A stretch of 64,000 bases of DNA, taken from contig JAKLKD010000005.1 of assembly GCA_023150845.1 (NCBI GenBank), positions 1 to 64,000 on the forward strand, written 5' to 3'. The first letter of the stretch is position 1. Each line of letters starts with the position of its first letter. The DNA is from Myxococcota bacterium (GTDB lineage Bacteria; Myxococcota_A; UBA796; CAJQPC01). The notes under the pieces were generated by a model, which saw nothing but the letters and a program-made list of their open reading frames with translations, did not search any database and was not told the origin of the DNA. Below are positions 1 through 64,000 of the stretch, piece by piece. The position numbers and the translations under genes were made by a program.

Positions 1-2
1 GC

Positions 3-296
3 CCCGCCCCGGCGGAGGCCCCCGTCGAGGCCCCCAAAGACGCCGAGGCCGAAGAGAAGCAGCGCAAGTTCATGGCCCGGGCGCGGAAGGGCCTGCTCAC
101 GAAGGTCCAGGAGGCCGGGGGCGCCATGCCCCTCGGTGAGCTCCACGACCACAGCGAGAAGCGCTACTTCATCGCCCACCGGGCCTTCTCAAACCTCATG
201 GAGGAGATGGTCGCCGAGGGGCTCCTGGACTACGAGAGCGGCACGGGCATCGCCCGGCTCACCGACGCGGGCCGAGAGGCGGCGAAGGGGGCCTGA
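3..296 (+). CDS. C-terminal part of a winged-helix-like protein (5' end outside window)
   Basis: The reading frame is open from the left edge and ends with TGA at 294-296. An ATG at 72 exists, but the frame upstream of it is open and codes for an Ala/Pro/Glu-rich linker (PAPAEAPVEAPKDAEAEEKQ), so the gene most likely starts outside the window. The remaining ~75 residues alternate amphipathic helices and end in a short turn with LLDYESGTGIARLTDAG. That resembles a winged-helix or MarR/HTH-type fold with its beta wing. Function is unknown. A regulatory or adaptor role is only a guess from this fold impression. Confidence 0.6.
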   Translation, partial: PAPAEAPVEAPKDAEAEEKQRKFMARARKGLLTKVQEAGGAMPLGELHDHSEKRYFIAHRAFSNLMEEMVAEGLLDYESGTGIARLTDAGREAAKGA

Positions 297-364
297 GCGG
301 CGCCGAGCGGGTGGGGGACGCGCCGAACATTCTTGTTCGCCTCATCTATTACTGACGGGAGCGG

Positions 365-393
365 TTGCGAGCGCCCACGGGTGGATGTAGTCT
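365..393 (+). promoter_or_regulatory. Possible sigma70-like promoter of the FG-GAP/MopE gene
   Basis: TTGCGA at 365-370 and TAGTCT at 388-393 are separated by 17 nt. They lie about 40 nt upstream of the ATG at 434. Matches to the -35 and -10 consensus are moderate, and this is a guess from spacing only. Confidence 0.25.
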
Positions 394-433
394 GTCGCGG
401 CTGGCGTTCCCTTCACTCCATGATGGTACTCCT

Positions 434-3115
434 ATGCTTCTTCTCCTCTTGGCGTGCTCACAACAGCGGGAGGCTGCTCCCGCTGCGAATTGGCTCCCCG
501 ATGTCACCGCGCGGCTCGCGGACGAGGCGCGGGCCATCCAGGAGGACGACGAGGGCTTCTTCACCAAGGTTCTGGGCGCGGACGCCCTCATCCGGTTTGA
601 TCAAGACGGCGCGTCCTTGGGGCTTGAGGCCCCGGTGCACGTCGGCCTCGCGGCTTGGGGCTTTGATGGGGCGCTTCGCCCGGTAGACGCGGCGGAGCCC
701 GCCTTCGGCGACTGTGGGCCCGCGGTCGGCCTGAGCGGGGAGTGCCTGCGCCGCTTGGAGCAGGATCACGACGGCGTGGTGACCTGGTGGATCGGCCTCA
801 CGGGCGGCGTCGAGCTCGGCTGGACCGTGGCTGAAGCGCCCGCGGGGGCGTCGAGCCTGTCGTTTGCCGTCGAGGTGGACGGCGCGGCGTCGGTCATGGC
901 GGTCGGTGAGGGCGCGGCGATCACCGCCGCCGATGGCCGCCTGTGGTCGGTCTCCGAGGCCGTGGCCTGGGACAACAACGGCGAGGCCCTGCTCACGACG
1001 ACCCAGGTCGAGGGTGAGCGCCTGATCGTCGAGGTGGACGTGCGCGGCGCGGTCTTCCCCGTCACCGTAGACCCCGTGTACAGCACCGCCGACACCACCC
1101 TCACCGGCACCAGCCTCGGCGAGGAGCTCGGCAGCTCCGTCGCCGCGGCGGGCGACGTGAACGGTGACGGCTACGACGACGTCATCGTCGGCGCCGCGGG
1201 GATCGATCGGGCGTATGTGTTTCATGGCTCCTACGCGGGCATCTCCTCGACGGCCACCACGACGCTGCGCGGCAGCGGCACTGTGCGGTTTGGCGACGCC
1301 GTCGCGGGCATCGGCGACGTGAACGGCGACGGCTACGATGACGTCATGGTCGGCGATCCCTACTACAGCTCCAGCGGCGGCAGGATCGACGCGTACTATG
1401 GCTCCGCCTCCGGCGTCTCCTCTACGGCGGCCTTCTCGACGTCGCTGACCACCGCCAACGCCGCGTTGGGCTCGTCCATCGACGGCGCTGGGGACCTCAA
1501 CGGAGACGGCTACGATGACGTGCTGGTCGGCGCGCCAGGCTACACCGGCACCTACTATTTAGGCGGCCTGATGCTCGTGCTGTACGGCAGCTCGACGGGC
1601 CTCTCCACGACCAGCGCCACGACGGTGACCGGCACGCTGAACGTCGCGGCGCTGGGCACCGCCGTCGCGGGCCTCGGCGACGTGAACGGCGACGGCTACG
1701 ACGACGTCGCCGTCTCTGAGCCGTATTGGGACACGGTGAACATCCTCCTCGGCTCTTCGACGGGGCTGACGCTCACCGGCGCCACCACCTTGGGCACCTT
1801 GAGCTCGAGCACCTTCGGCTCGGCCTTGGACGGCGCCGGAGACGTGAACGGCGATGGCTGGCCCGACCTCATCGTGGGAGAATACGGCTACAGCACCAGC
1901 TCCAGGACGTCGCTGGGGCGGGCGTATGTCTACCACAACTCCGGCACCGGCACCTTCTCCACGGCGACGACCACGATGACGGGGGGCTTCGCCTCGGATC
2001 AGCTCGGCTGGGACGTCGCGGGGGTCGGCGACGTGGACAACGACGGGTACGACGACGTGCTGGTCGGGATCGACCAGGCGAACAGTTACCGTGGAGAGGC
2101 GCGGCTCTACCTCGGCAGCGCCTCGGGGGTGTCGTCCACCTACGTCCAGAACTTCGGCGGCAGCGGCACCTACGAGTATTACGGCAGCTCTTTGGACGGC
2201 GCCGGGGACGTGGACGGCGACGGCTGGGCCGACCTCATCATCGGCGCCTACCGCTACACGGGCTCCAAGTCTGCGGTGGGCAAGGCCGAGGTCTACCGGG
2301 GCTACTCCGACGAAGACGGCGACGGCGTCGTCGGCGCGGATGACTGCGACGACGGCGACACCAAGGTGGGCGTCGGCACCACGCGCTACGTCGATGATGA
2401 CGGCGACGGCTTCGGCAGCACGGGCACGGTGGTCGTGTGTGATGGTGACACCGGCTGGTCCGCGACGGACGATGACTGTGATGACACCAGCGCGAGCGTC
2501 AACCCCGGGGCGGACGAGCTCTGTGACGTCGCCGACCTCGACGAGGACTGTGACGGCGTCTCGGACGACGCCGACGGCTCGGTGTCGTCGTCCACCACCA
2601 CCGTCTTCTACGCGGACGCCGATGGTGACAGCTACGGCGATGACGGGCGGACCAAGTCCGCCTGCGATACGCCTACCGGCTATGTGCGCGTGAAGGGCGA
2701 CTGTGATGACTCTCGGGCGGAGGTGAACCCCGAGGGCTCCGAGTACTGCAACGAGCGCGACGACGACTGCAACGGCACCGCGGACGACGGCATCGACTGT
2801 GACACCGGCGAGAGCGACGCCGACACCGACGCCGACAGCGACTCGGACACCGACAGCGACAGCGACTCCGACAGCGATTCGGACAGCGACAGCGACTCGG
2901 ACAGCGACTCGGACAGCGACTCTGATAGCGACTCTGACAGCGACGGAGACGCTGACGCGGACTCCGACACCGACTCAAACAACAATGACGACGGCGACGA
3001 GAAGGGGGGGCTGCTCCGGTGCTCGAGCGGCGGTGACTCGGCCCCGCTGCCAGCCCTGGCCTTGGGGCTGGGGCTCTTGATCGTGCGTCGTCGTCGCCTC
3101 CGTGGTGCCGCGTAG
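434..3115 (+). CDS. Large secreted FG-GAP / MopE calcium-binding surface protein with MYXO-CTERM-like tail
   Basis: The 893-residue start at 434 puts a short lipoprotein-like signal (MLLLLLACSQ) at the N-terminus. An in-frame ATG at 365 would bury it. After an N-terminal beta-rich domain come seven FG-GAP/integrin-alpha-like repeats of the type GDVNGDGYDDVIVGA (about residues 240-600), each with a DxNxDGxxD calcium loop. Residues ~625-790 are a MopE-like region with DxDGDGxG and CDDxxxxxNPGAxExC modules. An Asp-Ser/Asp-Ala tract (~793-850) leads to a C-terminus with a Cys, a hydrophobic stretch (ALALGLGLLIV) and RRRR. That layout matches MYXO-CTERM sorting signals, so the protein is probably surface-anchored or released. 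Having both a lipobox and such a tail is odd. Its ligand is unknown. Confidence 0.85.
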   Translation: MLLLLLACSQQREAAPAANWLPDVTARLADEARAIQEDDEGFFTKVLGADALIRFDQDGASLGLEAPVHVGLAAWGFDGALRPVDAAEPAFGDCGPAVGLSGECLRRLEQDHDGVVTWWIGLTGGVELGWTVAEAPAGASSLSFAVEVDGAASVMAVGEGAAITAADGRLWSVSEAVAWDNNGEALLTTTQVEGERLIVEVDVRGAVFPVTVDPVYSTADTTLTGTSLGEELGSSVAAAGDVNGDGYDDVIVGAAGIDRAYVFHGSYAGISSTATTTLRGSGTVRFGDAVAGIGDVNGDGYDDVMVGDPYYSSSGGRIDAYYGSASGVSSTAAFSTSLTTANAALGSSIDGAGDLNGDGYDDVLVGAPGYTGTYYLGGLMLVLYGSSTGLSTTSATTVTGTLNVAALGTAVAGLGDVNGDGYDDVAVSEPYWDTVNILLGSSTGLTLTGATTLGTLSSSTFGSALDGAGDVNGDGWPDLIVGEYGYSTSSRTSLGRAYVYHNSGTGTFSTATTTMTGGFASDQLGWDVAGVGDVDNDGYDDVLVGIDQANSYRGEARLYLGSASGVSSTYVQNFGGSGTYEYYGSSLDGAGDVDGDGWADLIIGAYRYTGSKSAVGKAEVYRGYSDEDGDGVVGADDCDDGDTKVGVGTTRYVDDDGDGFGSTGTVVVCDGDTGWSATDDDCDDTSASVNPGADELCDVADLDEDCDGVSDDADGSVSSSTTTVFYADADGDSYGDDGRTKSACDTPTGYVRVKGDCDDSRAEVNPEGSEYCNERDDDCNGTADDGIDCDTGESDADTDADSDSDTDSDSDSDSDSDSDSDSDSDSDSDSDSDSDSDGDADADSDTDSNNNDDGDEKGGLLRCSSGGDSAPLPALALGLGLLIVRRRRLRGAA
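2812..2985 (+). repeat. Low-complexity Asp-Ser/Asp-Ala coding repeat
   Basis: Degenerate hexanucleotide repeats of the GACAGC/GACTCG type encode an acidic (DS)n/(DA)n linker between the MopE modules and the C-terminal anchor. In Myxococcota such linkers are common in front of MYXO-CTERM tails. Slippage and length variation are expected. The spacing is not that of a CRISPR array. Confidence 0.85.
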
Positions 3116-3260
3116 GTTTGACCCGAGCGCCCACGACGCGCACGTCATGACGGGCCCTCTTCGCTGCGGCCTTTTGGGGGCGGCGGGGCCGGGACGTCCC
3201 GCGGCGTGGACCTAAGCTACCAGACGCGCCACGGCTGAGAACACTCTAAGGAAGGACCCT

Positions 3261-4817
3261 ATGACTCGACCGCTCCTCTCGCTCGGCCTCGGCTTGGGCG
3301 CCCTCTCTCTCCTCGTCTCCTGCCGGCTGCTGTCGAAGGACGATGAATCCTCCAACAACGACCGCGCCGACGACACCTCCGTCGAGGACGACACTGAGGA
3401 CGTTGAGCCCGAGCGTGAATGTGATGAGACGACGGATCTCTGCGCCTCGGGCGACTGTCTCTATGACATTGACGTGCCCATCGCTGAGCTCGACCTCAAG
3501 GTGACTTTCGACGGCGGCAAGGTGCCCGGGGCGTCGAGCGGCGACGACGTGCTCGTGCTGTTCACCGAGACGACGACCGGCGACACCCAGAGCTACAGCT
3601 TCGACGGCGACGAGGACACGGTCTTTGTGCCGTATGGCACCTACGACATCGCGCTGCAGCTCGGCGCCTCGGATCCCCGCCCCAACTCCTTGACGACGGT
3701 GCGCCGTGACGTCGAGGTGAGCGGGGACGCGGGCCTCAACCTCGATATGCCCGTGGGGGAGATCAAGCTCAAGGTGACCTACGACGGCGGCAAGGTGCCT
3801 GGTGCGTCGAGCGGCTCGGACGTGCTCGTGCTGTTCACCGAGACCTCCACCGGTGAGACCCAGAGCTACAGCTTCGACGGCGACGAGGACACGGTCTTTG
3901 TGCCGTATGGCACCTACGACATCGCGCTGCAGCTCGGCGCCTCGGATCCCCGCCCCAACTCCTTGACGACGGTGCGCCGGGACGTCGAGGTGAGCGGCGA
4001 CGGTGGCCTCGACCTCAACCTGCCCGTGGGGGAGATTAAGCTCAATGTGACCTATGACGGCGGCAGCGTGCCGAGGTCGCTGAGCGGCGACGAAGTGCTC
4101 GTGCTGTTCACCGAGACGTCCACCCTCGAGACGCAGAGCTACAGCTTCGACGGTGGCGAAGAGACGGTCTACGTGCCCCATGGCACCTACGACATCGCCT
4201 TGAAGTTCGGCGCGTCGGACCCGAAGGCCAACTCTTTGGCCACGGTGCGGCGCGACGTCGAGGTGAGCGGCGACGGCGGCCTCGACCTCGACCTGCAGGT
4301 GGGGGATGTCTCGCTCGAGGTGACCTACGACGGCGGCGATGTGCCCCGCGTGCAGGGGTTCGACGACGTCTCCGTGCTGTTCACCGAGACCTCCACCGGC
4401 GAGACCCAGTCGGTGAGCTTTGAGGGCGGCATGGGCGATATCCACGTCCCGTTCGGCACCTACGACATCGCCCTGCAGTTCAGCGCCTTTGACCCCCGGG
4501 CGAACTCCTTGGCGACGGTGCGCCGGGGCGTCGAGGTGAAGAGCAGCGCGGGGCTCAACCTCGACCTGCAGGTCGAAGAGGTCACGGGCTTGGTGACCTA
4601 CGACGGCGGCAAGCTGCCCGGCGCGTCCAACACCGACGACCTCATCGTGCGGTTCGTTGAGATCACCACCGGGGAGGAGCAGTCTGTCTCGACGGACGGC
4701 GACGAGTACAAGATTGACCTGCCCTCGGGCATCTACGACGCGCAGATCCAGCTCGGGGCCACGGATCCGCGGCCGAACTCGCTCATCACCGTCGGGTTCT
4801 GCCTCGAGGTGCCCTAA
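3261..4817 (+). CDS. Lipoprotein with five tandem 91-residue repeats
   Basis: 518 residues. The start is supported by AAGGAAGG just upstream. The signal peptide ends in LLVSC, so the Cys is probably lipidated. An acidic linker follows, then a Cys-containing segment and five repeats beginning near residues 76, 167, 258, 349 and 440. Each runs from a VTYDGGKVP-like strand through VLFTETSTGETQS and VPYGTYDIALQ to a NSLTTVRRDVEV-like end, which reads as an all-beta fold. Repeats 1 and 2 share about 120 identical bases, so the array has expanded or been homogenised recently. The stop codon overlaps the convergent gene's stop by 3 nt. Family not recognised; carbohydrate or matrix binding is possible but unproven. 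Confidence 0.8.
   Translation: MTRPLLSLGLGLGALSLLVSCRLLSKDDESSNNDRADDTSVEDDTEDVEPERECDETTDLCASGDCLYDIDVPIAELDLKVTFDGGKVPGASSGDDVLVLFTETTTGDTQSYSFDGDEDTVFVPYGTYDIALQLGASDPRPNSLTTVRRDVEVSGDAGLNLDMPVGEIKLKVTYDGGKVPGASSGSDVLVLFTETSTGETQSYSFDGDEDTVFVPYGTYDIALQLGASDPRPNSLTTVRRDVEVSGDGGLDLNLPVGEIKLNVTYDGGSVPRSLSGDEVLVLFTETSTLETQSYSFDGGEETVYVPHGTYDIALKFGASDPKANSLATVRRDVEVSGDGGLDLDLQVGDVSLEVTYDGGDVPRVQGFDDVSVLFTETSTGETQSVSFEGGMGDIHVPFGTYDIALQFSAFDPRANSLATVRRGVEVKSSAGLNLDLQVEEVTGLVTYDGGKLPGASNTDDLIVRFVEITTGEEQSVSTDGDEYKIDLPSGIYDAQIQLGATDPRPNSLITVGFCLEVP
3585..3706 (+). repeat. About 120-bp direct repeat (copy 1) inside the repeat lipoprotein
   Basis: The sequence from ACCCAGAGC to GTGCGCCG recurs identically 273 nt downstream (3858-3979). 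The offset equals exactly one 91-codon protein repeat. Synonymous positions are identical too, which points to recent duplication or gene conversion rather than protein-level selection alone. Confidence 0.85.
3858..3979 (+). repeat. About 120-bp direct repeat (copy 2)
   Basis: Second copy of the identical block at 3585-3706. The corresponding parts of repeats 3-5 have diverged. Confidence 0.85.
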
Positions 4818-5074
4818 GCGCCGCGCGCCTCGTCACCCAAGAGCGCCTCCAGGCTCGGCGCGGTGAGGATCTCCTCGGACCAGCGCTCCAGGGCGGGGAG
4901 CTCCGCGTCCTGGAGCCTCACGCGCGCCCAGTCCGGCGGGGGGCCGAAGCGCAGGGTGATGAGGCGCTCGACGCTCCGCGCGAGCACCGCTCTGGAGCGG
5001 TCACGCTCCTCTTGTCGGCCTTGCTGTTTGCCGCCTTGCCAGCCCTCCTCGCGGAGTCGGTCAGCCCATGACAT
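4814..5074 (-). CDS. Candidate internal-start C-terminal product (RpnS-like) of Rpn copy 1
   Basis: Met246 of the Rpn gene (codon at 5074-5072) is preceded by GAGGAAGACCTG, placing GAGG 8 nt before the ATG. The product would be 86 residues and begin MSWADRLREEG. E. coli rpn genes make a similar short C-terminal protein that inhibits the full-length nuclease. The equivalent position in both other Rpn copies also has a Shine-Dalgarno and an ATG. Confidence 0.4.
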   Translation of the reverse strand: MSWADRLREEGWQGGKQQGRQEERDRSRAVLARSVERLITLRFGPPPDWARVRLQDAELPALERWSEEILTAPSLEALLGDEARGA

Positions 5075-5809
5075 CAGGTCTTCCTCAATTTTAGGGTTGA
5101 TCAGGCGCCGGATCTGGGCGCGCAGTCGTGGTGTCGGCGCGGGCTCGGTGACCTGGGTAATGTAGCGCAGAACCCCGCGGGTCGGGATGTCGCCCCGCCG
5201 ATCGTAGAGCGCGCGGTAGTCTTGCACGTGGTCCTCCAGGGTGTCCCAGAGGTTCTGCTCGTGGGCGTGGCGCATCAGGAGGAGCGCGAGGCGGCCGCCC
5301 CCGCGGCCTGGCACCTCGTCGTCCGCGGTCACGGTGAGGTCGATGAGGTTCAGCCGGAGCTCCGGCGTGAGCGTGCGCAACGCGGGCAAGGCCTCGGGCG
5401 GCGCGTCGAGGAGCTCCGAGAGGGATCTCGCCGTGGTCCAGGGCCGAGGCCCATGAAAGACGATGAAGGTGAGCACGACGGGGAGCCGCTGGGCGCTCCG
5501 GGCGGCGGACTCCCAGGCCTGGAGCGTGTACCGCAGCGCGCGCAGCGGCATCTGGGGATCGACGCTCGACTGGTGCTCCAGCACGAGGATGAGATCGAGG
5601 GCGCCGCCCGCGCGCCAGGGGATCACGAAGCGCAGGTCCGCGTGGCGTGCGCTCAGGTCCTCGGCGACGCCCTCCGTGGGGAGCTGCTTGGCCTCGTCCA
5701 GGCGCAAGCGGTCGGTGATCTCCACAGGGAGCAGATCCCGAACGAGCGCCGCGACCTCGGCGGGCTCGCTGAAGATGAGCTTGAAGAACGCGTCGTGAGG
5801 CTGAGCCAT
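4814..5809 (-). CDS. Rpn-family PD-(D/E)XK nuclease / putative transposase, copy 1
   Basis: 331 residues beginning MAQPHDAFFKLIFSEP, the usual Rpn opening. The core has ADLRF followed by ILVLEHQSS, the Asp...Glu-x-Gln pattern of the Rpn variant of the PD-(D/E)XK nuclease fold. The middle region is the helical part typical of the family, and the C-terminus has the charged LREEGWQGGKQQGRQEERDR segment. Homologues in E. coli are recombination-promoting DNA endonucleases with anti-phage activity. Paralogues sit at 29854-30804 and 45008-46012. Its TAG stop overlaps the end of the convergent repeat lipoprotein. An internal start at 5074 may make a separate short product. Confidence 0.85.
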   Translation of the reverse strand: MAQPHDAFFKLIFSEPAEVAALVRDLLPVEITDRLRLDEAKQLPTEGVAEDLSARHADLRFVIPWRAGGALDLILVLEHQSSVDPQMPLRALRYTLQAWESAARSAQRLPVVLTFIVFHGPRPWTTARSLSELLDAPPEALPALRTLTPELRLNLIDLTVTADDEVPGRGGGRLALLLMRHAHEQNLWDTLEDHVQDYRALYDRRGDIPTRGVLRYITQVTEPAPTPRLRAQIRRLINPKIEEDLMSWADRLREEGWQGGKQQGRQEERDRSRAVLARSVERLITLRFGPPPDWARVRLQDAELPALERWSEEILTAPSLEALLGDEARGA

Positions 5810-5864
5810 CCACGCGCCTTATCGCCAGGCTCAGCCAGAAAACGACCGAGGATCTGCGCCTTCG

Positions 5865-6515
5865 TCAACTCGTGCGCTCGCCGCCCAACAGCGCCTCGGC
5901 CCGGGTGGTGAGGTAGACCACCCCCGCGCAGAGCGCCGGGAAGACGAGCTCGTTCACCGCGGCCGGGGCGATGGCCAGCGCCGTCGGCGCGATGACACCT
6001 CCGCTCACGCCCAGGCCTACGAGCAGCCCGCCGAAGAGGAGCCCAGTGAGCGCCCCGGCGCCGAGGTAACGGGACAGCGGCGCCTCGGCGCGGCGGTTGA
6101 GGCTCAACAAGAGGAGGCCGAGGGAGGCGTACTGCGCGCCTTTGAGCCCCGCCGTCCCCCAGACGACGAGGGCGGGGGTCGCCGCCGCCGCGCTGAGCCC
6201 CGCCGCCGCGTTGAGCGCCTGCTGCACCGCCCGGGCGAGGTGGAACGAGGCCGGGGCGGCGATGAGCCCCCACAGGGCCGTGCCTGGCAGGCTCGCCCGG
6301 GGCACGGCGAGGCCCACGGCTAAGGCGGCGCAGACCGTGGTGGACCAGCTCACCTTGCCCACGGCGCCGATGACCGCCGCGGCGAGGGTGGGGCTGCCGC
6401 CCAAGACGACGCCGACGGTGAGCGTCAGGGCTTGCATCCCGAGGCCGACGAGCGCCGACATCCACACCACCCGCATCACCAGCGTCGCCAACGCCGTCTT
6501 CGGGGCCTCGCTCAT
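5865..6515 (-). CDS. Multi-pass integral membrane protein of unknown function
   Basis: 216 residues if started at MSEAPKTALATL; an ATG 15 nt upstream is possible. Five to six hydrophobic stretches rich in Ala, Gly, Leu and Val span most of the chain, for example the VVLGGSPTLAAAVIGAVG and YLGAGALTGLLFGGLLVGLG regions. No catalytic motif is visible. It lies 55 nt upstream of the Rpn gene on the same strand and diverges from pheS. Family not recognised. Confidence 0.7.
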   Translation of the reverse strand: MSEAPKTALATLVMRVVWMSALVGLGMQALTLTVGVVLGGSPTLAAAVIGAVGKVSWSTTVCAALAVGLAVPRASLPGTALWGLIAAPASFHLARAVQQALNAAAGLSAAAATPALVVWGTAGLKGAQYASLGLLLLSLNRRAEAPLSRYLGAGALTGLLFGGLLVGLGVSGGVIAPTALAIAPAAVNELVFPALCAGVVYLTTRAEALLGGERTS

Positions 6516-6597
6516 CCCGCACCTCCACACGCCGCTACGACAGTCTACCCTCTCTCGGCGCCTCGGTTACGTTGGCGCGTCCCAACGGGAGCCCATC

Positions 6598-7656
6598 ATG
6601 AACCGCCCCGACACCCAGGCGATGCTCGCCGCGTTCACCGCCGCCTTGGCCGAGGCCACCACCCCCGAGCAGATCGAGGTCGTGCGCCAGGCCCACACGG
6701 GCAAAAAGAGCGAGATCAAGCTCGCGTTGCGCGGCCTCGGCGGCCTGCCCCCTGACGAGCGCGCCGTCGTCGCCAAAGAGGTCAACGACGTCGCCCAAGC
6801 CATGGAGCGCGCCTTGGCCGAGGCTGGCGCGGCGATCGAGGCCCGGGCCTTGGCCGCCCGGCTCAACGAGGAGTGGCTGGACCTGAGCCTCCCCGGCCTC
6901 GCCCCGCCCCGGGGCGCGCGCCACCCGGTCATCACCGTCGAGGAGGACTGCCTCGCCGTCCTGCGCCAGCTCGGCTTCGTGCGGGTCGATGGCCCCGAGG
7001 TGGAGCACCCCTACTACAACTTCGACGCCCTCAACATCCCGCCCCATCACCCCGCCCGGGACATGCAAGACACCTTCTGGGTGGACGGCGGCTACCTGCT
7101 GCGCTCCCACACGACGACGGTGCAGGCCCGGGTGCTGGAGTCGCGGCCGCCTCTGCCCATCCGCATCGCCAGCGCCGGGCGCGTCTACCGCAACGAGGCC
7201 GTCGACGCCACCCACCTCGCGATGTTCCACCAGCTTGAGGGCCTGTGGATCGACCGCGGCCTCACCTTCGCCCACCTCAAGGGCCTGCTCACCACCATCG
7301 CCCAGGCGCTCTACGGCCGACGCCCGGTGCGCTTCAAGCCCAAGTTTTACCCCTACACCGAGCCCTCGGTGGGCGTGGATCTCCAGTGTGGGGTCTGCGC
7401 GGGGGAGGGTGAGGTCGCGGGCGGCGCCCAGTGTGAGGCCTGCCACGGCGCGGGCTGGGTGACGATCCTCGGCGCGGGCATGGTCCACCCCAAGGTGTTC
7501 CAGGAGTTCGGCTACGACCCAAGCGAGGTCTCGGGCATCGCCTTCGGCCTCGGCACCACCCGCATGGCCCCCCAGCGCGTCGGCGTGTCGAAGGTGGCGC
7601 TCCTCTACGGCCAAGACCTGCGTGTGCACACCCGCCTGCACCGGAGCGGCGTATGA
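6598..7656 (+). CDS. pheS: Phenylalanyl-tRNA synthetase alpha subunit
   Basis: 352 residues. The ATG at 6598 follows AACGGGAG; the longer open frame upstream overlaps the divergent membrane gene and is not homologous to PheS. The N-terminus is the helical coiled-coil arm. The class II core carries motif 2 (RIASAGRVYRNEAVDATH then MFHQLEG) and motif 3 (GIAFGLGTTRMA). It charges tRNA-Phe as an alpha2beta2 enzyme with PheT, whose ATG overlaps the stop by 4 nt. Before the GAGMVHP motif there is an insertion with CGVC and CEAC, a zinc-ribbon-like pair also seen in PheS of some other bacteria. The short form lacks it. Confidence 0.96.
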   Translation: MNRPDTQAMLAAFTAALAEATTPEQIEVVRQAHTGKKSEIKLALRGLGGLPPDERAVVAKEVNDVAQAMERALAEAGAAIEARALAARLNEEWLDLSLPGLAPPRGARHPVITVEEDCLAVLRQLGFVRVDGPEVEHPYYNFDALNIPPHHPARDMQDTFWVDGGYLLRSHTTTVQARVLESRPPLPIRIASAGRVYRNEAVDATHLAMFHQLEGLWIDRGLTFAHLKGLLTTIAQALYGRRPVRFKPKFYPYTEPSVGVDLQCGVCAGEGEVAGGAQCEACHGAGWVTILGAGMVHPKVFQEFGYDPSEVSGIAFGLGTTRMAPQRVGVSKVALLYGQDLRVHTRLHRSGV

Positions 7657-9764
7657 AGATCTCTGTTGATGTGCTGCGGCGTTACACCGCCTTGCCCGAG
7701 ACGCTCCGCCAGGTGCGCCTGCTCCTCGACGACCTCGGCCTGGAGGTCAAGCGCCTGAGCCCCGACGGCCAGCTCACCCTGGAGCTGCTCGCGAACCGCG
7801 GCGACCACCACTGCTACGAGGGCGTCGCCCGGGAGATCACCGGCCGCACCGGGGGCGCGCTCACCCCGCCGCCCGTGGCCACGCTCTCCATCGGCGAGCC
7901 CCCCTGGCCGCTGCGCCTGGAGACGGACCTCTGCCTCGTCTACACCGCGACGCTCCTGGAGCGTGTCGGCGCCGGCGCCGGGCAGCTCAGCGACGAGGCC
8001 CTCGCCCCTCTGCGCGCCGCGGGCCTCGCCCCGGTGCTCGCGCCCGTAGACGCGACGAACCTCTCCAACCTGGAGCTCGGCCAGCCCACCCACGTCTTCG
8101 ACGCGGACACCCTCGTCGGCGCGGTGACGATCCGCCTCTCCCGCGCCGGGGAGCGCGCCTGGCCCCTCTTCACCGCTGCGCCTGTCGAGGTGCCCGAGGG
8201 CACCCTCGTCATCGCCGACGACGTGAAGATCTTGGCCATTGCCGGGGTGATCGGCTGTGAGGAGTCCAAGACCACGGCGGCCACCCGGCGAATCCTGTTG
8301 GAGTCCGCGACCTTCGACCCGGTGAAGGTGCGCATCGCCTCTCGGGCCCTGGGCATCCACACCGACTCCACGGCGCGGTTTGAGCGGGGGGCTGACCCCG
8401 CCCGGCCCCTCGTCGGCGCGGGCCGCGTGGTCCAGCTCTTGGAGGGCACGGGCGCCTGGCGGCGGGTCGGTCAGACCGGCCAGGTCGGCGCCTGGGTGAA
8501 CCCGGAGCGCATCGTGCGCCTCTCCGCGGCGGCGGCGGCCCGGTTCTTCGGCATGCCGATGCCCTGCGAGCTGATCGTCGAGATCCTCGCCCGCCTGGGC
8601 TACATCGCCCACGTCTCCCCCGACGACGGCGACACCGTCACGGCCTATGTGCCCACCTGGCGCCTCTGGGACGTCGAGTACGCCGACGACCTCTACGAGG
8701 ACCTCGCCCGGTCCATCGGCTACAACAACACCCCCGTCGCCTTGCCTCCCGTCGAGATGGGCGCCTTGCCGAGCCCCGCGGAGCTCCGCCGCGACGTCGT
8801 GGACGGCCTGCTGCAGTCCTTCGGCTTCTACGAGGTCTTCACCGACGGCTTTTATGGCCGGGCGCTCATCGAGAGCCTCGGGCTCCCTGAGGTCCACCCC
8901 CTCCGCGAGCACGTCCAGACCGAGAACGCCCTCGACCGCGCCTACAGCCTGCTCAAGCTGAGCTGTTTCCCCCAGGCCGTCGAGCTCGTCGCGCTCAACC
9001 AGCGCGTCAAGAACGAGCAGGTCAAGGCGTATGAGTGGACGCGCACCTTCCACCCGGCCCCCCAGCACAAGCTGCCCTCGGGCCGCCTGAGCGCGCCCTG
9101 CACGGAGCGCCGGGTGCTGTGGATGGTCGCCTCCGGCACAGACCGCCCCCGGGCCTGGCTCGACAAGAGCCGCCCGGCGGACCTCTTCTTCATGAAGGGC
9201 GTCGTGGAGGAGCTCGGCGTGGCCTTGGGCCTCACGCTTGAGCTCGGCCCGGCTGAAGCCGACGCCCCCTTGGCCATTCTGCTCCACCCAGCCCGTCAGG
9301 CGAGCGTGCGGCTCAACGGCGCCGTCGTCGGCGTGGTCGGTGAGGTCCACCCCTCGGTGCTCAAGGGCTTCAAGGTGCGGAAGGGCCGCCCGGTCTACCT
9401 GGAGCTCGACGAGACGGCCCTGCTCTCAGCGACGCCCCAGGCCCCCCGCTTTGAGGAGCCCCCGGAGCTGCACCCCATCGACCGCAGCCTCGCGTTCTCT
9501 TTGCCGCCGCAGGTCGAGGCCGGGTCGGTGAGCGAGGCCCTGCGCGCCGCGGGCCCGCCGAGCCTCATCCGGGTCGCCATCGTGGACCTCTTTGAGCACG
9601 ACGAGGGCGGCGTGCCGACGCGCACCTTCACCTACGCCTTGACCTTCCAGACGACCAAGGGCCAGGCCTTGAGCGCTGACGAGGTCAACGCCGCCTGCGA
9701 GGCGATGATCGCCGCCGTTGAGGGCGGCGCGCTCGGGGCGCGGGGCGTGCGCCTGCGCCGCTGA
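7653..9764 (+). CDS. pheT: Phenylalanyl-tRNA synthetase beta subunit, short form
   Basis: 703 residues, starting in an ATGA overlap with pheS. Recognisable parts are the B3/B4 editing region (LANRGDHHCYEGVARE, LSNLELGQPTHVFDADTL, IAGVIGCEESKTT, GIHTDSTARFERGAD), the B5 domain (VEYADDLYEDLARSIGYNN), the catalytic-like module and a C-terminal FDX-ACB anticodon-binding domain (HPIDRSLAFSL to GVRLRR). The usual PheT is about 790-800 residues. The N-terminal EMAP-type tRNA-binding OB domain normally inserted after the first ~40 residues is absent here, which accounts for the difference. Confidence 0.96.
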   Translation: MKISVDVLRRYTALPETLRQVRLLLDDLGLEVKRLSPDGQLTLELLANRGDHHCYEGVAREITGRTGGALTPPPVATLSIGEPPWPLRLETDLCLVYTATLLERVGAGAGQLSDEALAPLRAAGLAPVLAPVDATNLSNLELGQPTHVFDADTLVGAVTIRLSRAGERAWPLFTAAPVEVPEGTLVIADDVKILAIAGVIGCEESKTTAATRRILLESATFDPVKVRIASRALGIHTDSTARFERGADPARPLVGAGRVVQLLEGTGAWRRVGQTGQVGAWVNPERIVRLSAAAAARFFGMPMPCELIVEILARLGYIAHVSPDDGDTVTAYVPTWRLWDVEYADDLYEDLARSIGYNNTPVALPPVEMGALPSPAELRRDVVDGLLQSFGFYEVFTDGFYGRALIESLGLPEVHPLREHVQTENALDRAYSLLKLSCFPQAVELVALNQRVKNEQVKAYEWTRTFHPAPQHKLPSGRLSAPCTERRVLWMVASGTDRPRAWLDKSRPADLFFMKGVVEELGVALGLTLELGPAEADAPLAILLHPARQASVRLNGAVVGVVGEVHPSVLKGFKVRKGRPVYLELDETALLSATPQAPRFEEPPELHPIDRSLAFSLPPQVEAGSVSEALRAAGPPSLIRVAIVDLFEHDEGGVPTRTFTYALTFQTTKGQALSADEVNAACEAMIAAVEGGALGARGVRLRR

Positions 9765-9782
9765 GCGTCACCACCGTCGCGC

Positions 9783-10334
9783 TCACTCCGCGACGGCGGT
9801 GATCTCCACCTCGGGCCGGTTGTCGCCGATGTTGAACTCGGCCTGTAGGGTCCAGGCCCCGGCGGTGAAGGTGTGGCGATCCGAGAGCAAGGTGATCTCC
9901 TCGACCACCCCTTGGGCGGGCACGGTCCACTCCGTCTCCGCGTCGTCGCAGGTCTGACCCAGCTCGGCCTTCACCGAGCCGTCCTGCAGCACCCGCCAGA
10001 CCTTCACGAGGCAAGAGTCGCTCGTCGTGAAGCTGAGGTCGATCTCGCAGGGGTTTGTGACCCGGCCCATGCCCTTCACGATCGTCCCGGCGACGAAGGA
10101 TGCGCCGATCTCGTTGTCGCCGCCGTCGAGGGCGTGGGCCGTGAACACGAGATCCGAGCCGTCGCAGTCCTGGGCACTGGAGTCGCCGCCGCCGCCGGAG
10201 TCGTCGCCGCCGCCGGAGTCGTCACCGCCGCCGGAGTCATCCCCGCTGGTGTCGTCGCCGCCGGAGTCGTCGACGGGCTTGAGCACGGGTGCGGGGCAGG
10301 CCAAGAGCAGGCTGAGCCAGAAGCCGATGATCAT
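9783..10334 (-). CDS. Lipoprotein with Gly/Asp/Ser-rich linker
   Basis: 183 residues, preceded by GAGGAGACCTC. The signal peptide (MIIGFWLSLLLAC) ends in a lipobox, and a (DDSGGG)n linker tethers a C-terminal beta-rich domain of ~130 residues. That domain has four Cys residues (CDGSD, NPCEID, DSCLVK, QTCDD) that could form disulfides. Phrases such as WTVPAQGVVEEITLLSD and GAWTLQAEFNIGD resemble bacterial intracellular-proteinase-inhibitor or BsuPI-like beta sandwiches, but I am not sure. It diverges from the MOSC gene across 72 nt. Confidence 0.75.
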   Translation of the reverse strand: MIIGFWLSLLLACPAPVLKPVDDSGGDDTSGDDSGGGDDSGGGDDSGGGGDSSAQDCDGSDLVFTAHALDGGDNEIGASFVAGTIVKGMGRVTNPCEIDLSFTTSDSCLVKVWRVLQDGSVKAELGQTCDDAETEWTVPAQGVVEEITLLSDRHTFTAGAWTLQAEFNIGDNRPEVEITAVAE

Positions 10335-10406
10335 GAGGTCTCCTCCTCTTCAGAACGTCAGACCAGCATAGCGCCCTCCTTGGGAGCGCGCGTTAGGTCA
10401 ACAGCC

Positions 10407-10883
10407 ATGAAGAAGTGGAGCTTCCCCGTGAGCGCGCTCGTCGAGCGTGCGCCCCAGCTCGGCCGGGTCGAGGGCGTCGCGCTGCGCCCCAAGCGCCGCG
10501 AGCCCTTGGTGCCGGTCCCCGCGTGGGATCTCACCGCCCGGCGCATCGACCACGGTCGGCCGGGCCGCCGGGAGGTCACGCTCATCCAGGCCGAGCACGT
10601 CGCCGTCGTGGGCCAGCTCCTGGGCCGCCCCGTGGACTACCTGCTCCTGCGGCGCAACGTGCTCGTCTCGGGGGTGAACCTCCTGAGCCTCCTCGGGCGG
10701 CGCTTCACCGTCGGCGGCGTCGAGCTGGAGGCGACGGGGGTGTGTGACCCCTGCGAGCGGATGGAGGAGGTCCTGGGGGAGGGCGGCCACGCGGCGATGA
10801 TCGGGCACGGCGGCGTCTGCGCCCAGGTGATCACCCCGGGCGTGCTCGCTGTCGGCGACGTCGTCCGCCCCGCCTGGCGCTGA
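10407..10883 (+). CDS. MOSC domain-containing protein
   Basis: 158 residues starting MKKWSFPVSALV. The pattern GVALRPKRREPL, then EVTLIQAEHV, RRNVLVSGVNLLSLLGRRF, VELEATGVCDPCERM and HGGVCAQVI is that of MOSC domains (MoCo sulfurase C-terminal). The Cys in CDPC corresponds to the conserved, possibly sulfur-carrying residue. MOSC proteins bind molybdenum cofactor or act in sulfur transfer and in reduction of N-hydroxylated compounds. The stop is 3 nt before the GTG of the next gene, so the two are probably co-transcribed. Confidence 0.88.
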   Translation: MKKWSFPVSALVERAPQLGRVEGVALRPKRREPLVPVPAWDLTARRIDHGRPGRREVTLIQAEHVAVVGQLLGRPVDYLLLRRNVLVSGVNLLSLLGRRFTVGGVELEATGVCDPCERMEEVLGEGGHAAMIGHGGVCAQVITPGVLAVGDVVRPAWR

Positions 10884-10886
10884 GCG

Positions 10887-11768
10887 GTGCGCCTCGTCGT
10901 CACCGGGGCGTCGAGCTTCGTCGGCGCGTGGTTCTGCCAGACCGCGGCGCGCCGGGGCCATGAGGTCATCGGGCTCGCCCTGGAGACCCCGCTCCGCCTC
11001 TCTGGCGTGACGACGCTTCGCCTGGATCTCGGCGGGGCCGAGGCCGCGTCCCAGCTCGCCGCCCAGCGCCCCGACGTCGTGGTCCACCTCGCCTGTAAGG
11101 TCATGGGCAGCGGCCCGGCGGGGGGGCCCGAGTCCGCGGCGACCCGGCTCAACCGCCGCATGATGGACGCCGTGCTCGCCGTCGGCGCGCCGATCCTCTA
11201 CGGGTCGAGCACCTGCGTTCATTGGCCCAAAGACACGGCCTACGCCCAGGGCCGCCGGGAGGACGAGGCCCGCCTCGCCGCCTCGGGCCTGCCTTGGGCG
11301 GCGCTGCGGCCCTCGGCGCCGTATGGGCCCGCTTTGCCTGGCCACCAGCCCAGACACCCCGAGAGCTTTCACACCTTGGCGCGCTGGGTGCGCCGGGGCG
11401 TGGTGCCGGTGCCGGGCGACGGACGCGCCTTACGCCAGCCCATCCACGTCGAGGATCTCGCCTTGGCGGGCCTCGCGCTCATCGAGGGCGGCTTGCCGGG
11501 GGAGGCGCTGGACGCGGGCGGGCCCGAGGCCCTGCCGTTCAACAGCATCATCGACCGCCTCGCCGCGGCGATGGGGCGGGGCCCGGCGAGAAAGGTGCAT
11601 CTGCCCTTGGGCCTGCTCGTGCGGGTGGCGCGGCGGCTGCCCGGCTTTGAGCCCGCGCTCCTCGCGGCGGCGAGCTGCGACGACCCGGCGGACCCGACGG
11701 CGCTGATTCAGCGCAGCGGCGTGACCCCTCGGCGCTTCGAAGACGGCGCGCGCTCATTGGTTGGTTGA
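10887..11768 (+). CDS. Extended-SDR NAD-dependent epimerase/dehydratase-like protein, atypical active site
   Basis: 293 residues from a GTG start 3 nt after the MOSC gene. The N-terminal Rossmann fold begins MRLVVTGASSFVG, a close variant of the TGxxGxxG nucleotide motif. HLACK, YGSSTC and IHVEDLALAGLALI follow at the places expected for an extended SDR. The catalytic segment reads AYAQGRRED, so the YxxxK lysine appears to be replaced by arginine. The protein may therefore bind nucleotide but catalyse poorly, or use another chemistry. Substrate unknown. Confidence 0.8.
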   Translation: MRLVVTGASSFVGAWFCQTAARRGHEVIGLALETPLRLSGVTTLRLDLGGAEAASQLAAQRPDVVVHLACKVMGSGPAGGPESAATRLNRRMMDAVLAVGAPILYGSSTCVHWPKDTAYAQGRREDEARLAASGLPWAALRPSAPYGPALPGHQPRHPESFHTLARWVRRGVVPVPGDGRALRQPIHVEDLALAGLALIEGGLPGEALDAGGPEALPFNSIIDRLAAAMGRGPARKVHLPLGLLVRVARRLPGFEPALLAAASCDDPADPTALIQRSGVTPRRFEDGARSLVG

Positions 11769-11844
11769 CCAACCAAGATCGGGCGTGGGGCGCACAAAGG
11801 CGCGCCAGCGCACGCGGACGTGGCGCGGCGGCGCGTGAGGGAGC

Positions 11845-11994
11845 TTACTTCTTCTTGCGCCCGCCCTTCGGGGTCTTCGTCGTGAGGTCCACGGTGCTCG
11901 GCGCGGCGGGGGCGGGCTCGTCGTTCTTGGGCCGGTTCACGATCTCGGTCGGGGCGTCCTCTTCTGGCTCGAACCGGATGACCTTCTCAGACAT
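11845..11994 (-). CDS. Small 49-residue protein with acidic N-terminus and Lys-rich tail
   Basis: Starts at MSEKVIRFEPEED with GGGAG 9 nt upstream, so the ATG 45 nt further upstream is less likely. The product is charged and probably disordered: an acidic first half, a Pro/Ala linker (PAPAAPS) and a basic end (TPKGGRKKK). The Shine-Dalgarno and the lack of any other gene in this 400-nt interval support it as real. No family recognised; the basic tail could bind nucleic acid. Confidence 0.6.
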   Translation of the reverse strand: MSEKVIRFEPEEDAPTEIVNRPKNDEPAPAAPSTVDLTTKTPKGGRKKK

Positions 11995-12171
11995 CTTGTC
12001 GCTCCCTCGTGTTGTGGGGTTGAGCGTCTTGTATCTCACAGATCCGCCGTCCGCTCAAGCCCGGCCTCGCGCGGGCGCGGCGCCACCCCGGCGAAGCCCG
12101 GGAGAAGATCCGCCGCCGGAGCGGATCAAGCTGGCTTGGGGTATGCTTGGGCGCTCTCCCCCGGAGGATCC

Positions 12172-14037
12172 ATGCTTCTCGTCGTGCTGGCGCTCTTCGC
12201 GTGCAAGAAGGAGGTCCCGGAGCCCAAGCCCGAGGACACCACGCCCCCGGCGATCTGCCACGAGGGCACCCGTTGGTCCGAGGGGCAGACCCTCTTTGCC
12301 GAGGCTACGGACGCCTGGGGCCTCACGGCGATCCAAGCGACGGGGGTGCGCCTCACCGCCGTTGACTTCGACGGCGACGGCTACACCGACCTCGCCGTGC
12401 GGAAGGGCGCGGGCGCGGACGACATCGCGGCGGGCACCCGCGACACCTGGCTCTTGCGGAACACCGGGCTCGGCACCTTCGAGGACGTCACCGAGGCCAG
12501 CGGCATCTTCGTGGGCCGCGACGGCAACCCCCTGCGGGGTCGCCCCGGCGTCACCTGGGCCTGGGCCGACGTAGACAACGACGGCGACCTCGACGTCTAC
12601 ACCGGGCTCAACGACGCCGAGAACACCCTGGAGGAGTACAGCGAGATCCGCCTCAACAACGGCGACGGCACCTTCAGCCTGGCCCCGGCCACGGCGATCT
12701 CGCTCACCAAAGACGAGCCCTACGGCGCCTCGTTCACCGACGTGAACCGCGACGGAAACGTCGACCTCTGGATCACCCAGTACAACGCCAAACAAGACCA
12801 CCTCTACCTCGGCGACGGCGCCGGGGGCTTTGAGGACGTCACCGGCACCGCCGGGCTCACCACGAAGGCCTGGCGCTCCGTCGCGGACATCAACAACGCC
12901 GAGGCCCACACTTACGCCTGGGCGGCCTTGGCCTGCGACCTCAACAACGACCTCTTCCCCGAGCTGCTGAGCCCCTCCTACGGCCGCGCCCCGAACCACC
13001 TCTGGCGCAACAACGGCGACGGCACCTTTCAGAACCGCTCCGTGGCGTCCAACTACGCCTACGACCACCGCACGGACTGGACCGACAACGAGTCCGCGCG
13101 CTGCTGGTGTACGCTCCACCCCGACGACGAGGACTGCGAGGGGGTGCCCGCGCCGCGCATCGTCTGTGAGGAGGACGCCGACGCCTTCCGCTGGGACCAC
13201 ACCTACGACCGCGAGCCCTTCCGTTTGGGCGGCAACAGCGGCGAGACGATGTGTGGGGACCTCAACAACGACGGCTGGATGGACCTCGTCACCACGGAGA
13301 TCGTGCACTGGGACGTGGGCAGCTCCTCCGACCCCAGCGAGGCCCTGTTCAACACCCAAGACCCCGACATCGTGTTTGAGCGCCCCGGGAACGACGTGAC
13401 CGGCCTCGTGCGGGAGCACACCGAGACGGCCTGGAACGACGGCGACATCACGGGCAGCCTCTTCGACATCGACAACGACGGCTGGCTCGACATCTACATT
13501 GGCGACTCCGACTACGCGGGCTCCCGGGGGCGCCTCTGGCACCAGACCTCCCCCGAACAGTTTGTCGCCGTGCCCGTCGATCAGGGCATCGACCACTGGC
13601 GTAGCCACGGCAGCGCCGCGGTGGACTTCGACCGCGACGGCGACCTCGACCTCGTCGTCGGCCACTCCAGCGCCCGCTGCGACGAGGAGTGCTACGACAC
13701 CTTCACCATCCGCCTCTTTGAGAACCTCACCGACTCCGCCGCGACGAACTACCTCCAGCTTGAGCTCGTCGGCGCCGAGGGCACGAACCGCGCCGCCGTA
13801 GGCGCCCGGGTCGAGGTGAAGACCGCCGAGGCCACCCAGACCCGCTATGTCGACGGCGGCCACGGCCAGTGGGGCAACCAAGAGGACCTCATCCAGCACG
13901 TCGGCCTCGGCGGCGCCTGTGAGGCCGAGGTCACCATCACCTGGCCCGACGCGGCGGGCACGGTCGAGAAGTACACCCTCGGCGGCGGCTACCGTTACCG
14001 TGTGGTCCAGGGTGAGGGCTGGACGGTGGTGGAGTAG
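12172..14037 (+). CDS. CRTAC/ASPIC-UnbV-type FG-GAP lipoprotein
   Basis: 621 residues. The ATG at 12172 follows CCGGAGGATC and gives a lipobox (LLVVLALFACKK). The body is a beta propeller of FG-GAP/VCBS repeats (DFDGDGYTDLAV, DVDNDGDLDVYTG, DVNRDGNVDLWI, DLNNDGWMDLV, DIDNDGWLDIYIG, DFDRDGDLDLVVG). The last ~100 residues match the ASPIC/UnbV domain (TNYLQLELVGAEGTNRAAVG, DLIQHVGLG, WPDAAGTVEKY). Such proteins are extracytoplasmic and calcium-binding. A CHEGTRW and several Cys-rich insertions are visible in the middle. It converges on the selenoprotein-like gene with 5 nt between stops. Confidence 0.9.
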   Translation: MLLVVLALFACKKEVPEPKPEDTTPPAICHEGTRWSEGQTLFAEATDAWGLTAIQATGVRLTAVDFDGDGYTDLAVRKGAGADDIAAGTRDTWLLRNTGLGTFEDVTEASGIFVGRDGNPLRGRPGVTWAWADVDNDGDLDVYTGLNDAENTLEEYSEIRLNNGDGTFSLAPATAISLTKDEPYGASFTDVNRDGNVDLWITQYNAKQDHLYLGDGAGGFEDVTGTAGLTTKAWRSVADINNAEAHTYAWAALACDLNNDLFPELLSPSYGRAPNHLWRNNGDGTFQNRSVASNYAYDHRTDWTDNESARCWCTLHPDDEDCEGVPAPRIVCEEDADAFRWDHTYDREPFRLGGNSGETMCGDLNNDGWMDLVTTEIVHWDVGSSSDPSEALFNTQDPDIVFERPGNDVTGLVREHTETAWNDGDITGSLFDIDNDGWLDIYIGDSDYAGSRGRLWHQTSPEQFVAVPVDQGIDHWRSHGSAAVDFDRDGDLDLVVGHSSARCDEECYDTFTIRLFENLTDSAATNYLQLELVGAEGTNRAAVGARVEVKTAEATQTRYVDGGHGQWGNQEDLIQHVGLGGACEAEVTITWPDAAGTVEKYTLGGGYRYRVVQGEGWTVVE

Positions 14038-14042
14038 GCGCC

Positions 14043-15938
14043 TCAGCGCGCCATCTTCGCCAGCTCGGCCTCGATCGCCGTGGTCAGCGCCTCGTGCTCT
14101 AGCTCGTTGTTGAAGAACACGATGGTGCCGTCCACGCCGACGAGCCACTGCTGGGGGTAAGCGGCGGTGGGGAAGGCGTTCACCATGGCGTACTGTTTGC
14201 GGGTGGCGCCGCCGGGGTCCATGAGGATGGGCAAGGTGAGGCCCAAGGCGTCACGGAAGGCCTCCAGGGTGGACTGGGGCTCGTCCGAGATCGCCCAGAC
14301 CTTGAGGCCCTGCGGGCCGTAGGTGGGGAGGACGCTGGCGTTGATGTCCGAGACCTCGGACGGACAGACCGGTCACCAGGTGGCGAAGTACGCCAAGAGC
14401 ACCGGGGCGCCGAGCTGCTCGGAGAGCCGGTGGGTGTCGCCGTCGAGGTCCGTGAGGGCGAAGTCCGGGGCGGCCTGGCCCAAGTAGTCGCCGACCACAC
14501 CCGCGGTGAGCTTGAGGCTGAGGGTGGGCTCGTCGGGGTCGTTGGAGGCGAGGCAGAGGGTCGTGTCTAAGCTCTCGCCGCCAGCCCAGGTGAGGCGGAG
14601 CAGCGCCTCTTCGCCGGGCTCAATCGACGCCGCGCTCACCTCGACGGTGACACGCTCATCTCCGACCGTCGCCCCGGAGAGGGTGAGGGGGGCGTCGCCC
14701 CGGTTGGTGAGGCGCACGGTGGCCTCGCCGCCCTCGGCGGGCAGGCGGGGGCTGTCGGTGCTGGGGTCGAGGGACGGCGCGGCGCCGTCGCGGTCGAGGA
14801 CCCAGCCGGAGAGGATGTTCCAGTCGCCGACCCAGGCGGCGTCTCCCGGCGCGGCGCGCACGGCCAAGGCGAACTGCTCGGTCTGCTCCCGGGCGAGGGG
14901 CTGGGGGTCGGCAGGGTCGCTGAGATCGTAGACGACGACGCCCTCGTGGTCGGCCACCCACAAGAGGCCGTCGGCGGCGCTCACCTGGGCGGCGCTGCCC
15001 CCGGTGGGCACGACCCGCAGGAGCGACGGGGCGGCGGGGTCAGCGAGGCTCAGCACGGCCACGCCCGCGCCGCCGATGGCCGCGTAGAGGTGGCCGTCCG
15101 CCACGGCGACGTGCTGGGTGGCGCCGGGCAGAGCCACGGCGGGGTGAATTACCGGGGCGTCGGGGTTCGAGAGGTCGATGGGCACCACGCCCAGAGCGTT
15201 GTCTGCGACGTAAGACCAGCCGGTCTGGACCGGGCTCAGCTCCCAAGGCGCGCTCAGGCCCGGCGTGGCGGCGCCCTCGACGGGGCGTGTGGGGTCGGAG
15301 AGGTCCACCGGCAGGAGCCCCCGGGCGCGGTCGGTGAGCCAGAGGCGGTCGCCGTCCCAGGCCATGCCCTCCAGGCCCGCGCGGCTGATCACGCCGAGGG
15401 TGGCCATGGCGGCGGGGTCGCTGACGTCGACGAGCTCCAGGCCCCGGTCGCGGTGGGTGACGGCGACGAGGCCGTCCCGAATGACCTCAACCCGGTGATA
15501 ACGCCCGTTCCCGGCGGGCGGGTGCGCGCCGATGAGCGCAGGCGCGGCGGGGTCGGCGATGTCGTAGACCATCAGCCCACCTTGGCCGACGCCATAAGCG
15601 CGCTCGCCGTGCAGCTCCAGGTCGATGAGCTCGACGAAGAAGCCTTGGCCGGGCTTGTCCTGGCCCCGCTTGTCTTGGCCGGTCTGGGTGAGGGTGTCCG
15701 TCGGCAGGCTCGCCGGGGCCTCACAGGACGTGGGCAAGGTGGACCAGACGAGGGGAGGCTCGCCGGTGTCGGCGGTGTCGTCGTCGTCCCCGGAGTCCGC
15801 GCCGCTGGCCGCGCTGTCATCGCCCGCCCACCGGGGGACACAGACCCCGTCCGCGCGTAGCAGCTCGTCCTCCGCGCAGGGGAAAGACCCGCTGCAAGCG
15901 GCGAAGACGGCGAGGGGAGTGAGGGCGAACACACGCAT
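14043..15938 (-). CDS. Probable selenoprotein: lipoprotein with LVIVD-type propeller and TlpA/AhpC-like thioredoxin domain (Sec at in-frame UGA)
   Basis: 631 residues if UGA at 14375-14373 is read as Sec522. The N-terminus is a lipoprotein signal (LAVFAACSG), then a Ser/Asp-rich linker and a beta propeller of LVIVD-like units (VYDIADPAAP, LVDVSDPAAM, PVDLSDPTRP, PIDLSNPDAP, VYDLSDPADP). A choice-of-anchor-like beta sandwich follows, and finally a redoxin domain. That domain runs GQAAPDFALTDLDG, LLAYFATW-U-PVCP, then PTAAYPQQWLVGVDGTIVFF with the cis-Pro region, all in one frame. The UGA takes the place of the first Cys of WCxxC while the second Cys is kept. The 109 codons after it are intact and complete the fold, and a SECIS-like hairpin follows the UGA. 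A plain stop would remove the active site. Predicted extracytoplasmic thiol/selenol oxidoreductase. Confidence 0.85.
14346..14361 (-). promoter_or_regulatory. Bacterial SECIS-like hairpin downstream of the in-frame UGA
   Basis: On the mRNA the stem GUCCG pairs perfectly with CGGAC around the six-base loop AGGUCU. The loop begins 16 nt after the UGA at 14373. From memory, the E. coli fdhF SECIS has the same AGGUCU loop 17 nt after its UGA, where SelB recognises the GU in the loop. The hairpin lies in the coding sequence, as in all bacterial SECIS elements. A slipped alternative pairing (UGUCCG with CGGACA) is also possible. Confidence 0.75.
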
Positions 15939-16017
15939 CAGCTCGTCTGATGCGGGCCGCGCCGGAGGGTTTCAACATGGCCGATCCGGCGCGTGGTCTT
16001 CATGTAGAATGACGCCT

Positions 16018-17847
16018 ATGTCTACTCCTGTTGAGACCCCGTCCGGCGCGTCACTCCTCAGCGCGCTCTTGAAGCCCGCCCTGCTCATCTTCGCCATCCC
16101 CGCCTTCGCCTGGTGGTTCGGCGGGTACGTCACTGGGCGATTTGATCAGCAGCTCCAGGAGGGCGCCCTCGCCCAGGTCGACTCGGTCCCGGGGCTCTCC
16201 GACGGCGACCGGGAGGGCCTGCGGCTCTTCTACAGCACGGTCCGACCCAGCGAGGTCTGCGCCGGGGACGACCCCGCCCAAGACGAGCTCCGCGTGACCC
16301 TCGGCGAGGCCTGCTCGCAGTACGATCAGCTCCGCTGGATCAAACAAGCCGGGATGCTCTCCGTCGCCTTGGGCCTGCTCACCGGGCTCATCGGCGGCGT
16401 CGCCGTGGCCGCGGCGATGGGCTCCCGGGCGGCCCAGCTCCCGGCCTTTCGTGTGGCCTGGGGCAGCCTGCGGGTCATCAGCGCCGTCCAGGTGGTCCTT
16501 CAGGGCGGCCTCGCCGTGGCGCTCTCGTACTGGGTGACGGCCTACTTCTTGGAGGTCTACGTCGTCAAGCTCATCGTCGTCGCCGCCTTGTTGGCTCTGT
16601 GGGGCGTCGGCGCGGTGCTGCTGGGGATCTTCGCGAAGGTTGATGTGGTCACGCCGGTCGAGGGCGCGCCGATCACCGAGGCCGACGCCCCGGCGCTCTG
16701 GGCGCGGCTGCGAGAGCTCGCGGCCAAGATCGGCACCGAGCCCCCGACTCGGGTGATCGGCGGCATCGACGACAACTTCTTCGTGACCGAGAACGCCGTG
16801 CAGCTCGGCGACGCGCGCCTGGAGGGCCGCACGCTGTTCATGAGCCTCGCGCTGCTCCGGGGCCTCGACGCCGCCGAGGCCGAGGCCGTCATGTGCCACG
16901 AGCTCGCCCACTTCAGCGGCGGCGACACGACCCACTCCCGGGGCCTCGCCCCGATGCGCGCGAAGTACGCCGAATACCTCCAGGTGCTTCAAGGCAACCC
17001 GCTCTCGATGCCCGTGTTCTTCACGATGCTCGCGTTCTGGCGGGGGTTTGAGCTCGCTTTGGCCAAGACCAGCCGGGAGCGAGAGTTGCGCGCGGACCGC
17101 ATCGCCGCCGAGCAGACCCGCCCGGACGCCGTGGCGCGGGCGCTCCTCAAGATCGCCGCCTGGTCGCGGTACCGCGCCGAGGTCGAGGACGCGCTGTTCC
17201 GCCAGTCCCAGGTGCTCTCCTCCGTGAACATCGCCGACCGGGTGCGCGGCGGCTTCGCGGACTTTGTCGGCTCGGAGCGCCTCTTGAGCATCCGCGGCGG
17301 CGAGACGCCTCACCCCATGGACAGCCACCCGCCGAACACCGAGCGCTTCGCCGCTTTGAACGTCTCGTTGCCGGAGTCCGCCTGGCCCGAGGTGCTGACG
17401 GCCCCCGTCGAGGACAGCTGGCACGGGCGTATCCCCGTCGCCGAGGCCGTCGAGGCGGCGCTCTGGGCGGACTACGAGGCCCGCTTCGCCGCCGGTCAGC
17501 GCCTCAAGGTGGCCATTGAGCTCACCCCGCGCACCCCGGAGGAGATCGCCCTCGTCGAGGACTACTTCCCGACCCTCCGTTACAACGACAAGCAGGGCGT
17601 GGAGTCCGTCGTGCTCTCGTGGGAGGGCATCGCCCATGACGGCTGGCGCCTCAATCACGACGAGATCACCAACGCCGCCCTCGACGACGGCGTGCTCGGC
17701 AAACACCTCGTGCTCACCACGGCGTCGGGCAAACAGAAGATCAACCTCCGGAGCCTCCCCGAGCAGGAGCACCTCGTGAACTTCCTCGGGCGTTACCTCG
17801 GCCGGGCCCGCCGCGCCCAGGAGATCCGCAGGCAAGCCGGGGGCTGA
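16018..17847 (+). CDS. M48-family membrane zinc metalloprotease
   Basis: 609 residues from ATG 16018; an in-frame ATG at 16009 is an alternative. One hydrophobic segment near the N-terminus and several at about residues 110-205 anchor it in the membrane. The zinc site is HELAH (294-298), with the downstream third ligand in RERELRADRIAAE, as in the HtpX/Ste24 (M48) family. The last ~150 residues form a soluble domain without a recognised name. Likely role: membrane-protein quality control or maturation. It diverges from the selenoprotein-like gene across 79 nt. Confidence 0.9.
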   Translation: MSTPVETPSGASLLSALLKPALLIFAIPAFAWWFGGYVTGRFDQQLQEGALAQVDSVPGLSDGDREGLRLFYSTVRPSEVCAGDDPAQDELRVTLGEACSQYDQLRWIKQAGMLSVALGLLTGLIGGVAVAAAMGSRAAQLPAFRVAWGSLRVISAVQVVLQGGLAVALSYWVTAYFLEVYVVKLIVVAALLALWGVGAVLLGIFAKVDVVTPVEGAPITEADAPALWARLRELAAKIGTEPPTRVIGGIDDNFFVTENAVQLGDARLEGRTLFMSLALLRGLDAAEAEAVMCHELAHFSGGDTTHSRGLAPMRAKYAEYLQVLQGNPLSMPVFFTMLAFWRGFELALAKTSRERELRADRIAAEQTRPDAVARALLKIAAWSRYRAEVEDALFRQSQVLSSVNIADRVRGGFADFVGSERLLSIRGGETPHPMDSHPPNTERFAALNVSLPESAWPEVLTAPVEDSWHGRIPVAEAVEAALWADYEARFAAGQRLKVAIELTPRTPEEIALVEDYFPTLRYNDKQGVESVVLSWEGIAHDGWRLNHDEITNAALDDGVLGKHLVLTTASGKQKINLRSLPEQEHLVNFLGRYLGRARRAQEIRRQAGG

Positions 17848-18104
17848 GCTCAGGCCGCGCGGCCCATGCCCCGCTCCAAGAAGCCATTGAGGGCTCGGGC
17901 TCGTCGGGGGGACAAAAAAATTAGAGCGTGGACTCAGGCTGTTTTGGTCGAGCGGCCCGGCCCGGCTGGCAAGCTCGACGCGCTGAGGTTTGGGGGGGCC
18001 AATCCGGGCGCTCGTTGGAGCTCGTGTGGCGTAAGATGTTGATCTTCTGAGATGACGTTGTTGAAAACCTCCCCGATCCCCACCCTCCTAAGACAGGAGC
18101 CCTC
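17848..18104. other. 257-nt intergenic leader upstream of the Cys-rich lipoprotein gene
   Basis: No gene seen on either strand. It contains a short A-rich run (ACAAAAAAATTAG near 17911), lower GC than the flanks around 18030-18070, and the first copy of the 16-bp direct repeat. It probably holds the promoter of the downstream gene, but no confident -35/-10 pair was found. Confidence 0.4.
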
Positions 18105-18125
18105 ATGCGCCCGATCCCCACCCTC
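18072..18125 (+). repeat. 16-bp direct repeat flanking the start codon of the Cys-rich lipoprotein gene
   Basis: CCCGATCCCCACCCTC occurs at 18072-18087 in the leader and again at 18110-18125 as codons 2-7. The ribosome-binding site (CAGGAG) and ATG lie between the copies. It may be a chance duplication or a translation-control element. Confidence 0.5.
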
Positions 18126-19343
18126 ACCCCCGCCGCGCTCGCCCTGAGCGCGCTCCTGTCCTCCGGCTGCGGCTCAAGCCACGCGACCACGCCGGACTCA
18201 CCCTCGGTCACCAGCACGTCGACCACCTTCGGCGGTGACGCGGTCTATGTCGCCCCGGCGGACAACGGCTTAGGCGCGCCGCCGCCGACCCTCGCCACCC
18301 AAACGAAGGGCGGGAGCGCCAACGGCAGCGACAACGACGTCGGCTATTGCCACGAGGGCTACTGCATCGAGGCCGTCGTGGGCACGAGCGGCAACGGCCG
18401 GAAGATCAAGTTCAACCAGAGCCTCGTCGCCAACCGCAACGACCCCAACCTCCACCAGGTCCTCGCCCGCGCCTTCCACCCCTACTACGTCACGAAGGAC
18501 GAGAGCCTCAGCACGAACGACTGCCCGGGGGGCTGGCGGCTCTGCGCGCCCCAGGCCACCTACGACATGGCCGTTCGGAAGATCAGCTCCTGCTCCAAGC
18601 TGCCCGAGGGCTGCACGACCGGGGCCTGGACCTTCCAGATGCTCCACGCTTACCTCTGGGCGAACCAGGTGGCGTCGAGCGCCGACCACTGCGGCGACGC
18701 CGAGGGTAACATCGTCGTGATCCAGGTGGACTCGGCGGACCCCACCGTCGCGTTCGTGTGGCACGTCAAGTCCCGCGATGAGTCCGACCCCGTGGTGGCG
18801 AGCAAGCTCGACTTCACCGGGGCGCACCCGCAGTTCGTGAACAACGCCGACGGCTGCGGGATCGGCGGCTGCAGCGGCTCGCACCACAAGCAGTACACCC
18901 GGAAGACCGACGACAAGGACGCCCATAATTGGACGATTGACCAAACTACCGTGTTCTTCCACCCGGGCGTCGAGTACGACTACAAACGGAACGTCGCCCC
19001 GCTCATCACCTGCGAGATGCCCGCGCACGGCGACAAGTGCCACAACGCGGCGACGAACACCTGGAACGATGAGGGCCACGACAACGACCAGGCGCGCTGC
19101 GGTGTCAGCCCCTACTCCCAGTCTGTCACCCTGAGCACCTCGACGACGGGGGCGAGCGGGCCCTGGGGCGCCAACAAGGACGGCGCGGGCGCGTTTTATG
19201 GCGGCCTGCTCGACAACTGCCCCTTGACCTCGGACTCCGCGGGCGGCTGGGGCATCGGCCTCAACGTGAGCTGGAGCTACAGCGACTCCGGCGTTCGCGG
19301 CAAGTACCCCATCGGCGACGTCGACAACACCTCCGCGGGCTGA
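18105..19343 (+). CDS. Cys-rich secreted lipoprotein of unknown function
   Basis: 412 residues after ACAGGAGCCCTC. The signal peptide ends LLSSGCGSS, giving a lipobox. The mature chain has about 16 Cys and many His residues (CHEGYC, GGSGSHHKQY-like region, HGDKCHNAATNTWNDEGHDND), suggesting disulfides and perhaps metal binding. FHPYYVTKDES and AWTFQMLHAYLWANQV mark a conserved-looking globular core. Start and end are clear and the 257 nt upstream hold no other gene. Family not recognised. Confidence 0.75.
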   Translation: MRPIPTLTPAALALSALLSSGCGSSHATTPDSPSVTSTSTTFGGDAVYVAPADNGLGAPPPTLATQTKGGSANGSDNDVGYCHEGYCIEAVVGTSGNGRKIKFNQSLVANRNDPNLHQVLARAFHPYYVTKDESLSTNDCPGGWRLCAPQATYDMAVRKISSCSKLPEGCTTGAWTFQMLHAYLWANQVASSADHCGDAEGNIVVIQVDSADPTVAFVWHVKSRDESDPVVASKLDFTGAHPQFVNNADGCGIGGCSGSHHKQYTRKTDDKDAHNWTIDQTTVFFHPGVEYDYKRNVAPLITCEMPAHGDKCHNAATNTWNDEGHDNDQARCGVSPYSQSVTLSTSTTGASGPWGANKDGAGAFYGGLLDNCPLTSDSAGGWGIGLNVSWSYSDSGVRGKYPIGDVDNTSAG

Positions 19344-19389
19344 GGCGGCGGCTCAGCGACCCGGCCTCACGAGCCCGGCCGCGCGCCGC

Positions 19390-19932
19390 TCAGCCCCCGG
19401 CCTCACCCTCGGGGCGCTTGAGCGTCGGAGTGGGCGGCCGCATGCCCGGCGTGAGGCTCGGCCCAGGGGGCGCGGCGACCTCAACGGCGCCCTCCTCCCC
19501 CTTCGGCTCGTCCTCGTCCCCTTGGCCTGCCTTGGGGGCCTTGGGCGGGGCGGGCGGCGTCTCTTCGCCGGTGTCGAGGCGGTGGAGGTAGACGAGCACC
19601 CGGCGGGCGTCGTGTTTGTCCAGCTCCTCGGCGTAGGCGGGCATCTTGCCTTTGCCCTCAAGGATGATCGGGATGAGGGCGTCGAAACGGTCCTCGCTCA
19701 TCTTGCCGCGCAGGTCGGGCACGCCGCCGACGAGGGCTTCAGCGGCGGGGCCCTGGCCGTTGTTGGACGCGCCGTGGCACTGCCAGCAGCTCTGCATGAA
19801 CACCGTGCGGCCGCGGACGTGGTCCTCGGGGCGTTTGGTGGGCATCCCGGCGAGCACGGCGCCCGCGAGGGTGAGCGTGAGGGCGACGGGGATGAGCACG
19901 CGCCGGGAGCGCAGGGAGTTGGGCGGGAGCAT
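19390..19932 (-). CDS. Monoheme class I cytochrome c with Pro/Glu-rich tail
   Basis: 180 residues. A cleavable signal or anchor (VLIPVALTLTLAGAVLAG) is followed by the heme-binding CWQCH at residues 49-53 and a distal Met in EGKGKMPAY, giving His/Met ligation. The cytochrome domain ends near residue 125. The rest is a low-complexity acidic/Pro-rich extension. It lies 8 nt downstream of the FadL-type gene on the same strand, so the two probably form one operon. Role: periplasmic electron carrier; partner unknown. Confidence 0.9.
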   Translation of the reverse strand: MLPPNSLRSRRVLIPVALTLTLAGAVLAGMPTKRPEDHVRGRTVFMQSCWQCHGASNNGQGPAAEALVGGVPDLRGKMSEDRFDALIPIILEGKGKMPAYAEELDKHDARRVLVYLHRLDTGEETPPAPPKAPKAGQGDEDEPKGEEGAVEVAAPPGPSLTPGMRPPTPTLKRPEGEAGG

Positions 19933-19940
19933 GGCGCCCT

Positions 19941-21338
19941 CTAACCGTCCGCCGCCGCGCCCGCCGCCGTGACGGCGGCGTCCTTGAGGTCAAAATCGAC
20001 GCTCAGGCCGACGCCGAACATGGTCACCCGGCTCCTGAAGACGCCGTTGCCGACCACGCGGCCCTCGTCGACGTCGCCCGAGGTCGCGTCGATCTGGACC
20101 TGGCGCACCTGGGAGTTGGTGATCTCCCGAGGCATGATGAGCTGCTGGGCGAAGCCCGCGTCGAGGGTGTAGCGGCGGCCGACACGGTAGGTCGCCCCGG
20201 CGCTGTAGCCCCACTTGGGGCCGTCCACGAGGCCTACACCTTGGGTGGCGGCGGGGATGGCTGAAGACTCATACAGGCCGCCCGCGCGCAGGGCGAGCTG
20301 GTCGTTCACGTCGTACTCCGCGCCCAGCCGCACCGAGAAGGCGTCCTCGTAGCCCGCGGGCAGCTCGATGGGCCCCTCGATCACGATGTCCCCGGCCTGG
20401 GTGTGCAGGTTCATCTCCACGTCGTCCACCACGATGGTCTCGACGATTCGCCAGTCTTGCCACACCCCGGCGAGCTCCACCTCCAGGCCGTCGATGGGCC
20501 GCACGAGCACCCCCGCCCGCAGGATGAGCGGCATGGTGATGGCCAAGGAGATCGCGTCGTCCTGCACGATGGGGTCGGTGACGAAGCCCCCGGTGTACAG
20601 GCCATGGGTGGTGAAGTCGCCGGTCATGCCACCTTCAGCGAGGAACTTGACCGGCGGGGTGACCGAGGCGCCGATGGCGAAGCGGCCCGACTCGGGCTCG
20701 ATGAGGATCCCGGCGTTGCCGGTGAAGCGGGCGCGGTCGGTGGCGGAGAGGCGGAAGCGGATGTCTCCGGAGGGGTCGTCGTTGCCCGAGGTGGTGAGCA
20801 CGAGCTCCTGCTCGGCGTACATCAAGGCCCAGCTCACCCCGGCGCCGACGCTGAGCCAGGGCGCCCACTCCACGAAGCGGTGGCCCACGGACGGCCCCAG
20901 GTTGGTCTGGATGACCGAGGTGTCCACGAGGGTGTATCGCTGTGGGCCGTTCGGGTCGTAGGAGACGTCGGGGGCATAGGGCGGGTAGAAGCCGAAAGCG
21001 AAGGTGGTGCCCTCCCGCCCGGCGTCCCAAGACACGCCGAAGTTGGGGATGACGTAGGGCTTGGCCACGTTGAGCACGGGGTCAAACACCTCGGTCGTGT
21101 CGCCGTTCACCTCGTCGGCGCGGTCAAAGTAGACGTACTGATCGACGGCGGCGACGTTTAAGGTGAAGCGCCCGCCCTTGATGCGGCTGAGCGCCGCCGG
21201 GTTGTAGTACTGGGCGTTGATGTCGTCGGCCCCAGCGATGAACGCGCCGCCGCGGCCGAAGGCGCGCACGCCGACGTCGGCGAAGTAGTAGGCCGAGGCG
21301 TTGGCGTCGGCGAGGGTCATCCAGGCGAGCATCAGCAT
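19941..21338 (-). CDS. OmpP1/FadL-family outer-membrane transport protein
   Basis: 465 residues when started at MLMLAWMTLADANA, which gives a normal signal peptide. The longer open frame runs into the divergent YdcF leader and is unlikely. The mature N-terminus (SAYYFADVGVRAFGRGGAFIAG then NAQYYNPAALSR) is the FadL hatch signature with NPA. The rest alternates short hydrophobic strands and ends in an aromatic-poor FDLKDAAVTAAGAAADG tail. FadL proteins import long-chain fatty acids and other hydrophobics across the outer membrane. Confidence 0.88.
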   Translation of the reverse strand: MLMLAWMTLADANASAYYFADVGVRAFGRGGAFIAGADDINAQYYNPAALSRIKGGRFTLNVAAVDQYVYFDRADEVNGDTTEVFDPVLNVAKPYVIPNFGVSWDAGREGTTFAFGFYPPYAPDVSYDPNGPQRYTLVDTSVIQTNLGPSVGHRFVEWAPWLSVGAGVSWALMYAEQELVLTTSGNDDPSGDIRFRLSATDRARFTGNAGILIEPESGRFAIGASVTPPVKFLAEGGMTGDFTTHGLYTGGFVTDPIVQDDAISLAITMPLILRAGVLVRPIDGLEVELAGVWQDWRIVETIVVDDVEMNLHTQAGDIVIEGPIELPAGYEDAFSVRLGAEYDVNDQLALRAGGLYESSAIPAATQGVGLVDGPKWGYSAGATYRVGRRYTLDAGFAQQLIMPREITNSQVRQVQIDATSGDVDEGRVVGNGVFRSRVTMFGVGLSVDFDLKDAAVTAAGAAADG

Positions 21339-21492
21339 GAGGGGGGTGGCCTCCGACGCCGGTGGTGTTCGGCGCGAACGCCCAGTCTGCCACAAAGCGC
21401 GGCGAATCGCCGTACACTCTGGGCGTCGTGACGCCACCGCCGTTGGCACGACCCTTGCTCAAGGGCCGGGAGCCCCTCACCCCCGGTGCCCG

Positions 21493-22062
21493 ATGAACCT
21501 CTCGACCCGACGCCTGCGTGTGCCGATCCTCGCCGTGCTCACCCTCTGGCTGACCCTCGCCGTGGCCCTCGACCGCTACGGCCACCGCGCCCCTCCTGTG
21601 GGGCCCTACGACGTGATCATCGTCGCGGGCTGCCGCGTTCACCCCTCCGGGCGGCCCTCGGACGCCTTGGCGCGCCGGGCGGAGCGGGCCGTGGCCTTGT
21701 GGCGAGACGGCCTCGCCCCGGTGGTGATCTTCACCGGGGGGACCGGCGCGGGCGGGGTGAGCGAGGCCGCGGCGGCGGCGCGGCACGCGGAGTCCTTGGG
21801 GCTGCCCGCCTCGGCCATCCGCCTGGAGGACCAGTCAAGCTCTACTGAAGAGAACGCGCGCTACGCTTCGTCGATCGCCCTGGGCGCCCGGGTGATCGTG
21901 GTGTCCGACGCCTACCACGTCTGGCGCGCTGAGCGGGTGTTCGCCCGGTACTTCCCCGAGGTCCGCGGGGTGGGCAGCGTCGGCCCCTTTAGCGCCCGGC
22001 TGCGTGGCGCGGCCCGGGAGGTGGTCGCCGTGGCGGCCTACGCGGCCCGGGGCAGGCTCTGA
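21493..22062 (+). CDS. YdcF/SanA-like DUF218 protein
   Basis: 189 residues from ATG 21493. One N-terminal membrane segment (VPILAVLTLWLTLAVAL) is followed by the DUF218 signature: VIIVAGCRV, RRAERAVALWRDGLAPVVIFTGG, LEDQSSSTEENARY and VVSDAYHVWRAERVFARYF. Members act in envelope-related processes; the E. coli SanA relative affects vancomycin sensitivity. The 3' end overlaps the convergent membrane gene by 25 nt. Confidence 0.9.
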   Translation: MNLSTRRLRVPILAVLTLWLTLAVALDRYGHRAPPVGPYDVIIVAGCRVHPSGRPSDALARRAERAVALWRDGLAPVVIFTGGTGAGGVSEAAAAARHAESLGLPASAIRLEDQSSSTEENARYASSIALGARVIVVSDAYHVWRAERVFARYFPEVRGVGSVGPFSARLRGAAREVVAVAAYAARGRL

Positions 22063-22844
22063 CGGGCGCCCCAGGCCGCGAGCGCGCCCCCGGCGCCGAG
22101 GCTCAGGAGCTCCCAGAGCGGCGGCGTCCACTGGGCCAAGGTGAAGACCGTGTCGATGGCCATGATCGGCGTGAGCGCCAGGGCCCCGAAGCGCCCGCAG
22201 GCGCCCCAGGTGAGCCCCTCCGGCGACAGGCGCCGGGAGTAGACGTACACGAAGAGCGCGAAGCCCGCCCAGAACCCGGCGCGGTAGCTGATCGACAGAG
22301 AGAAGGCCAAGGGGAAGAAGGCCCAGCGCACGAAGCCGCTCAGCTCGTCGAGGAGCTCCACAAGCAGCGCGCGGTTCAAGAAGAAGGCCTCGACGGTGGT
22401 GAGGGGGATCACCTGGGTCGGCAGCGGGTCGAGGTGGGTGACGATGAGCTCGGTCTTCGTGAGCAGGGCCGACTCCGGGCGGCCCCGGAGGCTCGTGACC
22501 TGGCCCGTGGTGTCCACCACCAGAAACGGCAGGTCGGTCTGGGGATCGACCATCACCCAGGGCTCCTCGACGCCGCGCACCCGGGCCCGGCCGCCGTGGA
22601 TGATGATCTCCGGGAAGTCGTTCAGCACCTTCGGCGCGTACTCGTGCTCCACCCGGTCGATGAGGCGCAGCCCTTGCACCGTCAAGGGCACCCACACGAG
22701 CAGCAGCAGGACGTGCACGTAGACGATGCCGTAGCCCGTCCCCAGGTGGGCCACGTCACGCCAGAAGCTCCCGCGCAAGAGCGGGAACAGCAGCAGCGCG
22801 GCGTAGAGCGAGGGCGCCTTCGTCGGCGGGGAGTCCTCAGCCAT
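22038..22844 (-). CDS. DUF1189-like polytopic membrane protein
   Basis: 268 residues from MAEDSPPTKAPSLY. A first membrane segment (GIVYVHVLLLLVWVPLTVQG) precedes a ~100-residue extracytoplasmic domain (PEIIIHGGRARV, LPFLVVDTTGQV, THLDPLPTQVIPL). Three to four membrane helices follow, from FFPLAFSLSISY onward. This split arrangement matches DUF1189 proteins. It lies 10 nt downstream of the PLP-enzyme gene and overlaps ydcF at its end. Function unknown. Confidence 0.75.
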   Translation of the reverse strand: MAEDSPPTKAPSLYAALLLFPLLRGSFWRDVAHLGTGYGIVYVHVLLLLVWVPLTVQGLRLIDRVEHEYAPKVLNDFPEIIIHGGRARVRGVEEPWVMVDPQTDLPFLVVDTTGQVTSLRGRPESALLTKTELIVTHLDPLPTQVIPLTTVEAFFLNRALLVELLDELSGFVRWAFFPLAFSLSISYRAGFWAGFALFVYVYSRRLSPEGLTWGACGRFGALALTPIMAIDTVFTLAQWTPPLWELLSLGAGGALAAWGARQSLPRAA

Positions 22845-22854
22845 CACTCGTCCT

Positions 22855-23805
22855 TCATGTCGTGACGAAGCCCCAGGCGGCGGGATCCGGCGGCGGTCCC
22901 TCACCGAACAGCGGCTCGATCGCCTGCCGGGAGAGGGTACACCAGAACAGGTCCGGGCCCTCTCCGGCGTGCATCGCGGCGGCGAGGGCCTTCCCGGTGT
23001 AGGTGCCCTCCAGGCGCAGGTCCGCGGCGGCCTTCGCCAGGGCCACGGCCTCCTTCGCCGACGCCGTAGGCAGGCCGTAGCCCGCGCCGAGCTGGGCGTC
23101 TTGCACGGTGATCGGCGCCTCCGCGTAGCCGGTGATCTCCGAGACGGCGCTCACCAGGGCCTTGAGGGCGTCGAGGTCGAGCCATGACGTGGGCACCACC
23201 CGCACGGCGACCACCTCGGAGGCGAGCCCGGCGGCCTTGAGTCCCACGGCGAGGCCCGCGGCGGTGCCCCCGGTGCCTAAGGCGACGAAGACCCGGCGCG
23301 GCGCGGGCAAGACGCCGTCCCGGACCTGCTCGGCGAGCTCCATGGCGGCGGTGACGTAGCCCAAGGCGCCGACGGGGTTTGAGCCCCCGGCGGGCAGCAC
23401 CGTGGCGCCTTCACCCAGCTCCGCGAGCATCCGGCGGCCCTCGACCAGGTTCGGCGCGCGGTGCAGGGTGGCCCGGGGCAAGGTGGCGCGCAGCACGTCG
23501 AGCATGTGGGGGTCGAAGGGCCGCGGGATGACGACGGCCTCGACCTTGTGCCCGGCGTCGTGGCCGTGCACGGCGGTGGCGAGGACGTGGTGGGAGCCCA
23601 CGGCGCCGAGCGTGATCACCCGCTCCTTGGCGCCATAGAGCAGGTGCTCCAGCTTACGCACCTTGTTCCCAGCGTAGGCGGGGTGGCAGAGGCCGTCGTC
23701 TTTCATCCACAGATCGCGGCGTAAGGCGCGCAGGGAACGGATCGGGCTCGGCCAGGCGCCGAGGGTGAGTCGTCTCTCGCTCCAGCTCATTGTGCTCTCC
23801 GACAT
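22855..23805 (-). CDS. ACC deaminase / D-cysteine desulfhydrase-family PLP enzyme
   Basis: 316 residues starting MSESTMSWSERRL. The fold-type II signature GNKVRKLEHLL (residues 47-57) contains the PLP lysine, GSHHVLATA follows as the phosphate/substrate loop, and ALGTGGTAAGLAVG is the glycine-rich PLP-phosphate loop. This family deaminates 1-aminocyclopropane-1-carboxylate or degrades D-cysteine to pyruvate, H2S and ammonia. The D-cysteine branch seems likelier in this setting, but the sequence alone does not settle it. Divergent from the ferritin-like gene. Confidence 0.88.
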   Translation of the reverse strand: MSESTMSWSERRLTLGAWPSPIRSLRALRRDLWMKDDGLCHPAYAGNKVRKLEHLLYGAKERVITLGAVGSHHVLATAVHGHDAGHKVEAVVIPRPFDPHMLDVLRATLPRATLHRAPNLVEGRRMLAELGEGATVLPAGGSNPVGALGYVTAAMELAEQVRDGVLPAPRRVFVALGTGGTAAGLAVGLKAAGLASEVVAVRVVPTSWLDLDALKALVSAVSEITGYAEAPITVQDAQLGAGYGLPTASAKEAVALAKAAADLRLEGTYTGKALAAAMHAGEGPDLFWCTLSRQAIEPLFGEGPPPDPAAWGFVTT

Positions 23806-23838
23806 GCCGACCCCCTGATCCTGCGCTAGATTGAGCCC

Positions 23839-24654
23839 ATGGACAAGATTCAGCACGGCTATGACTTCGGCGGCGCGGCGTTTAACCTCAGCGACCCCCA
23901 AGACCGGGAGCTGGTGCGCTTCATCCTCTCCCAGGCCCTCTTCGGCGAGGCGACGGGGGTTTATTGCGGCAAGTCCTTGTTCGCGGCGCGCTCGCTGGAG
24001 GCCGCGCGGTTCTACGTGCGCCAGGCCCGGCAAGAGCTCAACCACCTGGAGCTCTTCGCCGATGTGTTCCGCGCCTTAGACATGACGCCAGTCCCGGCGC
24101 ACTGGGTGGTCAAGCTGCTCTCGGCGCACAACAACTACTACCCGCTCAAGGTGCTGATGGAGCACGCCATCGGCGAGGGCATGGTGCTCGACATCTTTAA
24201 GGACGTGCTGCTCCAGACCTTGCCCGACGACCACCCCGCCGTGCCCGAGATCAAGAAGAAGCTGCGTGTGGTGGTGCGTGAGGAGGAGGAGCACGTCGCC
24301 TGGGGCGAGAAAGAGACCCGGGCGATGCTGGCCGAGCGCCCCTGGCTGCGCTGGCCCTACTACGGCCTGCTGGAGCTGCAGATCGTGCTCGCCCGCCTCA
24401 TGGTGCGGCCCTTCGCCCGCCGCGCCGAGGGCCACCCCGTCCTGAGCCACCTCGGCCCCTTCGTCGAGTTCGTGAGCGCCCGCATCCGCCAGCAGGGCCG
24501 CGACCTCGGCATCATCCCCGAGGCCCCCGTCGGCGCCCTCAAGCGCCTCGGCGCGATGGCCTGGGGGGTGGGCCTGTTCTTGAGGAGCCAGCTCAGCACG
24601 TCGCGGTCGACGCTGGAGAAGACCTACCTCACGGAGCTGGGGTTTGTGGGGTAG
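23839..24654 (+). CDS. Ferritin-like di-iron protein
   Basis: 271 residues, largely helical. Paired carboxylate/His motifs fit a four-helix di-iron site: FGEATG, RQELNHLELF (ExxH), MEHAIGEG and REEEEHVAWGEKE (ExxH). A C-terminal amphipathic region (AMAWGVGLFLRSQL) may touch membranes. Members of this superfamily include ferritin, rubrerythrin and hydroxylases such as MiaE, and I cannot tell which activity applies. Transcribed divergently from the PLP enzyme with 33 nt between starts. Confidence 0.75.
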   Translation: MDKIQHGYDFGGAAFNLSDPQDRELVRFILSQALFGEATGVYCGKSLFAARSLEAARFYVRQARQELNHLELFADVFRALDMTPVPAHWVVKLLSAHNNYYPLKVLMEHAIGEGMVLDIFKDVLLQTLPDDHPAVPEIKKKLRVVVREEEEHVAWGEKETRAMLAERPWLRWPYYGLLELQIVLARLMVRPFARRAEGHPVLSHLGPFVEFVSARIRQQGRDLGIIPEAPVGALKRLGAMAWGVGLFLRSQLSTSRSTLEKTYLTELGFVG

Positions 24655-24684
24655 GGGAGCGCTGGGTCGCCGCCTCTCGGGCGT

Positions 24685-24732
24685 TGTTGGATAACGTCAC
24701 ACATTAGATCGGATAGATGACGTTTTCCAACA
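24685..24732. promoter_or_regulatory. 15-bp inverted repeat, candidate AbiEi operator
   Basis: TGTTGGATAACGTCA (24685-24699) and TGACGTTTTCCAACA (24718-24732) pair at 14 of 15 positions across an 18-nt spacer. The element lies 55 nt upstream of the AbiEi start. In streptococcal AbiE the antitoxin binds inverted repeats in its own promoter and represses it, so this is a strong candidate for autoregulation. Confidence 0.65.
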
Positions 24733-24786
24733 TTCTTGGGTTAGGTTGAGGCGCATCCAAAGGGACGGCGAGAGAGCATCCGCACC

Positions 24787-25389
24787 ATGCAGTCCAAGCA
24801 GGCCGAACAAGTCCTCGCGCTTGCCCGCTCCAAAGGGGTGATTCGAGCACGCGATCTGGCTCCGCTCGGGATCGCGTGGGTGGTGCTGCGTCGTCTGGTG
24901 GACTCGGGCGCGCTTCTTCAGGTGGGGCGAGGGCTGTACATGAGCCCCGACGCGCAGATCAGCGAGCACCACTCGTTGGTCGAGGTGGTGACCCGGGTGC
25001 CTCACGCGGTGGTCAACCTGCTGTCTGCGCTGGCCTTCCATGATTTGACCGACGAGCTCCCGCACTCGGTCTGGATCGCCATCCGCACGGGGGGTCGGGT
25101 GCCCAAGCTCGACGGCCCACGCCTGGAGGTCACCCGGGTGTCGCCTTCGCTCTTCGACGTTGGCGTCACCCGCCACCCGGTCGAGGGCATCGAGCTGCCG
25201 GTGACCGACCCCGACCGAACCGTCATCGACTGCTTCGCGCACCGCTCAAAGGTAGGGCTCGACGTGGCCATCGCCGCCCTTCGTGCCTACCTCGCCCGCG
25301 AACGAATGGGGCGTGTGTTGCTTTGGGAGCTCGCGGGGAGATTCCAGATGCAGAAGAAGATTCGGCCCTATTTGGAGACCTTGTCGTGA
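24787..25389 (+). CDS. Type IV TA antitoxin, AbiEi-family transcriptional regulator
   Basis: 200 residues. The N-terminal winged helix (QAEQVLALARSKGVIRARDLAP to LLQVGRGLYMSP) matches the AbiEi antitoxin HTH. The C-terminal antitoxin domain contains VVNLLSALAFHDLTDELPH, WIAI, PVTDPDRTVIDCFAHRSKVG and ALRAYL, all typical of the family. It should neutralise the downstream nucleotidyltransferase and repress the operon. The TGA overlaps the toxin ATG (TGATG), so translation is coupled. The pair has less extreme GC than its neighbours, consistent with horizontal acquisition. Confidence 0.92.
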   Translation: MQSKQAEQVLALARSKGVIRARDLAPLGIAWVVLRRLVDSGALLQVGRGLYMSPDAQISEHHSLVEVVTRVPHAVVNLLSALAFHDLTDELPHSVWIAIRTGGRVPKLDGPRLEVTRVSPSLFDVGVTRHPVEGIELPVTDPDRTVIDCFAHRSKVGLDVAIAALRAYLARERMGRVLLWELAGRFQMQKKIRPYLETLS

Positions 25390-26258
25390 TGAAGAAGAAC
25401 CCAGCCGCCTCTGTGAGCGCGCGTCTCCTCGACAAGAGCCGCCGCGACGGCGAGGACTATCAGCGCCTTGTGGTCCGCTACGCCATCGAGCGGCTCCTGT
25501 ATCGGCTCGCCGAGTCGCCCTGCGCGGATGACTTCGTGCTCAAGGGCGCGACGTTGTTCTCGCACTGGTTTGGTGCGCCGCATCGGGCCACGAAAGACCT
25601 CGATCTGCACGGTCGTGGGGAGCCCGACGTCGCACGATTGGTCTCCGTTTTCCGCGAGGTCGTCCGGGTTCCTTGTGAGGAGGACGGCCTGGTGTTCTCC
25701 CCCGAGGAGATCGTCGGCCAGCCGATCCGTGAGGATGCGCTGTACCATGGAGTTCGGCTGATCGTGCCCTTTCGGCTCGACAGCGCCAGGATGAAGCTCC
25801 AGGTGGACGTAGGGATGGGCGACACGATCGTGCCGTCGCCACCGCATGTCGAGGTCGGGTCGATGTTGGGGATGCCGCCGGGGCGCCTCCGCGCTTATCC
25901 CCCAGAGACCGTCGTGGCCGAGAAGCTGGAGACCCTCGTGGTGCGTGGTTTGACCACGAGCCGCATGAAGGACCTCTACGACCTGGAGCACCTCCAGCAC
26001 CACGTCAAGTTTGACGACACCCTCGTCGCCGCCGTGAAGGCGACGTTTGAGCGCCGAAAGACGCCGCTACCCACCCAGCTGCCGATCGGCTTGAGCGAGC
26101 AGTTCGCGGACGACCCAGCCAAAAACCACGATTGGAAGAAGTTCCTCGAGAAGGCGACCCGCGACGAGTATCGCCCTCTGGCCGAGGTCATCACGACCCT
26201 GCGGGAGTGGCTGTGGCCCGTCCTTCAGCGCGCGGCCCTCAGCTCTCCACCTGGATGA
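25389..26258 (+). CDS. Type IV TA toxin, AbiEii-family nucleotidyltransferase
   Basis: 289 residues starting MKKNPAASVSARLLD in a TGATG overlap with the antitoxin. FVLKGATLF followed by RATKDLDLHG is the AbiEii/MenT signature (KGGT- and DxD-like) of DNA-polymerase-beta-type nucleotidyltransferases. YPPETVVAEKLETLV and SRMKDLYDL are the downstream family motifs with the catalytic Lys and Asp. Related toxins modify tRNA acceptor ends and cause abortive infection. The 3' end overlaps the convergent NifU-like gene by 20 nt. Confidence 0.93.
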   Translation: MKKNPAASVSARLLDKSRRDGEDYQRLVVRYAIERLLYRLAESPCADDFVLKGATLFSHWFGAPHRATKDLDLHGRGEPDVARLVSVFREVVRVPCEEDGLVFSPEEIVGQPIREDALYHGVRLIVPFRLDSARMKLQVDVGMGDTIVPSPPHVEVGSMLGMPPGRLRAYPPETVVAEKLETLVVRGLTTSRMKDLYDLEHLQHHVKFDDTLVAAVKATFERRKTPLPTQLPIGLSEQFADDPAKNHDWKKFLEKATRDEYRPLAEVITTLREWLWPVLQRAALSSPPG

Positions 26259-26730
26259 GCTGGCCCATGCCGGGGAACTCCTCGCGGAACAGGGCCTCGA
26301 CGCCCATCTTCATCGTCATGATCGACGAGGGGCAGGTCGAGCAGGAGCCGACGAGCTTGACGTAGATGTCGGGGCCCTCGACCTTGATGAAGAAGATGTC
26401 GCCGCCGTCGGCCTGGAGCGCCGGGCGGACCATCTCGTCGAGGAGCTCTTGCACCGCGGCGGGGTCGATCGCCGGGCCAGAGACGGTGTCGTCGCTCGCG
26501 GCCATCGCCGGGGCGGCCTCGGCGACGGGCTCGGCGACCTTGACGGGCTCCGGCGCCTTGACGGGCTCCGGCGCCTTGACCGGCTCAACGGCCTTGACCG
26601 GCTCAACGGCCTTGACGGGCTCGGGCTTGGCCGCTTGAGGCTCGTACTTGAAGGGGTAGGCCTTGGGCGCCTGGGCCTCTTCGCGGCCGAGCACCTTCTT
26701 GAGACCTTTGCTGAGGACCGAGCGGATCAT
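26239..26730 (-). CDS. NifU C-terminal domain Fe-S scaffold protein with PEPVKA repeat linker
   Basis: 163 residues from MIRSVLSKGLKKVLG. The N-terminal helix is followed by about six PEPVKA/VEPVKA repeats, a stiff linker. The C-terminal domain (AAVQELLDEMVRPALQADGG then GSCSTCPSSIMTMKMGVE) is a NifU-C/Nfu scaffold with the CxxC that binds a bridging Fe-S cluster. Such proteins deliver clusters to apo-enzymes. The repeat linker is unusual for Nfu. Confidence 0.93.
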   Translation of the reverse strand: MIRSVLSKGLKKVLGREEAQAPKAYPFKYEPQAAKPEPVKAVEPVKAVEPVKAPEPVKAPEPVKVAEPVAEAAPAMAASDDTVSGPAIDPAAVQELLDEMVRPALQADGGDIFFIKVEGPDIYVKLVGSCSTCPSSIMTMKMGVEALFREEFPGMGQLIQVES

Positions 26731-26830
26731 GGGCAGAACTCCAGCGTGAGGGGCGGGCGCGCGGCCCGCGCTCCCCTTGAGTATACACGCGCCGCGCCGG
26801 GGCACGCCCTGATCACGAAGACCCGCAGGA

Positions 26831-29167
26831 TCACTCGGGCTTGAGCGTCAGGGTGTTCGCCGTGTGCTTGAGCACGTCATCGTCTTTGGTCCAGAGCTGG
26901 AGGCGGTCACCCCGGGCCCAGGCGCGGACCTGGTCCTGGTAGTTGTCGCTCGACGGCTGGCCGGAGTTGCCCGGCGGCAGGATGAACTCGGCCTTTGAGG
27001 GATCGGACATCGGCACGATGAGCCGCATCGCCGCGATGTGTTGGGTCTCCCAGCCGTCTTGCCAGCTCACCCCGCCCACGGAGACCGTGGTGTTGGTGCC
27101 CGGCCAAGGGAACTCCCCGGCGTTGAGCAGGCCGAGCTTGCCCGTGGCGTCGGCGAAGGGGTGGCTGAAGCGGAGCACGTGGGCGTCGCCCCAGTCCCAG
27201 GCGGTGGGATCGACGCCGTGGCTGAGGGTCAAGGCGTCCCAGGCGTTCAGGAGCGCCTGGCGGAGCGTCGCGCTGCGGTCGGGCACGAGCTTGGTGAGGC
27301 CCCCCGCCACGTCCACGAGGCTGTCGCCGGGGTCCGTCGCCGAGAGCAACATCTGGGTGCCGCCGTCGCCGAGGCGCTCCCCGACGGCCAGCTTCACGAG
27401 CTGCCGCTGGAACTCCATCCACACGAGCGGCGCCTCGGTGTTCACCGTGGCGTTGAAGTCCCAGGCCGAGAGCAGCTCCATCGCCCGCTTCGCCCCCTCG
27501 GTGGTGGGGTTGAGGCCGCTGAGCAGCTCCGGCAGCCGCGCCTTGGCGTGCAGGTCGAGGGTGTCCATCTGCATGTCGCCGACGGAGCTGACGTTGTGCT
27601 GCGGCGCGGCCTCGATGAGCTCGGCGACCCGCTGGGCGCGCCAAGGCAAAGGGAAGACCCCGTTCATCTGGGCGGCGAGGGGGTGGCGTTTGCCCTCAAC
27701 GCTGGGGGCGTTGTTCGCCGTCACGACGTAGCCCTTCTTGGGGGCGCGCTCGCCGGGGAGGCCGGCCAAGACGCCGTCCCAGCCGTGCTCGGGCTCCGAG
27801 GCGGGGTAAGGCAGGCGGCCGGTGTGGGCCTTTCGTTTGGGGATCGAGCCGAGGACCTGGGTGAGGTAGTCGCCTTGGGTGTCGGCGGCGGTGAGCGTGA
27901 ACGACGGCGCCATGGGGATCGTGGCGAGGGTCTGGGCCTCGGCGGCGGTCTTCATCGCGCCGATGGCGCGCAGGGCGTCGGCGCTGCGGTCGGCGAGCTC
28001 CAAGGCCGTCCAGCGCATGACGAGGAGGTCCTTCGAGTCGCCGAGCTCACTCACGACGGGGCCGATCTCGGTGTGGTAGGTGACGACCTCCCGGGCGGCC
28101 TCCTCCTTCACCTTCACCGACACCTTCCGCTCCTCAAGGGTCTTGCTGACGCCGTTGAGGATGTAGCCACGCTCACCGTCACGCTTGACCACGGCGAGAT
28201 CGACGTAGTCCGCCGAGGTGTTCGTGAGCCCCCAGGCCAGCGCGCCGTTGTGCCCGATGGCCACAAACGGCAGGCCTGGCACGGTGAAGCCCGCGGACTG
28301 GCGGCCGCCGCCCGCGACATCGACGACATAAAACGGCGAGGGCAGGCTCTTGTGCAGGTGGGTGTCGTTGGCGAGGATCGGCTTGCCATCGACGGAGCGG
28401 GCCCCGCCGATGACCCAGGCGTTGGAGGCCTGGGGCGCGTTCACGTCGCCTAAGGTGTCGATGAAGGCCTTAAACCGCGGGGTGAGGGGGCCGGTCTTCG
28501 CCGTGCGCAGCTTGCCCCAGTAGGCGTCGGCGGCGCTGGCTTCGGCCTCGGTGCGGAAGATGGCGTCGATGACGTCGCGGTCGAGGCGGTCGCGGTGCTC
28601 CCAGACGACGAGCTCTTGGCCCCAGGAGTCCGACATCGTCCAGGCGAAGAGCTGGAGCGCGCCGAGGCTGTCCGCCGGGGTCCAGTCCTCACGCCACTTG
28701 TCCATGCCCAAGAGCCGCAGCTCCAGCGGCAAGGCGTCGAGGGAGCGCGCCCCGGCGTTCACCCCGGCGGCGTAGGCCGCCAAGGCGACCTTGGTGTCGA
28801 TGTCGAGCGCCAGGAGGCTCGCCTCGGACTTGGACTTGAGGTCCAACGACGCCATGAAGGCGTCCATCTCGGCGACCTCGGGCCCGACGATCTCGGCGAG
28901 GCGCCCGGAGAGGATGCGACGCCCGGCCTCAAGCTGGAAGAGGCGGTCCTGGGCGTGGGCGTAGCCGACGGCGTAGGCCGCGTCGGCCTCGGTGACGGCC
29001 CGGATGTGGGGCACGCCGCGCTCGTCGCGGTGAATCACCGTCGTCGCGCTGAGCCCTGGGGCGCCGACCTCACCCTCCAGGGTGGGCAGGCTCTTGCCCA
29101 TGGTCATCAGGGTGGTGACGGCGCAGCCGCTCAGGAGGAAAGACAGGACGAGGATGGTGCTTCGCAT
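26831..29167 (-). CDS. Penicillin acylase-family (Ntn-hydrolase) lipoprotein
   Basis: 778 residues; lipobox FLLSGCAV. The alpha-chain part has DERGVPHIRAVTEADAAYAVGYAHAQDRLFQLE, then a spacer and the beta-chain start SNAWVIGG with the N-terminal Ser nucleophile at residue 248, the autoprocessing site. LANDTHLHKSLPSPFY, GLPFVAIGHNGALAWGLTN and, near the end, LPPGNSGQPSSDNYQDQ are hallmark motifs. These enzymes hydrolyse amide bonds of penicillins, N-acyl-homoserine lactones or similar N-acyl compounds. Here it sits in the periplasm, and the substrate is unknown. Confidence 0.94.
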   Translation of the reverse strand: MRSTILVLSFLLSGCAVTTLMTMGKSLPTLEGEVGAPGLSATTVIHRDERGVPHIRAVTEADAAYAVGYAHAQDRLFQLEAGRRILSGRLAEIVGPEVAEMDAFMASLDLKSKSEASLLALDIDTKVALAAYAAGVNAGARSLDALPLELRLLGMDKWREDWTPADSLGALQLFAWTMSDSWGQELVVWEHRDRLDRDVIDAIFRTEAEASAADAYWGKLRTAKTGPLTPRFKAFIDTLGDVNAPQASNAWVIGGARSVDGKPILANDTHLHKSLPSPFYVVDVAGGGRQSAGFTVPGLPFVAIGHNGALAWGLTNTSADYVDLAVVKRDGERGYILNGVSKTLEERKVSVKVKEEAAREVVTYHTEIGPVVSELGDSKDLLVMRWTALELADRSADALRAIGAMKTAAEAQTLATIPMAPSFTLTAADTQGDYLTQVLGSIPKRKAHTGRLPYPASEPEHGWDGVLAGLPGERAPKKGYVVTANNAPSVEGKRHPLAAQMNGVFPLPWRAQRVAELIEAAPQHNVSSVGDMQMDTLDLHAKARLPELLSGLNPTTEGAKRAMELLSAWDFNATVNTEAPLVWMEFQRQLVKLAVGERLGDGGTQMLLSATDPGDSLVDVAGGLTKLVPDRSATLRQALLNAWDALTLSHGVDPTAWDWGDAHVLRFSHPFADATGKLGLLNAGEFPWPGTNTTVSVGGVSWQDGWETQHIAAMRLIVPMSDPSKAEFILPPGNSGQPSSDNYQDQVRAWARGDRLQLWTKDDDVLKHTANTLTLKPE

Positions 29168-29201
29168 CGCGCGAGCTTAACGCGCCGCGAGGCCGGTTGG
29201 A

Positions 29202-29762
29202 TCACCGCCGCGCCGCGGCCTCAAGCTCCTCCATCATCTCCGCACCTTGCATCGACCAGGCCGTCGGCAAGGCCCAGTCGGGCACGTCGCCGCCGAGGGC
29301 GGAGGCCCACTCGCAGCGGGCCCGGGCGCGGCCGTCGCCGAGCTCCGTGAGCGTCCAGCGCCCGGCGTAGCCCGTGAGGCGCACGACCCCGGGCACGAGC
29401 GGCGCGGCGTCCGGGGCGGGGGACCAGTCGACCCGCGTGGTCAGCCCGTCTTGGGCCGTGGTGAAGCGGGCCACGGCGTCCCGGGGCGCCAGCGGCGCGG
29501 GCAGGCGCATCGTGAGCGTCGCGAGGCCGGGCCCCAGGGCGCGGGCCTCGGTGATCCGCGAGAAGATCGCGGGGTAGGACTCAAAGTCCATCAGCATCCG
29601 CCCCAGGGTTGAGGCCGGGGCCTGGAGGATCGCCTCGGCCACACACCAGGGCGCCTCGCCCGGCGCGCAGCGCACGGTGGTCGCGCCGGAGCGGACCTCT
29701 TGCCAGGTGAGGTTGGGCGGCGGGGTGAGGCCAAGGAGCATCAGCAGCGGGGCGACGGGCAT
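29202..29762 (-). CDS. START/SRPBCC-fold secreted protein
   Basis: 186 residues. A short hydrophobic N-terminus (MPVAPLLMLLGLTPPPN) may be a signal peptide. The rest has the helix-grip pattern: EAILQAPASTLGRMLMDFESYPAIFSRITEARAL, TLTMRLPAPLAPRDAVARF, GYAGRWTLTELG and a long C-terminal helix. This suits a ligand-binding START-like domain. It lies 34 nt upstream of the acylase gene on the same strand and may share its transcript. Confidence 0.75.
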   Translation of the reverse strand: MPVAPLLMLLGLTPPPNLTWQEVRSGATTVRCAPGEAPWCVAEAILQAPASTLGRMLMDFESYPAIFSRITEARALGPGLATLTMRLPAPLAPRDAVARFTTAQDGLTTRVDWSPAPDAAPLVPGVVRLTGYAGRWTLTELGDGRARARCEWASALGGDVPDWALPTAWSMQGAEMMEELEAAARR

Positions 29763-29853
29763 CGCGGATCTCCCAGATCGCCCGGCGCAGGGCGGGCAGG
29801 TGAGAGGCGCTTAACTCGGCGGCTGTCGGATCGGCGAGAGCGCGAACCTCGGC

Positions 29854-30111
29854 TCAGGCCTCGGTCGGGCGCCCGAGCCGCTCCAGCAGAGTCTCGGCGT
29901 CGGGGGAGTCGGCGAGCCAGCGCTCCAGGTCAGCCAAGGTCGCGCGCTGCAGGCGATCCCAGGTGGCGTCAGGCAGGTGGGAGTAGGGGCCCGTGCGGAG
30001 GATCTGGAGGAGGAGCTGCAGCGCCCGGGCCGCGCCCTCTTCGCGGAGCTGCTCGGCGTAGCGGCGGAGATCCTCCTCTGCGGCCTCGCCCATCGTCTCC
30101 CGGATCACCAT
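29854..30111 (-). CDS. Candidate internal-start C-terminal product (RpnS-like) of Rpn copy 2
   Basis: An in-frame ATG at 30111 is preceded by AAGAGG with a 5-nt gap (AAGAGGCGTGG-ATG). The product would be 85 residues beginning MVIRETMGEAAEED. Length and position match the internal starts of the other two Rpn genes. Confidence 0.4.
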   Translation of the reverse strand: MVIRETMGEAAEEDLRRYAEQLREEGAARALQLLLQILRTGPYSHLPDATWDRLQRATLADLERWLADSPDAETLLERLGRPTEA

Positions 30112-30804
30112 CCACGCCTCTTCAGTGGGCCCTCGGCGGCTCACCTCAAGGACATAACGTAGCACCGCCTCGCCGACCCGCGGTCCACGCTCGGCGAGCA
30201 GGGCCTCAAACAGCGCCCGCGCGGCGCAGAGCGTCGCCCAGAGGTCGTCGTCTCGGGCGTGGCGGAGCAGCAGGAGGGTGAGCCGGGTGGCGGCCTCGCC
30301 GCCGATCTCGTCGTCACGCCGGGCGGCGAGGTCGTAGAGCAGGGGGTCGGCGTCGGGGAGGTAAGGCGCCAAGGCGTCGAGGGCCTCGGCGGGGGCGTCG
30401 TAGAGCGCCCGCAGGCTGCGCTCGGCGGGCCAGGGCCGCGCGGCGTGGCAGACCACGACGGGCACCACGAGGGGCAGGCCCCGGGCGCCTTGGGCCCGGA
30501 GCTGCTCCCAGACCCCGCGGGTGTACCGCAGGAGTCGGTAGGGGAGGCTCGGGTCGGGGGTGGACTGGTGCTCGATGAGCAGGGTGACCCAGGCGTCCCC
30601 GCCACGCAGCGGCGCGGCGAAGCGCAGGTCGGAGAGGCGCTCGCCGAGGGACTCGTCGATGAGGTCGACGGGCCGGGCCTCCAGGCGGCTGAGGTCGAGG
30701 AGCGCCACCAGGGGCGGCGGCAAGACCAGCTCAAGCAGACGCGCGGCCTCCCTGGGCGCGGAGAAGACGAGCTTAAACAGCTTGTCATGGAGGCCACGGG
30801 TCAT
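29854..30804 (-). CDS. Rpn-family PD-(D/E)XK nuclease / putative transposase, copy 2
   Basis: 316 residues starting MTRGLHDKLFKLVFSAP; a start 18 nt upstream is possible. Core motifs SDLRFAAP and LLIEHQSTPDP match the other two copies, as do RLLRYTRGVWE and the C-terminal YAEQLREEGAARA. It is the most divergent of the three and lacks the Gln/Arg-rich charged run before the last domain. Probable DNA endonuclease with defence or recombination role. An internal start is described separately. Confidence 0.84.
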   Translation of the reverse strand: MTRGLHDKLFKLVFSAPREAARLLELVLPPPLVALLDLSRLEARPVDLIDESLGERLSDLRFAAPLRGGDAWVTLLIEHQSTPDPSLPYRLLRYTRGVWEQLRAQGARGLPLVVPVVVCHAARPWPAERSLRALYDAPAEALDALAPYLPDADPLLYDLAARRDDEIGGEAATRLTLLLLRHARDDDLWATLCAARALFEALLAERGPRVGEAVLRYVLEVSRRGPTEEAWMVIRETMGEAAEEDLRRYAEQLREEGAARALQLLLQILRTGPYSHLPDATWDRLQRATLADLERWLADSPDAETLLERLGRPTEA

Positions 30805-30978
30805 GCCCAGAATCATAACCAACTGGAGGGGATGTGTCGCGCCGAGTTAGGCGGATTCTGGCGCCAAAGCGAGTTAGCGCGAACGCCAATGTTGTCGAGA
30901 AGCTGTCACCCCTCGTGGGGCGCTGTGAATGCGCGGCGGCCGGGCTGTGTAGTGTCGGTCGCCCTCTCCGAGGTGTCT

Positions 30979-31944
30979 ATGCGTCTCGTGATCTTCAGCC
31001 TCGCCCTGCTCTCGGGCTGCGTCGTCACCCACCACCCCGTGGTCCCCGCGGCGCCGCCTACGACGACGGTCGCGGCGACGGACCTCATCGCCCTGCTCAA
31101 CACCCCCGGGCCCATCGTGCACAGCGTGCACATCTCCGGGCGCTCGACGGCGACGATCGAGGGGCTCCTGGACCTCCAGCACCCCGCCGCCAAGGCCGAG
31201 GGCCTCGTGAACAGCGAGATCTCCGTGGTCACCCCGGTGCACCGCTTGATTCACCCCAGCGCCGGGGTGTTTGTCGTGAACACCGGCTTTGAGCGCGCCA
31301 TGACCCGGGGTGGGCGCGGCGCCGCCCGAGGCTTCGGGCTCGCGCTCCTCAACACCCAGACCTTTGAGGAGCCGCTCGCCGACATCCTCAAGAGCGCCGG
31401 GGCGCCCATCGGCGGCGTGCTGCTCACGAGCGTGAGCGTCCACAACGTGCTCGGCCTCCGGGACGTGCCGCCGGGCACGCCGATCTATGCCGGGGCCGGG
31501 GACACCTCCTACGAGACGCCCTTCAACGCCGCGCTCTGGCGCACGATTCAGAACACCCTGGATCGCCACGATCCCCTGCGGGCCTTCGACGGCGCGGGGG
31601 CCGTGGCCTTGGGGCCGATTCAGGCGGCGGTTGACCTGCTCGGCGACGGGAGCTTGTGGGCGCTCTCTACGCCGGGGCACACCCCAGGGGCGATGTCCTA
31701 CCTCGCTCGCACCCCCTCCGGCCCGGTGCTCTTCACGGGCAACACGAGCTACACGATCTGGGGCTGGGAGCACGGCGTCGCGCCCACCCACGGATCCATC
31801 GACCACGGCCAGAACGCGGCGTCCCTTGCGGCGCTCAAGGAGCTCGCGGCGAGCCTCCCGGGGCTCAAGGTCTATGTCGGCGCGGAGACCGACGGGATCG
31901 GCACCGGGGTGGACGAGCGGCGGCCCCTACCCGAGGAGGACTAA
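30979..31944 (+). CDS. Metallo-beta-lactamase-fold lipoprotein lacking the metal ligands (pseudoenzyme)
   Basis: 321 residues; GAGG 5 nt before the ATG; lipobox LALLSGCVV. It is a tandem paralogue of the gene at 32041-32985 and shares LIALLNTPGPIVHS, VHRLIHPSAGVFVV, DVPPGTPIY, STPGHTPGAMSYLA and TIWGWEH. Where the paralogue has THMHLDH this one has TSVSVHN; FTGD is FTGN and YVGH is YVGA. Four or more of the zinc ligands are therefore gone while the fold is kept. It may bind ligand or regulate its active neighbour. Its frame is intact, so it is not a decayed gene. Confidence 0.85.
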   Translation: MRLVIFSLALLSGCVVTHHPVVPAAPPTTTVAATDLIALLNTPGPIVHSVHISGRSTATIEGLLDLQHPAAKAEGLVNSEISVVTPVHRLIHPSAGVFVVNTGFERAMTRGGRGAARGFGLALLNTQTFEEPLADILKSAGAPIGGVLLTSVSVHNVLGLRDVPPGTPIYAGAGDTSYETPFNAALWRTIQNTLDRHDPLRAFDGAGAVALGPIQAAVDLLGDGSLWALSTPGHTPGAMSYLARTPSGPVLFTGNTSYTIWGWEHGVAPTHGSIDHGQNAASLAALKELAASLPGLKVYVGAETDGIGTGVDERRPLPEED

Positions 31945-32040
31945 GCTCAGCGGCGCGGACTTGGCGTCGGCGCGGGTTGGCGCGGGCGCCAGGGGCCGCC
32001 CGGCGCTGGGCGGGGTAGGGGAGGTCATCCCGAGGTGTCT

Positions 32041-32985
32041 GTGCGTCTCTCCTTGCTGCTCTCTGTCGTGCTCCCGGGCCTGCTCACGGCCTGCGTCGTC
32101 ACCCGCCACCCGGTCACCCCGGCCCAAGTCCCGGCGGCGACACAATCGGCGGACCTCATCGCCCTGCTCAACACCCCGGGGCCCATCGTGCACAGCGCCC
32201 ACCTCTCCGCGCGCTGGTCGGCGAAGCTCTCGGGGCTCGTGAACCTCGACGACCCCCAGGCCGTGGAGCTCAAGGACGGCGACACGCCCATCGTCCTGCC
32301 CGTGCACCGCCTCGTCCACCCCAGCGCCGGGGTGTTTGTGGTGGACTCCGGCGTTGAGCGCGACACGCTCCAAGGGGGGCGCGGCCCGGCCCGAGGCGCG
32401 GTGACGCTCGCGACCAAGAGCGTCGTGCCCGTCGAGCCCTTGGGCGACATTCTGGCGAGCGCCGGGGCGCCCATCGCCGGGGTGCTCATCACCCACATGC
32501 ACCTCGACCACCTCCTCGGCCTGCAGGACGTGCCCCCGGGCACGCCGATCTACGTCGGCGCCGGGGAGACGACGGCCACGGGCCGGGGCAACCGGCTCTT
32601 GCGCCGCACGGTGAACGCCGCGCTCGACGGCCACGCCCCGCTGCGGGAGCTTGACGGCGTGGGCGCTGTGCCCCTGGGGCCGATCGCCCAGGCCTACGAC
32701 CTCGTCGGCGACGGCAGCCTCTGGGCGCTCTCGACGCCGGGCCACACCCCAGGCTCGATGTCCTACCTCGCCCGCACGACTGAAGGCCCCGTGCTGTTCA
32801 CCGGGGACACCTGCCACACGATCTGGGGCTGGGAGCACAACGTCACCCCCGGCAGCTTCACCTCTGACCAGGCGATGAACGCCAAGTCTCTGAGCGCGCT
32901 CAAGGCCCTGGCGGAGCTGCTCCCCGGGGTCACGGTCTACGTCGGGCATGAGCTCGACGGCGAAGGCACCGGGGTAGACGGCTAA
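32041..32985 (+). CDS. Metallo-beta-lactamase-fold hydrolase lipoprotein (active-site intact)
   Basis: 314 residues from GTG 32041, chosen because GAGGTGTCT stands before it exactly as before the ATG of the upstream paralogue; GTG 32035 is the alternative. Lipobox LLTACVV. The zinc-binding motif HMHLDH is complete, and the other ligands appear in STPGHTPG, FTGDTCH and YVGHE. It may cleave lactones or thioesters in the periplasm; the family is close to the lactonase/glyoxalase II type. The stop region overlaps the convergent gene by 4 nt. Confidence 0.9.
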   Translation: MRLSLLLSVVLPGLLTACVVTRHPVTPAQVPAATQSADLIALLNTPGPIVHSAHLSARWSAKLSGLVNLDDPQAVELKDGDTPIVLPVHRLVHPSAGVFVVDSGVERDTLQGGRGPARGAVTLATKSVVPVEPLGDILASAGAPIAGVLITHMHLDHLLGLQDVPPGTPIYVGAGETTATGRGNRLLRRTVNAALDGHAPLRELDGVGAVPLGPIAQAYDLVGDGSLWALSTPGHTPGSMSYLARTTEGPVLFTGDTCHTIWGWEHNVTPGSFTSDQAMNAKSLSALKALAELLPGVTVYVGHELDGEGTGVDG

Positions 32986-34178
32986 ACCGCCTCGACGGTG
33001 AGGGTGACCCCGGCGGCGCGCAGGCGCTCGACGTAGGGCATCCCGAGGGCGATCGCCGGGGTGCTCAGGCCGCCGGGGGTGGGCGTGCGGTCGGGGTCGG
33101 CCAAGGTGAGGCCGGCCTCGGCGAGCAAGAGCGAGGTGAACTTGTAGCCCGGGTCCCCGTCGCCCTTGAGCGTGGCTTTGGCCTTCACGCCGTCGGTGGC
33201 GACCCCGAAGGCGACGCTGCGGGTCCAGCCGGACTCCCGCACGGCCTCGGAGGGCCCCTCGCCGGGGGCGGGGCCAAAACGCCGGGCCAAGGCGCGGCCT
33301 GGGCCGGTGCCGGTGAGGAGCATCGCGCCGAGGAGACCGACGCCGACAGCCTCTGCGGCGAGGCGGCCGGTGTTGGTCCCGAGCCACATCGCCTCTTGGT
33401 AGCTGAACATCGGGCCGTAGGGACGCCCGGCGGCGGCGGCCAAGGCGGCGGAGCGGCGCACGACCCGGGTGTTGATCGCCGCCATGATGAAGGGCGCGGC
33501 CCAGCCGCCGAGGTCGGCGTCGTAGATGGCGCCTTGGAGGTCGGGGTCGGCGGTCACCGGGGCGCCGGGCGGGTTGAGCAGCACCGGGTCCATGAGCTTT
33601 TTGGTCAGGCCGGACTCGGCCATGTTGAGCATCGAGGCCAAGGTGCCGCCGGAGAAGCCGCCTTTGCCGCCGTGAAAGGCGCGCACCGTCGCCGTGCCTT
33701 GGCCGCGGGCGCGGTTGTGCTCGACGAGGAGCAAGGTGATGAGCTCTGAAGGCACGGAGTCATAGCCGCAGCAGGGCACGATCACCGCGCCCGTGCGCTG
33801 GGCGACGGCGTCGTAGCGGTCGATCATGTCGCGGATCCACGGCGTCTCTCCGGTGAGATCGACGTAGTGGGTGCCCTCTTCAGCGCAGGCCGCGAGGCAA
33901 GGCTCCCCGTAGAGCGCGTAGGGCCCGACGGTGGTGATGAGCGCCCGGGTGGAGGCCGCCAAGGCGCGGAGGCTCTCGGGCTTTGAGGCATCAGCGCTCA
34001 GCGTCGGGAGCCCGGGGAGCTTCAGCTCGTCGCGGAGCGCCTGGAGCTTCGTGAGGTCACGCCCGGCGATGGCCCAGCGCAGGCCCGGGGGCGCGCGGCG
34101 GCTGAGCACCTGGGCGACGAGGCGGCCGGTGAAGCCCGTCGCGCCATACAGGATGAGATCATAGGGTCGAGTGGTCAT
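32982..34178 (-). CDS. Saccharopine dehydrogenase-like / trans-acting enoyl reductase-family protein
   Basis: 398 residues from MTTRPYDLILYGATGFTGRL, the NAD(P)-binding motif GATGFTG. AIAGRDLTKLQALRDEL, TTVGPYALYGEPCLAACAEEGTHYVDLTGE and VIVPCCGYDSVPSEL are conserved in the saccharopine dehydrogenase NADP-binding family. This family includes mycobacterial trans-acting enoyl reductases used in complex lipid synthesis. The exact substrate cannot be read from the sequence. It diverges from the AlkB-like gene by 40 nt. Confidence 0.9.
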   Translation of the reverse strand: MTTRPYDLILYGATGFTGRLVAQVLSRRAPPGLRWAIAGRDLTKLQALRDELKLPGLPTLSADASKPESLRALAASTRALITTVGPYALYGEPCLAACAEEGTHYVDLTGETPWIRDMIDRYDAVAQRTGAVIVPCCGYDSVPSELITLLLVEHNRARGQGTATVRAFHGGKGGFSGGTLASMLNMAESGLTKKLMDPVLLNPPGAPVTADPDLQGAIYDADLGGWAAPFIMAAINTRVVRRSAALAAAAGRPYGPMFSYQEAMWLGTNTGRLAAEAVGVGLLGAMLLTGTGPGRALARRFGPAPGEGPSEAVRESGWTRSVAFGVATDGVKAKATLKGDGDPGYKFTSLLLAEAGLTLADPDRTPTPGGLSTPAIALGMPYVERLRAAGVTLTVEAV

Positions 34179-34218
34179 AGGCGACTCCCTAACGCGCCGC
34201 GGGTTAAGCGGGGCGGCC

Positions 34219-35055
34219 ATGCGCGCACCGCTCATCCATCCTCGCGCCCCGGGCCTCGTGCTCGTCCCCAAGGCCCTCAGCCCGGCGGATCGCGCCGCGC
34301 TCTTGGCCTGGCTCTCCGCCGCCCAGCCCTTGTGGGAGCAGCGTTACTCCACCCTGCGCCCTCCGCCGCCGGGTCAGACCCAGCGGCCCCTGCTGCGCCC
34401 GGTGATCTGGCTGGGAAACTGGCAGTTCGCCTGCTTGGGCTACTACGAGCCGCCCCGGCGGGTGCTCGACGCGGCGGTGGAGGCCGAGCCCTTCCCGCCG
34501 GTGCTCGCCAAGATCGCCGCCGACGCCGAGGCCCGGGCCCGCCGCGCCTTCCCCGCCGCGGAGATCCCCAAGGCTTGGCGCCTCAACACCTGCCTCGTGA
34601 ACCTCTACGGCGACCGCCTCGACAACGGCCGCTGGGTCGACGCCGCCCGGGTGGGTGACCACCGCGACTTTGAGCCCGGCCCCGTGGCGAGCCTCTCCTT
34701 GGGGGACCGGGCGCTCTTCCAGTTCGTGCGCCGGGGCCAGCGCGGCGACGAGCCCCCGGTGCGCTCGATGTGGCTGGAGGACTCCATGCTCCAGCTCTTC
34801 TCCGGCCCGGTGTGGAAAGACGCGCTCCTGCACCGCGTTCAGCGTGTCGAGGACAAACGCGGTGAGCTTCTGGGCCCCACCATCGAGGGCTTTCGTACCC
34901 GCCGGGTGAACCTGACCTTCCGGTATGTGCCCCAGGAGCACATCGTCCCGTTTCGGCGCCTGGGGGCGCAGGCTCGGGAGGACGTGAGGGGCTACGTCAC
35001 GACGCTCGCCGCGACGAGTGAGCATTGGCGGAGGGCGCTGGAGGGGGTGGGCTAG
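34219..35055 (+). CDS. AlkB-like 2-oxoglutarate/Fe(II) dioxygenase
   Basis: 278 residues starting MRAPLIHPRAPGLVL. The pattern fits AlkB: LNTCLVNLYGDRLDNG, the iron ligands HxD in VGDHRDFEPGPVAS, the distal His in LLHRVQRV and the 2-oxoglutarate-binding Arg pair in RTRRVNLTFRYV. Such enzymes demethylate alkylated bases or other substrates. The N-terminal half is longer than in E. coli AlkB. Its stop overlaps the end of the convergent DUF4276-like gene by 4 nt. Confidence 0.88.
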   Translation: MRAPLIHPRAPGLVLVPKALSPADRAALLAWLSAAQPLWEQRYSTLRPPPPGQTQRPLLRPVIWLGNWQFACLGYYEPPRRVLDAAVEAEPFPPVLAKIAADAEARARRAFPAAEIPKAWRLNTCLVNLYGDRLDNGRWVDAARVGDHRDFEPGPVASLSLGDRALFQFVRRGQRGDEPPVRSMWLEDSMLQLFSGPVWKDALLHRVQRVEDKRGELLGPTIEGFRTRRVNLTFRYVPQEHIVPFRRLGAQAREDVRGYVTTLAATSEHWRRALEGVG

Positions 35056-35714
35056 GGGGCCCCGAGGGACTCTAAGCGGCTCACCCAGGCGTTGAATCTG
35101 GGACAAGCCGCGCGCACTTGGGCTAGGTCAGCGATCCTGAGTGTATTGGGGCCGTGGAGGGTCTTCACATACTTGGGGATGCGCTTTAGAAGGCGTTTGG
35201 ATGGGGCGGTGTGCTCGCCGTCGTTCACGTCCTCTGGGAGCTTCCCGGCGATATCGCGTGTCAACGCAGCGAGGCCGTCAAGCTGGTCCTTCTCGCTGAG
35301 CATAGACCTGAGCTGCGGGAGCGCGGCGAGCACGAGCGCCTCGACCTCGTGACGCTGCACGTAGGGGAGCCAGCGGGGATCGACGGCCTCTCGGGCGATG
35401 ATCTGCTCGGCCTGAATCGTGCGCCGGTTCGTGTCAGGCTCGCTGAGCAGTGTGGCGCGACCGGGCAGGTCCTTAGGGAGTCCGTAGAGGTCAATGAGCG
35501 TCGTGAAGGTGGTGTTCGGCGCAGTCCAGCGCCTGTTGAGGTCGCGCATGTGCCTACGCCATCCGCGCCATGCACCGCCGCCAGCATGAGTAGGCCCTGT
35601 GACCACAATCTCCACGCGGCTCGTGATGTGGTAGCCTCGGAGGTGGTCTACGAGTAGGCCCTTCACGATGGCCTCTTCGGTCTGCCCTTCCACCAGGAAC
35701 ACGAGGTTGGTCAC
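35052..35714 (-). CDS. DUF4276-like (TOPRIM-type) protein partnered with an ABC/AAA ATPase
   Basis: 220 residues. The first strand and glutamate, NLVFLVEGQTEEAIVKGLL, are typical of TOPRIM-type DUF4276 proteins. LIDLYGLPKDLPG follows at the position of a DxD-like acidic motif, and YVQRHEVEALVLA is a family motif. The ATG overlaps the ATPase stop (ATGA), so the two are translated together. The same ATPase plus TOPRIM-like pairing occurs in OLD- and PARIS-type defence systems, where the TOPRIM protein is the nuclease effector. Codon use is less GC-biased than in the neighbours. Confidence 0.8.
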   Translation of the reverse strand: MTNLVFLVEGQTEEAIVKGLLVDHLRGYHITSRVEIVVTGPTHAGGGAWRGWRRHMRDLNRRWTAPNTTFTTLIDLYGLPKDLPGRATLLSEPDTNRRTIQAEQIIAREAVDPRWLPYVQRHEVEALVLAALPQLRSMLSEKDQLDGLAALTRDIAGKLPEDVNDGEHTAPSKRLLKRIPKYVKTLHGPNTLRIADLAQVRAACPRFNAWVSRLESLGAP

Positions 35715-36814
35715 GGTCTGCCCCCCAGCACGCCCCGATCAAACAGGTCACTCAGCCGATAGTCGTCGAGCCAATCCTGCAGCGCGTCAGCGTCAAGGCG
35801 CTTGAAAGTGCTACCGCCCTCTTCGCGTTCAACCACGACGACCTCGTCTGGGTGCAGCAAATCGAGAAGCGCGGGCGACTGCGTCGCGAGCAAGACCCGG
35901 CAGTCAGCGGCGCGGGAGCGGATCAGCTCGATAAGGAGGCTGAGGGCCGCCGGGTGGAGTCCAAGCTCAGGCTCATCGATGGTGATGAGCTTCGGGAGCG
36001 TCGCCGCTGGCTGGGTCAAGGCCGTGAACAGCGCGATGGCGCGTAAGGTGCCGTCAGAGAGCGCGTCCACACCATACCGTTCGTGGTCTTCATCCTCCCA
36101 GTCGAGTCGAACTGTGGCGCCGTCGTCGTTGAGGGTCGGCTCTAGGTTGTGGATGTAGGGCGCGATGCGCTGAACAAGGCCAGAGAGCATCACCCACGCC
36201 GCCTGCTGGTCCGTGCGCTGGCTGTGGCGCCGGGCGAAGAGGATGGCCGCGAGGTTGCTGCCGTCGGTTCGAAGGTACCTGTCGTCCGCGACGCGGGCGT
36301 TGCTGCGCAGCGGCGCGTTGGGTCCGGTGTCGTGAAAATGGTAGCTGTTGATCCGCTGGATAGACCAGAGCGCGAGCTTGGAGAGCGTGCTGTGCTCGGC
36401 GACTTGGGGCAACGCGGACTCATGGAGCCCAACACCGAAGGGAGCCGTCTCCTTTGGGCCGTCGAGTGGTGTGGCTCCAAAGACCTGTTCGGCCTCAAAT
36501 ACGAGCTGCTCCCCAGCCCGGCCCAAGCGAGCAGAATACGAGACGACACCCTGCTCATCCTCGGCCTCAACGAGCCAAGTGATCGTGGCCAGGGCGCCCC
36601 GTCCTCGCGAGAGCAGGGCAGAGGCGCCGCCTGCTCTCCCTACAAACAGGCGAAGTCCACCGGATGGGAGGTGCCCGAGCAGGCGCAAGAAGCTCAGAAA
36701 ATTCGACTTACCTGCGCCGTTGGGCCCGATCAGGCAGGTGAGCGGACCAAGTTGGACTGTGACATCTTTGAGGGAGCGGTAGCCGCTGACATGAACGCGA
36801 TTGACATCTTTCAT
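35711..36814 (-). CDS. AAA_21/ABC-type ATPase (OLD/SMC-like), sensor partner of the DUF4276 protein
   Basis: 367 residues from MKDVNRVHVSGYRSLKDV; a GTG at 36841 overlapping the esterase stop (GTGA) would add nine residues. The Walker A is LIGPNGAGKSN, the ABC signature VDALSDGTLRAIA, the Walker B LITIDEPELGLHP and the H-loop region LLATQSPALLD. This is the architecture of OLD, RecF and AAA_21 ATPases. Combined with DUF4276 it probably senses phage DNA or proteins and releases the effector. Confidence 0.9.
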   Translation of the reverse strand: MKDVNRVHVSGYRSLKDVTVQLGPLTCLIGPNGAGKSNFLSFLRLLGHLPSGGLRLFVGRAGGASALLSRGRGALATITWLVEAEDEQGVVSYSARLGRAGEQLVFEAEQVFGATPLDGPKETAPFGVGLHESALPQVAEHSTLSKLALWSIQRINSYHFHDTGPNAPLRSNARVADDRYLRTDGSNLAAILFARRHSQRTDQQAAWVMLSGLVQRIAPYIHNLEPTLNDDGATVRLDWEDEDHERYGVDALSDGTLRAIALFTALTQPAATLPKLITIDEPELGLHPAALSLLIELIRSRAADCRVLLATQSPALLDLLHPDEVVVVEREEGGSTFKRLDADALQDWLDDYRLSDLFDRGVLGGRP

Positions 36815-36837
36815 GCCCCGCCAAGTAACACGTTCCT

Positions 36838-37665
36838 TCACTCCAAATACAGGTCAAACCAGTCCGGGATCTCCGTGACCGCGTCGCTGAGCCACTGGTG
36901 CCCGGCGTAGACGTTGTAGACGAGATCATAGTCATGGCCTTGGCTCGCCATGCGGCTCAGGTAGGGGCTCATAGAGTAATAGGGGACGATGGTGTCCCAG
37001 GCGCCGACCAAGAAGAGGGTCGGCGGGTGGTCGGACGGCAGGGTGGGCACGGAGCAGGGCAGGCCGCCGCCCGCGCAGGTCGCGTAGCTGCCGGAGTGGA
37101 TGGCCAAGGCGTTGAACTCGCCGGGATAACTCACCGCCATACGGCTCGTCATGTAGCCGCCGGAGCTAAGCCCGGTGGCGAACTGGTTGTTGGTGTCGAT
37201 GTCGCCGAAGGTGCCCGCGGCGAGGCCGTCGAGGAGGTCTTGCACGAGGTAGGCGTCGGTGGCCGTCCACCAGGAGGTCGAGAAGGGAGGGATGTTGGTC
37301 TGCCAGTAGAGCGCGCCGCCATACGCCGCCTCGGGCGCCACCACGGCGTAGCCCCGGCCCAGCAGCTCATCGACGAGGCGGGTGAGCTGATAGGCCCCGT
37401 AGGCGTCCCACACCGAGGACGAGAAGGTGCGCTCCGCGGGCATGAACGAGCCCTGGTACACCACGACCACGGGCCAGCCGTCCGCCGGGGCCGCGCCGGA
37501 GGGGAGCTGGTAGTGCACGTCGCGGGCCGTGGTCCCCGAGGAGCCCGTGTAGAGCGTGGTGGTGCGGTAGGTGCAGGAGGCGCCGACGCTGGTGACCGTG
37601 CAGCGGCTGCTGCCCGCCTCGGCGGTGGTGAGCGTGATGAGGGCAAGGAAGCTCAGGTGAGGCAT
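36838..37665 (-). CDS. Secreted PHB-depolymerase / feruloyl-esterase-like alpha/beta hydrolase
   Basis: 275 residues from ATG 37665 (CAGGAG upstream), with a short signal peptide (MPHLSFLALITLTTAEA). The nucleophile elbow is ATGLSSGGYMT, the acid is in VGAWDTIVPYYS and the base in YNVYAGHQW, giving a Ser-Asp-His triad as in LpqC-type poly(3-hydroxybutyrate) depolymerases. Several Cys pairs fit an exported enzyme. It lies directly upstream of the ATPase/DUF4276 pair, but a functional link is doubtful. Confidence 0.85.
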   Translation of the reverse strand: MPHLSFLALITLTTAEAGSSRCTVTSVGASCTYRTTTLYTGSSGTTARDVHYQLPSGAAPADGWPVVVVYQGSFMPAERTFSSSVWDAYGAYQLTRLVDELLGRGYAVVAPEAAYGGALYWQTNIPPFSTSWWTATDAYLVQDLLDGLAAGTFGDIDTNNQFATGLSSGGYMTSRMAVSYPGEFNALAIHSGSYATCAGGGLPCSVPTLPSDHPPTLFLVGAWDTIVPYYSMSPYLSRMASQGHDYDLVYNVYAGHQWLSDAVTEIPDWFDLYLE

Positions 37666-38012
37666 GATGGGCTCCTGGGTTGATGCCGCAACGCAGCATA
37701 CACAGGGTTCCTCAGCGCAGGCGCAAAGTTTTCGGCGAGCGGCGTGACGGGCGCGGCGTTGGCACGGTAAGACGCCGAGAACCCTCGACGCTGCGCGCTC
37801 GCGCAGACCGTGGTGTCCAAGATCCTCCCCTGTTCCACCGGGATGTTGCACACCTGGGCCAGGTGTTGCACCATTGAAACGTGCGCTGAAACGGGATCCC
37901 TCGCCGCGGCCGCTCGGCGACGGTTCGGAGCGTGGCACGGCCTTTGCTTATCCATCGGAACATCACACCCGCTCCAAACACTCGGCGCGTAGACGCGCCT
38001 CGGAGGCCCACC
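37666..38012. other. 347-nt divergent intergenic region with a near-perfect palindrome
   Basis: No gene is seen between the esterase and rhodanese starts. At 37850-37866 the 17-mer ACACCTGGGCCAGGTGT has 8-bp perfect arms around a single central base and is flanked by direct GTTGCAC repeats. This looks like a transcription-factor operator. Which promoter it serves is not clear. ORFs on both strands here are frame shadows without Shine-Dalgarno. Confidence 0.5.
37850..37866. promoter_or_regulatory. 17-bp palindrome, candidate operator
   Basis: Arms ACACCTGG and CCAGGTGT around one G. It sits 147 nt upstream of the rhodanese start and about 185 nt from the esterase start. GTTGCAC lies on both sides, which makes an incidental hairpin less likely. 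Confidence 0.45.
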
Positions 38013-38324
38013 ATGTCCTTCTTCACGAACCTCTTCGGCGCGGCCAACAACGGCCTCGTCAACGGCCCTCAGGCGCGCCTGGCCGTGCAGAACGGCGCCA
38101 TCCTCCTCGACGTGCGCACCCCGATGGAGCACGAGGCGGGGGCGATCCCCGGCTCCAAGAACATCGCCGTGCAGGAGCTCGTCGCCCGCATCGGTGAGCT
38201 TGACCCCACGAAGAGCTACGTCGTCTACTGCCGCTCCGGCGGGCGCAGCGCCGCGGCCACGGCCCTGCTCCGGCAGCACGGTTTCCAGAACGTCGCGGAC
38301 TTGGGCGGCGTCGGCAACTGGTGA
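38013..38324 (+). CDS. Single-domain rhodanese (sulfurtransferase)
   Basis: 103 residues after GGAGGCCCACC. The rhodanese pattern includes ILLDVRTPMEHEAGAIPGS and the active-site loop YCRSGGRS with Cys73. A short N-terminal helix (MSFFTNLFGAANNG) precedes the domain. Single-domain rhodaneses carry persulfide sulfur. The small convergent gap (16 nt) separates it from the TPR gene. Confidence 0.93.
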   Translation: MSFFTNLFGAANNGLVNGPQARLAVQNGAILLDVRTPMEHEAGAIPGSKNIAVQELVARIGELDPTKSYVVYCRSGGRSAAATALLRQHGFQNVADLGGVGNW

Positions 38325-38340
38325 GCGCCCCAAAGAGGGC

Positions 38341-39564
38341 TCAGCGTGCCGCCGCCGCCCGCTCCAGGCCCGGCAGGCGGCTGAGCTTCTCCGTCGCGGG
38401 CTTGTAGCCGAGCGCCGCCGACTGCTCGTAGAGGCCCCGGGCCTCGGCGAAGCGCTCGCGGCGTAAGGCGACGTCGCCTTTGCGGTAGAGCGCCTGGGCG
38501 CGCTGGTCGGGCTCCAGATTGAAGCTCAGGTACTTGTCAAGGGCGCGCTCGGCGTCGTCGAGGCGGCCCATACGCAGGTAGACCGTGGCGTAGTAGTAGT
38601 GCGCCCGCTCGTTGTCCGGCGCGTCCTCCAGCACCTCGTCGAGGAGCTTGAGGCTCAGGGTGAGCTCCCGGCGGCTCAAGTGCACCCGGGAGGCGACGAG
38701 GTTGTTGATGACGTTGTCGGGGTAACGGCGGCGGTTCTTCTGGCAGGCCTCCAGCGCGCGGGCGGTGTCGCGCTCCTCGATCCAGGTGAAGGCCAGGCCC
38801 AAGGTGGCGCCGGGGCTCAAGAAGACGCCGTCCCGCTCGACGTTCTGCATCATCTGGATGCCTTGGGGGCGGGCGTCCCCGAAGCTCGGCAGGGCCTTGT
38901 GGGAGAGCGTCACCACCGAGCGCCAGTAGAGGTAGAGGCCGTCGCCGAGCTGGGCGTCGATGAAGCCCGGCGCGAGCTTCTGGGCCACGCTGAGGTGCTC
39001 CATGGCCTCCAGGCCGCGGCTGAGCGCGGGGAAGTAGTCGGTCTTGCGCATCTTGTGGATGGACTCTACGCCCATCATCATGCCGAGCAAGAACCGCTCC
39101 CAGGGCTCGGCGCCCGGGGTCTTGAGCGCGGCCTGGAGCGTCTGCACGGCCTGGTTGGAGTGGGTCGTGTACTGCCGCTCCCACTTGAAGTCGAAGTTCT
39201 CCATCATCATGCCCTGGTAGAGCAGGGCGTTCCCGGCGGGGCCGACGCCGCTCTGGGGCCAGCGCGTCGTCATGGCGTCGAAGTGGGCCTTGCCGTCCTT
39301 GTAGCGGCGCAGGTAGAGCAGCTCGACGCCGCGCCAAGACTCGTGCAAGAGCGCCGCGTCGACGTCCAAGGGCCCAGCCAAGGCGTCGAGGCGCGCGGCG
39401 TGGTCGAGCGTGTCCGGGGCCTGGGAACCGGGCAGGCCCGCAGGGAGCGCCGCCTTGGGCACGGCGACGCCGCCCGTCACCGTCTCGATGGCCGCCTCGT
39501 CGTCTTGTGCGAGGGCGGGCCCAGCGAGGGTGAGCCAGAGCGTGGTCAGGAGCCCGAGGGTCAA
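38341..39564 (-). CDS. Exported TPR-repeat protein
   Basis: 407 residues with a cleavable signal peptide (LLTTLWLTLAGPALA) and many helix-turn-helix TPR units, clearest at VSVAQKLAPGFIDAQLGDGLYLYWRS and AHYYYATVYLRMGRLDDAERALDKYL. The start overlaps the gshB stop by 4 nt (ATGA), so they are co-translated. The protein is periplasmic or outer-membrane-facing and probably a scaffold. No enzymatic motif. Confidence 0.85.
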   Translation of the reverse strand: MTLGLLTTLWLTLAGPALAQDDEAAIETVTGGVAVPKAALPAGLPGSQAPDTLDHAARLDALAGPLDVDAALLHESWRGVELLYLRRYKDGKAHFDAMTTRWPQSGVGPAGNALLYQGMMMENFDFKWERQYTTHSNQAVQTLQAALKTPGAEPWERFLLGMMMGVESIHKMRKTDYFPALSRGLEAMEHLSVAQKLAPGFIDAQLGDGLYLYWRSVVTLSHKALPSFGDARPQGIQMMQNVERDGVFLSPGATLGLAFTWIEERDTARALEACQKNRRRYPDNVINNLVASRVHLSRRELTLSLKLLDEVLEDAPDNERAHYYYATVYLRMGRLDDAERALDKYLSFNLEPDQRAQALYRKGDVALRRERFAEARGLYEQSAALGYKPATEKLSRLPGLERAAAAR

Positions 39565-40508
39565 GGGGACAACATCCGCTGGCGCCGCTCAAAGGACGCG
39601 CTCACGATGTCCCGCTCCAGGTGGCGGCCTTGCAGGCGGCGGACCTCGTGCAGGCCCGTGGGGCTCGTGACGTTGATCTCGGTCATGTAGTCGCCGATGA
39701 CGTCGATGCCGACGAAGACGAGGCCCTCGGCCTTGAGGCGGGGGCCGATGGCGGCGCAGATCTCCTGGTCCCGGGCGGTGAGCTCGCAGGCGTGAACCGT
39801 GGCCCCGACGTGCATGTTGCCGCGGTGGTCCCCTTCGGCGGGCACCCGGTGGAACCAGCCCATGGGCTCGCCGTCCACGAGGATGATTCGTTTGTCGCCT
39901 TGGCGCACCTCGGGCAGGTACCGCTGCACGATGCAGTAGGCGCGGCCCTCGCTGGTGAGCAGCTCAGCCATGCTCCGCAGGTTGCGGTCGTTCCGGTCGG
40001 TGACGAGCACGCCCCGGCCGCCGTTGCCGTCCCAGGGCTTGAGCACGATGCGGTCGTGGGCGTCGGCGAAGGCGACGATCTCGGAGATGCGGTTGGTCAC
40101 CAAGGTCGGCGGGCAGAGCTCCGGCCACTGCAGCGCCACCATCTTCTCGTTGCTCGCCTTGATCGACCGGGGATCGTTGAGGATCAAGGTCGTCTTGAGC
40201 GCGAGGTCGAGGATGTAGGTGGCGAAGATGTAGTCCATGTTGAACGGCGGGTCTTTGCGCATCCAGACCACGTCGAAGGCGTCCAGCGGCTCCTCACGCT
40301 CGGCGTCGTAGCGGTAGGACCAGGCGTTGACGTCCACCTCCAGGGTGCGGGCCTGGGTGACGGCTTTGCCGTTCCGCACGCGCAGGTCGGTGACGAGGCA
40401 CCAGGCCTGGGGCCAGCCGCGCCGGGCCGTCTCGACCATGAGCATCCACGACGAGTCGCCCTGGAGGTTGAAGGTGTCGATGGGGTCGATGACGAAGAGG
40501 GTGCGCAC
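39561..40508 (-). CDS. gshB: Glutathione synthase
   Basis: 315 residues, the usual length. The N-terminal prokaryotic GSH-synthase domain begins MRTLFVIDPIDTFNLQGDSSWML. The ATP-grasp domain contains RKDPPFNMDYI, LNDPRSIKASNEKM, RIVLKPWDGNGGRGV and TEINVTSPTGLHEV, the substrate and ATP/Mg2+ residues. It joins gamma-glutamylcysteine to glycine in the cytoplasm. Its pairing with a TPR protein is not standard. gshA is not in the window. Confidence 0.95.
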   Translation of the reverse strand: MRTLFVIDPIDTFNLQGDSSWMLMVETARRGWPQAWCLVTDLRVRNGKAVTQARTLEVDVNAWSYRYDAEREEPLDAFDVVWMRKDPPFNMDYIFATYILDLALKTTLILNDPRSIKASNEKMVALQWPELCPPTLVTNRISEIVAFADAHDRIVLKPWDGNGGRGVLVTDRNDRNLRSMAELLTSEGRAYCIVQRYLPEVRQGDKRIILVDGEPMGWFHRVPAEGDHRGNMHVGATVHACELTARDQEICAAIGPRLKAEGLVFVGIDVIGDYMTEINVTSPTGLHEVRRLQGRHLERDIVSASFERRQRMLSP

Positions 40509-40538
40509 GGCGGCTCCAGGCGGATCAGGGCGGCGAGG

Positions 40539-41795
40539 TCAAGACGAGGCGGGGGCGGCGTTGGGCTCCGGCGCCTCCCAGCGCTGCAGCACGACGGCGC
40601 AGACGATGTCTCCGAACACGTTCACCGAGGTGCGCAGCATGTCGAGCACCCGGTCCACCGCCAAGATGAGCGCGATGCCCTCCAGCGGCAAGCCCACGGC
40701 GTTGAGCACGAGGCTCATCGTGATCAGGCCCGCGCTGGGGATGCCCGCGGCGCCGACGGCGGCCAAGGTCGCGGTGATGAAGATGAGCACCTGCTGGCCC
40801 AGATCGAGCTGAATCCCGTAGGCCTGGGCGATGAACATCGCCGCGACGGCCTCGTAGAGCGCGGTGCCGTTCATGTTCACCGTGGCGCCGAGGGGCAGCA
40901 CGAAGCCCGCGACCTTGGGGCTCACGCCCAGCTCCCGCTCCGCGGTCTCGATGGTGACGGGTAAGGTGGCGGACGAGGAGGCCGTCGAGAACGAGATCGC
41001 GAGCGGGGTGCGGGCGCCGCGAAGCAGCTTGAGCGGGGAGACGCCGCCCAAGACCCAGCTCAGGGCGGGCAAGACGATGACGCCGTGGAGGAGCAGCCCG
41101 ACGACGACGACGACGACGTAACGACCGACCGCGATGAGCGCGTCGACACCTTGGGAGGCGACGACCTGCAAGAGCAGCGCGAACACGCCGAGGGGGGCGA
41201 TCTCCATCACCCAGTCCGTGAGCTTCATCATCGCCGCGTTGAGGGACTCAAAGAGCGCGCGCAGCGGTTTGGCGTCGTCGCCCATGGTGGAGAGCACAGC
41301 GCCCAACAATAGCCCGAAGGTGATGATGCCCAGCACGTCCCCGCTGGCCATCGAGGCGAAGGGGTTCTTGAGCGTGTTCTTCAACATCGCCAAGAAGAAC
41401 TCACCGAAGCTCTGGTGCGCCAGCTCAGGCGGCGCGGCCCCGGCGGTCACCCCGAGGTCAACTCCTTGGCCGGGCTGCAGCACGTTCACCAGCACGAGGC
41501 CGATGACCACGGCGATCCCGGTGGTCGCGGCGAAGAACGCGGCGCAGCGGCCGACGAGGCCGCCGACGTGCCGGATGTCGCCGAGGCTGACCACGCCGGT
41601 CACCATCGAGGCGAGCACCAGGGGGTAGATGATGAGCAGCAACATCTGCCGGAACAGCGTGCCGAGCCATGAGACGTAAGGGATAAGCCCCGCGACGGCC
41701 TCGGAGCTGTGGGCGAGGAGCCCCAGCGGGATCGCGGCCACCATCGCGATGAAGATGCGGATCGTCAGCTTGTTGTCGGGGCTGGACTCAGCCAT
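40539..41795 (-). CDS. Dicarboxylate/amino-acid:cation symporter (SDF/DAACS family)
   Basis: 418 residues from MAESSPDNKLTIR. The family's core is complete: the serine-rich hairpin ISFSTASSSATLP, NMNGTALYE in TM7, GIPSAGLI in hairpin 2 and DRVLDMLRTSVNVFGD in TM8. Eight hydrophobic helices are visible. It imports glutamate, aspartate or C4-dicarboxylates with Na+ or H+. The Arg in DMLRTSVN points to an acidic amino acid or dicarboxylate. Confidence 0.94.
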   Translation of the reverse strand: MAESSPDNKLTIRIFIAMVAAIPLGLLAHSSEAVAGLIPYVSWLGTLFRQMLLLIIYPLVLASMVTGVVSLGDIRHVGGLVGRCAAFFAATTGIAVVIGLVLVNVLQPGQGVDLGVTAGAAPPELAHQSFGEFFLAMLKNTLKNPFASMASGDVLGIITFGLLLGAVLSTMGDDAKPLRALFESLNAAMMKLTDWVMEIAPLGVFALLLQVVASQGVDALIAVGRYVVVVVVGLLLHGVIVLPALSWVLGGVSPLKLLRGARTPLAISFSTASSSATLPVTIETAERELGVSPKVAGFVLPLGATVNMNGTALYEAVAAMFIAQAYGIQLDLGQQVLIFITATLAAVGAAGIPSAGLITMSLVLNAVGLPLEGIALILAVDRVLDMLRTSVNVFGDIVCAVVLQRWEAPEPNAAPASS

Positions 41796-41956
41796 CGAGG
41801 GCCTCCGGCGTCGGGCGCATGACCTTACCACCTTCCCGCCGCGAGTTGGAGGGGGAGCGTCGTCTGGAGCGCGTCGGCGCCGCTGCGCTGGGGCTTGAAT
41901 CTTGGCTGCGGGTGGGTGAGCCTCTGCAAGAAGGCGCAGCCCGCAGGAGGAAGATC

Positions 41957-43786
41957 ATGGTTCCACCGCTCCGCTGGGAGCTCGTGCTCAGAGGCGAGGT
42001 CGTGGCCGAAGGAGAGGGCCTCGGCGGGCTCCGGCCTCCGCCGGGCGCCGACTGGTGGGTCCAGCCCAAGGAGCGCGCCACAGACGCGGCGCTCACGGCC
42101 TTGGCCGTCGCCGAGCTCAACGAACATCGGCTCAGCCGCGTCGGGCTCAAGGGCGCCGTCGACGCCGCCTTGGGGCCCCTCGCCGGGCTGGAGACCCTGG
42201 AGGCCCTGAGCTTACGGTCGCCGAGGGTCACCGATGAGGGCCTGCAGTGCCTCGGGGAGCGCCCGGACCTCGCAGTCCTGGACCTCGGCGGCGCCGGGGT
42301 GCGGGACGGGGCGGCCCTCGCCGGGCTCACCGGCCTGCGGCGGCTCTCCTTGGCGCGCTGCCCGCTGCGGCCCCCGGCGGCGCGGGTGATCGGGCGGCTC
42401 ACCGGGCTCCAGGCCTTGACCTTGAGCCACACCGGCCTCGACGGGGACTCGTTGGCGCCCCTCGCGGCGCTCGTCGAGCTGCGGGCGCTGCGCCTCGCCG
42501 GGCTGCGGCCGAGCGCGCTGGGCTTCTTGGCGGGGCTCACGGCGCTGGAGGAGCTTGACCTCAGCGGCGAAGGCGCGCTCACCGACGAGGAGCTGGCGCC
42601 GCTCGTGGGGCTCCGGGCGCTGCGCCGCCTGACCCTGCGCGGCCGGGCGGGGCTGCGGGGGCCGGGGCTCCGCCACCTCAGCGGGCTCACGGCCTTGGAC
42701 GAGCTCGACCTCGGCGGCACCTCCGTCGAGCACCCCCACCTAAAGGCCTTGGCCGGGCTAGGCGGGCTCAGCCGGCTCTCCTTGGCCCACTGCCCCCTCG
42801 TCGAGATCGACGCGCTCCGGGCGGCCTTTGAGGCCCAGGCCGAGGACCCCCGCGCCCGGGAGGTGCTCGCCGAGGTCTGGCAAGACCGCTACGAGCTGCG
42901 GTTTGAGGCCCACGGGGCGCCCTTCGCCGTCGAGCCGGATCCCGCCGCCGACGCGCCGATCCCCGCGCTGTCGGCCGAGGACCTCCGCGCCGTGGCCGAC
43001 GGGCTCAGCGGCAGCGCCCGGCTCCAGCGCCTCCACGCGGCCTGCGCGGCGCTTGGCCTCGCCGCGCCGACCCAGGCGCTCACGGGGCTGCAGAGCTTGG
43101 GGCGGCTCCAGGGCCTCCGGGTGCTCGACCTCTCCGACACCCCGACGGCGGGGGAGGACCTTCAGGGCCTCGCCTGGCCCCAGCTCGCGCTCCTGAGCCT
43201 GCCCAACGCGCCCCTCGGCCCCGCGGGGCTCAGCGGGCTCGGGCCCTGCCCGGCGCTCAAGGTCGTCGATCTCACCGGGGTCGGCGGGCTGCCCGCCGGG
43301 ACCGAGCGCCTGTCCTCGTTGGTAGGGCTGCGCCTCGGCGGCGGGGCGATGGGCGGCGCCGACGGGGAGCGCCTCGCGTCATTGACCGGCGTCGAGAGCC
43401 TGAGCCTCGCCGAGCTGACGCTCTACGACGGCGCCCTGGCGGCGATCGGTCGGCTGCCGCGCCTCACCCAGCTCGCCGCGTACCGCTGTGAGCTGCGCGA
43501 CGCGGGCCTCGCCGGGCTCGGGGCCTGCGCCACCCTCAAGGAGCTCGACCTCGGCCGCTGTGTGCTCTCGGCGGAGGACCGGCGTGGCATCGGCGCCCTG
43601 CGCGGCCTGCGCCTTCTGAGCTTCCACCACACGGCCTTAGGCGACGAGGACCTCCCGGCCTTGCTCAAGCTCCGCGACGTGGCCTGGCTCGGGCTCGGGC
43701 TCACCCGGCTGAGCCCGGGCGCCGTCGCCGCCATCCGCGCGGCCCTGCCCGCGACGGAGATCGCCGCGCCCCGGCGCCCGGATTGA
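41957..43786 (+). CDS. Cytosolic leucine-rich-repeat protein with duplicated beta-LRR modules
   Basis: 609 residues after GCAGGAGGAAG. No signal peptide. The chain starts with a small beta motif (LRWELVLRGEVVAEGEG) followed by about eleven LRRs of the type LxxLxxLxLxxTxxDGDxL. A similar beta motif (DRYELRFEAHGAPFAVEP, about residue 315) comes next, and a second LRR array follows. The alternating layout suggests a module duplication. LRR proteins bind other proteins; the partner is unknown. Confidence 0.8.
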   Translation: MVPPLRWELVLRGEVVAEGEGLGGLRPPPGADWWVQPKERATDAALTALAVAELNEHRLSRVGLKGAVDAALGPLAGLETLEALSLRSPRVTDEGLQCLGERPDLAVLDLGGAGVRDGAALAGLTGLRRLSLARCPLRPPAARVIGRLTGLQALTLSHTGLDGDSLAPLAALVELRALRLAGLRPSALGFLAGLTALEELDLSGEGALTDEELAPLVGLRALRRLTLRGRAGLRGPGLRHLSGLTALDELDLGGTSVEHPHLKALAGLGGLSRLSLAHCPLVEIDALRAAFEAQAEDPRAREVLAEVWQDRYELRFEAHGAPFAVEPDPAADAPIPALSAEDLRAVADGLSGSARLQRLHAACAALGLAAPTQALTGLQSLGRLQGLRVLDLSDTPTAGEDLQGLAWPQLALLSLPNAPLGPAGLSGLGPCPALKVVDLTGVGGLPAGTERLSSLVGLRLGGGAMGGADGERLASLTGVESLSLAELTLYDGALAAIGRLPRLTQLAAYRCELRDAGLAGLGACATLKELDLGRCVLSAEDRRGIGALRGLRLLSFHHTALGDEDLPALLKLRDVAWLGLGLTRLSPGAVAAIRAALPATEIAAPRRPD

Positions 43787-43817
43787 CCACCTTCCCCGCC
43801 TTGAGCTACAAGGGATC

Positions 43818-44933
43818 ATGACCAGCATGCTCCTCATCGTCGCCTTGGTGGTGCTCGCCGGCTTGTTCGTGCTCGGGGGCCTTGGCCTCGTGCTCTGGGG
43901 TGTGCTGCGCAGCAAAGACAAGGCGCTGGAGGCCACGGGCGCGGCGTCCTCGGCGGTGCTGGGCAAACGAGACCCTCCGCCCAAATACATCGTGGACATC
44001 AAGGCGCCCGCGGCCCCGGCGCGCCCCCAGCGGCGGGACATCCTCGATGAGCCCGACGTGGACCCCTTCGCCGATCTCAACGAGGAGGAGGACGACCTCA
44101 CGCGTTTCCCGGCGCGCCTGGAGGCCCTGGAGCTGCAGCTCCTGGAGTCGTACCGCGCCGCCCAGACCCAGCTCCAGCACCTCAGCGTGAAGCAGGCCGA
44201 GCTCGCGGCGAAGCCCGGCCGGGGGGAGCTCGCCCAGCGCTACAGCGCGGATCTCGACGCCTTGGAGCGCCGGGCGGGGGCGACGCGGCGGGTGATGGGC
44301 ACGGTCTGGAAGACCCGGGCGATCCTGCTCACGCGGGTGCAGCTCGCGACCGTCGCCCGGCGGCGCCCGAGGCTCGACCCCTTGCCCGACGTGACTGATG
44401 TGGCCCCGGAAGCCCTCGCCGCCGCCGCCCGGGACACGGCGCGCTCCGCGGGGCTCGTCCGGGAGTTTTTGTCCGTGCTCGACCGCGCGATGAAGGAGCT
44501 CCCCCGGGTGGTGCCCGCGCCGCCGGGCAGCGCTGAAGTCACCGACGCGGACCGCGCCGCCGTCTCCGCCTCCGTCGAGGAGGTCGCCGGGACCTTCCGC
44601 CACCTGCGGGAGCGCCTGGACCGCCTCGCCGACACCTTGGACTACAACGCCGATCGCCTGCGCACCCGGGAGGTCGTCGAGGGCGCGGCGATTCAGCTTG
44701 AGCTGGAGGGCGGCGCGGGTCAGCTCTTGGAGGAGGTCAGCGAGTCCTTGGGAGAGCTGGAGGCGCTCTCGTCCCTCGGCGATCGGGGCCTCGCCGACGC
44801 CGCCGTGGACGGGCTCTCCCGCGACATCTCCAAGCTGGAGCAGGCCGGGCTCGCCGCGAGCGCCGAGGCGGAGGCGAGCTTAGAGGTTGAGCGGCTCTTG
44901 GGCCAGCTCCCCCGGGCGAGCGTCGGGCGCTGA
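43818..44933 (+). CDS. Membrane-anchored coiled-coil protein of unknown function
   Basis: 371 residues. One N-terminal membrane helix (LLIVALVVLAGLFVLGGLGLVLWG) is followed by a cytoplasmic or periplasmic part with an acidic linker and long helical stretches. The strongest coiled-coil runs are PARLEALELQLLESYRAAQTQLQHL, VEEVAGTFRHLRERLDRLADTLDYN and the last 80 residues. It lies 32 nt after the LRR gene and may be co-transcribed with it. No family recognised. Confidence 0.75.
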   Translation: MTSMLLIVALVVLAGLFVLGGLGLVLWGVLRSKDKALEATGAASSAVLGKRDPPPKYIVDIKAPAAPARPQRRDILDEPDVDPFADLNEEEDDLTRFPARLEALELQLLESYRAAQTQLQHLSVKQAELAAKPGRGELAQRYSADLDALERRAGATRRVMGTVWKTRAILLTRVQLATVARRRPRLDPLPDVTDVAPEALAAAARDTARSAGLVREFLSVLDRAMKELPRVVPAPPGSAEVTDADRAAVSASVEEVAGTFRHLRERLDRLADTLDYNADRLRTREVVEGAAIQLELEGGAGQLLEEVSESLGELEALSSLGDRGLADAAVDGLSRDISKLEQAGLAASAEAEASLEVERLLGQLPRASVGR

Positions 44934-45007
44934 GCGCCTTGGCGCTCTTCATCAAGTCGCGCCAAGGCCGGTCAATTTGAGGCGCAAGCCCTCGTTAAGC
45001 CCCGCGC

Positions 45008-46012
45008 ATGAGCAATCCTCACGACCAGCTCTTCCGCGCCATCTTCTCAGACTCCGCCGAGGTCGCCGCCCTTGTGCGAGACGTCTTCCCGCCTGAGGTG
45101 GTGGGCCTGATGGACCTCAGCGCCGTCGAGGCCCAGCCCTCGGACTTCATCGACGAGGCTCTGCGCGCCCACCTCTCCGACCTGCGCTTCCGCATCCCTT
45201 GGCGTCGTGGGGGCCACGCGCACCTCGGCTTGCTCGTCGAGCACCAGTCGAGCCCCGACCCTGAGATGCCGCTGCGGGTGCTGCGCTACACCCTCCGCGC
45301 CTGGGAGGCCGCCCAGGCCGAGCCGCGGCCGCCGGGGCGCCTGCCGGTGGTGATCACCCTCGTCGTGTTCCACGGGCCGCGGCCTTGGTCCACGCCCCAG
45401 GCGCTGAGTGAGCTCTACGACGCCCCGCCGGAGGCCATCGAGCGCCTGCGCCCTTACCTCCCCGAGCTGAGGCTGCTCTTGGAGGACCTCACCGTCGCCG
45501 AGGACGACGCCGTGCCGAGCGACGACGGGGGAAAGCTCGCGCTGCTGCTCCTCCGCCACGCCCACCGGCGTGACCTCTGGGAGACCTTAGACGCCCACCG
45601 CGACCTGCTCCGCGCGCTGCTGCAGCGCCGAGGGTCGCTGCCGACGCTCCAGATCTTGCGGTATGTTATCGATGTGAGCGAGCGCGCCCCGAGCGAGGCC
45701 CTCCGGCGGCGCCTGTTCCAAGACCTGCCCCGCGACGTGAAGGAGGACACCATGACCTACGCCGACATGCTCAGGGAGGAGGGAGAGCGGCGCGGCCTTG
45801 AGCGTGGTGAGCACCGCGGCCGTCAAGGCGCCTTCGTGACCTCGCTGACGACGCTCTTGGAGGCCCGGTTCGGCCCGCTGCCGCCTTGGGCGTCAACGCG
45901 GGTGGAGTCCTTTGGCGAGGCGGAGATCTTGGCGTGCATCACCCAGGCCGTGAGCGCGCCCGACCTCGACGCCCTCCTCGGCCCGGCGCCGGCTCAGGCC
46001 ACGCGCTCGTAG
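45008..46012 (+). CDS. Rpn-family PD-(D/E)XK nuclease / putative transposase, copy 3
   Basis: 334 residues starting MSNPHDQLFRAIFSDSAEVAALV. Core motifs SDLRFRIPWRRGG, LLVEHQSSPDPEMPLRVLRY and VVITLVVFHGPRPW align with copy 1 (4814-5809). The C-terminal segment MTYADMLREEGERRG is preceded in-frame by a strong Shine-Dalgarno and may be translated separately. The end overlaps the convergent methyltransferase by 19 nt. It is probably a DNA endonuclease; the presence of three related copies suggests selection for diversity. Confidence 0.86.
   Translation: MSNPHDQLFRAIFSDSAEVAALVRDVFPPEVVGLMDLSAVEAQPSDFIDEALRAHLSDLRFRIPWRRGGHAHLGLLVEHQSSPDPEMPLRVLRYTLRAWEAAQAEPRPPGRLPVVITLVVFHGPRPWSTPQALSELYDAPPEAIERLRPYLPELRLLLEDLTVAEDDAVPSDDGGKLALLLLRHAHRRDLWETLDAHRDLLRALLQRRGSLPTLQILRYVIDVSERAPSEALRRRLFQDLPRDVKEDTMTYADMLREEGERRGLERGEHRGRQGAFVTSLTTLLEARFGPLPPWASTRVESFGEAEILACITQAVSAPDLDALLGPAPAQATRS
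45752..46012 (+). CDS. Candidate internal-start C-terminal product (RpnS-like) of Rpn copy 3
   Basis: AAGGAGG (45740-45746) lies 5 nt before an in-frame ATG at 45752, the best ribosome-binding site of the three copies. The product would be 86 residues, the same length as in copy 1. The start falls at the boundary between the nuclease core and the C-terminal domain. Confidence 0.5.
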   Translation: MTYADMLREEGERRGLERGEHRGRQGAFVTSLTTLLEARFGPLPPWASTRVESFGEAEILACITQAVSAPDLDALLGPAPAQATRS

Positions 46013-46914
46013 CGCTGGAGCACATAACGAGACTCGCCGTCCCGAAGCTCTCGGGCGGTGTGCTCACGCAGGCGGCGGATGGGGCTCTCGCCGAGGCGAT
46101 CCTGCCCACCGCGGGCGCGGAGCTCCTCACGGATGAGCGCCTCGAAGCGCTGGGAGCCCCGCCAGAACGCCGCCGCCGCCCCGGGCCGCCCACGCAGCGC
46201 CGCCCAGGCCGCGAGGCCCAGCCGCGCCGGATAGTCCCCCGCCCGGGCGTAGTCGAGCATCCACGCCGCGATCTCCGCCGAGACGTCCTCCTGCGTGATG
46301 AGCCGCAGCCCGGCCTCGGCGCCCGCCCGGGCCAGGGTGCCCTCGGCGCCGAAGAAGAACATGCCCATGACCTCCAGCGGCGGGCCGACCCGCTCCTGGT
46401 CGGCGACGAGGAGCCGCCCGCCGGGCTTGAGCACCCGGGCGATCTCCACCATCAGCCGGTCCTTGTCCGGCACATGGAAGGCGCACTCCACGAGCATCAC
46501 GAGGTCCGCGCAGGCGTCGGGCAGGGGCATCGCCCGGCCATCGGCGTGGTGAACCCGCACCTGGTCGCTGAGGCCCGCCGCCGCCACCCGCGCCCGCGCC
46601 AAGGGCACCTGGGCCTCGGTGATGTTCACGCCCTCGACGACGAGCCCGTAGCGCCGGGCGAGCTGCACCCCGCTCGCCGCGAGGCCGCAGCCCACATCGA
46701 CGGCCACGGCGCCCCTGAGCAGGCCCTCGATGTCTCCGAGCCGCATCAGGCGGTCAAAGAGCGCCGCGGGGCCCCGGGCGAGGCGGCGGGGCGCGCCAAA
46801 GATCGAGCGGTCCGCCGGGTCGCTGAGCCCGTAGTGCAGGTGGTCGAGCTGGGGCAGCACGGCCACGAGGGCGTTGAAGAACTCGGCGTGCAGCGCCTCG
46901 ACGCTCCCGGGCAT
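45994..46914 (-). CDS. SAM-dependent methyltransferase
   Basis: 306 residues. The class I methyltransferase motif I is AVAVDVGCGLAASGVQLA. Motifs II/III are VRVHHADGRAMPLPD and DLVMLVECAFHVPDK, and post-I is VEIARVLKPGGRLLVADQE. It most resembles small-molecule or sterol/quinone-type methyltransferases. Its 3' end overlaps the Rpn gene and its 5' end diverges from the desaturase. Confidence 0.88.
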   Translation of the reverse strand: MPGSVEALHAEFFNALVAVLPQLDHLHYGLSDPADRSIFGAPRRLARGPAALFDRLMRLGDIEGLLRGAVAVDVGCGLAASGVQLARRYGLVVEGVNITEAQVPLARARVAAAGLSDQVRVHHADGRAMPLPDACADLVMLVECAFHVPDKDRLMVEIARVLKPGGRLLVADQERVGPPLEVMGMFFFGAEGTLARAGAEAGLRLITQEDVSAEIAAWMLDYARAGDYPARLGLAAWAALRGRPGAAAAFWRGSQRFEALIREELRARGGQDRLGESPIRRLREHTARELRDGESRYVLQRYERVA

Positions 46915-47009
46915 GTCGGTCCACCTCAGCGGGCCGAGCCGGATAACGTGGGCGACCCCTGGCGTCGACGGGGCTGGCTTTGGGCAAAGCGCGGCGCTAT
47001 GCTCGGCGA

Positions 47010-47981
47010 ATGGCGCGTGCAGAGCTGCGGAGCTGGCCGATCCCGAGCGGGCTGAACCTCGTCGTGACCGCGCTGGTGGTCGTCGGGCAGCTCCTGTGTC
47101 TGGCCTTGGCGACCCACGGCGGCGCCTGGGGCTGGACGCTCCTCGGCGCCCTGGTCTACGGCACCCTCGGCCAGCCGGCCTTCGCGCTCCTCCACGAGGC
47201 CGAGCACGGCAAGCTGCACCCGAACCCCCGGGTGAACGAGGCCCTGGGCGCGCTCTTGGGGGCCCTGTTCCCCGGCGCCTTCTCGATCCTCCGCGCCGCC
47301 CACCTGCTGCACCACCGCCGCAACCGCTCGGAAGAGGAGATGATCGACCTCTACCGGCCCGGTGAGCGCCTCAAGAAGACCCTCTCCTACTACGCCCTGA
47401 TCTCGGGGCTCATCTGGATCGGCAGCCCGCTCCTCGCCTTGGCGCTCTGCGTCGTGCCTTGGCCAAAGGTCGGCGGTGGCCCCGCCGCGGGCCCGCGCAA
47501 CATCCGCCTCGCCGAGTTCTTGTCGTTCTTGGAGGGCGTGCGCCCCTGGGCCGTACGCGCCGAGGTCACCCTCACCTTGGCCCTCTGGGCGGGGCTCGCC
47601 TGGGGCCTGCAGCTCGCGCTCTGGCCGACCTTGGCCTGCCTCGCCGCCTTCGCGACGCTCTGGGCGAGCCAGCAGTACGTCTACCACGTCCGGACGCCGC
47701 TCCACCTCGTCGAGGGCGCCTTTGACCTCGCGATGCCCCGCTGGATGAGCCTCTTCTACCTGCGCTTCAACTACCACCTCACCCACCACCGGCAGCCGAT
47801 GGTGCCTTGGCTCTACCTGCCCGAGGTGGCCGAGGAGCCGCCCTGGCGCCCCTATGGGCTCACCTGGCTGCGCTCTTGGGCGCCGCCACGCCCGATGAGC
47901 GCCGCGGCCTGGCCCTCGACCTGGCAGCGGCGCGGCCCCTTGCCCCCGGACCCGCCCCCGGAGCTGCGGCGCCCCGAGTGA
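47010..47981 (+). CDS. Membrane fatty acid desaturase-family protein
   Basis: 323 residues starting MARAELRSWPIPSG. The three His boxes of the membrane desaturase/hydroxylase family are HEAEHG, HLLHHRRN and HLTHHRQP. Four hydrophobic stretches supply the membrane helices. It should introduce a double bond or hydroxyl group into acyl chains or related lipids using a di-iron centre. No fused electron donor is present. Confidence 0.88.
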   Translation: MARAELRSWPIPSGLNLVVTALVVVGQLLCLALATHGGAWGWTLLGALVYGTLGQPAFALLHEAEHGKLHPNPRVNEALGALLGALFPGAFSILRAAHLLHHRRNRSEEEMIDLYRPGERLKKTLSYYALISGLIWIGSPLLALALCVVPWPKVGGGPAAGPRNIRLAEFLSFLEGVRPWAVRAEVTLTLALWAGLAWGLQLALWPTLACLAAFATLWASQQYVYHVRTPLHLVEGAFDLAMPRWMSLFYLRFNYHLTHHRQPMVPWLYLPEVAEEPPWRPYGLTWLRSWAPPRPMSAAAWPSTWQRRGPLPPDPPPELRRPE

Positions 47982-47988
47982 GCGGCGC

Positions 47989-49221
47989 TCAGCCCTCGGG
48001 CGCGGCGAGGGAGGGGTCGGCGATTCGGCCCATGAACAGGATCGCCCCGGTGACGTCGTCGCGGATGAAGAAGACGAAGGGGTGGTCGGCGACGAAGCTC
48101 CGGGGCTCAGCGATTATCGAGAGCTCGGTCGTGACGACCATGGTGAACGCGACGGCGGTGGTGCCCTCCTCGTCGAGGTCGATGTGCGCCTCGTGCACGA
48201 CACGGTCGATGTAGAGCGCGGCGTCGTCGGTCATGCCCGAGAGGTCGGCGCTCGCCGGGTCGAAGGCCGAGGCCATGCCGAGGTCGCTGAGCAGAGTGTC
48301 GAGCTGAATCCGGGTGCGCATCGAGAGCTTGGGGAGCTGAATGGAGACGTCAGCGTCCCCCTCCGCGTCCATCGTGTTGAGCCAGGCGTCGAGCTGGGAC
48401 ACGCTGAGGCCCTCCTCCAAGGCCGCGAGGCCGTCATAGGCGGCGGGCAGCACCGCGACGAAGGAGAGCTCCTCGCCCTTGTACGGCAGGCGCAGCACCG
48501 AGACCTCCTCGTCGGTGTAGAGCCCGGCGGGCTTGGCTCCGCGCATCATCGGCGCCTGCACGATGCCGCCGTCGGCGAGGGTGAAGTCGCCGCTGGAGGT
48601 GCTCTCCGACTCGAAGGCGTCGGCCCAGTCGGCGTGGAAGTACATCGTGTTGGTGAGTGCAAGGCGGGTCGAGGCGCTGAGGTCGCCGGGCTGGACCGCC
48701 TCGTCGATGTGGCCCTTCGTCTGCCGGGACACCCAGCGGTTGATGTCCCGGCGGGCGCCCTCGGCGTCGTCGGCGAAGTCGAGGGTCTTGAGCTCCGCGC
48801 CGTAGTGGGCGTCGGTGATGTCCAAGAAGTCGGGCTTGAAGTCGAGGCGCTTCTGGCCCCAGAGCCGGTTGCCCGAGAGCAGCTCGTAGCCCTTGTGGCG
48901 CCCGTTGAGGTCTTGGGTCATCGCGCCGAGGGCCTCGTGAAAGGTCGGGTCCTCGACGCTGACGTGCATGACGTAGGCCATCTCTTCAGCGGTCTGCCCG
49001 GCGGCCCCGGCGTAGGTCATGCCCAAGGCCGAGGTGATCGAGAAGCCGCCCAAGAAGAGGTTCTCCTCGGCGGGCGCGGCGGCCATGAGGTCGAGGGCCA
49101 GCTCATTGTGGCCGAGGACCACGGCGCGCTCATCGGCGCTGAGGTTCGTCAGCTCACGCTGCCCGCAGGCCAAGAGCGGGAGGAGGACGAGGGGCAGGGT
49201 AGAGGTCGGCGTCCGTCGCAT
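47989..49221 (-). CDS. Serpin-family protease inhibitor lipoprotein
   Basis: 410 residues from MRRTPTSTLPLVLL; lipobox LPLLACG. Serpin signatures are NLFLGGFSITSALGMTYAGAAG, LALTNTMYFHADW, VLRLPYKGEELSFVAVLP and the end VADHPFVFFIRDD with GRIADP. The reactive-centre hinge EEGTTAVAFT has small residues at P14-P9, the mark of an inhibitory serpin. Counting from P17 puts P1-P1' at Leu-Ser (TTEL-SII), so a chymotrypsin- or elastase-like protease is the likely target. It is anchored to the cell surface or periplasmic face. Confidence 0.93.
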   Translation of the reverse strand: MRRTPTSTLPLVLLPLLACGQRELTNLSADERAVVLGHNELALDLMAAAPAEENLFLGGFSITSALGMTYAGAAGQTAEEMAYVMHVSVEDPTFHEALGAMTQDLNGRHKGYELLSGNRLWGQKRLDFKPDFLDITDAHYGAELKTLDFADDAEGARRDINRWVSRQTKGHIDEAVQPGDLSASTRLALTNTMYFHADWADAFESESTSSGDFTLADGGIVQAPMMRGAKPAGLYTDEEVSVLRLPYKGEELSFVAVLPAAYDGLAALEEGLSVSQLDAWLNTMDAEGDADVSIQLPKLSMRTRIQLDTLLSDLGMASAFDPASADLSGMTDDAALYIDRVVHEAHIDLDEEGTTAVAFTMVVTTELSIIAEPRSFVADHPFVFFIRDDVTGAILFMGRIADPSLAAPEG

Positions 49222-49432
49222 TGGCGTCTCCTGTTGGTTCAAAGGGCGCTATAGCAAGGTTCATGCCATGCGGCGTAAGCGGGGCCTGGACGCGGTCCCA
49301 AGGGGTGTCGCGACATCGGGCGCGGCGGACCACGACACCAAGGTCGCGGCGGTGGATGCCATTTGGTCGGCGCTCGGGTAGGATGAGCCCAACGACAGCA
49401 CCCTGGGACGAGATGTTGACGAGAGGCCAGGC

Positions 49433-50389
49433 ATGGCGGTGATCACCGCGCTCAGCGCCGCGCAGATCGACGGGATCATGCGCGCCTACGGGATGCGCGC
49501 CCTGCGCATCGACCCGATCGCTGAGGGCACCACGAACACGCTCTACCGCCTGCTCACCACCCGGGGCCGCTTCGTGCTGCGCCTCACCGAGCGCGCCGGT
49601 GAGGACGACGTGCGCCGCGAGCTCGACGTGCTGCGGCGCCTCGTGGGGCGGCAGGTGCCCGACGTGATCCCCGCCGCCGGGGGGAAACCCTTCATCTGGG
49701 CGTTCAACAAGCCCGCGGTGCTCTTTAAGGAGCTGCCCGGCGCCGTCGTCCCCAAGGCCACGATGAGCCTCACCCAGCTCACCGCCGTCGGCCGCTGGAT
49801 GGCCGAGGCCCACGCCGTCGAGGCCCCGCCGGAGCTGGCGCCGACGCTCTACGACCCGGCCTCGTTCTGGGCCCGGCACGTCTCACCCGTCGAGGAGGCG
49901 CTGCGGGCGGCGCACCCGGAGGTGCGCGAGGCCGTCGGAGTCTACGCCCCCGAGGGTGAGGTCGCCGGGGCCCTGGACGAGCTGCCCCAGGCGATCCTCC
50001 ACGGCGACATCTTCGCCGAGAACCTGCTCTTTCACCGCGACGAGGGCCCCTGGGTCGTAGACTTTGAGACCGCCGGGCGCGGGCCTCGGCTGCTCGACCT
50101 CGCCATCGCCGTCTTCGCTTTGGCCTTTGACGACGCCCGCGGCGCCTACGAGCTTGAGCGGGTCGAGGCCCTCATCAACGGCTGGTCCTCGCTCAAGCGC
50201 GCCACCCCTGAAGAGGTCGAGCGCTGGGCCTTGGCCCTGCGGGTGGCGACGATCCGCTACGCCTTCACCCGCGCCCGAGACTTCAGCCTGCGCCCGCTGA
50301 CGCCGGAGCTGCGCGGCGCCCGTGACCCCAACGAGGCCCTGCGCCAGCTCACGGCCCAGGCGCCGCTGTGGGGGATGTTGGCGCGCTGA
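49433..50389 (+). CDS. thrB: Homoserine kinase, ThrB type II (APH fold)
   Basis: 318 residues after GAGAGGCCAGGC. The APH/choline-kinase fold is shown by NTLYRLLTTRGRFVLRL, ILHGDIFAENLLF (catalytic loop HGD) and GPWVVDFETAGRG (metal-binding Asp). The length and the motifs FIWAFNKPAVLFKELPG match the ThrB type II family. It phosphorylates homoserine for threonine synthesis. A different small-molecule kinase is possible. Confidence 0.9.
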   Translation: MAVITALSAAQIDGIMRAYGMRALRIDPIAEGTTNTLYRLLTTRGRFVLRLTERAGEDDVRRELDVLRRLVGRQVPDVIPAAGGKPFIWAFNKPAVLFKELPGAVVPKATMSLTQLTAVGRWMAEAHAVEAPPELAPTLYDPASFWARHVSPVEEALRAAHPEVREAVGVYAPEGEVAGALDELPQAILHGDIFAENLLFHRDEGPWVVDFETAGRGPRLLDLAIAVFALAFDDARGAYELERVEALINGWSSLKRATPEEVERWALALRVATIRYAFTRARDFSLRPLTPELRGARDPNEALRQLTAQAPLWGMLAR

Positions 50390-50395
50390 GGCCGC

Positions 50396-51364
50396 TCAGC
50401 ACGCCCCGCCCACGAGCGCGTCCACGAGCCCGCCCACGTCGGCGGGACCAAACCGGGTCACCCAGGCCGGGTTCGCGGCGCGCACGACGGGGCGGCGCAA
50501 GAAGCTCGGCACCACGGGCAAGGACTCGCTGCGGCTGACGTAGGCGAGCAGGCGGCGCAGGCGCGGGCGGGGGCGCTCGCGGTGGGGCTGGCGCTCGGTG
50601 GACTGGCAGAGGCGGTCGTGCACGGCGGCCAAGGTCGTCACGAGGCCCACGGCCTCGGCGCGGGAGACGGAGCCGACGAGGCGGCGCTCGCCGGGCAGAA
50701 GCTCCCCCAGAGCCCGCTGGGTGAGGGCTTCAGCGAGGGCGTCGATCTGCACGAAGGGCAGAGGGAGCTCCGCGCCCTCGACCCGCAGGCGCCCGTCGGA
50801 CTCCGCCGAGGCCGCCGCGGCGTCGAGCCAGCCCGAGAGGGGGCCCTCGATGCCCGAGGCGCCGTAGGGGTGCCCGGCGCGCACGATGACGGTCTCGACG
50901 CCGAGGCGGCGCGCCCAATGAATCGCCCGCGCCTCGGCCCCGGCCCGGGTGGCGAGCCACATCGAGCCGAAGCGCTCGGGGCCGACGTCGGGGTCGTCTG
51001 GGGCGGGCAGGTCGAGGAGCGCCGTCGAGAGCATCACGAGGCGCTCTGGCTGGGCGTAGGCGCCGAAGGCGTGCAACAACGACTGTGTGCCTTTGAGGTT
51101 CACCTCCAGGAGCCGGGGGTCCTCCGCCTGGCTGAGATCGGCGAGGTGAAGGCACACGGTCGCCCCGGCGAGGGCGGGCCCGTAGCGGTCGGGGGTGACG
51201 AGGTCGGCGACGACGATCTCGGCGTCCGGGGTCGCCCCGCGCCAGGCGTCACGCTCCTCAGGGCGCACGAGGAGCACGAGCTCAGGGCGCGGGCTGAGGC
51301 TTTGCAGGCGCTGCACGACGCGGCGCCCGAGCGGGGTCGTCGCCCCGGTGAGCACGATCCGCAT
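50396..51364 (-). CDS. NAD-dependent epimerase/dehydratase (extended SDR)
   Basis: 322 residues from MRIVLTGATTPLGRRV in a TGATG overlap with the DUF362 gene. The nucleotide motif GATTPLG, HLADLSQAEDPRLLEVNLKGTQSLLHA, MLSTALL and FVQIDALAEALTQ place it in the extended-SDR family. The catalytic Tyr-x3-Lys is not apparent (the region reads GSMWLATRAGAEA). It may therefore act on an unusual substrate or bind nucleotide only. Confidence 0.8.
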   Translation of the reverse strand: MRIVLTGATTPLGRRVVQRLQSLSPRPELVLLVRPEERDAWRGATPDAEIVVADLVTPDRYGPALAGATVCLHLADLSQAEDPRLLEVNLKGTQSLLHAFGAYAQPERLVMLSTALLDLPAPDDPDVGPERFGSMWLATRAGAEARAIHWARRLGVETVIVRAGHPYGASGIEGPLSGWLDAAAASAESDGRLRVEGAELPLPFVQIDALAEALTQRALGELLPGERRLVGSVSRAEAVGLVTTLAAVHDRLCQSTERQPHRERPRPRLRRLLAYVSRSESLPVVPSFLRRPVVRAANPAWVTRFGPADVGGLVDALVGGAC

Positions 51365-52551
51365 CAGCGACCTCCTTGGGGCGCGGGCAGCTCCCCCGCG
51401 TTGAGACGGCGCATGTGCTCGACGAGGGCGGGCTGCACCTCGTGCACACGCAGGGGGCAGCCCCCGACCAGGGGCACGCCGTGGGCCTCCGCCCAAGATC
51501 GTGCACAGTCACCGATGGCCAAGGAGAGCTCCCCGGCGGGGGGTGTGCGCCCCTCGGGCTGGTGGCCCATCCACACGTTGAGGCCCTTGAGCATGAGCAT
51601 CGAGACCACGGCGGCGACGTCGGCCACCCGGTGGGGGTTCTCCCGGGCGAAACGCTCCACCGAGGCCGCGGCGACCTGGCAGGTGGCGCAGGAGTCGCCG
51701 GGGTAGACCCGCACCCGGCGACCGTGCTGAATGTGCGCCCCGGGCCGCCGGTAGGTCCGGACGAGCGGCGCCCACTCCGGGGGCAGGCCGGGCAAGTTGC
51801 GGCCCCGGCGGGCGGCGAGCAGGCTGAGGTGGGGCACCTCGGCGGGGGCGATGCCCATGAGCGCGGCGGCGGCGCAGTCCACCTCAAGCAGGTCGTCACC
51901 GCCCAAGGTGAGGCCGTGGGGCACGGGGTCGCCGTGGTGGGGGCCCTCCCCCTCCATGCCGACGCCGCCCTCGATGAGGGTGAGGCTCGGCCAGGCCACG
52001 TCCGCCAAGGCCGCGAGCAGGCGGTCGAGGCCGTCGCGGTGGTACCGCAGGTGCTCGCTGTCGGGGATGAGGCCCATCAGCGACTTCGCGCCCCCGGCGA
52101 AGAGCGTGCCCATGTGGGTCTTGAGCGTGCCGAGCACGATCACGAGGTCAAACTCGCCGAGCGTCGTCGGCAGGAGCAGGGTGTCCTCGCCGCTGCGGCG
52201 CAAGGCCATGGGCTCGGTCTCGAGGTCGATGAGGCGGACGTGGGGGAACGACTCCAGGAGCTCGTTGCAGCCCGCGACCTTGAGCAGCTCGGTGAAGCTC
52301 AGGTACGGCACGTCGGGCGGGGTGAGCAGGGCGGTGTGGCCCAGGGCGGGCCGGGCGCCGCGGGCGACGAGCCAGGTGAGCACGGCCTCCAAGAACGCCG
52401 GGGAGCTGTTCTCGGCGGGGCGGGGATCCTGCCGCGCGCACCAGTCGGGCTTCACCAGCACCTTCGCCCCGGGGGGCAAGGTGGGCAAGAGCCGGTCGAG
52501 CAGCCGCGGGACGGCCTCGGCGGCGGTGGTGTAGGGCTCTAGAGCGAGCAT
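51364..52551 (-). CDS. DUF362 domain-containing protein
   Basis: 395 residues. The DUF362 pattern includes KVLVKPDWCAR, ILVIVLGTLKTHMGTLFAGGAKSLMGLIP-like residues (DLVIVLGTLKTHMGTLFAG) and LIEGGVGMEGEGP. A CATC pair near residue 290 and scattered Cys could bind metal or a cluster. DUF362 proteins often accompany Fe-S or radical chemistry, but the function is undefined. It forms an operon with the epimerase-like gene and diverges from a LysR regulator. Confidence 0.85.
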   Translation of the reverse strand: MLALEPYTTAAEAVPRLLDRLLPTLPPGAKVLVKPDWCARQDPRPAENSSPAFLEAVLTWLVARGARPALGHTALLTPPDVPYLSFTELLKVAGCNELLESFPHVRLIDLETEPMALRRSGEDTLLLPTTLGEFDLVIVLGTLKTHMGTLFAGGAKSLMGLIPDSEHLRYHRDGLDRLLAALADVAWPSLTLIEGGVGMEGEGPHHGDPVPHGLTLGGDDLLEVDCAAAALMGIAPAEVPHLSLLAARRGRNLPGLPPEWAPLVRTYRRPGAHIQHGRRVRVYPGDSCATCQVAAASVERFARENPHRVADVAAVVSMLMLKGLNVWMGHQPEGRTPPAGELSLAIGDCARSWAEAHGVPLVGGCPLRVHEVQPALVEHMRRLNAGELPAPQGGR

Positions 52552-52595
52552 CGTTCCTCCGAAGCCTCCCCCTTATCCCAGCGGGGCCGCGCGCC

Positions 52596-52624
52596 CCAAG
52601 GTCGGGCCCTTGGTTCTTGGGAAC
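52596..52624. promoter_or_regulatory. Inverted repeats in the LysR/DUF362 divergent region, candidate operator
   Basis: CCAAGG (52596-52601) pairs with CCTTGG (52608-52613) across 6 nt, and next to it GTTC (52613-52616) pairs with GAAC (52621-52624). They lie between the divergent DUF362 and lysR starts, where a LysR-type regulator normally binds. Confidence 0.4.
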
Positions 52625-52656
52625 TATTCAGGGTAGAGTGATCTTGTGGATCCATC

Positions 52657-53586
52657 ATGCAGAACCTGAATGACCCCCGGCTCGACGCCCTGGATCTCGG
52701 CAGCCTGCGCCTGCTGGGGCTCCTCTTGGAGACCCTGAGCGTCACGCGCAGCGCCGAGCGCCTGGGCGTGAGCCAGCCCACGGCGAGCCGCGGCCTCGCC
52801 CGGCTGCGGGCGGCCTTGGGGGATGAGCTCCTCGTGCGCGCCCGCGGCGGCTACGCCCTCACGCCCCGGGCCGAGCGCCTGCGCCCCCTGGTGGCCGACG
52901 CCTCGGCGGCTTTGGAGCGGGTCTTCGCCCCGGCCCGCTTCGACCCCGCGACGAGCGCCGTGCGTTTCCGGGTGGCCACGAGCGACCACGGCGCGCTCAC
53001 CGTGCTCGCCCCCGCCTTGGCCCGGCTGAGCCTGCGCGCGCCCTTCGTGCGCCTCGACGTGGCCCCTATCGAGCCCGACGCCTTACGCCAGCTTGAGCAA
53101 GGCGCCCTCGACCTCTTGATGTGGACCGACGATCACCTGCCCGCCGACTTCTACGCCCGTCGCCTCGTCGTCGAGGGCTACGCGGCGCTCGTGCGGGAGG
53201 GCCACCCGCTGCTCTACACCGCGATGGAGAGCCGCACCGAGGAGCTGGCGCGGTTTCCCCAGGTCGTGCCGATGGTGCAGGGCCCGGCGGGCTGGGTTGA
53301 GGACGACGCGCTCAGCCGCCTCGGCGTGCCCGAGGCCCCCGTCGCCATACGCACGCCGAGCTACGCCTCGGCGCCGTGGCTGGTGTCGGGCTCCGACCGT
53401 GTGCTCGTGGCGCCGCGCCGCCTCGCCGCGCTCTTCGCCGAGCGCGCGCCCGACCTCTGCGCGCTCCCCCTCGACGAGTCCGTCGCCACCGTCGAGCTTC
53501 GCCTTGTATGGCACGCCCGCTGCCACGCGGATCCGGCCCATATCCTGCTGCGTGGGGTGCTTCGAGAGGGTGCCGGAGCGAGTTGA
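52657..53586 (+). CDS. LysR-family transcriptional regulator
   Basis: 309 residues. The N-terminal HTH (LRLLGLLLETLSVTRSAERLGVSQPTASRGLARLRAALGDELLVR region, ending LLVRARGGYALTPRAE) is the LysR DNA-binding domain. The C-terminal substrate-binding half includes RFRVATSDHGALTVL and PAPLDLLMWTDD-like residues (GALDLLMWTDD). It is divergent from the DUF362/epimerase operon and probably controls it, responding to an unknown small molecule. Confidence 0.93.
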   Translation: MQNLNDPRLDALDLGSLRLLGLLLETLSVTRSAERLGVSQPTASRGLARLRAALGDELLVRARGGYALTPRAERLRPLVADASAALERVFAPARFDPATSAVRFRVATSDHGALTVLAPALARLSLRAPFVRLDVAPIEPDALRQLEQGALDLLMWTDDHLPADFYARRLVVEGYAALVREGHPLLYTAMESRTEELARFPQVVPMVQGPAGWVEDDALSRLGVPEAPVAIRTPSYASAPWLVSGSDRVLVAPRRLAALFAERAPDLCALPLDESVATVELRLVWHARCHADPAHILLRGVLREGAGAS

Positions 53587-53644
53587 CAAGGGCGTCGTTT
53601 ACGGGCTAATCAGCCCGGGCCTCTGACTCTCCAAGGACGGAACC

Positions 53645-54376
53645 ATGCGTCTTCGTTTGCCTGTCGTCTTGTCGTTCTCCGCCACCCTCATCGCCTGTGA
53701 CCCCACCGCTGGGGATGGAAAGGTCGGGGACGACCCGATCGACAGCGCCGTCGAAGGCGACGCGGACGCCGACGCGGACGGCGACACGGACTCGGACGCC
53801 GACGGCGACTCGGACAGCGACAGCGACAGCGACGCCGACACCGACTCGGACGCCGACGCCGACGTCGAGCTCTCTTGTGAGGGCTTCTCGGCGACGGCGA
53901 CAGAGTGGACCTTGCCGACGCTGGCTGGCGACTTCTCGGGCTGGGGCGCGTTCTACGCGACCTACGTCTCCGGCTACAACCGCTGGGTGGGGAGCGAGAC
54001 CAAGTACCTCTACGCCTCGACGATGGACCTGACCGGGGACGGCCTGCCCGACCTAGTGGTGACCCTGGACCAGGTGGACGCGCAGGTCGGGAACAAGTAC
54101 TGGCTGGTGTACAAGGGCGGCGCGAGCGGCTTCTCGACGACGGCGACGAAGTGGACCTTGCCGACGGTCGCTGGTGACTTCTCGGGCTGGGGCGCGTTCT
54201 ACGCGACGAGCGTCTCTGGCTACAACCGCTGGGTCGGGAGCGAGACCAAGTACCTCTACGCCTCGACGATGGACCTCACCGGCGACGGCGGGCCTGACCT
54301 CACGCTCACCTTGGACCAGGTGGACGAGGACGTCGGGAACAATCATTGGCTCGTGTATGAGGCCCTCTGCGAGTAG
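53645..54376 (+). CDS. Lipoprotein with acidic linker and two 82-residue tandem repeats
   Basis: 243 residues; lipobox ATLIACD. A (DADADGD/SDSD)n linker (residues ~36-75) precedes two near-identical 82-residue units beginning FSATATEWTLP and FSTTATKWTLP (DNA 53885-54130 and 54131-54373). Each holds GDFSGWGAFYAT, NRWVGSETKYLYASTMDL, TGDGxPDL and LDQVDxxVGN, with calcium-loop-like DxTGDGxPD. The repeats resemble a VCBS/FG-GAP propeller fragment. Exposed on the cell surface or periplasmic side; function unknown. Confidence 0.8.
   Translation: MRLRLPVVLSFSATLIACDPTAGDGKVGDDPIDSAVEGDADADADGDTDSDADGDSDSDSDSDADTDSDADADVELSCEGFSATATEWTLPTLAGDFSGWGAFYATYVSGYNRWVGSETKYLYASTMDLTGDGLPDLVVTLDQVDAQVGNKYWLVYKGGASGFSTTATKWTLPTVAGDFSGWGAFYATSVSGYNRWVGSETKYLYASTMDLTGDGGPDLTLTLDQVDEDVGNNHWLVYEALCE
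53755..53868 (+). repeat. Low-complexity Asp-Ala/Asp-Ser coding repeat
   Basis: GACGCGGAC/GACAGC-type hexamers encode the acidic linker of the repeat lipoprotein. The pattern is the same as at 2812-2985 in the FG-GAP/MopE gene. Confidence 0.8.
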
Positions 54377-54391
54377 GGGCCTCGGGCGCGC

Positions 54392-55006
54392 TCAGTCCGT
54401 GAGCTCGGCGAGGTTCACGCCGAGGGGCAGGGGCTGTTGGCGAAGCTCAAAGCCGTCCGCGCTCCAGTGGGCGCGGCAGCGGGCCTCGTACTTGTCGCTG
54501 GCGCCGACGAGCAGGCGGTCGCTGCCCTCGACGAGGCGCTGGGAGCGGTCGGCGGGGTTGCCGCAGACCGCGCAGACGGCGAGGTTCTTGGTGATGTACT
54601 CGGCCACGGCGAGGAGCTGGGGCATCGGCTCGAAGGGCACGCCGCGGTAGTCCATGTCGAGCCCGGCGACGATCACGCGCAGGCCGTCGTTGGCGAGGCT
54701 CTCGCAGAGGGCGACGAGCTCGGGGCCCATGAACTGCGCCTCGTCGATGGCGACCACCCGGGCGTCCTGGACGTAGCCGCGGATCTGGTGGACGTGGTCC
54801 ACCCGCACGGCGCGGAGCTGCTGGCCGGAGTGGGAGCCGACGGAGTCATCGGTGTAGCGGTTGTCGATGCGGGGCTTAAACACCACGACCCGCTGCCGGG
54901 CGTACATGGCGCGGCGCACCCGACGGATGAGCTCCTCGGTCTTGCCCGAGAACATGCAGCCCGTGATGACCTCGATCCAGCCGATGTCGCGCGGCGTCGG
55001 ATCCAT
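54392..55006 (-). CDS. tdk: Thymidine kinase
   Basis: 204 residues. P-loop GCMFSGKTEE, Walker-B-like VVAIDEAQF, lasso region GLDMDYRGVPFEPMP and a zinc ribbon with CAVCG and CRAH match type II bacterial thymidine kinases. It phosphorylates thymidine with ATP for nucleotide salvage. The start overlaps the stop of the upstream gene by one base (TGATG), so translation is coupled. Confidence 0.95.
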   Translation of the reverse strand: MDPTPRDIGWIEVITGCMFSGKTEELIRRVRRAMYARQRVVVFKPRIDNRYTDDSVGSHSGQQLRAVRVDHVHQIRGYVQDARVVAIDEAQFMGPELVALCESLANDGLRVIVAGLDMDYRGVPFEPMPQLLAVAEYITKNLAVCAVCGNPADRSQRLVEGSDRLLVGASDKYEARCRAHWSADGFELRQQPLPLGVNLAELTD

Positions 55007-56112
55007 CAGCCCCCCGCGAGGGTGGTGAGGCGCGTCTTGGTCTCAAACCACCGAATGACCACGCAGTCTTCTTCGATGCGGTGTTGGGCGGCGGTGCGCA
55101 GCGGCAGCTCGTCGGGCAGCAGCGGCGCGGCGGAGAAGGGGTTGGAGCAGGCCCGGCCGGTGAAGCTCGTCTGGGCGCCGGAGGGGCGCTCGACGAAGGC
55201 GACGCCGACGACGTTCCGGTAGAGCGGGTCCTTAAACAAGGAGGGCTCGGCGGCGCCGGAGAGCCCGGCCTCCCACGGGAGCTCGCTGGGATCCCCAGAG
55301 GTGCGGATCCAGCGGGGCTTGCCGTAGAGCAGCTCGCGCAGGTAACCCCGGCCGACGTTGAAGGGCTGGTCGGCGATGGGCATCAGGAGCAGGGGCTCGT
55401 CGCCGTAGGGGCCGAGGCGGGCGCGGTCGAGCTCTTGGAGCAGGCGGCGCTCGACGACGGCGATGGTGTGGGCGCCCAAGAAGGGCCCCAAGGTGAGGCG
55501 CACCGGGGGGCGACCCGGGCGCACCTTCTCGCCGGTGAGGCCGAACTCCAGCATGACCTCAGCGTCTTCGTAGGCGGCGAAGCGCCCGTCCCAGCCGCCG
55601 CTCTCGACCTCCTTGAGCCACATCTCGACGACGTGGCGCACGGGCTCGGGAGAGAAGTGCGGCGGCAGCCACTTCCGCACGATGACGATGAAGGAGAGCT
55701 TGGTGCTCACCCGGCACAAGGCGGCCTGGAGGCGGCGCACGGCGTCGGGGTCGGAGGGCTGGCGGTTTGAGTGCAAGAAGGCCAGCGGCAGCACGTTCAC
55801 GGCGCGGCCGTCGGGGCGGCGCGCGGCGAAGAGGCCCCCGGGCGAGCGCAGGCCGTCGAGGCGCCAGCCCCCGGCGCGCAGGGTGGCGGCGGCGGCCAGC
55901 TCCGCGAAGCCCTGGAAAAAACGCCGGTTGTCGAGTGAACGGAGCTGATCCGCGGCGCGTTCGGCGAGCCAAGGCGGCGCTTCAGCCACGGCGCGCTCGA
56001 TGACCTCCCGAACCTCGGCGCCTTCAGGGCTGTAGACCTGGCGCACGAAGGCGTGCGAGGCCCCGGGGAGCCGCTGCAGGTCATGGCTGAGGCTTTGGGT
56101 GAAGACGGTCAT
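55006..56112 (-). CDS. Conserved-looking protein of unknown function, coupled to tdk
   Basis: 368 residues. The first ~150 residues are helical with FFQGFAELAAAATLRAGGWRLDG, a pattern like the start of a PD-(D/E)XK nuclease fold (helix with Glu before a strand). However, no clear DxEx(K/Q) motif follows. The middle (LSFIVIVRKWLPPHFSPEPVRHVVEMWL) and the C-terminal region (LLLMPIADQPFNVGRGYLRELLYGKPRWIR) read as globular. It probably shares a transcript with tdk. Family not recognised. Confidence 0.65.
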   Translation of the reverse strand: MTVFTQSLSHDLQRLPGASHAFVRQVYSPEGAEVREVIERAVAEAPPWLAERAADQLRSLDNRRFFQGFAELAAAATLRAGGWRLDGLRSPGGLFAARRPDGRAVNVLPLAFLHSNRQPSDPDAVRRLQAALCRVSTKLSFIVIVRKWLPPHFSPEPVRHVVEMWLKEVESGGWDGRFAAYEDAEVMLEFGLTGEKVRPGRPPVRLTLGPFLGAHTIAVVERRLLQELDRARLGPYGDEPLLLMPIADQPFNVGRGYLRELLYGKPRWIRTSGDPSELPWEAGLSGAAEPSLFKDPLYRNVVGVAFVERPSGAQTSFTGRACSNPFSAAPLLPDELPLRTAAQHRIEEDCVVIRWFETKTRLTTLAGG

Positions 56113-56172
56113 GGTGCCTGGAGAGTGGACGCGCCGCGCCGCGCCGATCGGCCCTGTGGCGGGGCCCGGAGA

Positions 56173-57732
56173 CTATACGATCGCAGAGCGCACGGCAAGC
56201 GCGCAAGTCGTCCGGCGGCGAAGGCCGACAAACACCGCGAGGATCAGCGTCCAGGGCGGCGCCGCGCGGGTGGTCGGCGCGGCGCAACCACAGCGTGCCG
56301 GGAGATCTCCGGCGCGCGCGGCGCCGTGGCCGCTCACCGGGTCCGGCCCGGGCTCGCCGAGGTCCGCGGCGCGCAGCAGCAGGCCGTCGGTGATCTCGTC
56401 AGGGCCGTCGCGCCGGGCCCGATCCATCCACAGCGCCACGAGCCCGGCGACGTGGGGCGTGGCGGCGGAGCTGCCGTCAAAGAAGGGGGCGCTCCGGGTG
56501 CTCACGCCGCTCGGGCCGACGAGCTCAGGCTTGAGCCGCCCGTCGTCGGTGGGGCCTTGGGAGGAGTAGGCCGCCGGGCTGTCGTCGCCGAGGGGCAAGG
56601 CGCCGACGCTCAAGGCGCCACGGGCGTCCGCGGGCAAGGTGAGGGTGCCTGCCGTGGCCAAGGTCACGCCGCCGACGCCGCCGGGGCTGTAGATCCAGGC
56701 CATGAGGCCCTCGGCGGACCCGCCGCCTACCCAGCGCACCCGGGCCGAGGCGAGGCTCACGCCGACACAAGATGCCGCCTCGGTTGGGTCTCCTGCGCCG
56801 CGCTGGGCCTCGTCGCCGACGTCACAGGCCACGCCGCCGTCCTCGACGTGCAGGGCGAGGTCCACCGCCGCCGCCCCGAAGGGCTCGTCCCAGCGCAAGG
56901 ACACGCTCGCCCGGCCCCCGTCGTCGTTGAGGTAGACCCGCTCGGCCTCCCCCAAGGTGAGCCAGCCGTCGCCGTCGGCGTCGTGGAGGAGCCCCGCGGC
57001 GTAGCGCCCGACCTCGTTCCCGGCGGCGGCGACGTACGCCACCCCGGCGTCGTTCAGGCGGTCCACGGCCTGGCTCATCGGCGAGGCGCCGTCGGCGTGC
57101 CACACGTTGTCGAAGCCGAGGCTCCCGCAGACGAGGTCCACGCCGTCCTCCTCAGCCAAGCCGAGGGCCTCGATGAACTCCGCGGCGCTGGTGACGCGGT
57201 AGAGGCGCAGGGTGACCTCGGGGGCCACGTCGAGGATCACCTCGGCGACGGCGGCGCCGTGGGGGTCGCCCCCGGCCTCCCCGTAGACGAGCTCCACCTG
57301 GTCCGGCGGCAGCTCCTCCGGCGCGCTGTCCCAGCCGGAGAAGCCGACGTCGACGACGGCCACGGTGATGCCCCGGCCTGTGAGCCCGGCCTCGTCCCAG
57401 GTGGAGAGGTCCAGCGTGGCGCGGCCCTCGCTGACGACGGCTTTGGCGCTCGGGCGCCAGGGCGCGCCGACGTGCACGACGCCGGGGAGCGCGGCGAGCT
57501 CGGCCCAGGTGGCCGCGGGCGCGCTCAGGTCGATGAGCCCGCCGCCGCCGGGGAGGGCGCCGACGGCGAGGGGGCGCACGCCGGGGAGCGCCGCGGCGGC
57601 GGCGAGGGTGGTGGCGGCCTCGGCGGTCTCCCCGAGGCGCAGGGTGACGATCCCCACGTCGGGGGGCGGCTCGGCGGCCTGGGCGGCGTCGGCGAGCGTC
57701 AAGGCGAAGGCGAAGGACCAGGCGCGGCGCAT
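56173..57732 (-). CDS. Subtilisin-like S8 serine protease with MYXO-CTERM-type C-terminus
   Basis: 519 residues; signal peptide SFAFALTLADAAQA. The catalytic triad is in VAVVDVGFSG (Asp), GDPHGAAVAEVI (His) and FDGSSAATPHVAG (Ser). A calcium-type insertion (HDADGDGWLTLGEAE) and a beta domain sit between His and Ser. The C-terminus has CGC, a hydrophobic stretch (PWTLILAVFVGL) and RRR, the MYXO-CTERM layout processed by myxosortase. Ten or so residues follow RRR, longer than usual. It diverges from the HDAC-fold gene. Confidence 0.92.
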   Translation of the reverse strand: MRRAWSFAFALTLADAAQAAEPPPDVGIVTLRLGETAEAATTLAAAAALPGVRPLAVGALPGGGGLIDLSAPAATWAELAALPGVVHVGAPWRPSAKAVVSEGRATLDLSTWDEAGLTGRGITVAVVDVGFSGWDSAPEELPPDQVELVYGEAGGDPHGAAVAEVILDVAPEVTLRLYRVTSAAEFIEALGLAEEDGVDLVCGSLGFDNVWHADGASPMSQAVDRLNDAGVAYVAAAGNEVGRYAAGLLHDADGDGWLTLGEAERVYLNDDGGRASVSLRWDEPFGAAAVDLALHVEDGGVACDVGDEAQRGAGDPTEAASCVGVSLASARVRWVGGGSAEGLMAWIYSPGGVGGVTLATAGTLTLPADARGALSVGALPLGDDSPAAYSSQGPTDDGRLKPELVGPSGVSTRSAPFFDGSSAATPHVAGLVALWMDRARRDGPDEITDGLLLRAADLGEPGPDPVSGHGAARAGDLPARCGCAAPTTRAAPPWTLILAVFVGLRRRTTCALAVRSAIV

Positions 57733-57846
57733 GTCCGCAGGATGCCTCCCTTCGCCCCGATGCGCAACGCGGGCGAGCCGGGCGCCGAGTCCTGTACACT
57801 ACGCTTCCGCGCGTCCCGCTCTCTCTACGCCCGCCGTGAGCCACCG

Positions 57847-59598
57847 ATGAACCCCTGGTCCCGGCTGAAGGCCCAGGCCGCCCGCCTCATGCGTGGGCCC
57901 CTGCCGACCTTCTACGACCCCGCCTACCGCATCCCCATCGCCTCCTTGGAGCAGCGCGCGGGCATGGCCTTGCGCCGCGCGGACTTCGCGGCCTGGACCT
58001 TGGCTGACCTCGGGCTCTTGCGGGAGAACGACCTGCGCACCCCGCGCCGGGTGAGCTGGGGTGAGCTGGCCCGGGTGCACAGCGGCCGGCTCTTGGAGTC
58101 GTTGACCCAGCCCGAGACCTTGGCGCAGATCTTCGCCGTGCGTGTGGAGGAGCTCGACCCCGACGAGGTGCTCCACACCCTGCGCCTCGCCGTGGGCGCC
58201 ACCGTCGACGCCGCCCGGGAGGCGCTGCGGCGAAAGGGGCCGACCCTGAACCTCTTCGGGGGCTTCCACCACGCCGGGCCGGACAGCGCCGGGGGCTTCT
58301 GCGCGGTGAACGACCTCGCCGTGGCGATCTCCGTGGCGCGGGGCGAGGGCTTCGACGGCACGGTGCTCATCCTCGACCTCGACGCCCACCCGCCAGACGG
58401 CACGGCGCTCTGCGTCGCGGGGGACCCCAAGGTGCGCCTCGCGTCGCTCTCTGGCTCGGACTGGGGCGCGCTGCCCGAGGGCGTCGATGAGGTGCGGCTC
58501 CCCGAGGGCTGCCGGGACCCGGACTACCTGAGCGCCCTGGACGCCTTGCTCAAACGAAACCCGCCGGGCGACCTCAACCTCGTCGTCGCCGGGGGCGACG
58601 TGCTCGCCGGGGACCGCTTCGGGCGCCTCGGCCTCACGCTCAGCGGGGCGCGCCGCCGCGACCTGCGCGTCGCCCGTGCGCTCAAGGGCCGCGCGAGCGT
58701 CTGGGTGCCGTCGGGCGGGTACCACGACGACTCCTGGCGGGTGCTCGTGGGCACGGCCTTGGCCTTGGCGATGGACTCCGCGGACGACCCGCTCCCTGCG
58801 GACTACGAGCCCCTGCGTGCCCGGTTCTCCCGCATCTTTGAGGAGGTCTCGCCGACGCAGCTCGGCGGCGCCGAGGAGCCCTGGTTCTCCGCCGAGGACC
58901 TGGAGCAGTCCTTGGGGCAGCGGCCCCACAAAGATAAGCGGCTCCTGGGCTTCTACACCGCCGCGGGCCTTGAGTTCGCCTGCTACCAGTACGGCCTCTT
59001 CGACCAGATGCGCCGCCTCGGGTACACCAACCTGCACATCACCGTGGACGAGGCCGCCGGGGGAGACCGGGCGCGCACCTTAGGCACCGCCGACGGCAAG
59101 GAGCACGTGCTCGTCGAGATGGTGCTGGAGCGCCACCGCCTCAAGGACGAGGACCTGCTCTTCGTGAACTGGCTGACCCTGCGGCACCCCCGGGCGGCCT
59201 TCACCGCCGAGCGCCCCCAGCTCCCCGGCCAGAACGCCCCCGGCCTGGGCCTCGCGCCGGAGTTCACCCAGATCCTCGCCCTGATGGCGCGCCGCCTGCG
59301 GTACAAGGGCGTGATCTTCCGGCCGTCCCATTACCACGTCGCCTACGCCTGCCGTCGGCGCTTCCGCTTCACCGACCCCCTTCGCCAAGGCCGCTTCGAG
59401 GCCCTGAACCGCGACCTCGGCGGCCACCACCTCCTGGACGTGACCCGGGCGGTGTCCGAGGGCCGGGTGACGCTGAACGGCGAGCCCTACACCTGGGAGC
59501 CCGACGACATGGTGATGTGGCTCGACCGCGAGCCCACGGACGATCCGGCGGCCGAGGCGGAGCGCCAGCGGAGCCGGTTTGAGCTGCGGGGGGGCTAA
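57847..59598 (+). CDS. Histone deacetylase-fold protein with an additional C-terminal domain
   Basis: 583 residues from ATG 57847. A longer open frame runs back through the S8 gene on the other strand and is rejected. Residues ~70-330 have HDAC/acetoin-utilisation motifs: GGFHHAGPDSAGGFCAVNDLAVAI (His pair), LILDLDAHPPDGT (Asp/His zinc ligands), VAGGDVLAGDRFG (second Asp) and PSGGYHDDSW (catalytic Tyr). All are intact. The last ~220 residues (from FYTAAGLEFACYQYGLFDQMRR) form a separate domain I do not recognise. Substrates could be acetylated polyamines, proteins or acetoin-related compounds. Confidence 0.85.
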   Translation: MNPWSRLKAQAARLMRGPLPTFYDPAYRIPIASLEQRAGMALRRADFAAWTLADLGLLRENDLRTPRRVSWGELARVHSGRLLESLTQPETLAQIFAVRVEELDPDEVLHTLRLAVGATVDAAREALRRKGPTLNLFGGFHHAGPDSAGGFCAVNDLAVAISVARGEGFDGTVLILDLDAHPPDGTALCVAGDPKVRLASLSGSDWGALPEGVDEVRLPEGCRDPDYLSALDALLKRNPPGDLNLVVAGGDVLAGDRFGRLGLTLSGARRRDLRVARALKGRASVWVPSGGYHDDSWRVLVGTALALAMDSADDPLPADYEPLRARFSRIFEEVSPTQLGGAEEPWFSAEDLEQSLGQRPHKDKRLLGFYTAAGLEFACYQYGLFDQMRRLGYTNLHITVDEAAGGDRARTLGTADGKEHVLVEMVLERHRLKDEDLLFVNWLTLRHPRAAFTAERPQLPGQNAPGLGLAPEFTQILALMARRLRYKGVIFRPSHYHVAYACRRRFRFTDPLRQGRFEALNRDLGGHHLLDVTRAVSEGRVTLNGEPYTWEPDDMVMWLDREPTDDPAAEAERQRSRFELRGG

Positions 59599-61673
59599 GC
59601 GCCGAGACGGGTGCTGCGCGCGGGCTTCTCCAAATGCTCGACCAACGCTCTCCCGAGGGGCGTGAGGCTGACGATGAAGCTGGAATCGTCGTTGGTGTTG
59701 TTGCTTTCGGCCTTCTTCGAATCTCCCCGTGTTAGCGGTATGGCGAGGCGATGGGGGCGAGCGAGGCGCATGGCGAAGAGGGTGTTGAGGGTGTCTCCAT
59801 GCTCGACTCCAATTGGTACAAAGATCCCCCCATGGTGAAGCTTAAGGAGCAGTGTCTGCGCCTTGCCAGGCAGTGAGGCACCAAGCGTTGGGAGCACCTG
59901 CTTCTCTTCAGCTCGCAAGGCGGCGATCCGGTCCTCTCTGGAGCGGGTGTTGTCCGTAAGCGCCGCCTGGATCGCATCGCCCAATGCGTGCACTACAGGA
60001 TCGTTGTAAAGCGTTGGCTCTGCCGGATCCACCAACCATTCGTTGAGGTCTACGAGAATGGCGGCAGGATGGTGAAACTTTGCGACCACACCATCTGACA
60101 GTACCTCAAGCCAGCCCTTCTTGTCCTGTACATCCACTCGTTGATCCGTATGGCGCCATGTGAGCCAGGTGGGCCGCTCAGCGGCGCCACGGGGCGCGAG
60201 TTGGGGCAAGGCGACGAGGGCGCTGAACGGATCGATGGGTTGACCTTTGGTTGGGTCGCTGGCGCGATTGGGCACGGGGAGCGCGCCCGCTGCGTTCAAG
60301 AACACCGCGCAGACGCCGAGGCGGTTGAGCTGCTCGGCGTGGCGTAGGAAGGGCGTCGTCTTCGTCGAGTAGTTCACCACCAAGAGCAGGTCCACGAGCG
60401 CGATCCGCACAAGATCGCGCATGGCTGGGAACCGCTCTTCTAGGAGATCCGCGCAGATCAGCACGCCCACCCGCCCGCCGGGGCCGTCGAAGGTGGTGAA
60501 GGTGTCGCCGGGTACGATGTACTCCCAGAGCTCGTCCTCGGCCTGTAGCGGCCCAGCCGTCTTGGGGTACATCTTCTTCCACTCCTCGCCCGTGACTCGA
60601 AAAGGCCCACGCTTCTGGTGATGCCAGAGTGGCTCTTCCTCACAGTCCGCGAAGATCGGCGCCAGCGCACGCATGAGCGGCGCATGGCCGTCAACCGCCG
60701 CGTGGCCGTCAACCGGCGCGTGGTGTGAGCCCGCGATCATCAGGGCGGGCCTGGCCCCCGCCTCGCTGAGCGCCCTCCGCAGAGCGACGACGCCTTGTTT
60801 GTCCAGGCATAGCTCGGGGAACAACAAGACATCCCGGCTCGGGCCTGTCTCTTGATGCGCTGCGACAAGCCGGGCGATCCTTATGAGCTCAGCTTCGAGG
60901 TTTTCACGGTGATCAGGGGTCATCGGCTCAGCGAGCTTCATCACGAAGCCGCCTGTCCACGCGCGCCCACCTTGGGAGTTCTTGAGCTCGAACTCAAGCT
61001 TGCCGTGTTCCAGCGGGAACAACCACACCCGCGGCGCCCGGCGCTCCACCGCGGCACGGGCGGAAAGGGGGCGCACTGCCCCCGTCCCTATCCATGGGGG
61101 TAGGTGGATCCACTTCAGGGGCTGAAGCTCGTTCTCGACGATGAAGCTAAGGCCGTCGAGCGGCTCGGCATGAGGGATAGGTTCGCGATAGGCCTTAATC
61201 GGCGCGCTCTCCCAACGCTCGCGAAGTGGGCGGCATCCTGTCGGCGCCAGCCGTACACGAAACGTCCGCGGTCCGTCTAAACACTCAATGTCTTGGGGCT
61301 CGAACAGCGCGGGTGGCGCCAAGAGTGTGAAGCCGGGACTGCAGGGAAGACTCTGTCGGCTCCAGTCGCGCCAAAATTTGACCGTATGGACGAGAAGGCT
61401 ACCGTAGAAGCTCCCAATGTTCGGGGTAGGCCACTGGTCCCGTAACTTCGCGAGCGTGGGCTGGGTACGGGGCACGCCGAGGCGCGAGCTTGGGTGAACC
61501 CATCCCGCGGGCGGCAGCCTTTCGCTGGGTGGGATCTCCCGCACGAGCAGATGCATGCTAAGCAGGAGACGCAACAGGTGCTCGCGAACGCTCACTAAAG
61601 AGAGCGTTTCTATAGGCGTTTCACTGTCCTTGGGTAACAGGCTCAGCATGTCCACAGGCACTTGTGACTCCAC
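59595..61673 (-). CDS. Nitrilase-superfamily (CN hydrolase) protein of a probable conflict locus
   Basis: 692 residues. The CN-hydrolase triad is visible: Glu287 in LLFPELCLD, Lys354 in HHQKRGPF and Cys407 in VGVLICADLLE, with MIAGSHH and VVNYS motifs around it. An unrecognised ~250-residue N-terminal region (many Trp/Pro, e.g. LPPAGWVHPSS) and a C-terminal ~170-residue region flank the catalytic domain, so the protein is about twice the usual length. It is divergent from the KGGLGRT ATPase and has clearly lower GC than the rest of the window. Amide or nitrile hydrolysis, perhaps of a nucleotide or NAD-type metabolite, is an inference. Confidence 0.75.
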   Translation of the reverse strand: MESQVPVDMLSLLPKDSETPIETLSLVSVREHLLRLLLSMHLLVREIPPSERLPPAGWVHPSSRLGVPRTQPTLAKLRDQWPTPNIGSFYGSLLVHTVKFWRDWSRQSLPCSPGFTLLAPPALFEPQDIECLDGPRTFRVRLAPTGCRPLRERWESAPIKAYREPIPHAEPLDGLSFIVENELQPLKWIHLPPWIGTGAVRPLSARAAVERRAPRVWLFPLEHGKLEFELKNSQGGRAWTGGFVMKLAEPMTPDHRENLEAELIRIARLVAAHQETGPSRDVLLFPELCLDKQGVVALRRALSEAGARPALMIAGSHHAPVDGHAAVDGHAPLMRALAPIFADCEEEPLWHHQKRGPFRVTGEEWKKMYPKTAGPLQAEDELWEYIVPGDTFTTFDGPGGRVGVLICADLLEERFPAMRDLVRIALVDLLLVVNYSTKTTPFLRHAEQLNRLGVCAVFLNAAGALPVPNRASDPTKGQPIDPFSALVALPQLAPRGAAERPTWLTWRHTDQRVDVQDKKGWLEVLSDGVVAKFHHPAAILVDLNEWLVDPAEPTLYNDPVVHALGDAIQAALTDNTRSREDRIAALRAEEKQVLPTLGASLPGKAQTLLLKLHHGGIFVPIGVEHGDTLNTLFAMRLARPHRLAIPLTRGDSKKAESNNTNDDSSFIVSLTPLGRALVEHLEKPARSTRLGA

Positions 61674-61828
61674 CTACAGGAAAATTTTTTTGCATAGTGA
61701 TATTTTTTGAACCGAGAAGTGGTTCAGGGTATCATAGCGTTGTGGGAGTCAAGCGTACTCCTGAGGACAACCGCGTAGAAGGAGAAGCCGCGTGGGTCAA
61801 GTCAGCCGTTGTGATAGCGCTCTGAGCC
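61674..61828. promoter_or_regulatory. A+T-rich divergent promoter region with inverted repeats
   Basis: The 155 nt between the nitrilase-fold and KGGLGRT genes include the most A+T-rich stretch in the window (near 61681-61708). TGAACC (61708-61713) and GGTTCA (61721-61726) form a 6-bp inverted repeat with a 7-nt spacer. GGAGT (61745-61749) and ACTCC (61757-61761) form a second one, also with a 7-nt spacer. This suits a shared, repressible divergent promoter. Confidence 0.5.
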
Positions 61829-63736
61829 ATGCCTCGTAGCACCGCTAAAGTTATAGGGTTTTTTGGTTATAAGGGTGGCTTGGGCCGCACTATCTGCGCT
61901 ACTTCCGTCGCCACCATATTCGCCGAGCAAGGCCGGCGCGTCTTGCTGATCGACGGCGACGCAGAAGCCCCTGGCCTCTCCCTCTCTGCGGCGTACGCGG
62001 ACCAGCTCCTCGGCAAGCCGGGCTTGGTCCAGCTCCTCTTGGGTGACCTCTCTGCTGAGGACGCTATCTCTGCGGCTGCGCCCGTGTCGCCCGGCGGCTT
62101 CACACGGAGACCTGCGCACAACGGGTCGCTGCGCCTGCTCGGCGCTGGCACGGTTCGCTCAGCGACGGGCGGCCCGGGTCTCAACACCCGCGCGCTCGGT
62201 GAGGCGCTAGACTCGCTCGCGGCCAGCGTGAGCTTGGAGGGACCGCTGGAGCAGGTCGAGAGGCGCTGGTCCGACCTCGTTGACCGCCTCAAGGCGTCTG
62301 ATGAGTTTGACGTGGTCATCCTCGACATGCGCACGGGGTTCAGCCAGCTCACAGGGATGATGATGCGCTCCTGTGACGTGGTCGTGTTCATGTGTGGCCT
62401 AAACCAGCAGAACATCCTCGGCACGGCCTCTATCCTGCGCGACCTTGGTGACGCTGCGCCGCGCTCGGTGCTGCTCGCTAGCTCACCTGTCCCCAGCTCG
62501 GCCACGTCGGGGCTTGACGATTCGTGGAGGATGTTCAACGAGGTCTTCGGTCCGATTCGTCCACATGGCCAGCCCCTGATGGTGAATGGGCGTCCCAGGC
62601 TCTCGCTGCCGTATTCGCCGATCCTGGCTGTTACTGACGATCCCGCCAAGTACGTTCGTGAGCCTGACCTAATGGCGGCGTTCGCCGACTTCACCAACGC
62701 GCTGCGGGAGGCGCTTGGCCTGGGCGTTAAGGATCTGCTCGCTGAGCTTCGTGCGGCGATGGTCTCGGAGGACACTGCCGACGTTGACAAGCTTAAGCGT
62801 CTGCTCGTGGAGCTCGCCCGTATTAACGGGGTGCGGGGCATGCTAGCGCGAGAGGGGCAAGCTTGGCACCACTCAAGCGTGCCGAGTACGTTGGCGCTCG
62901 CGCTAGACGCGGCAGTTGAGGAGCTCAAGGCCCTCGGCGACGAGGTCGGCGACGACGTGACCTTAGAGGTCGCGAAGCACTGGGTGTACAAGCTGCGCTT
63001 CTCTCGCCCCTCCCAAGACTCAGCGCGTGTGCTCGAGCTGTATCGCCATCTTGTTCATCGACTCGACGCTGGGAGCTGGATCCCGCAGGATCCTCGTGGT
63101 CAGCCAGGTCGCGTCGTCGGGCGGCTGCGTGTGGATTACGCCGACGCCATCCTGAACCACCAGCGGTATCGGGTTGTGCAGCTCGGCGAGCCGGTTGACG
63201 TGGACGCCTTGGCCATCGCAGAGCGTGAGCTGCGCCAGCTTCGCGTGGACCTCGTCGGTCCGGGCACGCTCATCTGGTGCGCGCGGGTGATCACCCACCT
63301 CGTTCGCCTCCTTCCGGCAGCGGAGCTCTTGTCGTCTGAGGCAGACGGTGCCACACGGATACAGGCTTTGGCGGCCCTCGCCGAGGCCCACCTTAAGCGC
63401 GCTGAGGGGGCCGCTGGGCACAAGACCTGGTCGGAGTACGTGCAGGTGGGATTGGCAATCGCTTGGCCCCCCGAGGACAAAGACGAAAAGCGGCGTAGAA
63501 TAGTGCACGCACTGCAGTGCACCTACAACGACGCCACATACCGTGACTATGGCCCCCTAGCGGCGAGCTACGATCGGGCGATCCTCCAACTTCGCTTAGG
63601 TGAGGTGGATAAGGCGAAGGAGGAGCTACAGGTGCTGCGCTACGACGCGAAGCTGCTGGCCATCGCGTTGAAGGATCCCGACCTTCTCGAGCTGCGCGAG
63701 TACATCCAAGCACGCTATACGAACACAAGAATGTAG
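61829..63736 (+). CDS. KGGLGRT-motif ParA-like ATPase with C-terminal helical-repeat domain
   Basis: 635 residues. The N-terminus FFGYKGGLGRTICATSVA is a ParA/MinD-type Walker A in which the usual K-T pair is R-T (KGGxGRT variant); the signature Lys15 is kept. DVVILDMRTGFSQLTG provides Walker B and switch II, and VLLIDGDAEAPGLSLS switch I. NCBI calls such proteins KGGVGR-motif variant AAA ATPases. The second half is helical, TPR-like (LAALAEAHLKRAEG, AILQLRLGEVDKAKEEL). It is divergent from the nitrilase gene and followed by a 57-residue gene. Likely sensor/switch of a conflict system. Confidence 0.85.
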   Translation: MPRSTAKVIGFFGYKGGLGRTICATSVATIFAEQGRRVLLIDGDAEAPGLSLSAAYADQLLGKPGLVQLLLGDLSAEDAISAAAPVSPGGFTRRPAHNGSLRLLGAGTVRSATGGPGLNTRALGEALDSLAASVSLEGPLEQVERRWSDLVDRLKASDEFDVVILDMRTGFSQLTGMMMRSCDVVVFMCGLNQQNILGTASILRDLGDAAPRSVLLASSPVPSSATSGLDDSWRMFNEVFGPIRPHGQPLMVNGRPRLSLPYSPILAVTDDPAKYVREPDLMAAFADFTNALREALGLGVKDLLAELRAAMVSEDTADVDKLKRLLVELARINGVRGMLAREGQAWHHSSVPSTLALALDAAVEELKALGDEVGDDVTLEVAKHWVYKLRFSRPSQDSARVLELYRHLVHRLDAGSWIPQDPRGQPGRVVGRLRVDYADAILNHQRYRVVQLGEPVDVDALAIAERELRQLRVDLVGPGTLIWCARVITHLVRLLPAAELLSSEADGATRIQALAALAEAHLKRAEGAAGHKTWSEYVQVGLAIAWPPEDKDEKRRRIVHALQCTYNDATYRDYGPLAASYDRAILQLRLGEVDKAKEELQVLRYDAKLLAIALKDPDLLELREYIQARYTNTRM

Positions 63737-63760
63737 GCCGAATTCGGCTAAAGAGGTGAT

Positions 63761-63934
63761 ATGTTCTTCTCTCTACTTACACATCTCGTACTCATAAGGG
63801 CAGAGAGCTTTCTGCCTGACAGGGCCCTCTATGCTTCAGAGATCAGCAGTTATGTCGTCTCCGACATTCTCAAGCAGTACGACGACGGTGAGCCCACGGA
63901 CGATGTCGTAGGCTTCATCGCCTTCCCTTACTGA
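63761..63934 (+). CDS. 57-residue protein downstream of the KGGLGRT ATPase
   Basis: ATG 63761 is preceded by AAGAGGTGAT (GAGG 5-8 nt before the start) and lies 24 nt after the ATPase stop. The product (MFFSLLTHLVLIRAESFLPD... ending GFIAFPY) has a hydrophobic N-terminal half and an acidic second half (DDGEPTDD). Placement and ribosome-binding site support a third component of the locus. No family recognised. The stop overlaps the end of a convergent gene. Confidence 0.65.
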   Translation: MFFSLLTHLVLIRAESFLPDRALYASEISSYVVSDILKQYDDGEPTDDVVGFIAFPY

Positions 63935-64000
63935 CCCCTTCCGCCCTCCAAGCTCTCCCCAATCCGCGACAAGAACAGCCGCTCCAGGCCCTCCTCGCCG
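63928..64000 (-). CDS. 3' end of a convergent gene running off the right edge
   Basis: Read on the minus strand, the frame is open from the right edge and ends at TAA (63930-63928). It codes for GEEGLERLFLSRIGESLEG with the strong GC third-position bias of the core genes. It overlaps the stop of the 57-residue gene by 7 nt. Only about 24 codons are visible and no family can be named. Confidence 0.45.
   Translation of the reverse strand, partial: GEEGLERLFLSRIGESLEGGRGQ

Follow-up and report, generated by a model that had tools for sequence, protein, structure and literature searches.

Does the UGA that interrupts the active-site motif of a TlpA-like lipoprotein gene from a Myxococcota bacterium encode selenocysteine (Sec)? 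The gene lies in the window, by which we mean the whole 64,000-nucleotide stretch of contig JAKLKD010000005.1 that was analyzed. The source genome, G000, comprises 7.13 Mb in 444 contigs and is estimated to be 95.7% complete.

A single frame interrupted by one UGA

An earlier note, made from the sequence alone, had described a lipoprotein signal, an LVIVD-type propeller and a redoxin domain in one frame, broken solely by a UGA and followed by 109 in-frame codons. Translation of the minus strand from 15938 to 14043 bears this out, giving 521 residues, the TGA, 109 codons and a TGA stop, with zero other stops. The internal TGA (14375-14373) occupies the first position of the TlpA/ResA-like CxxC motif (YFATW-U-PVC). 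Pfam matches to LVIVD and AhpC-TSA/Redoxin, together with an invariant lipobox Cys15, place all three parts in this frame. Standard ORF calling returned a 521-aa ORF and a 67-aa, TTG-started fragment at 14043-14246, exactly the truncated protein and fragment that the note had expected of ordinary annotation. The features of the locus are as follows.

14043..15938, minus strand: predicted selenoprotein coding sequence, 631 residues with Sec522; the final TGA at 14045-14043 is the true stop
15894..15938, minus strand: predicted signal peptide of a lipoprotein, MRVFALTPLAVFAAC, with an invariant lipobox Cys15
14760..15700, minus strand: LVIVD beta-propeller, about residues 80-392 (Pfam, model strands E83-E392, WD40 PDB matches)
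14490..14745, minus strand: Ig-like (ASH/DUF1573-like) beta domain, about residues 398-482 (weak Pfam DUF1573/ASH, model strands E404-E479)
14046..14482, minus strand: TlpA/ResA-like redoxin domain, residues 486-631 (Pfam, NCBIfam relatives, 4nmu ResA match)
14373..14375, minus strand: in-frame TGA, read as Sec522 in W-U-P-V-C, with the putative resolving Cys525 after it
14346..14361, minus strand: putative bacterial SECIS (bSECIS) hairpin GUCCGA-GGUC-UCGGAC, 4-nt loop from nt 18 after the UGA

The convergent neighbor is an FG-GAP/ASPIC gene (12136-14037, plus strand) and the divergent neighbor an M48 peptidase gene (from about 16020, plus strand); the selenoprotein gene therefore stands alone. 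A comparison of the neighborhoods of the window gene and its orthologs yielded no useful common gene. The window also encodes a Transposase_31 (YhgA-like) protein at 4814-5809 on the minus strand.

The UGA and the sequence beyond it are conserved

A homolog search of 58 related genomes gave hits to the propeller and redoxin parts, and the majority of the strong hits contained a single internal TGA. In 26 distinct close genes, the codon at the active-site position was TGA in 25 and TGC in 1, and the frames beyond the UGA were open for 104-144 codons; the placement of the UGA is therefore not a matter of chance. The earlier note had listed two ways in which its reading could fail at this point. 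One, a sequencing error at 14373-14375, is excluded by the recurrence of this UGA in genomes that were assembled independently. The other, relatives with a sense codon followed by decayed sequence, was not seen: relatives keep the UGA, the frame and the SECIS hairpin. A frameshift or pseudogene was also ruled out by the uniform frame and the retention of the UGA in independent genomes.

TGA also stands at this site in a more distant branch, whose members read FATF-U-PVC-SLEVPDI or variants of it and have different or degenerate N-termini. Cys was found in only two family members, L036 and L098; UGA in some relatives and Cys in others at this position is the pattern that the note had said would support Sec. 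In a maximum likelihood (ML) tree of the redox domains, all Sec rows fall in one well-supported part, and both Cys members lie inside it: L036 is nested beside the UGA member L193 (support 98/90), and L098 sits on a long branch. The Sec/Cys label needs three changes on this tree, which may correspond to a single gain of Sec and two reversions to Cys. L036 (G052:C3) shares 90% DNA identity with L193 around the site and still has the SECIS hairpin, as expected of a putative recent Sec-to-Cys change; L098 has TGT at the site and is without the hairpin sequence. L193 and L036 thus offer a natural Sec/Cys pair for asking why Sec is retained. At the stretch that reads PSAAYPEEW in its UGA sisters, L036 has altered residues.

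Conservation extends past the UGA, with a mean column identity of 56% over the 109 post-UGA codons in 18 homologs. Measured against G001, dN/dS was 0.077 over 85 codons upstream of the UGA and 0.287 over the 109 downstream, values that indicate purifying selection on both sides. We note that dS was lower after the UGA than before it (0.23 versus 0.60, window 14046-14372 versus L096), and that the hairpin can account for no more than part of this difference.

Adjacent selenoprotein genes occur on two contigs of relatives: G003:C915 (L099) has two close-family genes and one distant-family gene side by side, and G036:C161 (L109) has two distant-family genes.

A candidate SECIS hairpin follows the UGA

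Published constraints for bacterial SECIS elements are a loop of 3-9 nt, a stem of 4-16 bp, a distance of 16-37 nt from the UGA, G in the first two loop positions and an MFE <= -7.5 (PMC13188914). The hairpin here starts 11 nt downstream of the UGA and falls within these limits, with a 4-nt GGUC loop, a stem of 6 bp, a spacing of 17 nt and an energy of -9.1 kcal/mol. We rejected hairpin energy alone as proof of a SECIS element: taken by itself, the 56-nt segment has an unremarkable folding energy (z -0.20), and 175 of 5000 synonymous recodings folded the hairpin region as well.

The case for a SECIS element is nevertheless strong on comparative grounds, and it comes from conservation and not from energy. 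Pooling all 28 sequences in one covariation count was unsuitable, since the close and distant groups have stems in different registers (apex AGGUCU in the close group, AGGUU in the distant one; a slide of -1 scores higher on some measures over all 28), and a within-group codon count was used in its place. In the loop, the 4-fold degenerate Val codon reads GTC in 25 of 25 UGA genes, and the Glu codon is always GAG. The flanking Ser codons are TCC/TCG in 22 of these genes, TCG/TCC in two and TCT/TCA in one, and their third positions, which are free in the protein, pair in every case (C-G, G-C or U-A). In the same genes, a Val codon upstream of the UGA occurs with each of the four third bases.

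The apex is identical to the AGGUCU of the E. coli fdhF SECIS. The two elements differ in that the GGUC loop stands at nt 18 here and at nt 19 in fdhF, and in that the fdhF stem is longer and interrupted whereas the stem here is a plain 6 bp. With its E. coli-like apex, the hairpin may allow the gene to be expressed in E. coli.

Selenocysteine machinery and alternative readings of the UGA

The earlier note had named selA, selB, selD and tRNA-Sec as genes to look for, and the first three are present in G000: selA at 487 bits (cut-off 268), selB at 311 bits (cut-off 242) and selD at 374 bits (cut-off 125). In selD, too, an in-frame UGA interrupts the catalytic motif (CAG-U-ASK), and a hairpin with an AGGUU apex lies after it. 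The tRNA-Sec part of the expectation did not hold for the assembly: Rfam, a degenerate pattern and a covariance model built from relatives all gave no such gene in G000. The gene was also not found in G001, which belongs to the same genus and, like G000, has selA. Of the 23 other genomes searched, ARAGORN called tRNA-Sec (anticodon tca) in 18, one of which, G002, is from the same family. A contig end truncates the locus in 6 of the 18, so the gene may plausibly have dropped out of the G000 assembly as well.

We weighed two readings of the UGA that dispense with Sec. If it were a true stop, the product would be a 521-residue propeller lipoprotein and the downstream part a decaying remnant or pseudogene. 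Standard ORF calling and the missing tRNA-Sec agree with this reading, but we find it barely credible, given that the 109 post-UGA codons are open and conserved at the level described above (dN/dS 0.29), that UGA and not any other stop is fixed in 25 homologs, and that selA, selB and selD are present. Readthrough that inserts Trp, Cys or some residue other than Sec, whether through near-cognate or through altered decoding, would account for a full-length protein, as any readthrough would. It is highly improbable for this locus: TGA is an ordinary stop in the genome, including at the end of the selenoprotein gene itself, a SECIS hairpin with covariation lies downstream, and the genome has both Sec machinery and a UGA in selD. 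The conserved UGA, the hairpin and selA, selB and selD lend strong support to the note's central proposal, a second redoxin gene with W-U-PRC in G000 and in G001 also speaks for it, and we conclude that the UGA very probably specifies Sec in an exported redox lipoprotein.

Domain architecture and proposed function

The propeller matched Pfam LVIVD (PF08309) in six stretches (67.4 bits against a gathering score of 20.2; 6.6e-19), and an LVIVD match was present in 15 of 18 homologs. An AhpC-TSA/Redoxin match covers residues 487-607 (2.7e-24) and runs across the UGA; the PF00578 domain scored 85.9 bits against a gathering score of 26, with U-P-V-C as its UxxC motif. No NCBIfam model exceeded its cut-off for the protein. 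The ResA model NF002854 reached 59.2 bits, below its curated cut-off of 170, and the domain is thus described as ResA-like but not filed as ResA. An AlphaFold model (mean pLDDT 89.5, pTM 0.86) predicts, in order, a flexible N-terminus, a WD40-like propeller, an Ig-like domain and a ResA-like thioredoxin-fold domain. For the propeller, WD40-type propellers are the top PDB matches, with TM by target about 0.7; the redox domain matches the ResA structure 4nmu (TMt 0.85). Across the 18 homologs, the lipobox Cys15 column is invariant, as are C72 and C462 besides the active site; C72 and C462 may form a structural disulfide.

Our best reading is a lipid-anchored envelope thiol-disulfide oxidoreductase in which Sec522 would attack and Cys525 would resolve. 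SelB with Sec-tRNA would decode the UGA at 14375-14373 as Sec, guided by the hairpin downstream in the coding sequence, and the protein would be exported and lipid-anchored at Cys15. The propeller and Ig-like domain might then hold or position a partner, although the role of the propeller is a guess. The target of Sec522 would most likely be an envelope protein's disulfide (also a guess), and the resulting selenenylsulfide would be resolved by Cys525.

The fold makes thiol-disulfide oxidoreductase chemistry likely. A real selenoprotein whose redox domain is instead a peroxidase of the Prx/AhpC type would fit the best Pfam match, AhpC-TSA, and Prx-like selenoproteins do exist. We nevertheless consider a peroxidase unlikely, as the motif here is UxxC and not the TxxU of Prx, and the nearest solved and NCBIfam relatives are ResA/TlpA/DsbE.

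Relation to known selenoproteins and distribution

The earlier note had called this a probable new selenoprotein, which appears to hold for the architecture and not for the active site. Prx-like thiol:disulfide oxidoreductases of PF00578 with UxxC or UxxU motifs are a known kind of selenoprotein, e.g., WP_010940744.1 (PMC13188914). They have in common with the protein here the Pfam redox domain and a UxxC motif that begins with Sec; as they are listed there, neither an LVIVD propeller nor a lipoprotein architecture is mentioned (PMC13188914). ResA/TlpA/DsbE proteins (PDB 4nmu) share the thioredoxin fold, the APDF start and the WCxxC-type active site, but have Cys at the attacking position and are without a propeller, in contrast to the Sec and propeller here. 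The ResA-like WAxxUGC selenoprotein (NF041054) and the UGC-containing TlpA family also combine a TlpA-like fold with Sec; the match is weak (19 bits against a cut-off of 300), and they have a UGC motif and another architecture, where this protein has UPVC. We found no description of a lipoprotein-propeller fusion of this kind in the literature within our scope, which left out most subscription journals, and in that scope "selenoprotein" and "LVIVD" never occurred together in one paper. The apparent novelty lies in the joining of propeller, Ig-like domain and redoxin in one lipoprotein, and in the spread of this architecture through a Myxococcota lineage.

The C-terminal alignment was matched in 25 of 71 genomes of the class and in 32 of 379 genomes of the phylum, and selA was over its cut-off in 59 of the 71 class genomes. 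A named-genome scan gave 24 loci, with titles of Myxococcota, Myxococcales, Deltaproteobacteria, proteobacterium or uncultured bacterium MAGs. Because ordinary ORF calling cuts these genes at the catalytic site, a family of predicted exported selenoenzymes stays hidden in this poorly known lineage. We tentatively propose, as one quite possible history, a lineage-wide set of envelope selenoproteins: Sec would have arisen once in a Myxococcota TlpA-like domain. This domain would have become fused to various exported N-termini, the propeller among them, and would have given rise to paralogs serving an undescribed selenium-dependent envelope redox pathway, with only rare returns to Cys.

Other redoxins with an in-frame TGA were seen along the way. 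G000 has a second redoxin selenoprotein candidate with the motif GTFW-U-PRC (L195, G000:C317:57000-59500, at about 1120-1440 on the plus strand), and a GTFW-U-PRC redoxin with an in-frame TGA is also present in G001 (L196). A relative has a redoxin of a different subfamily, with FW-U-PGC and an in-frame TGA (L197, G014:C107).
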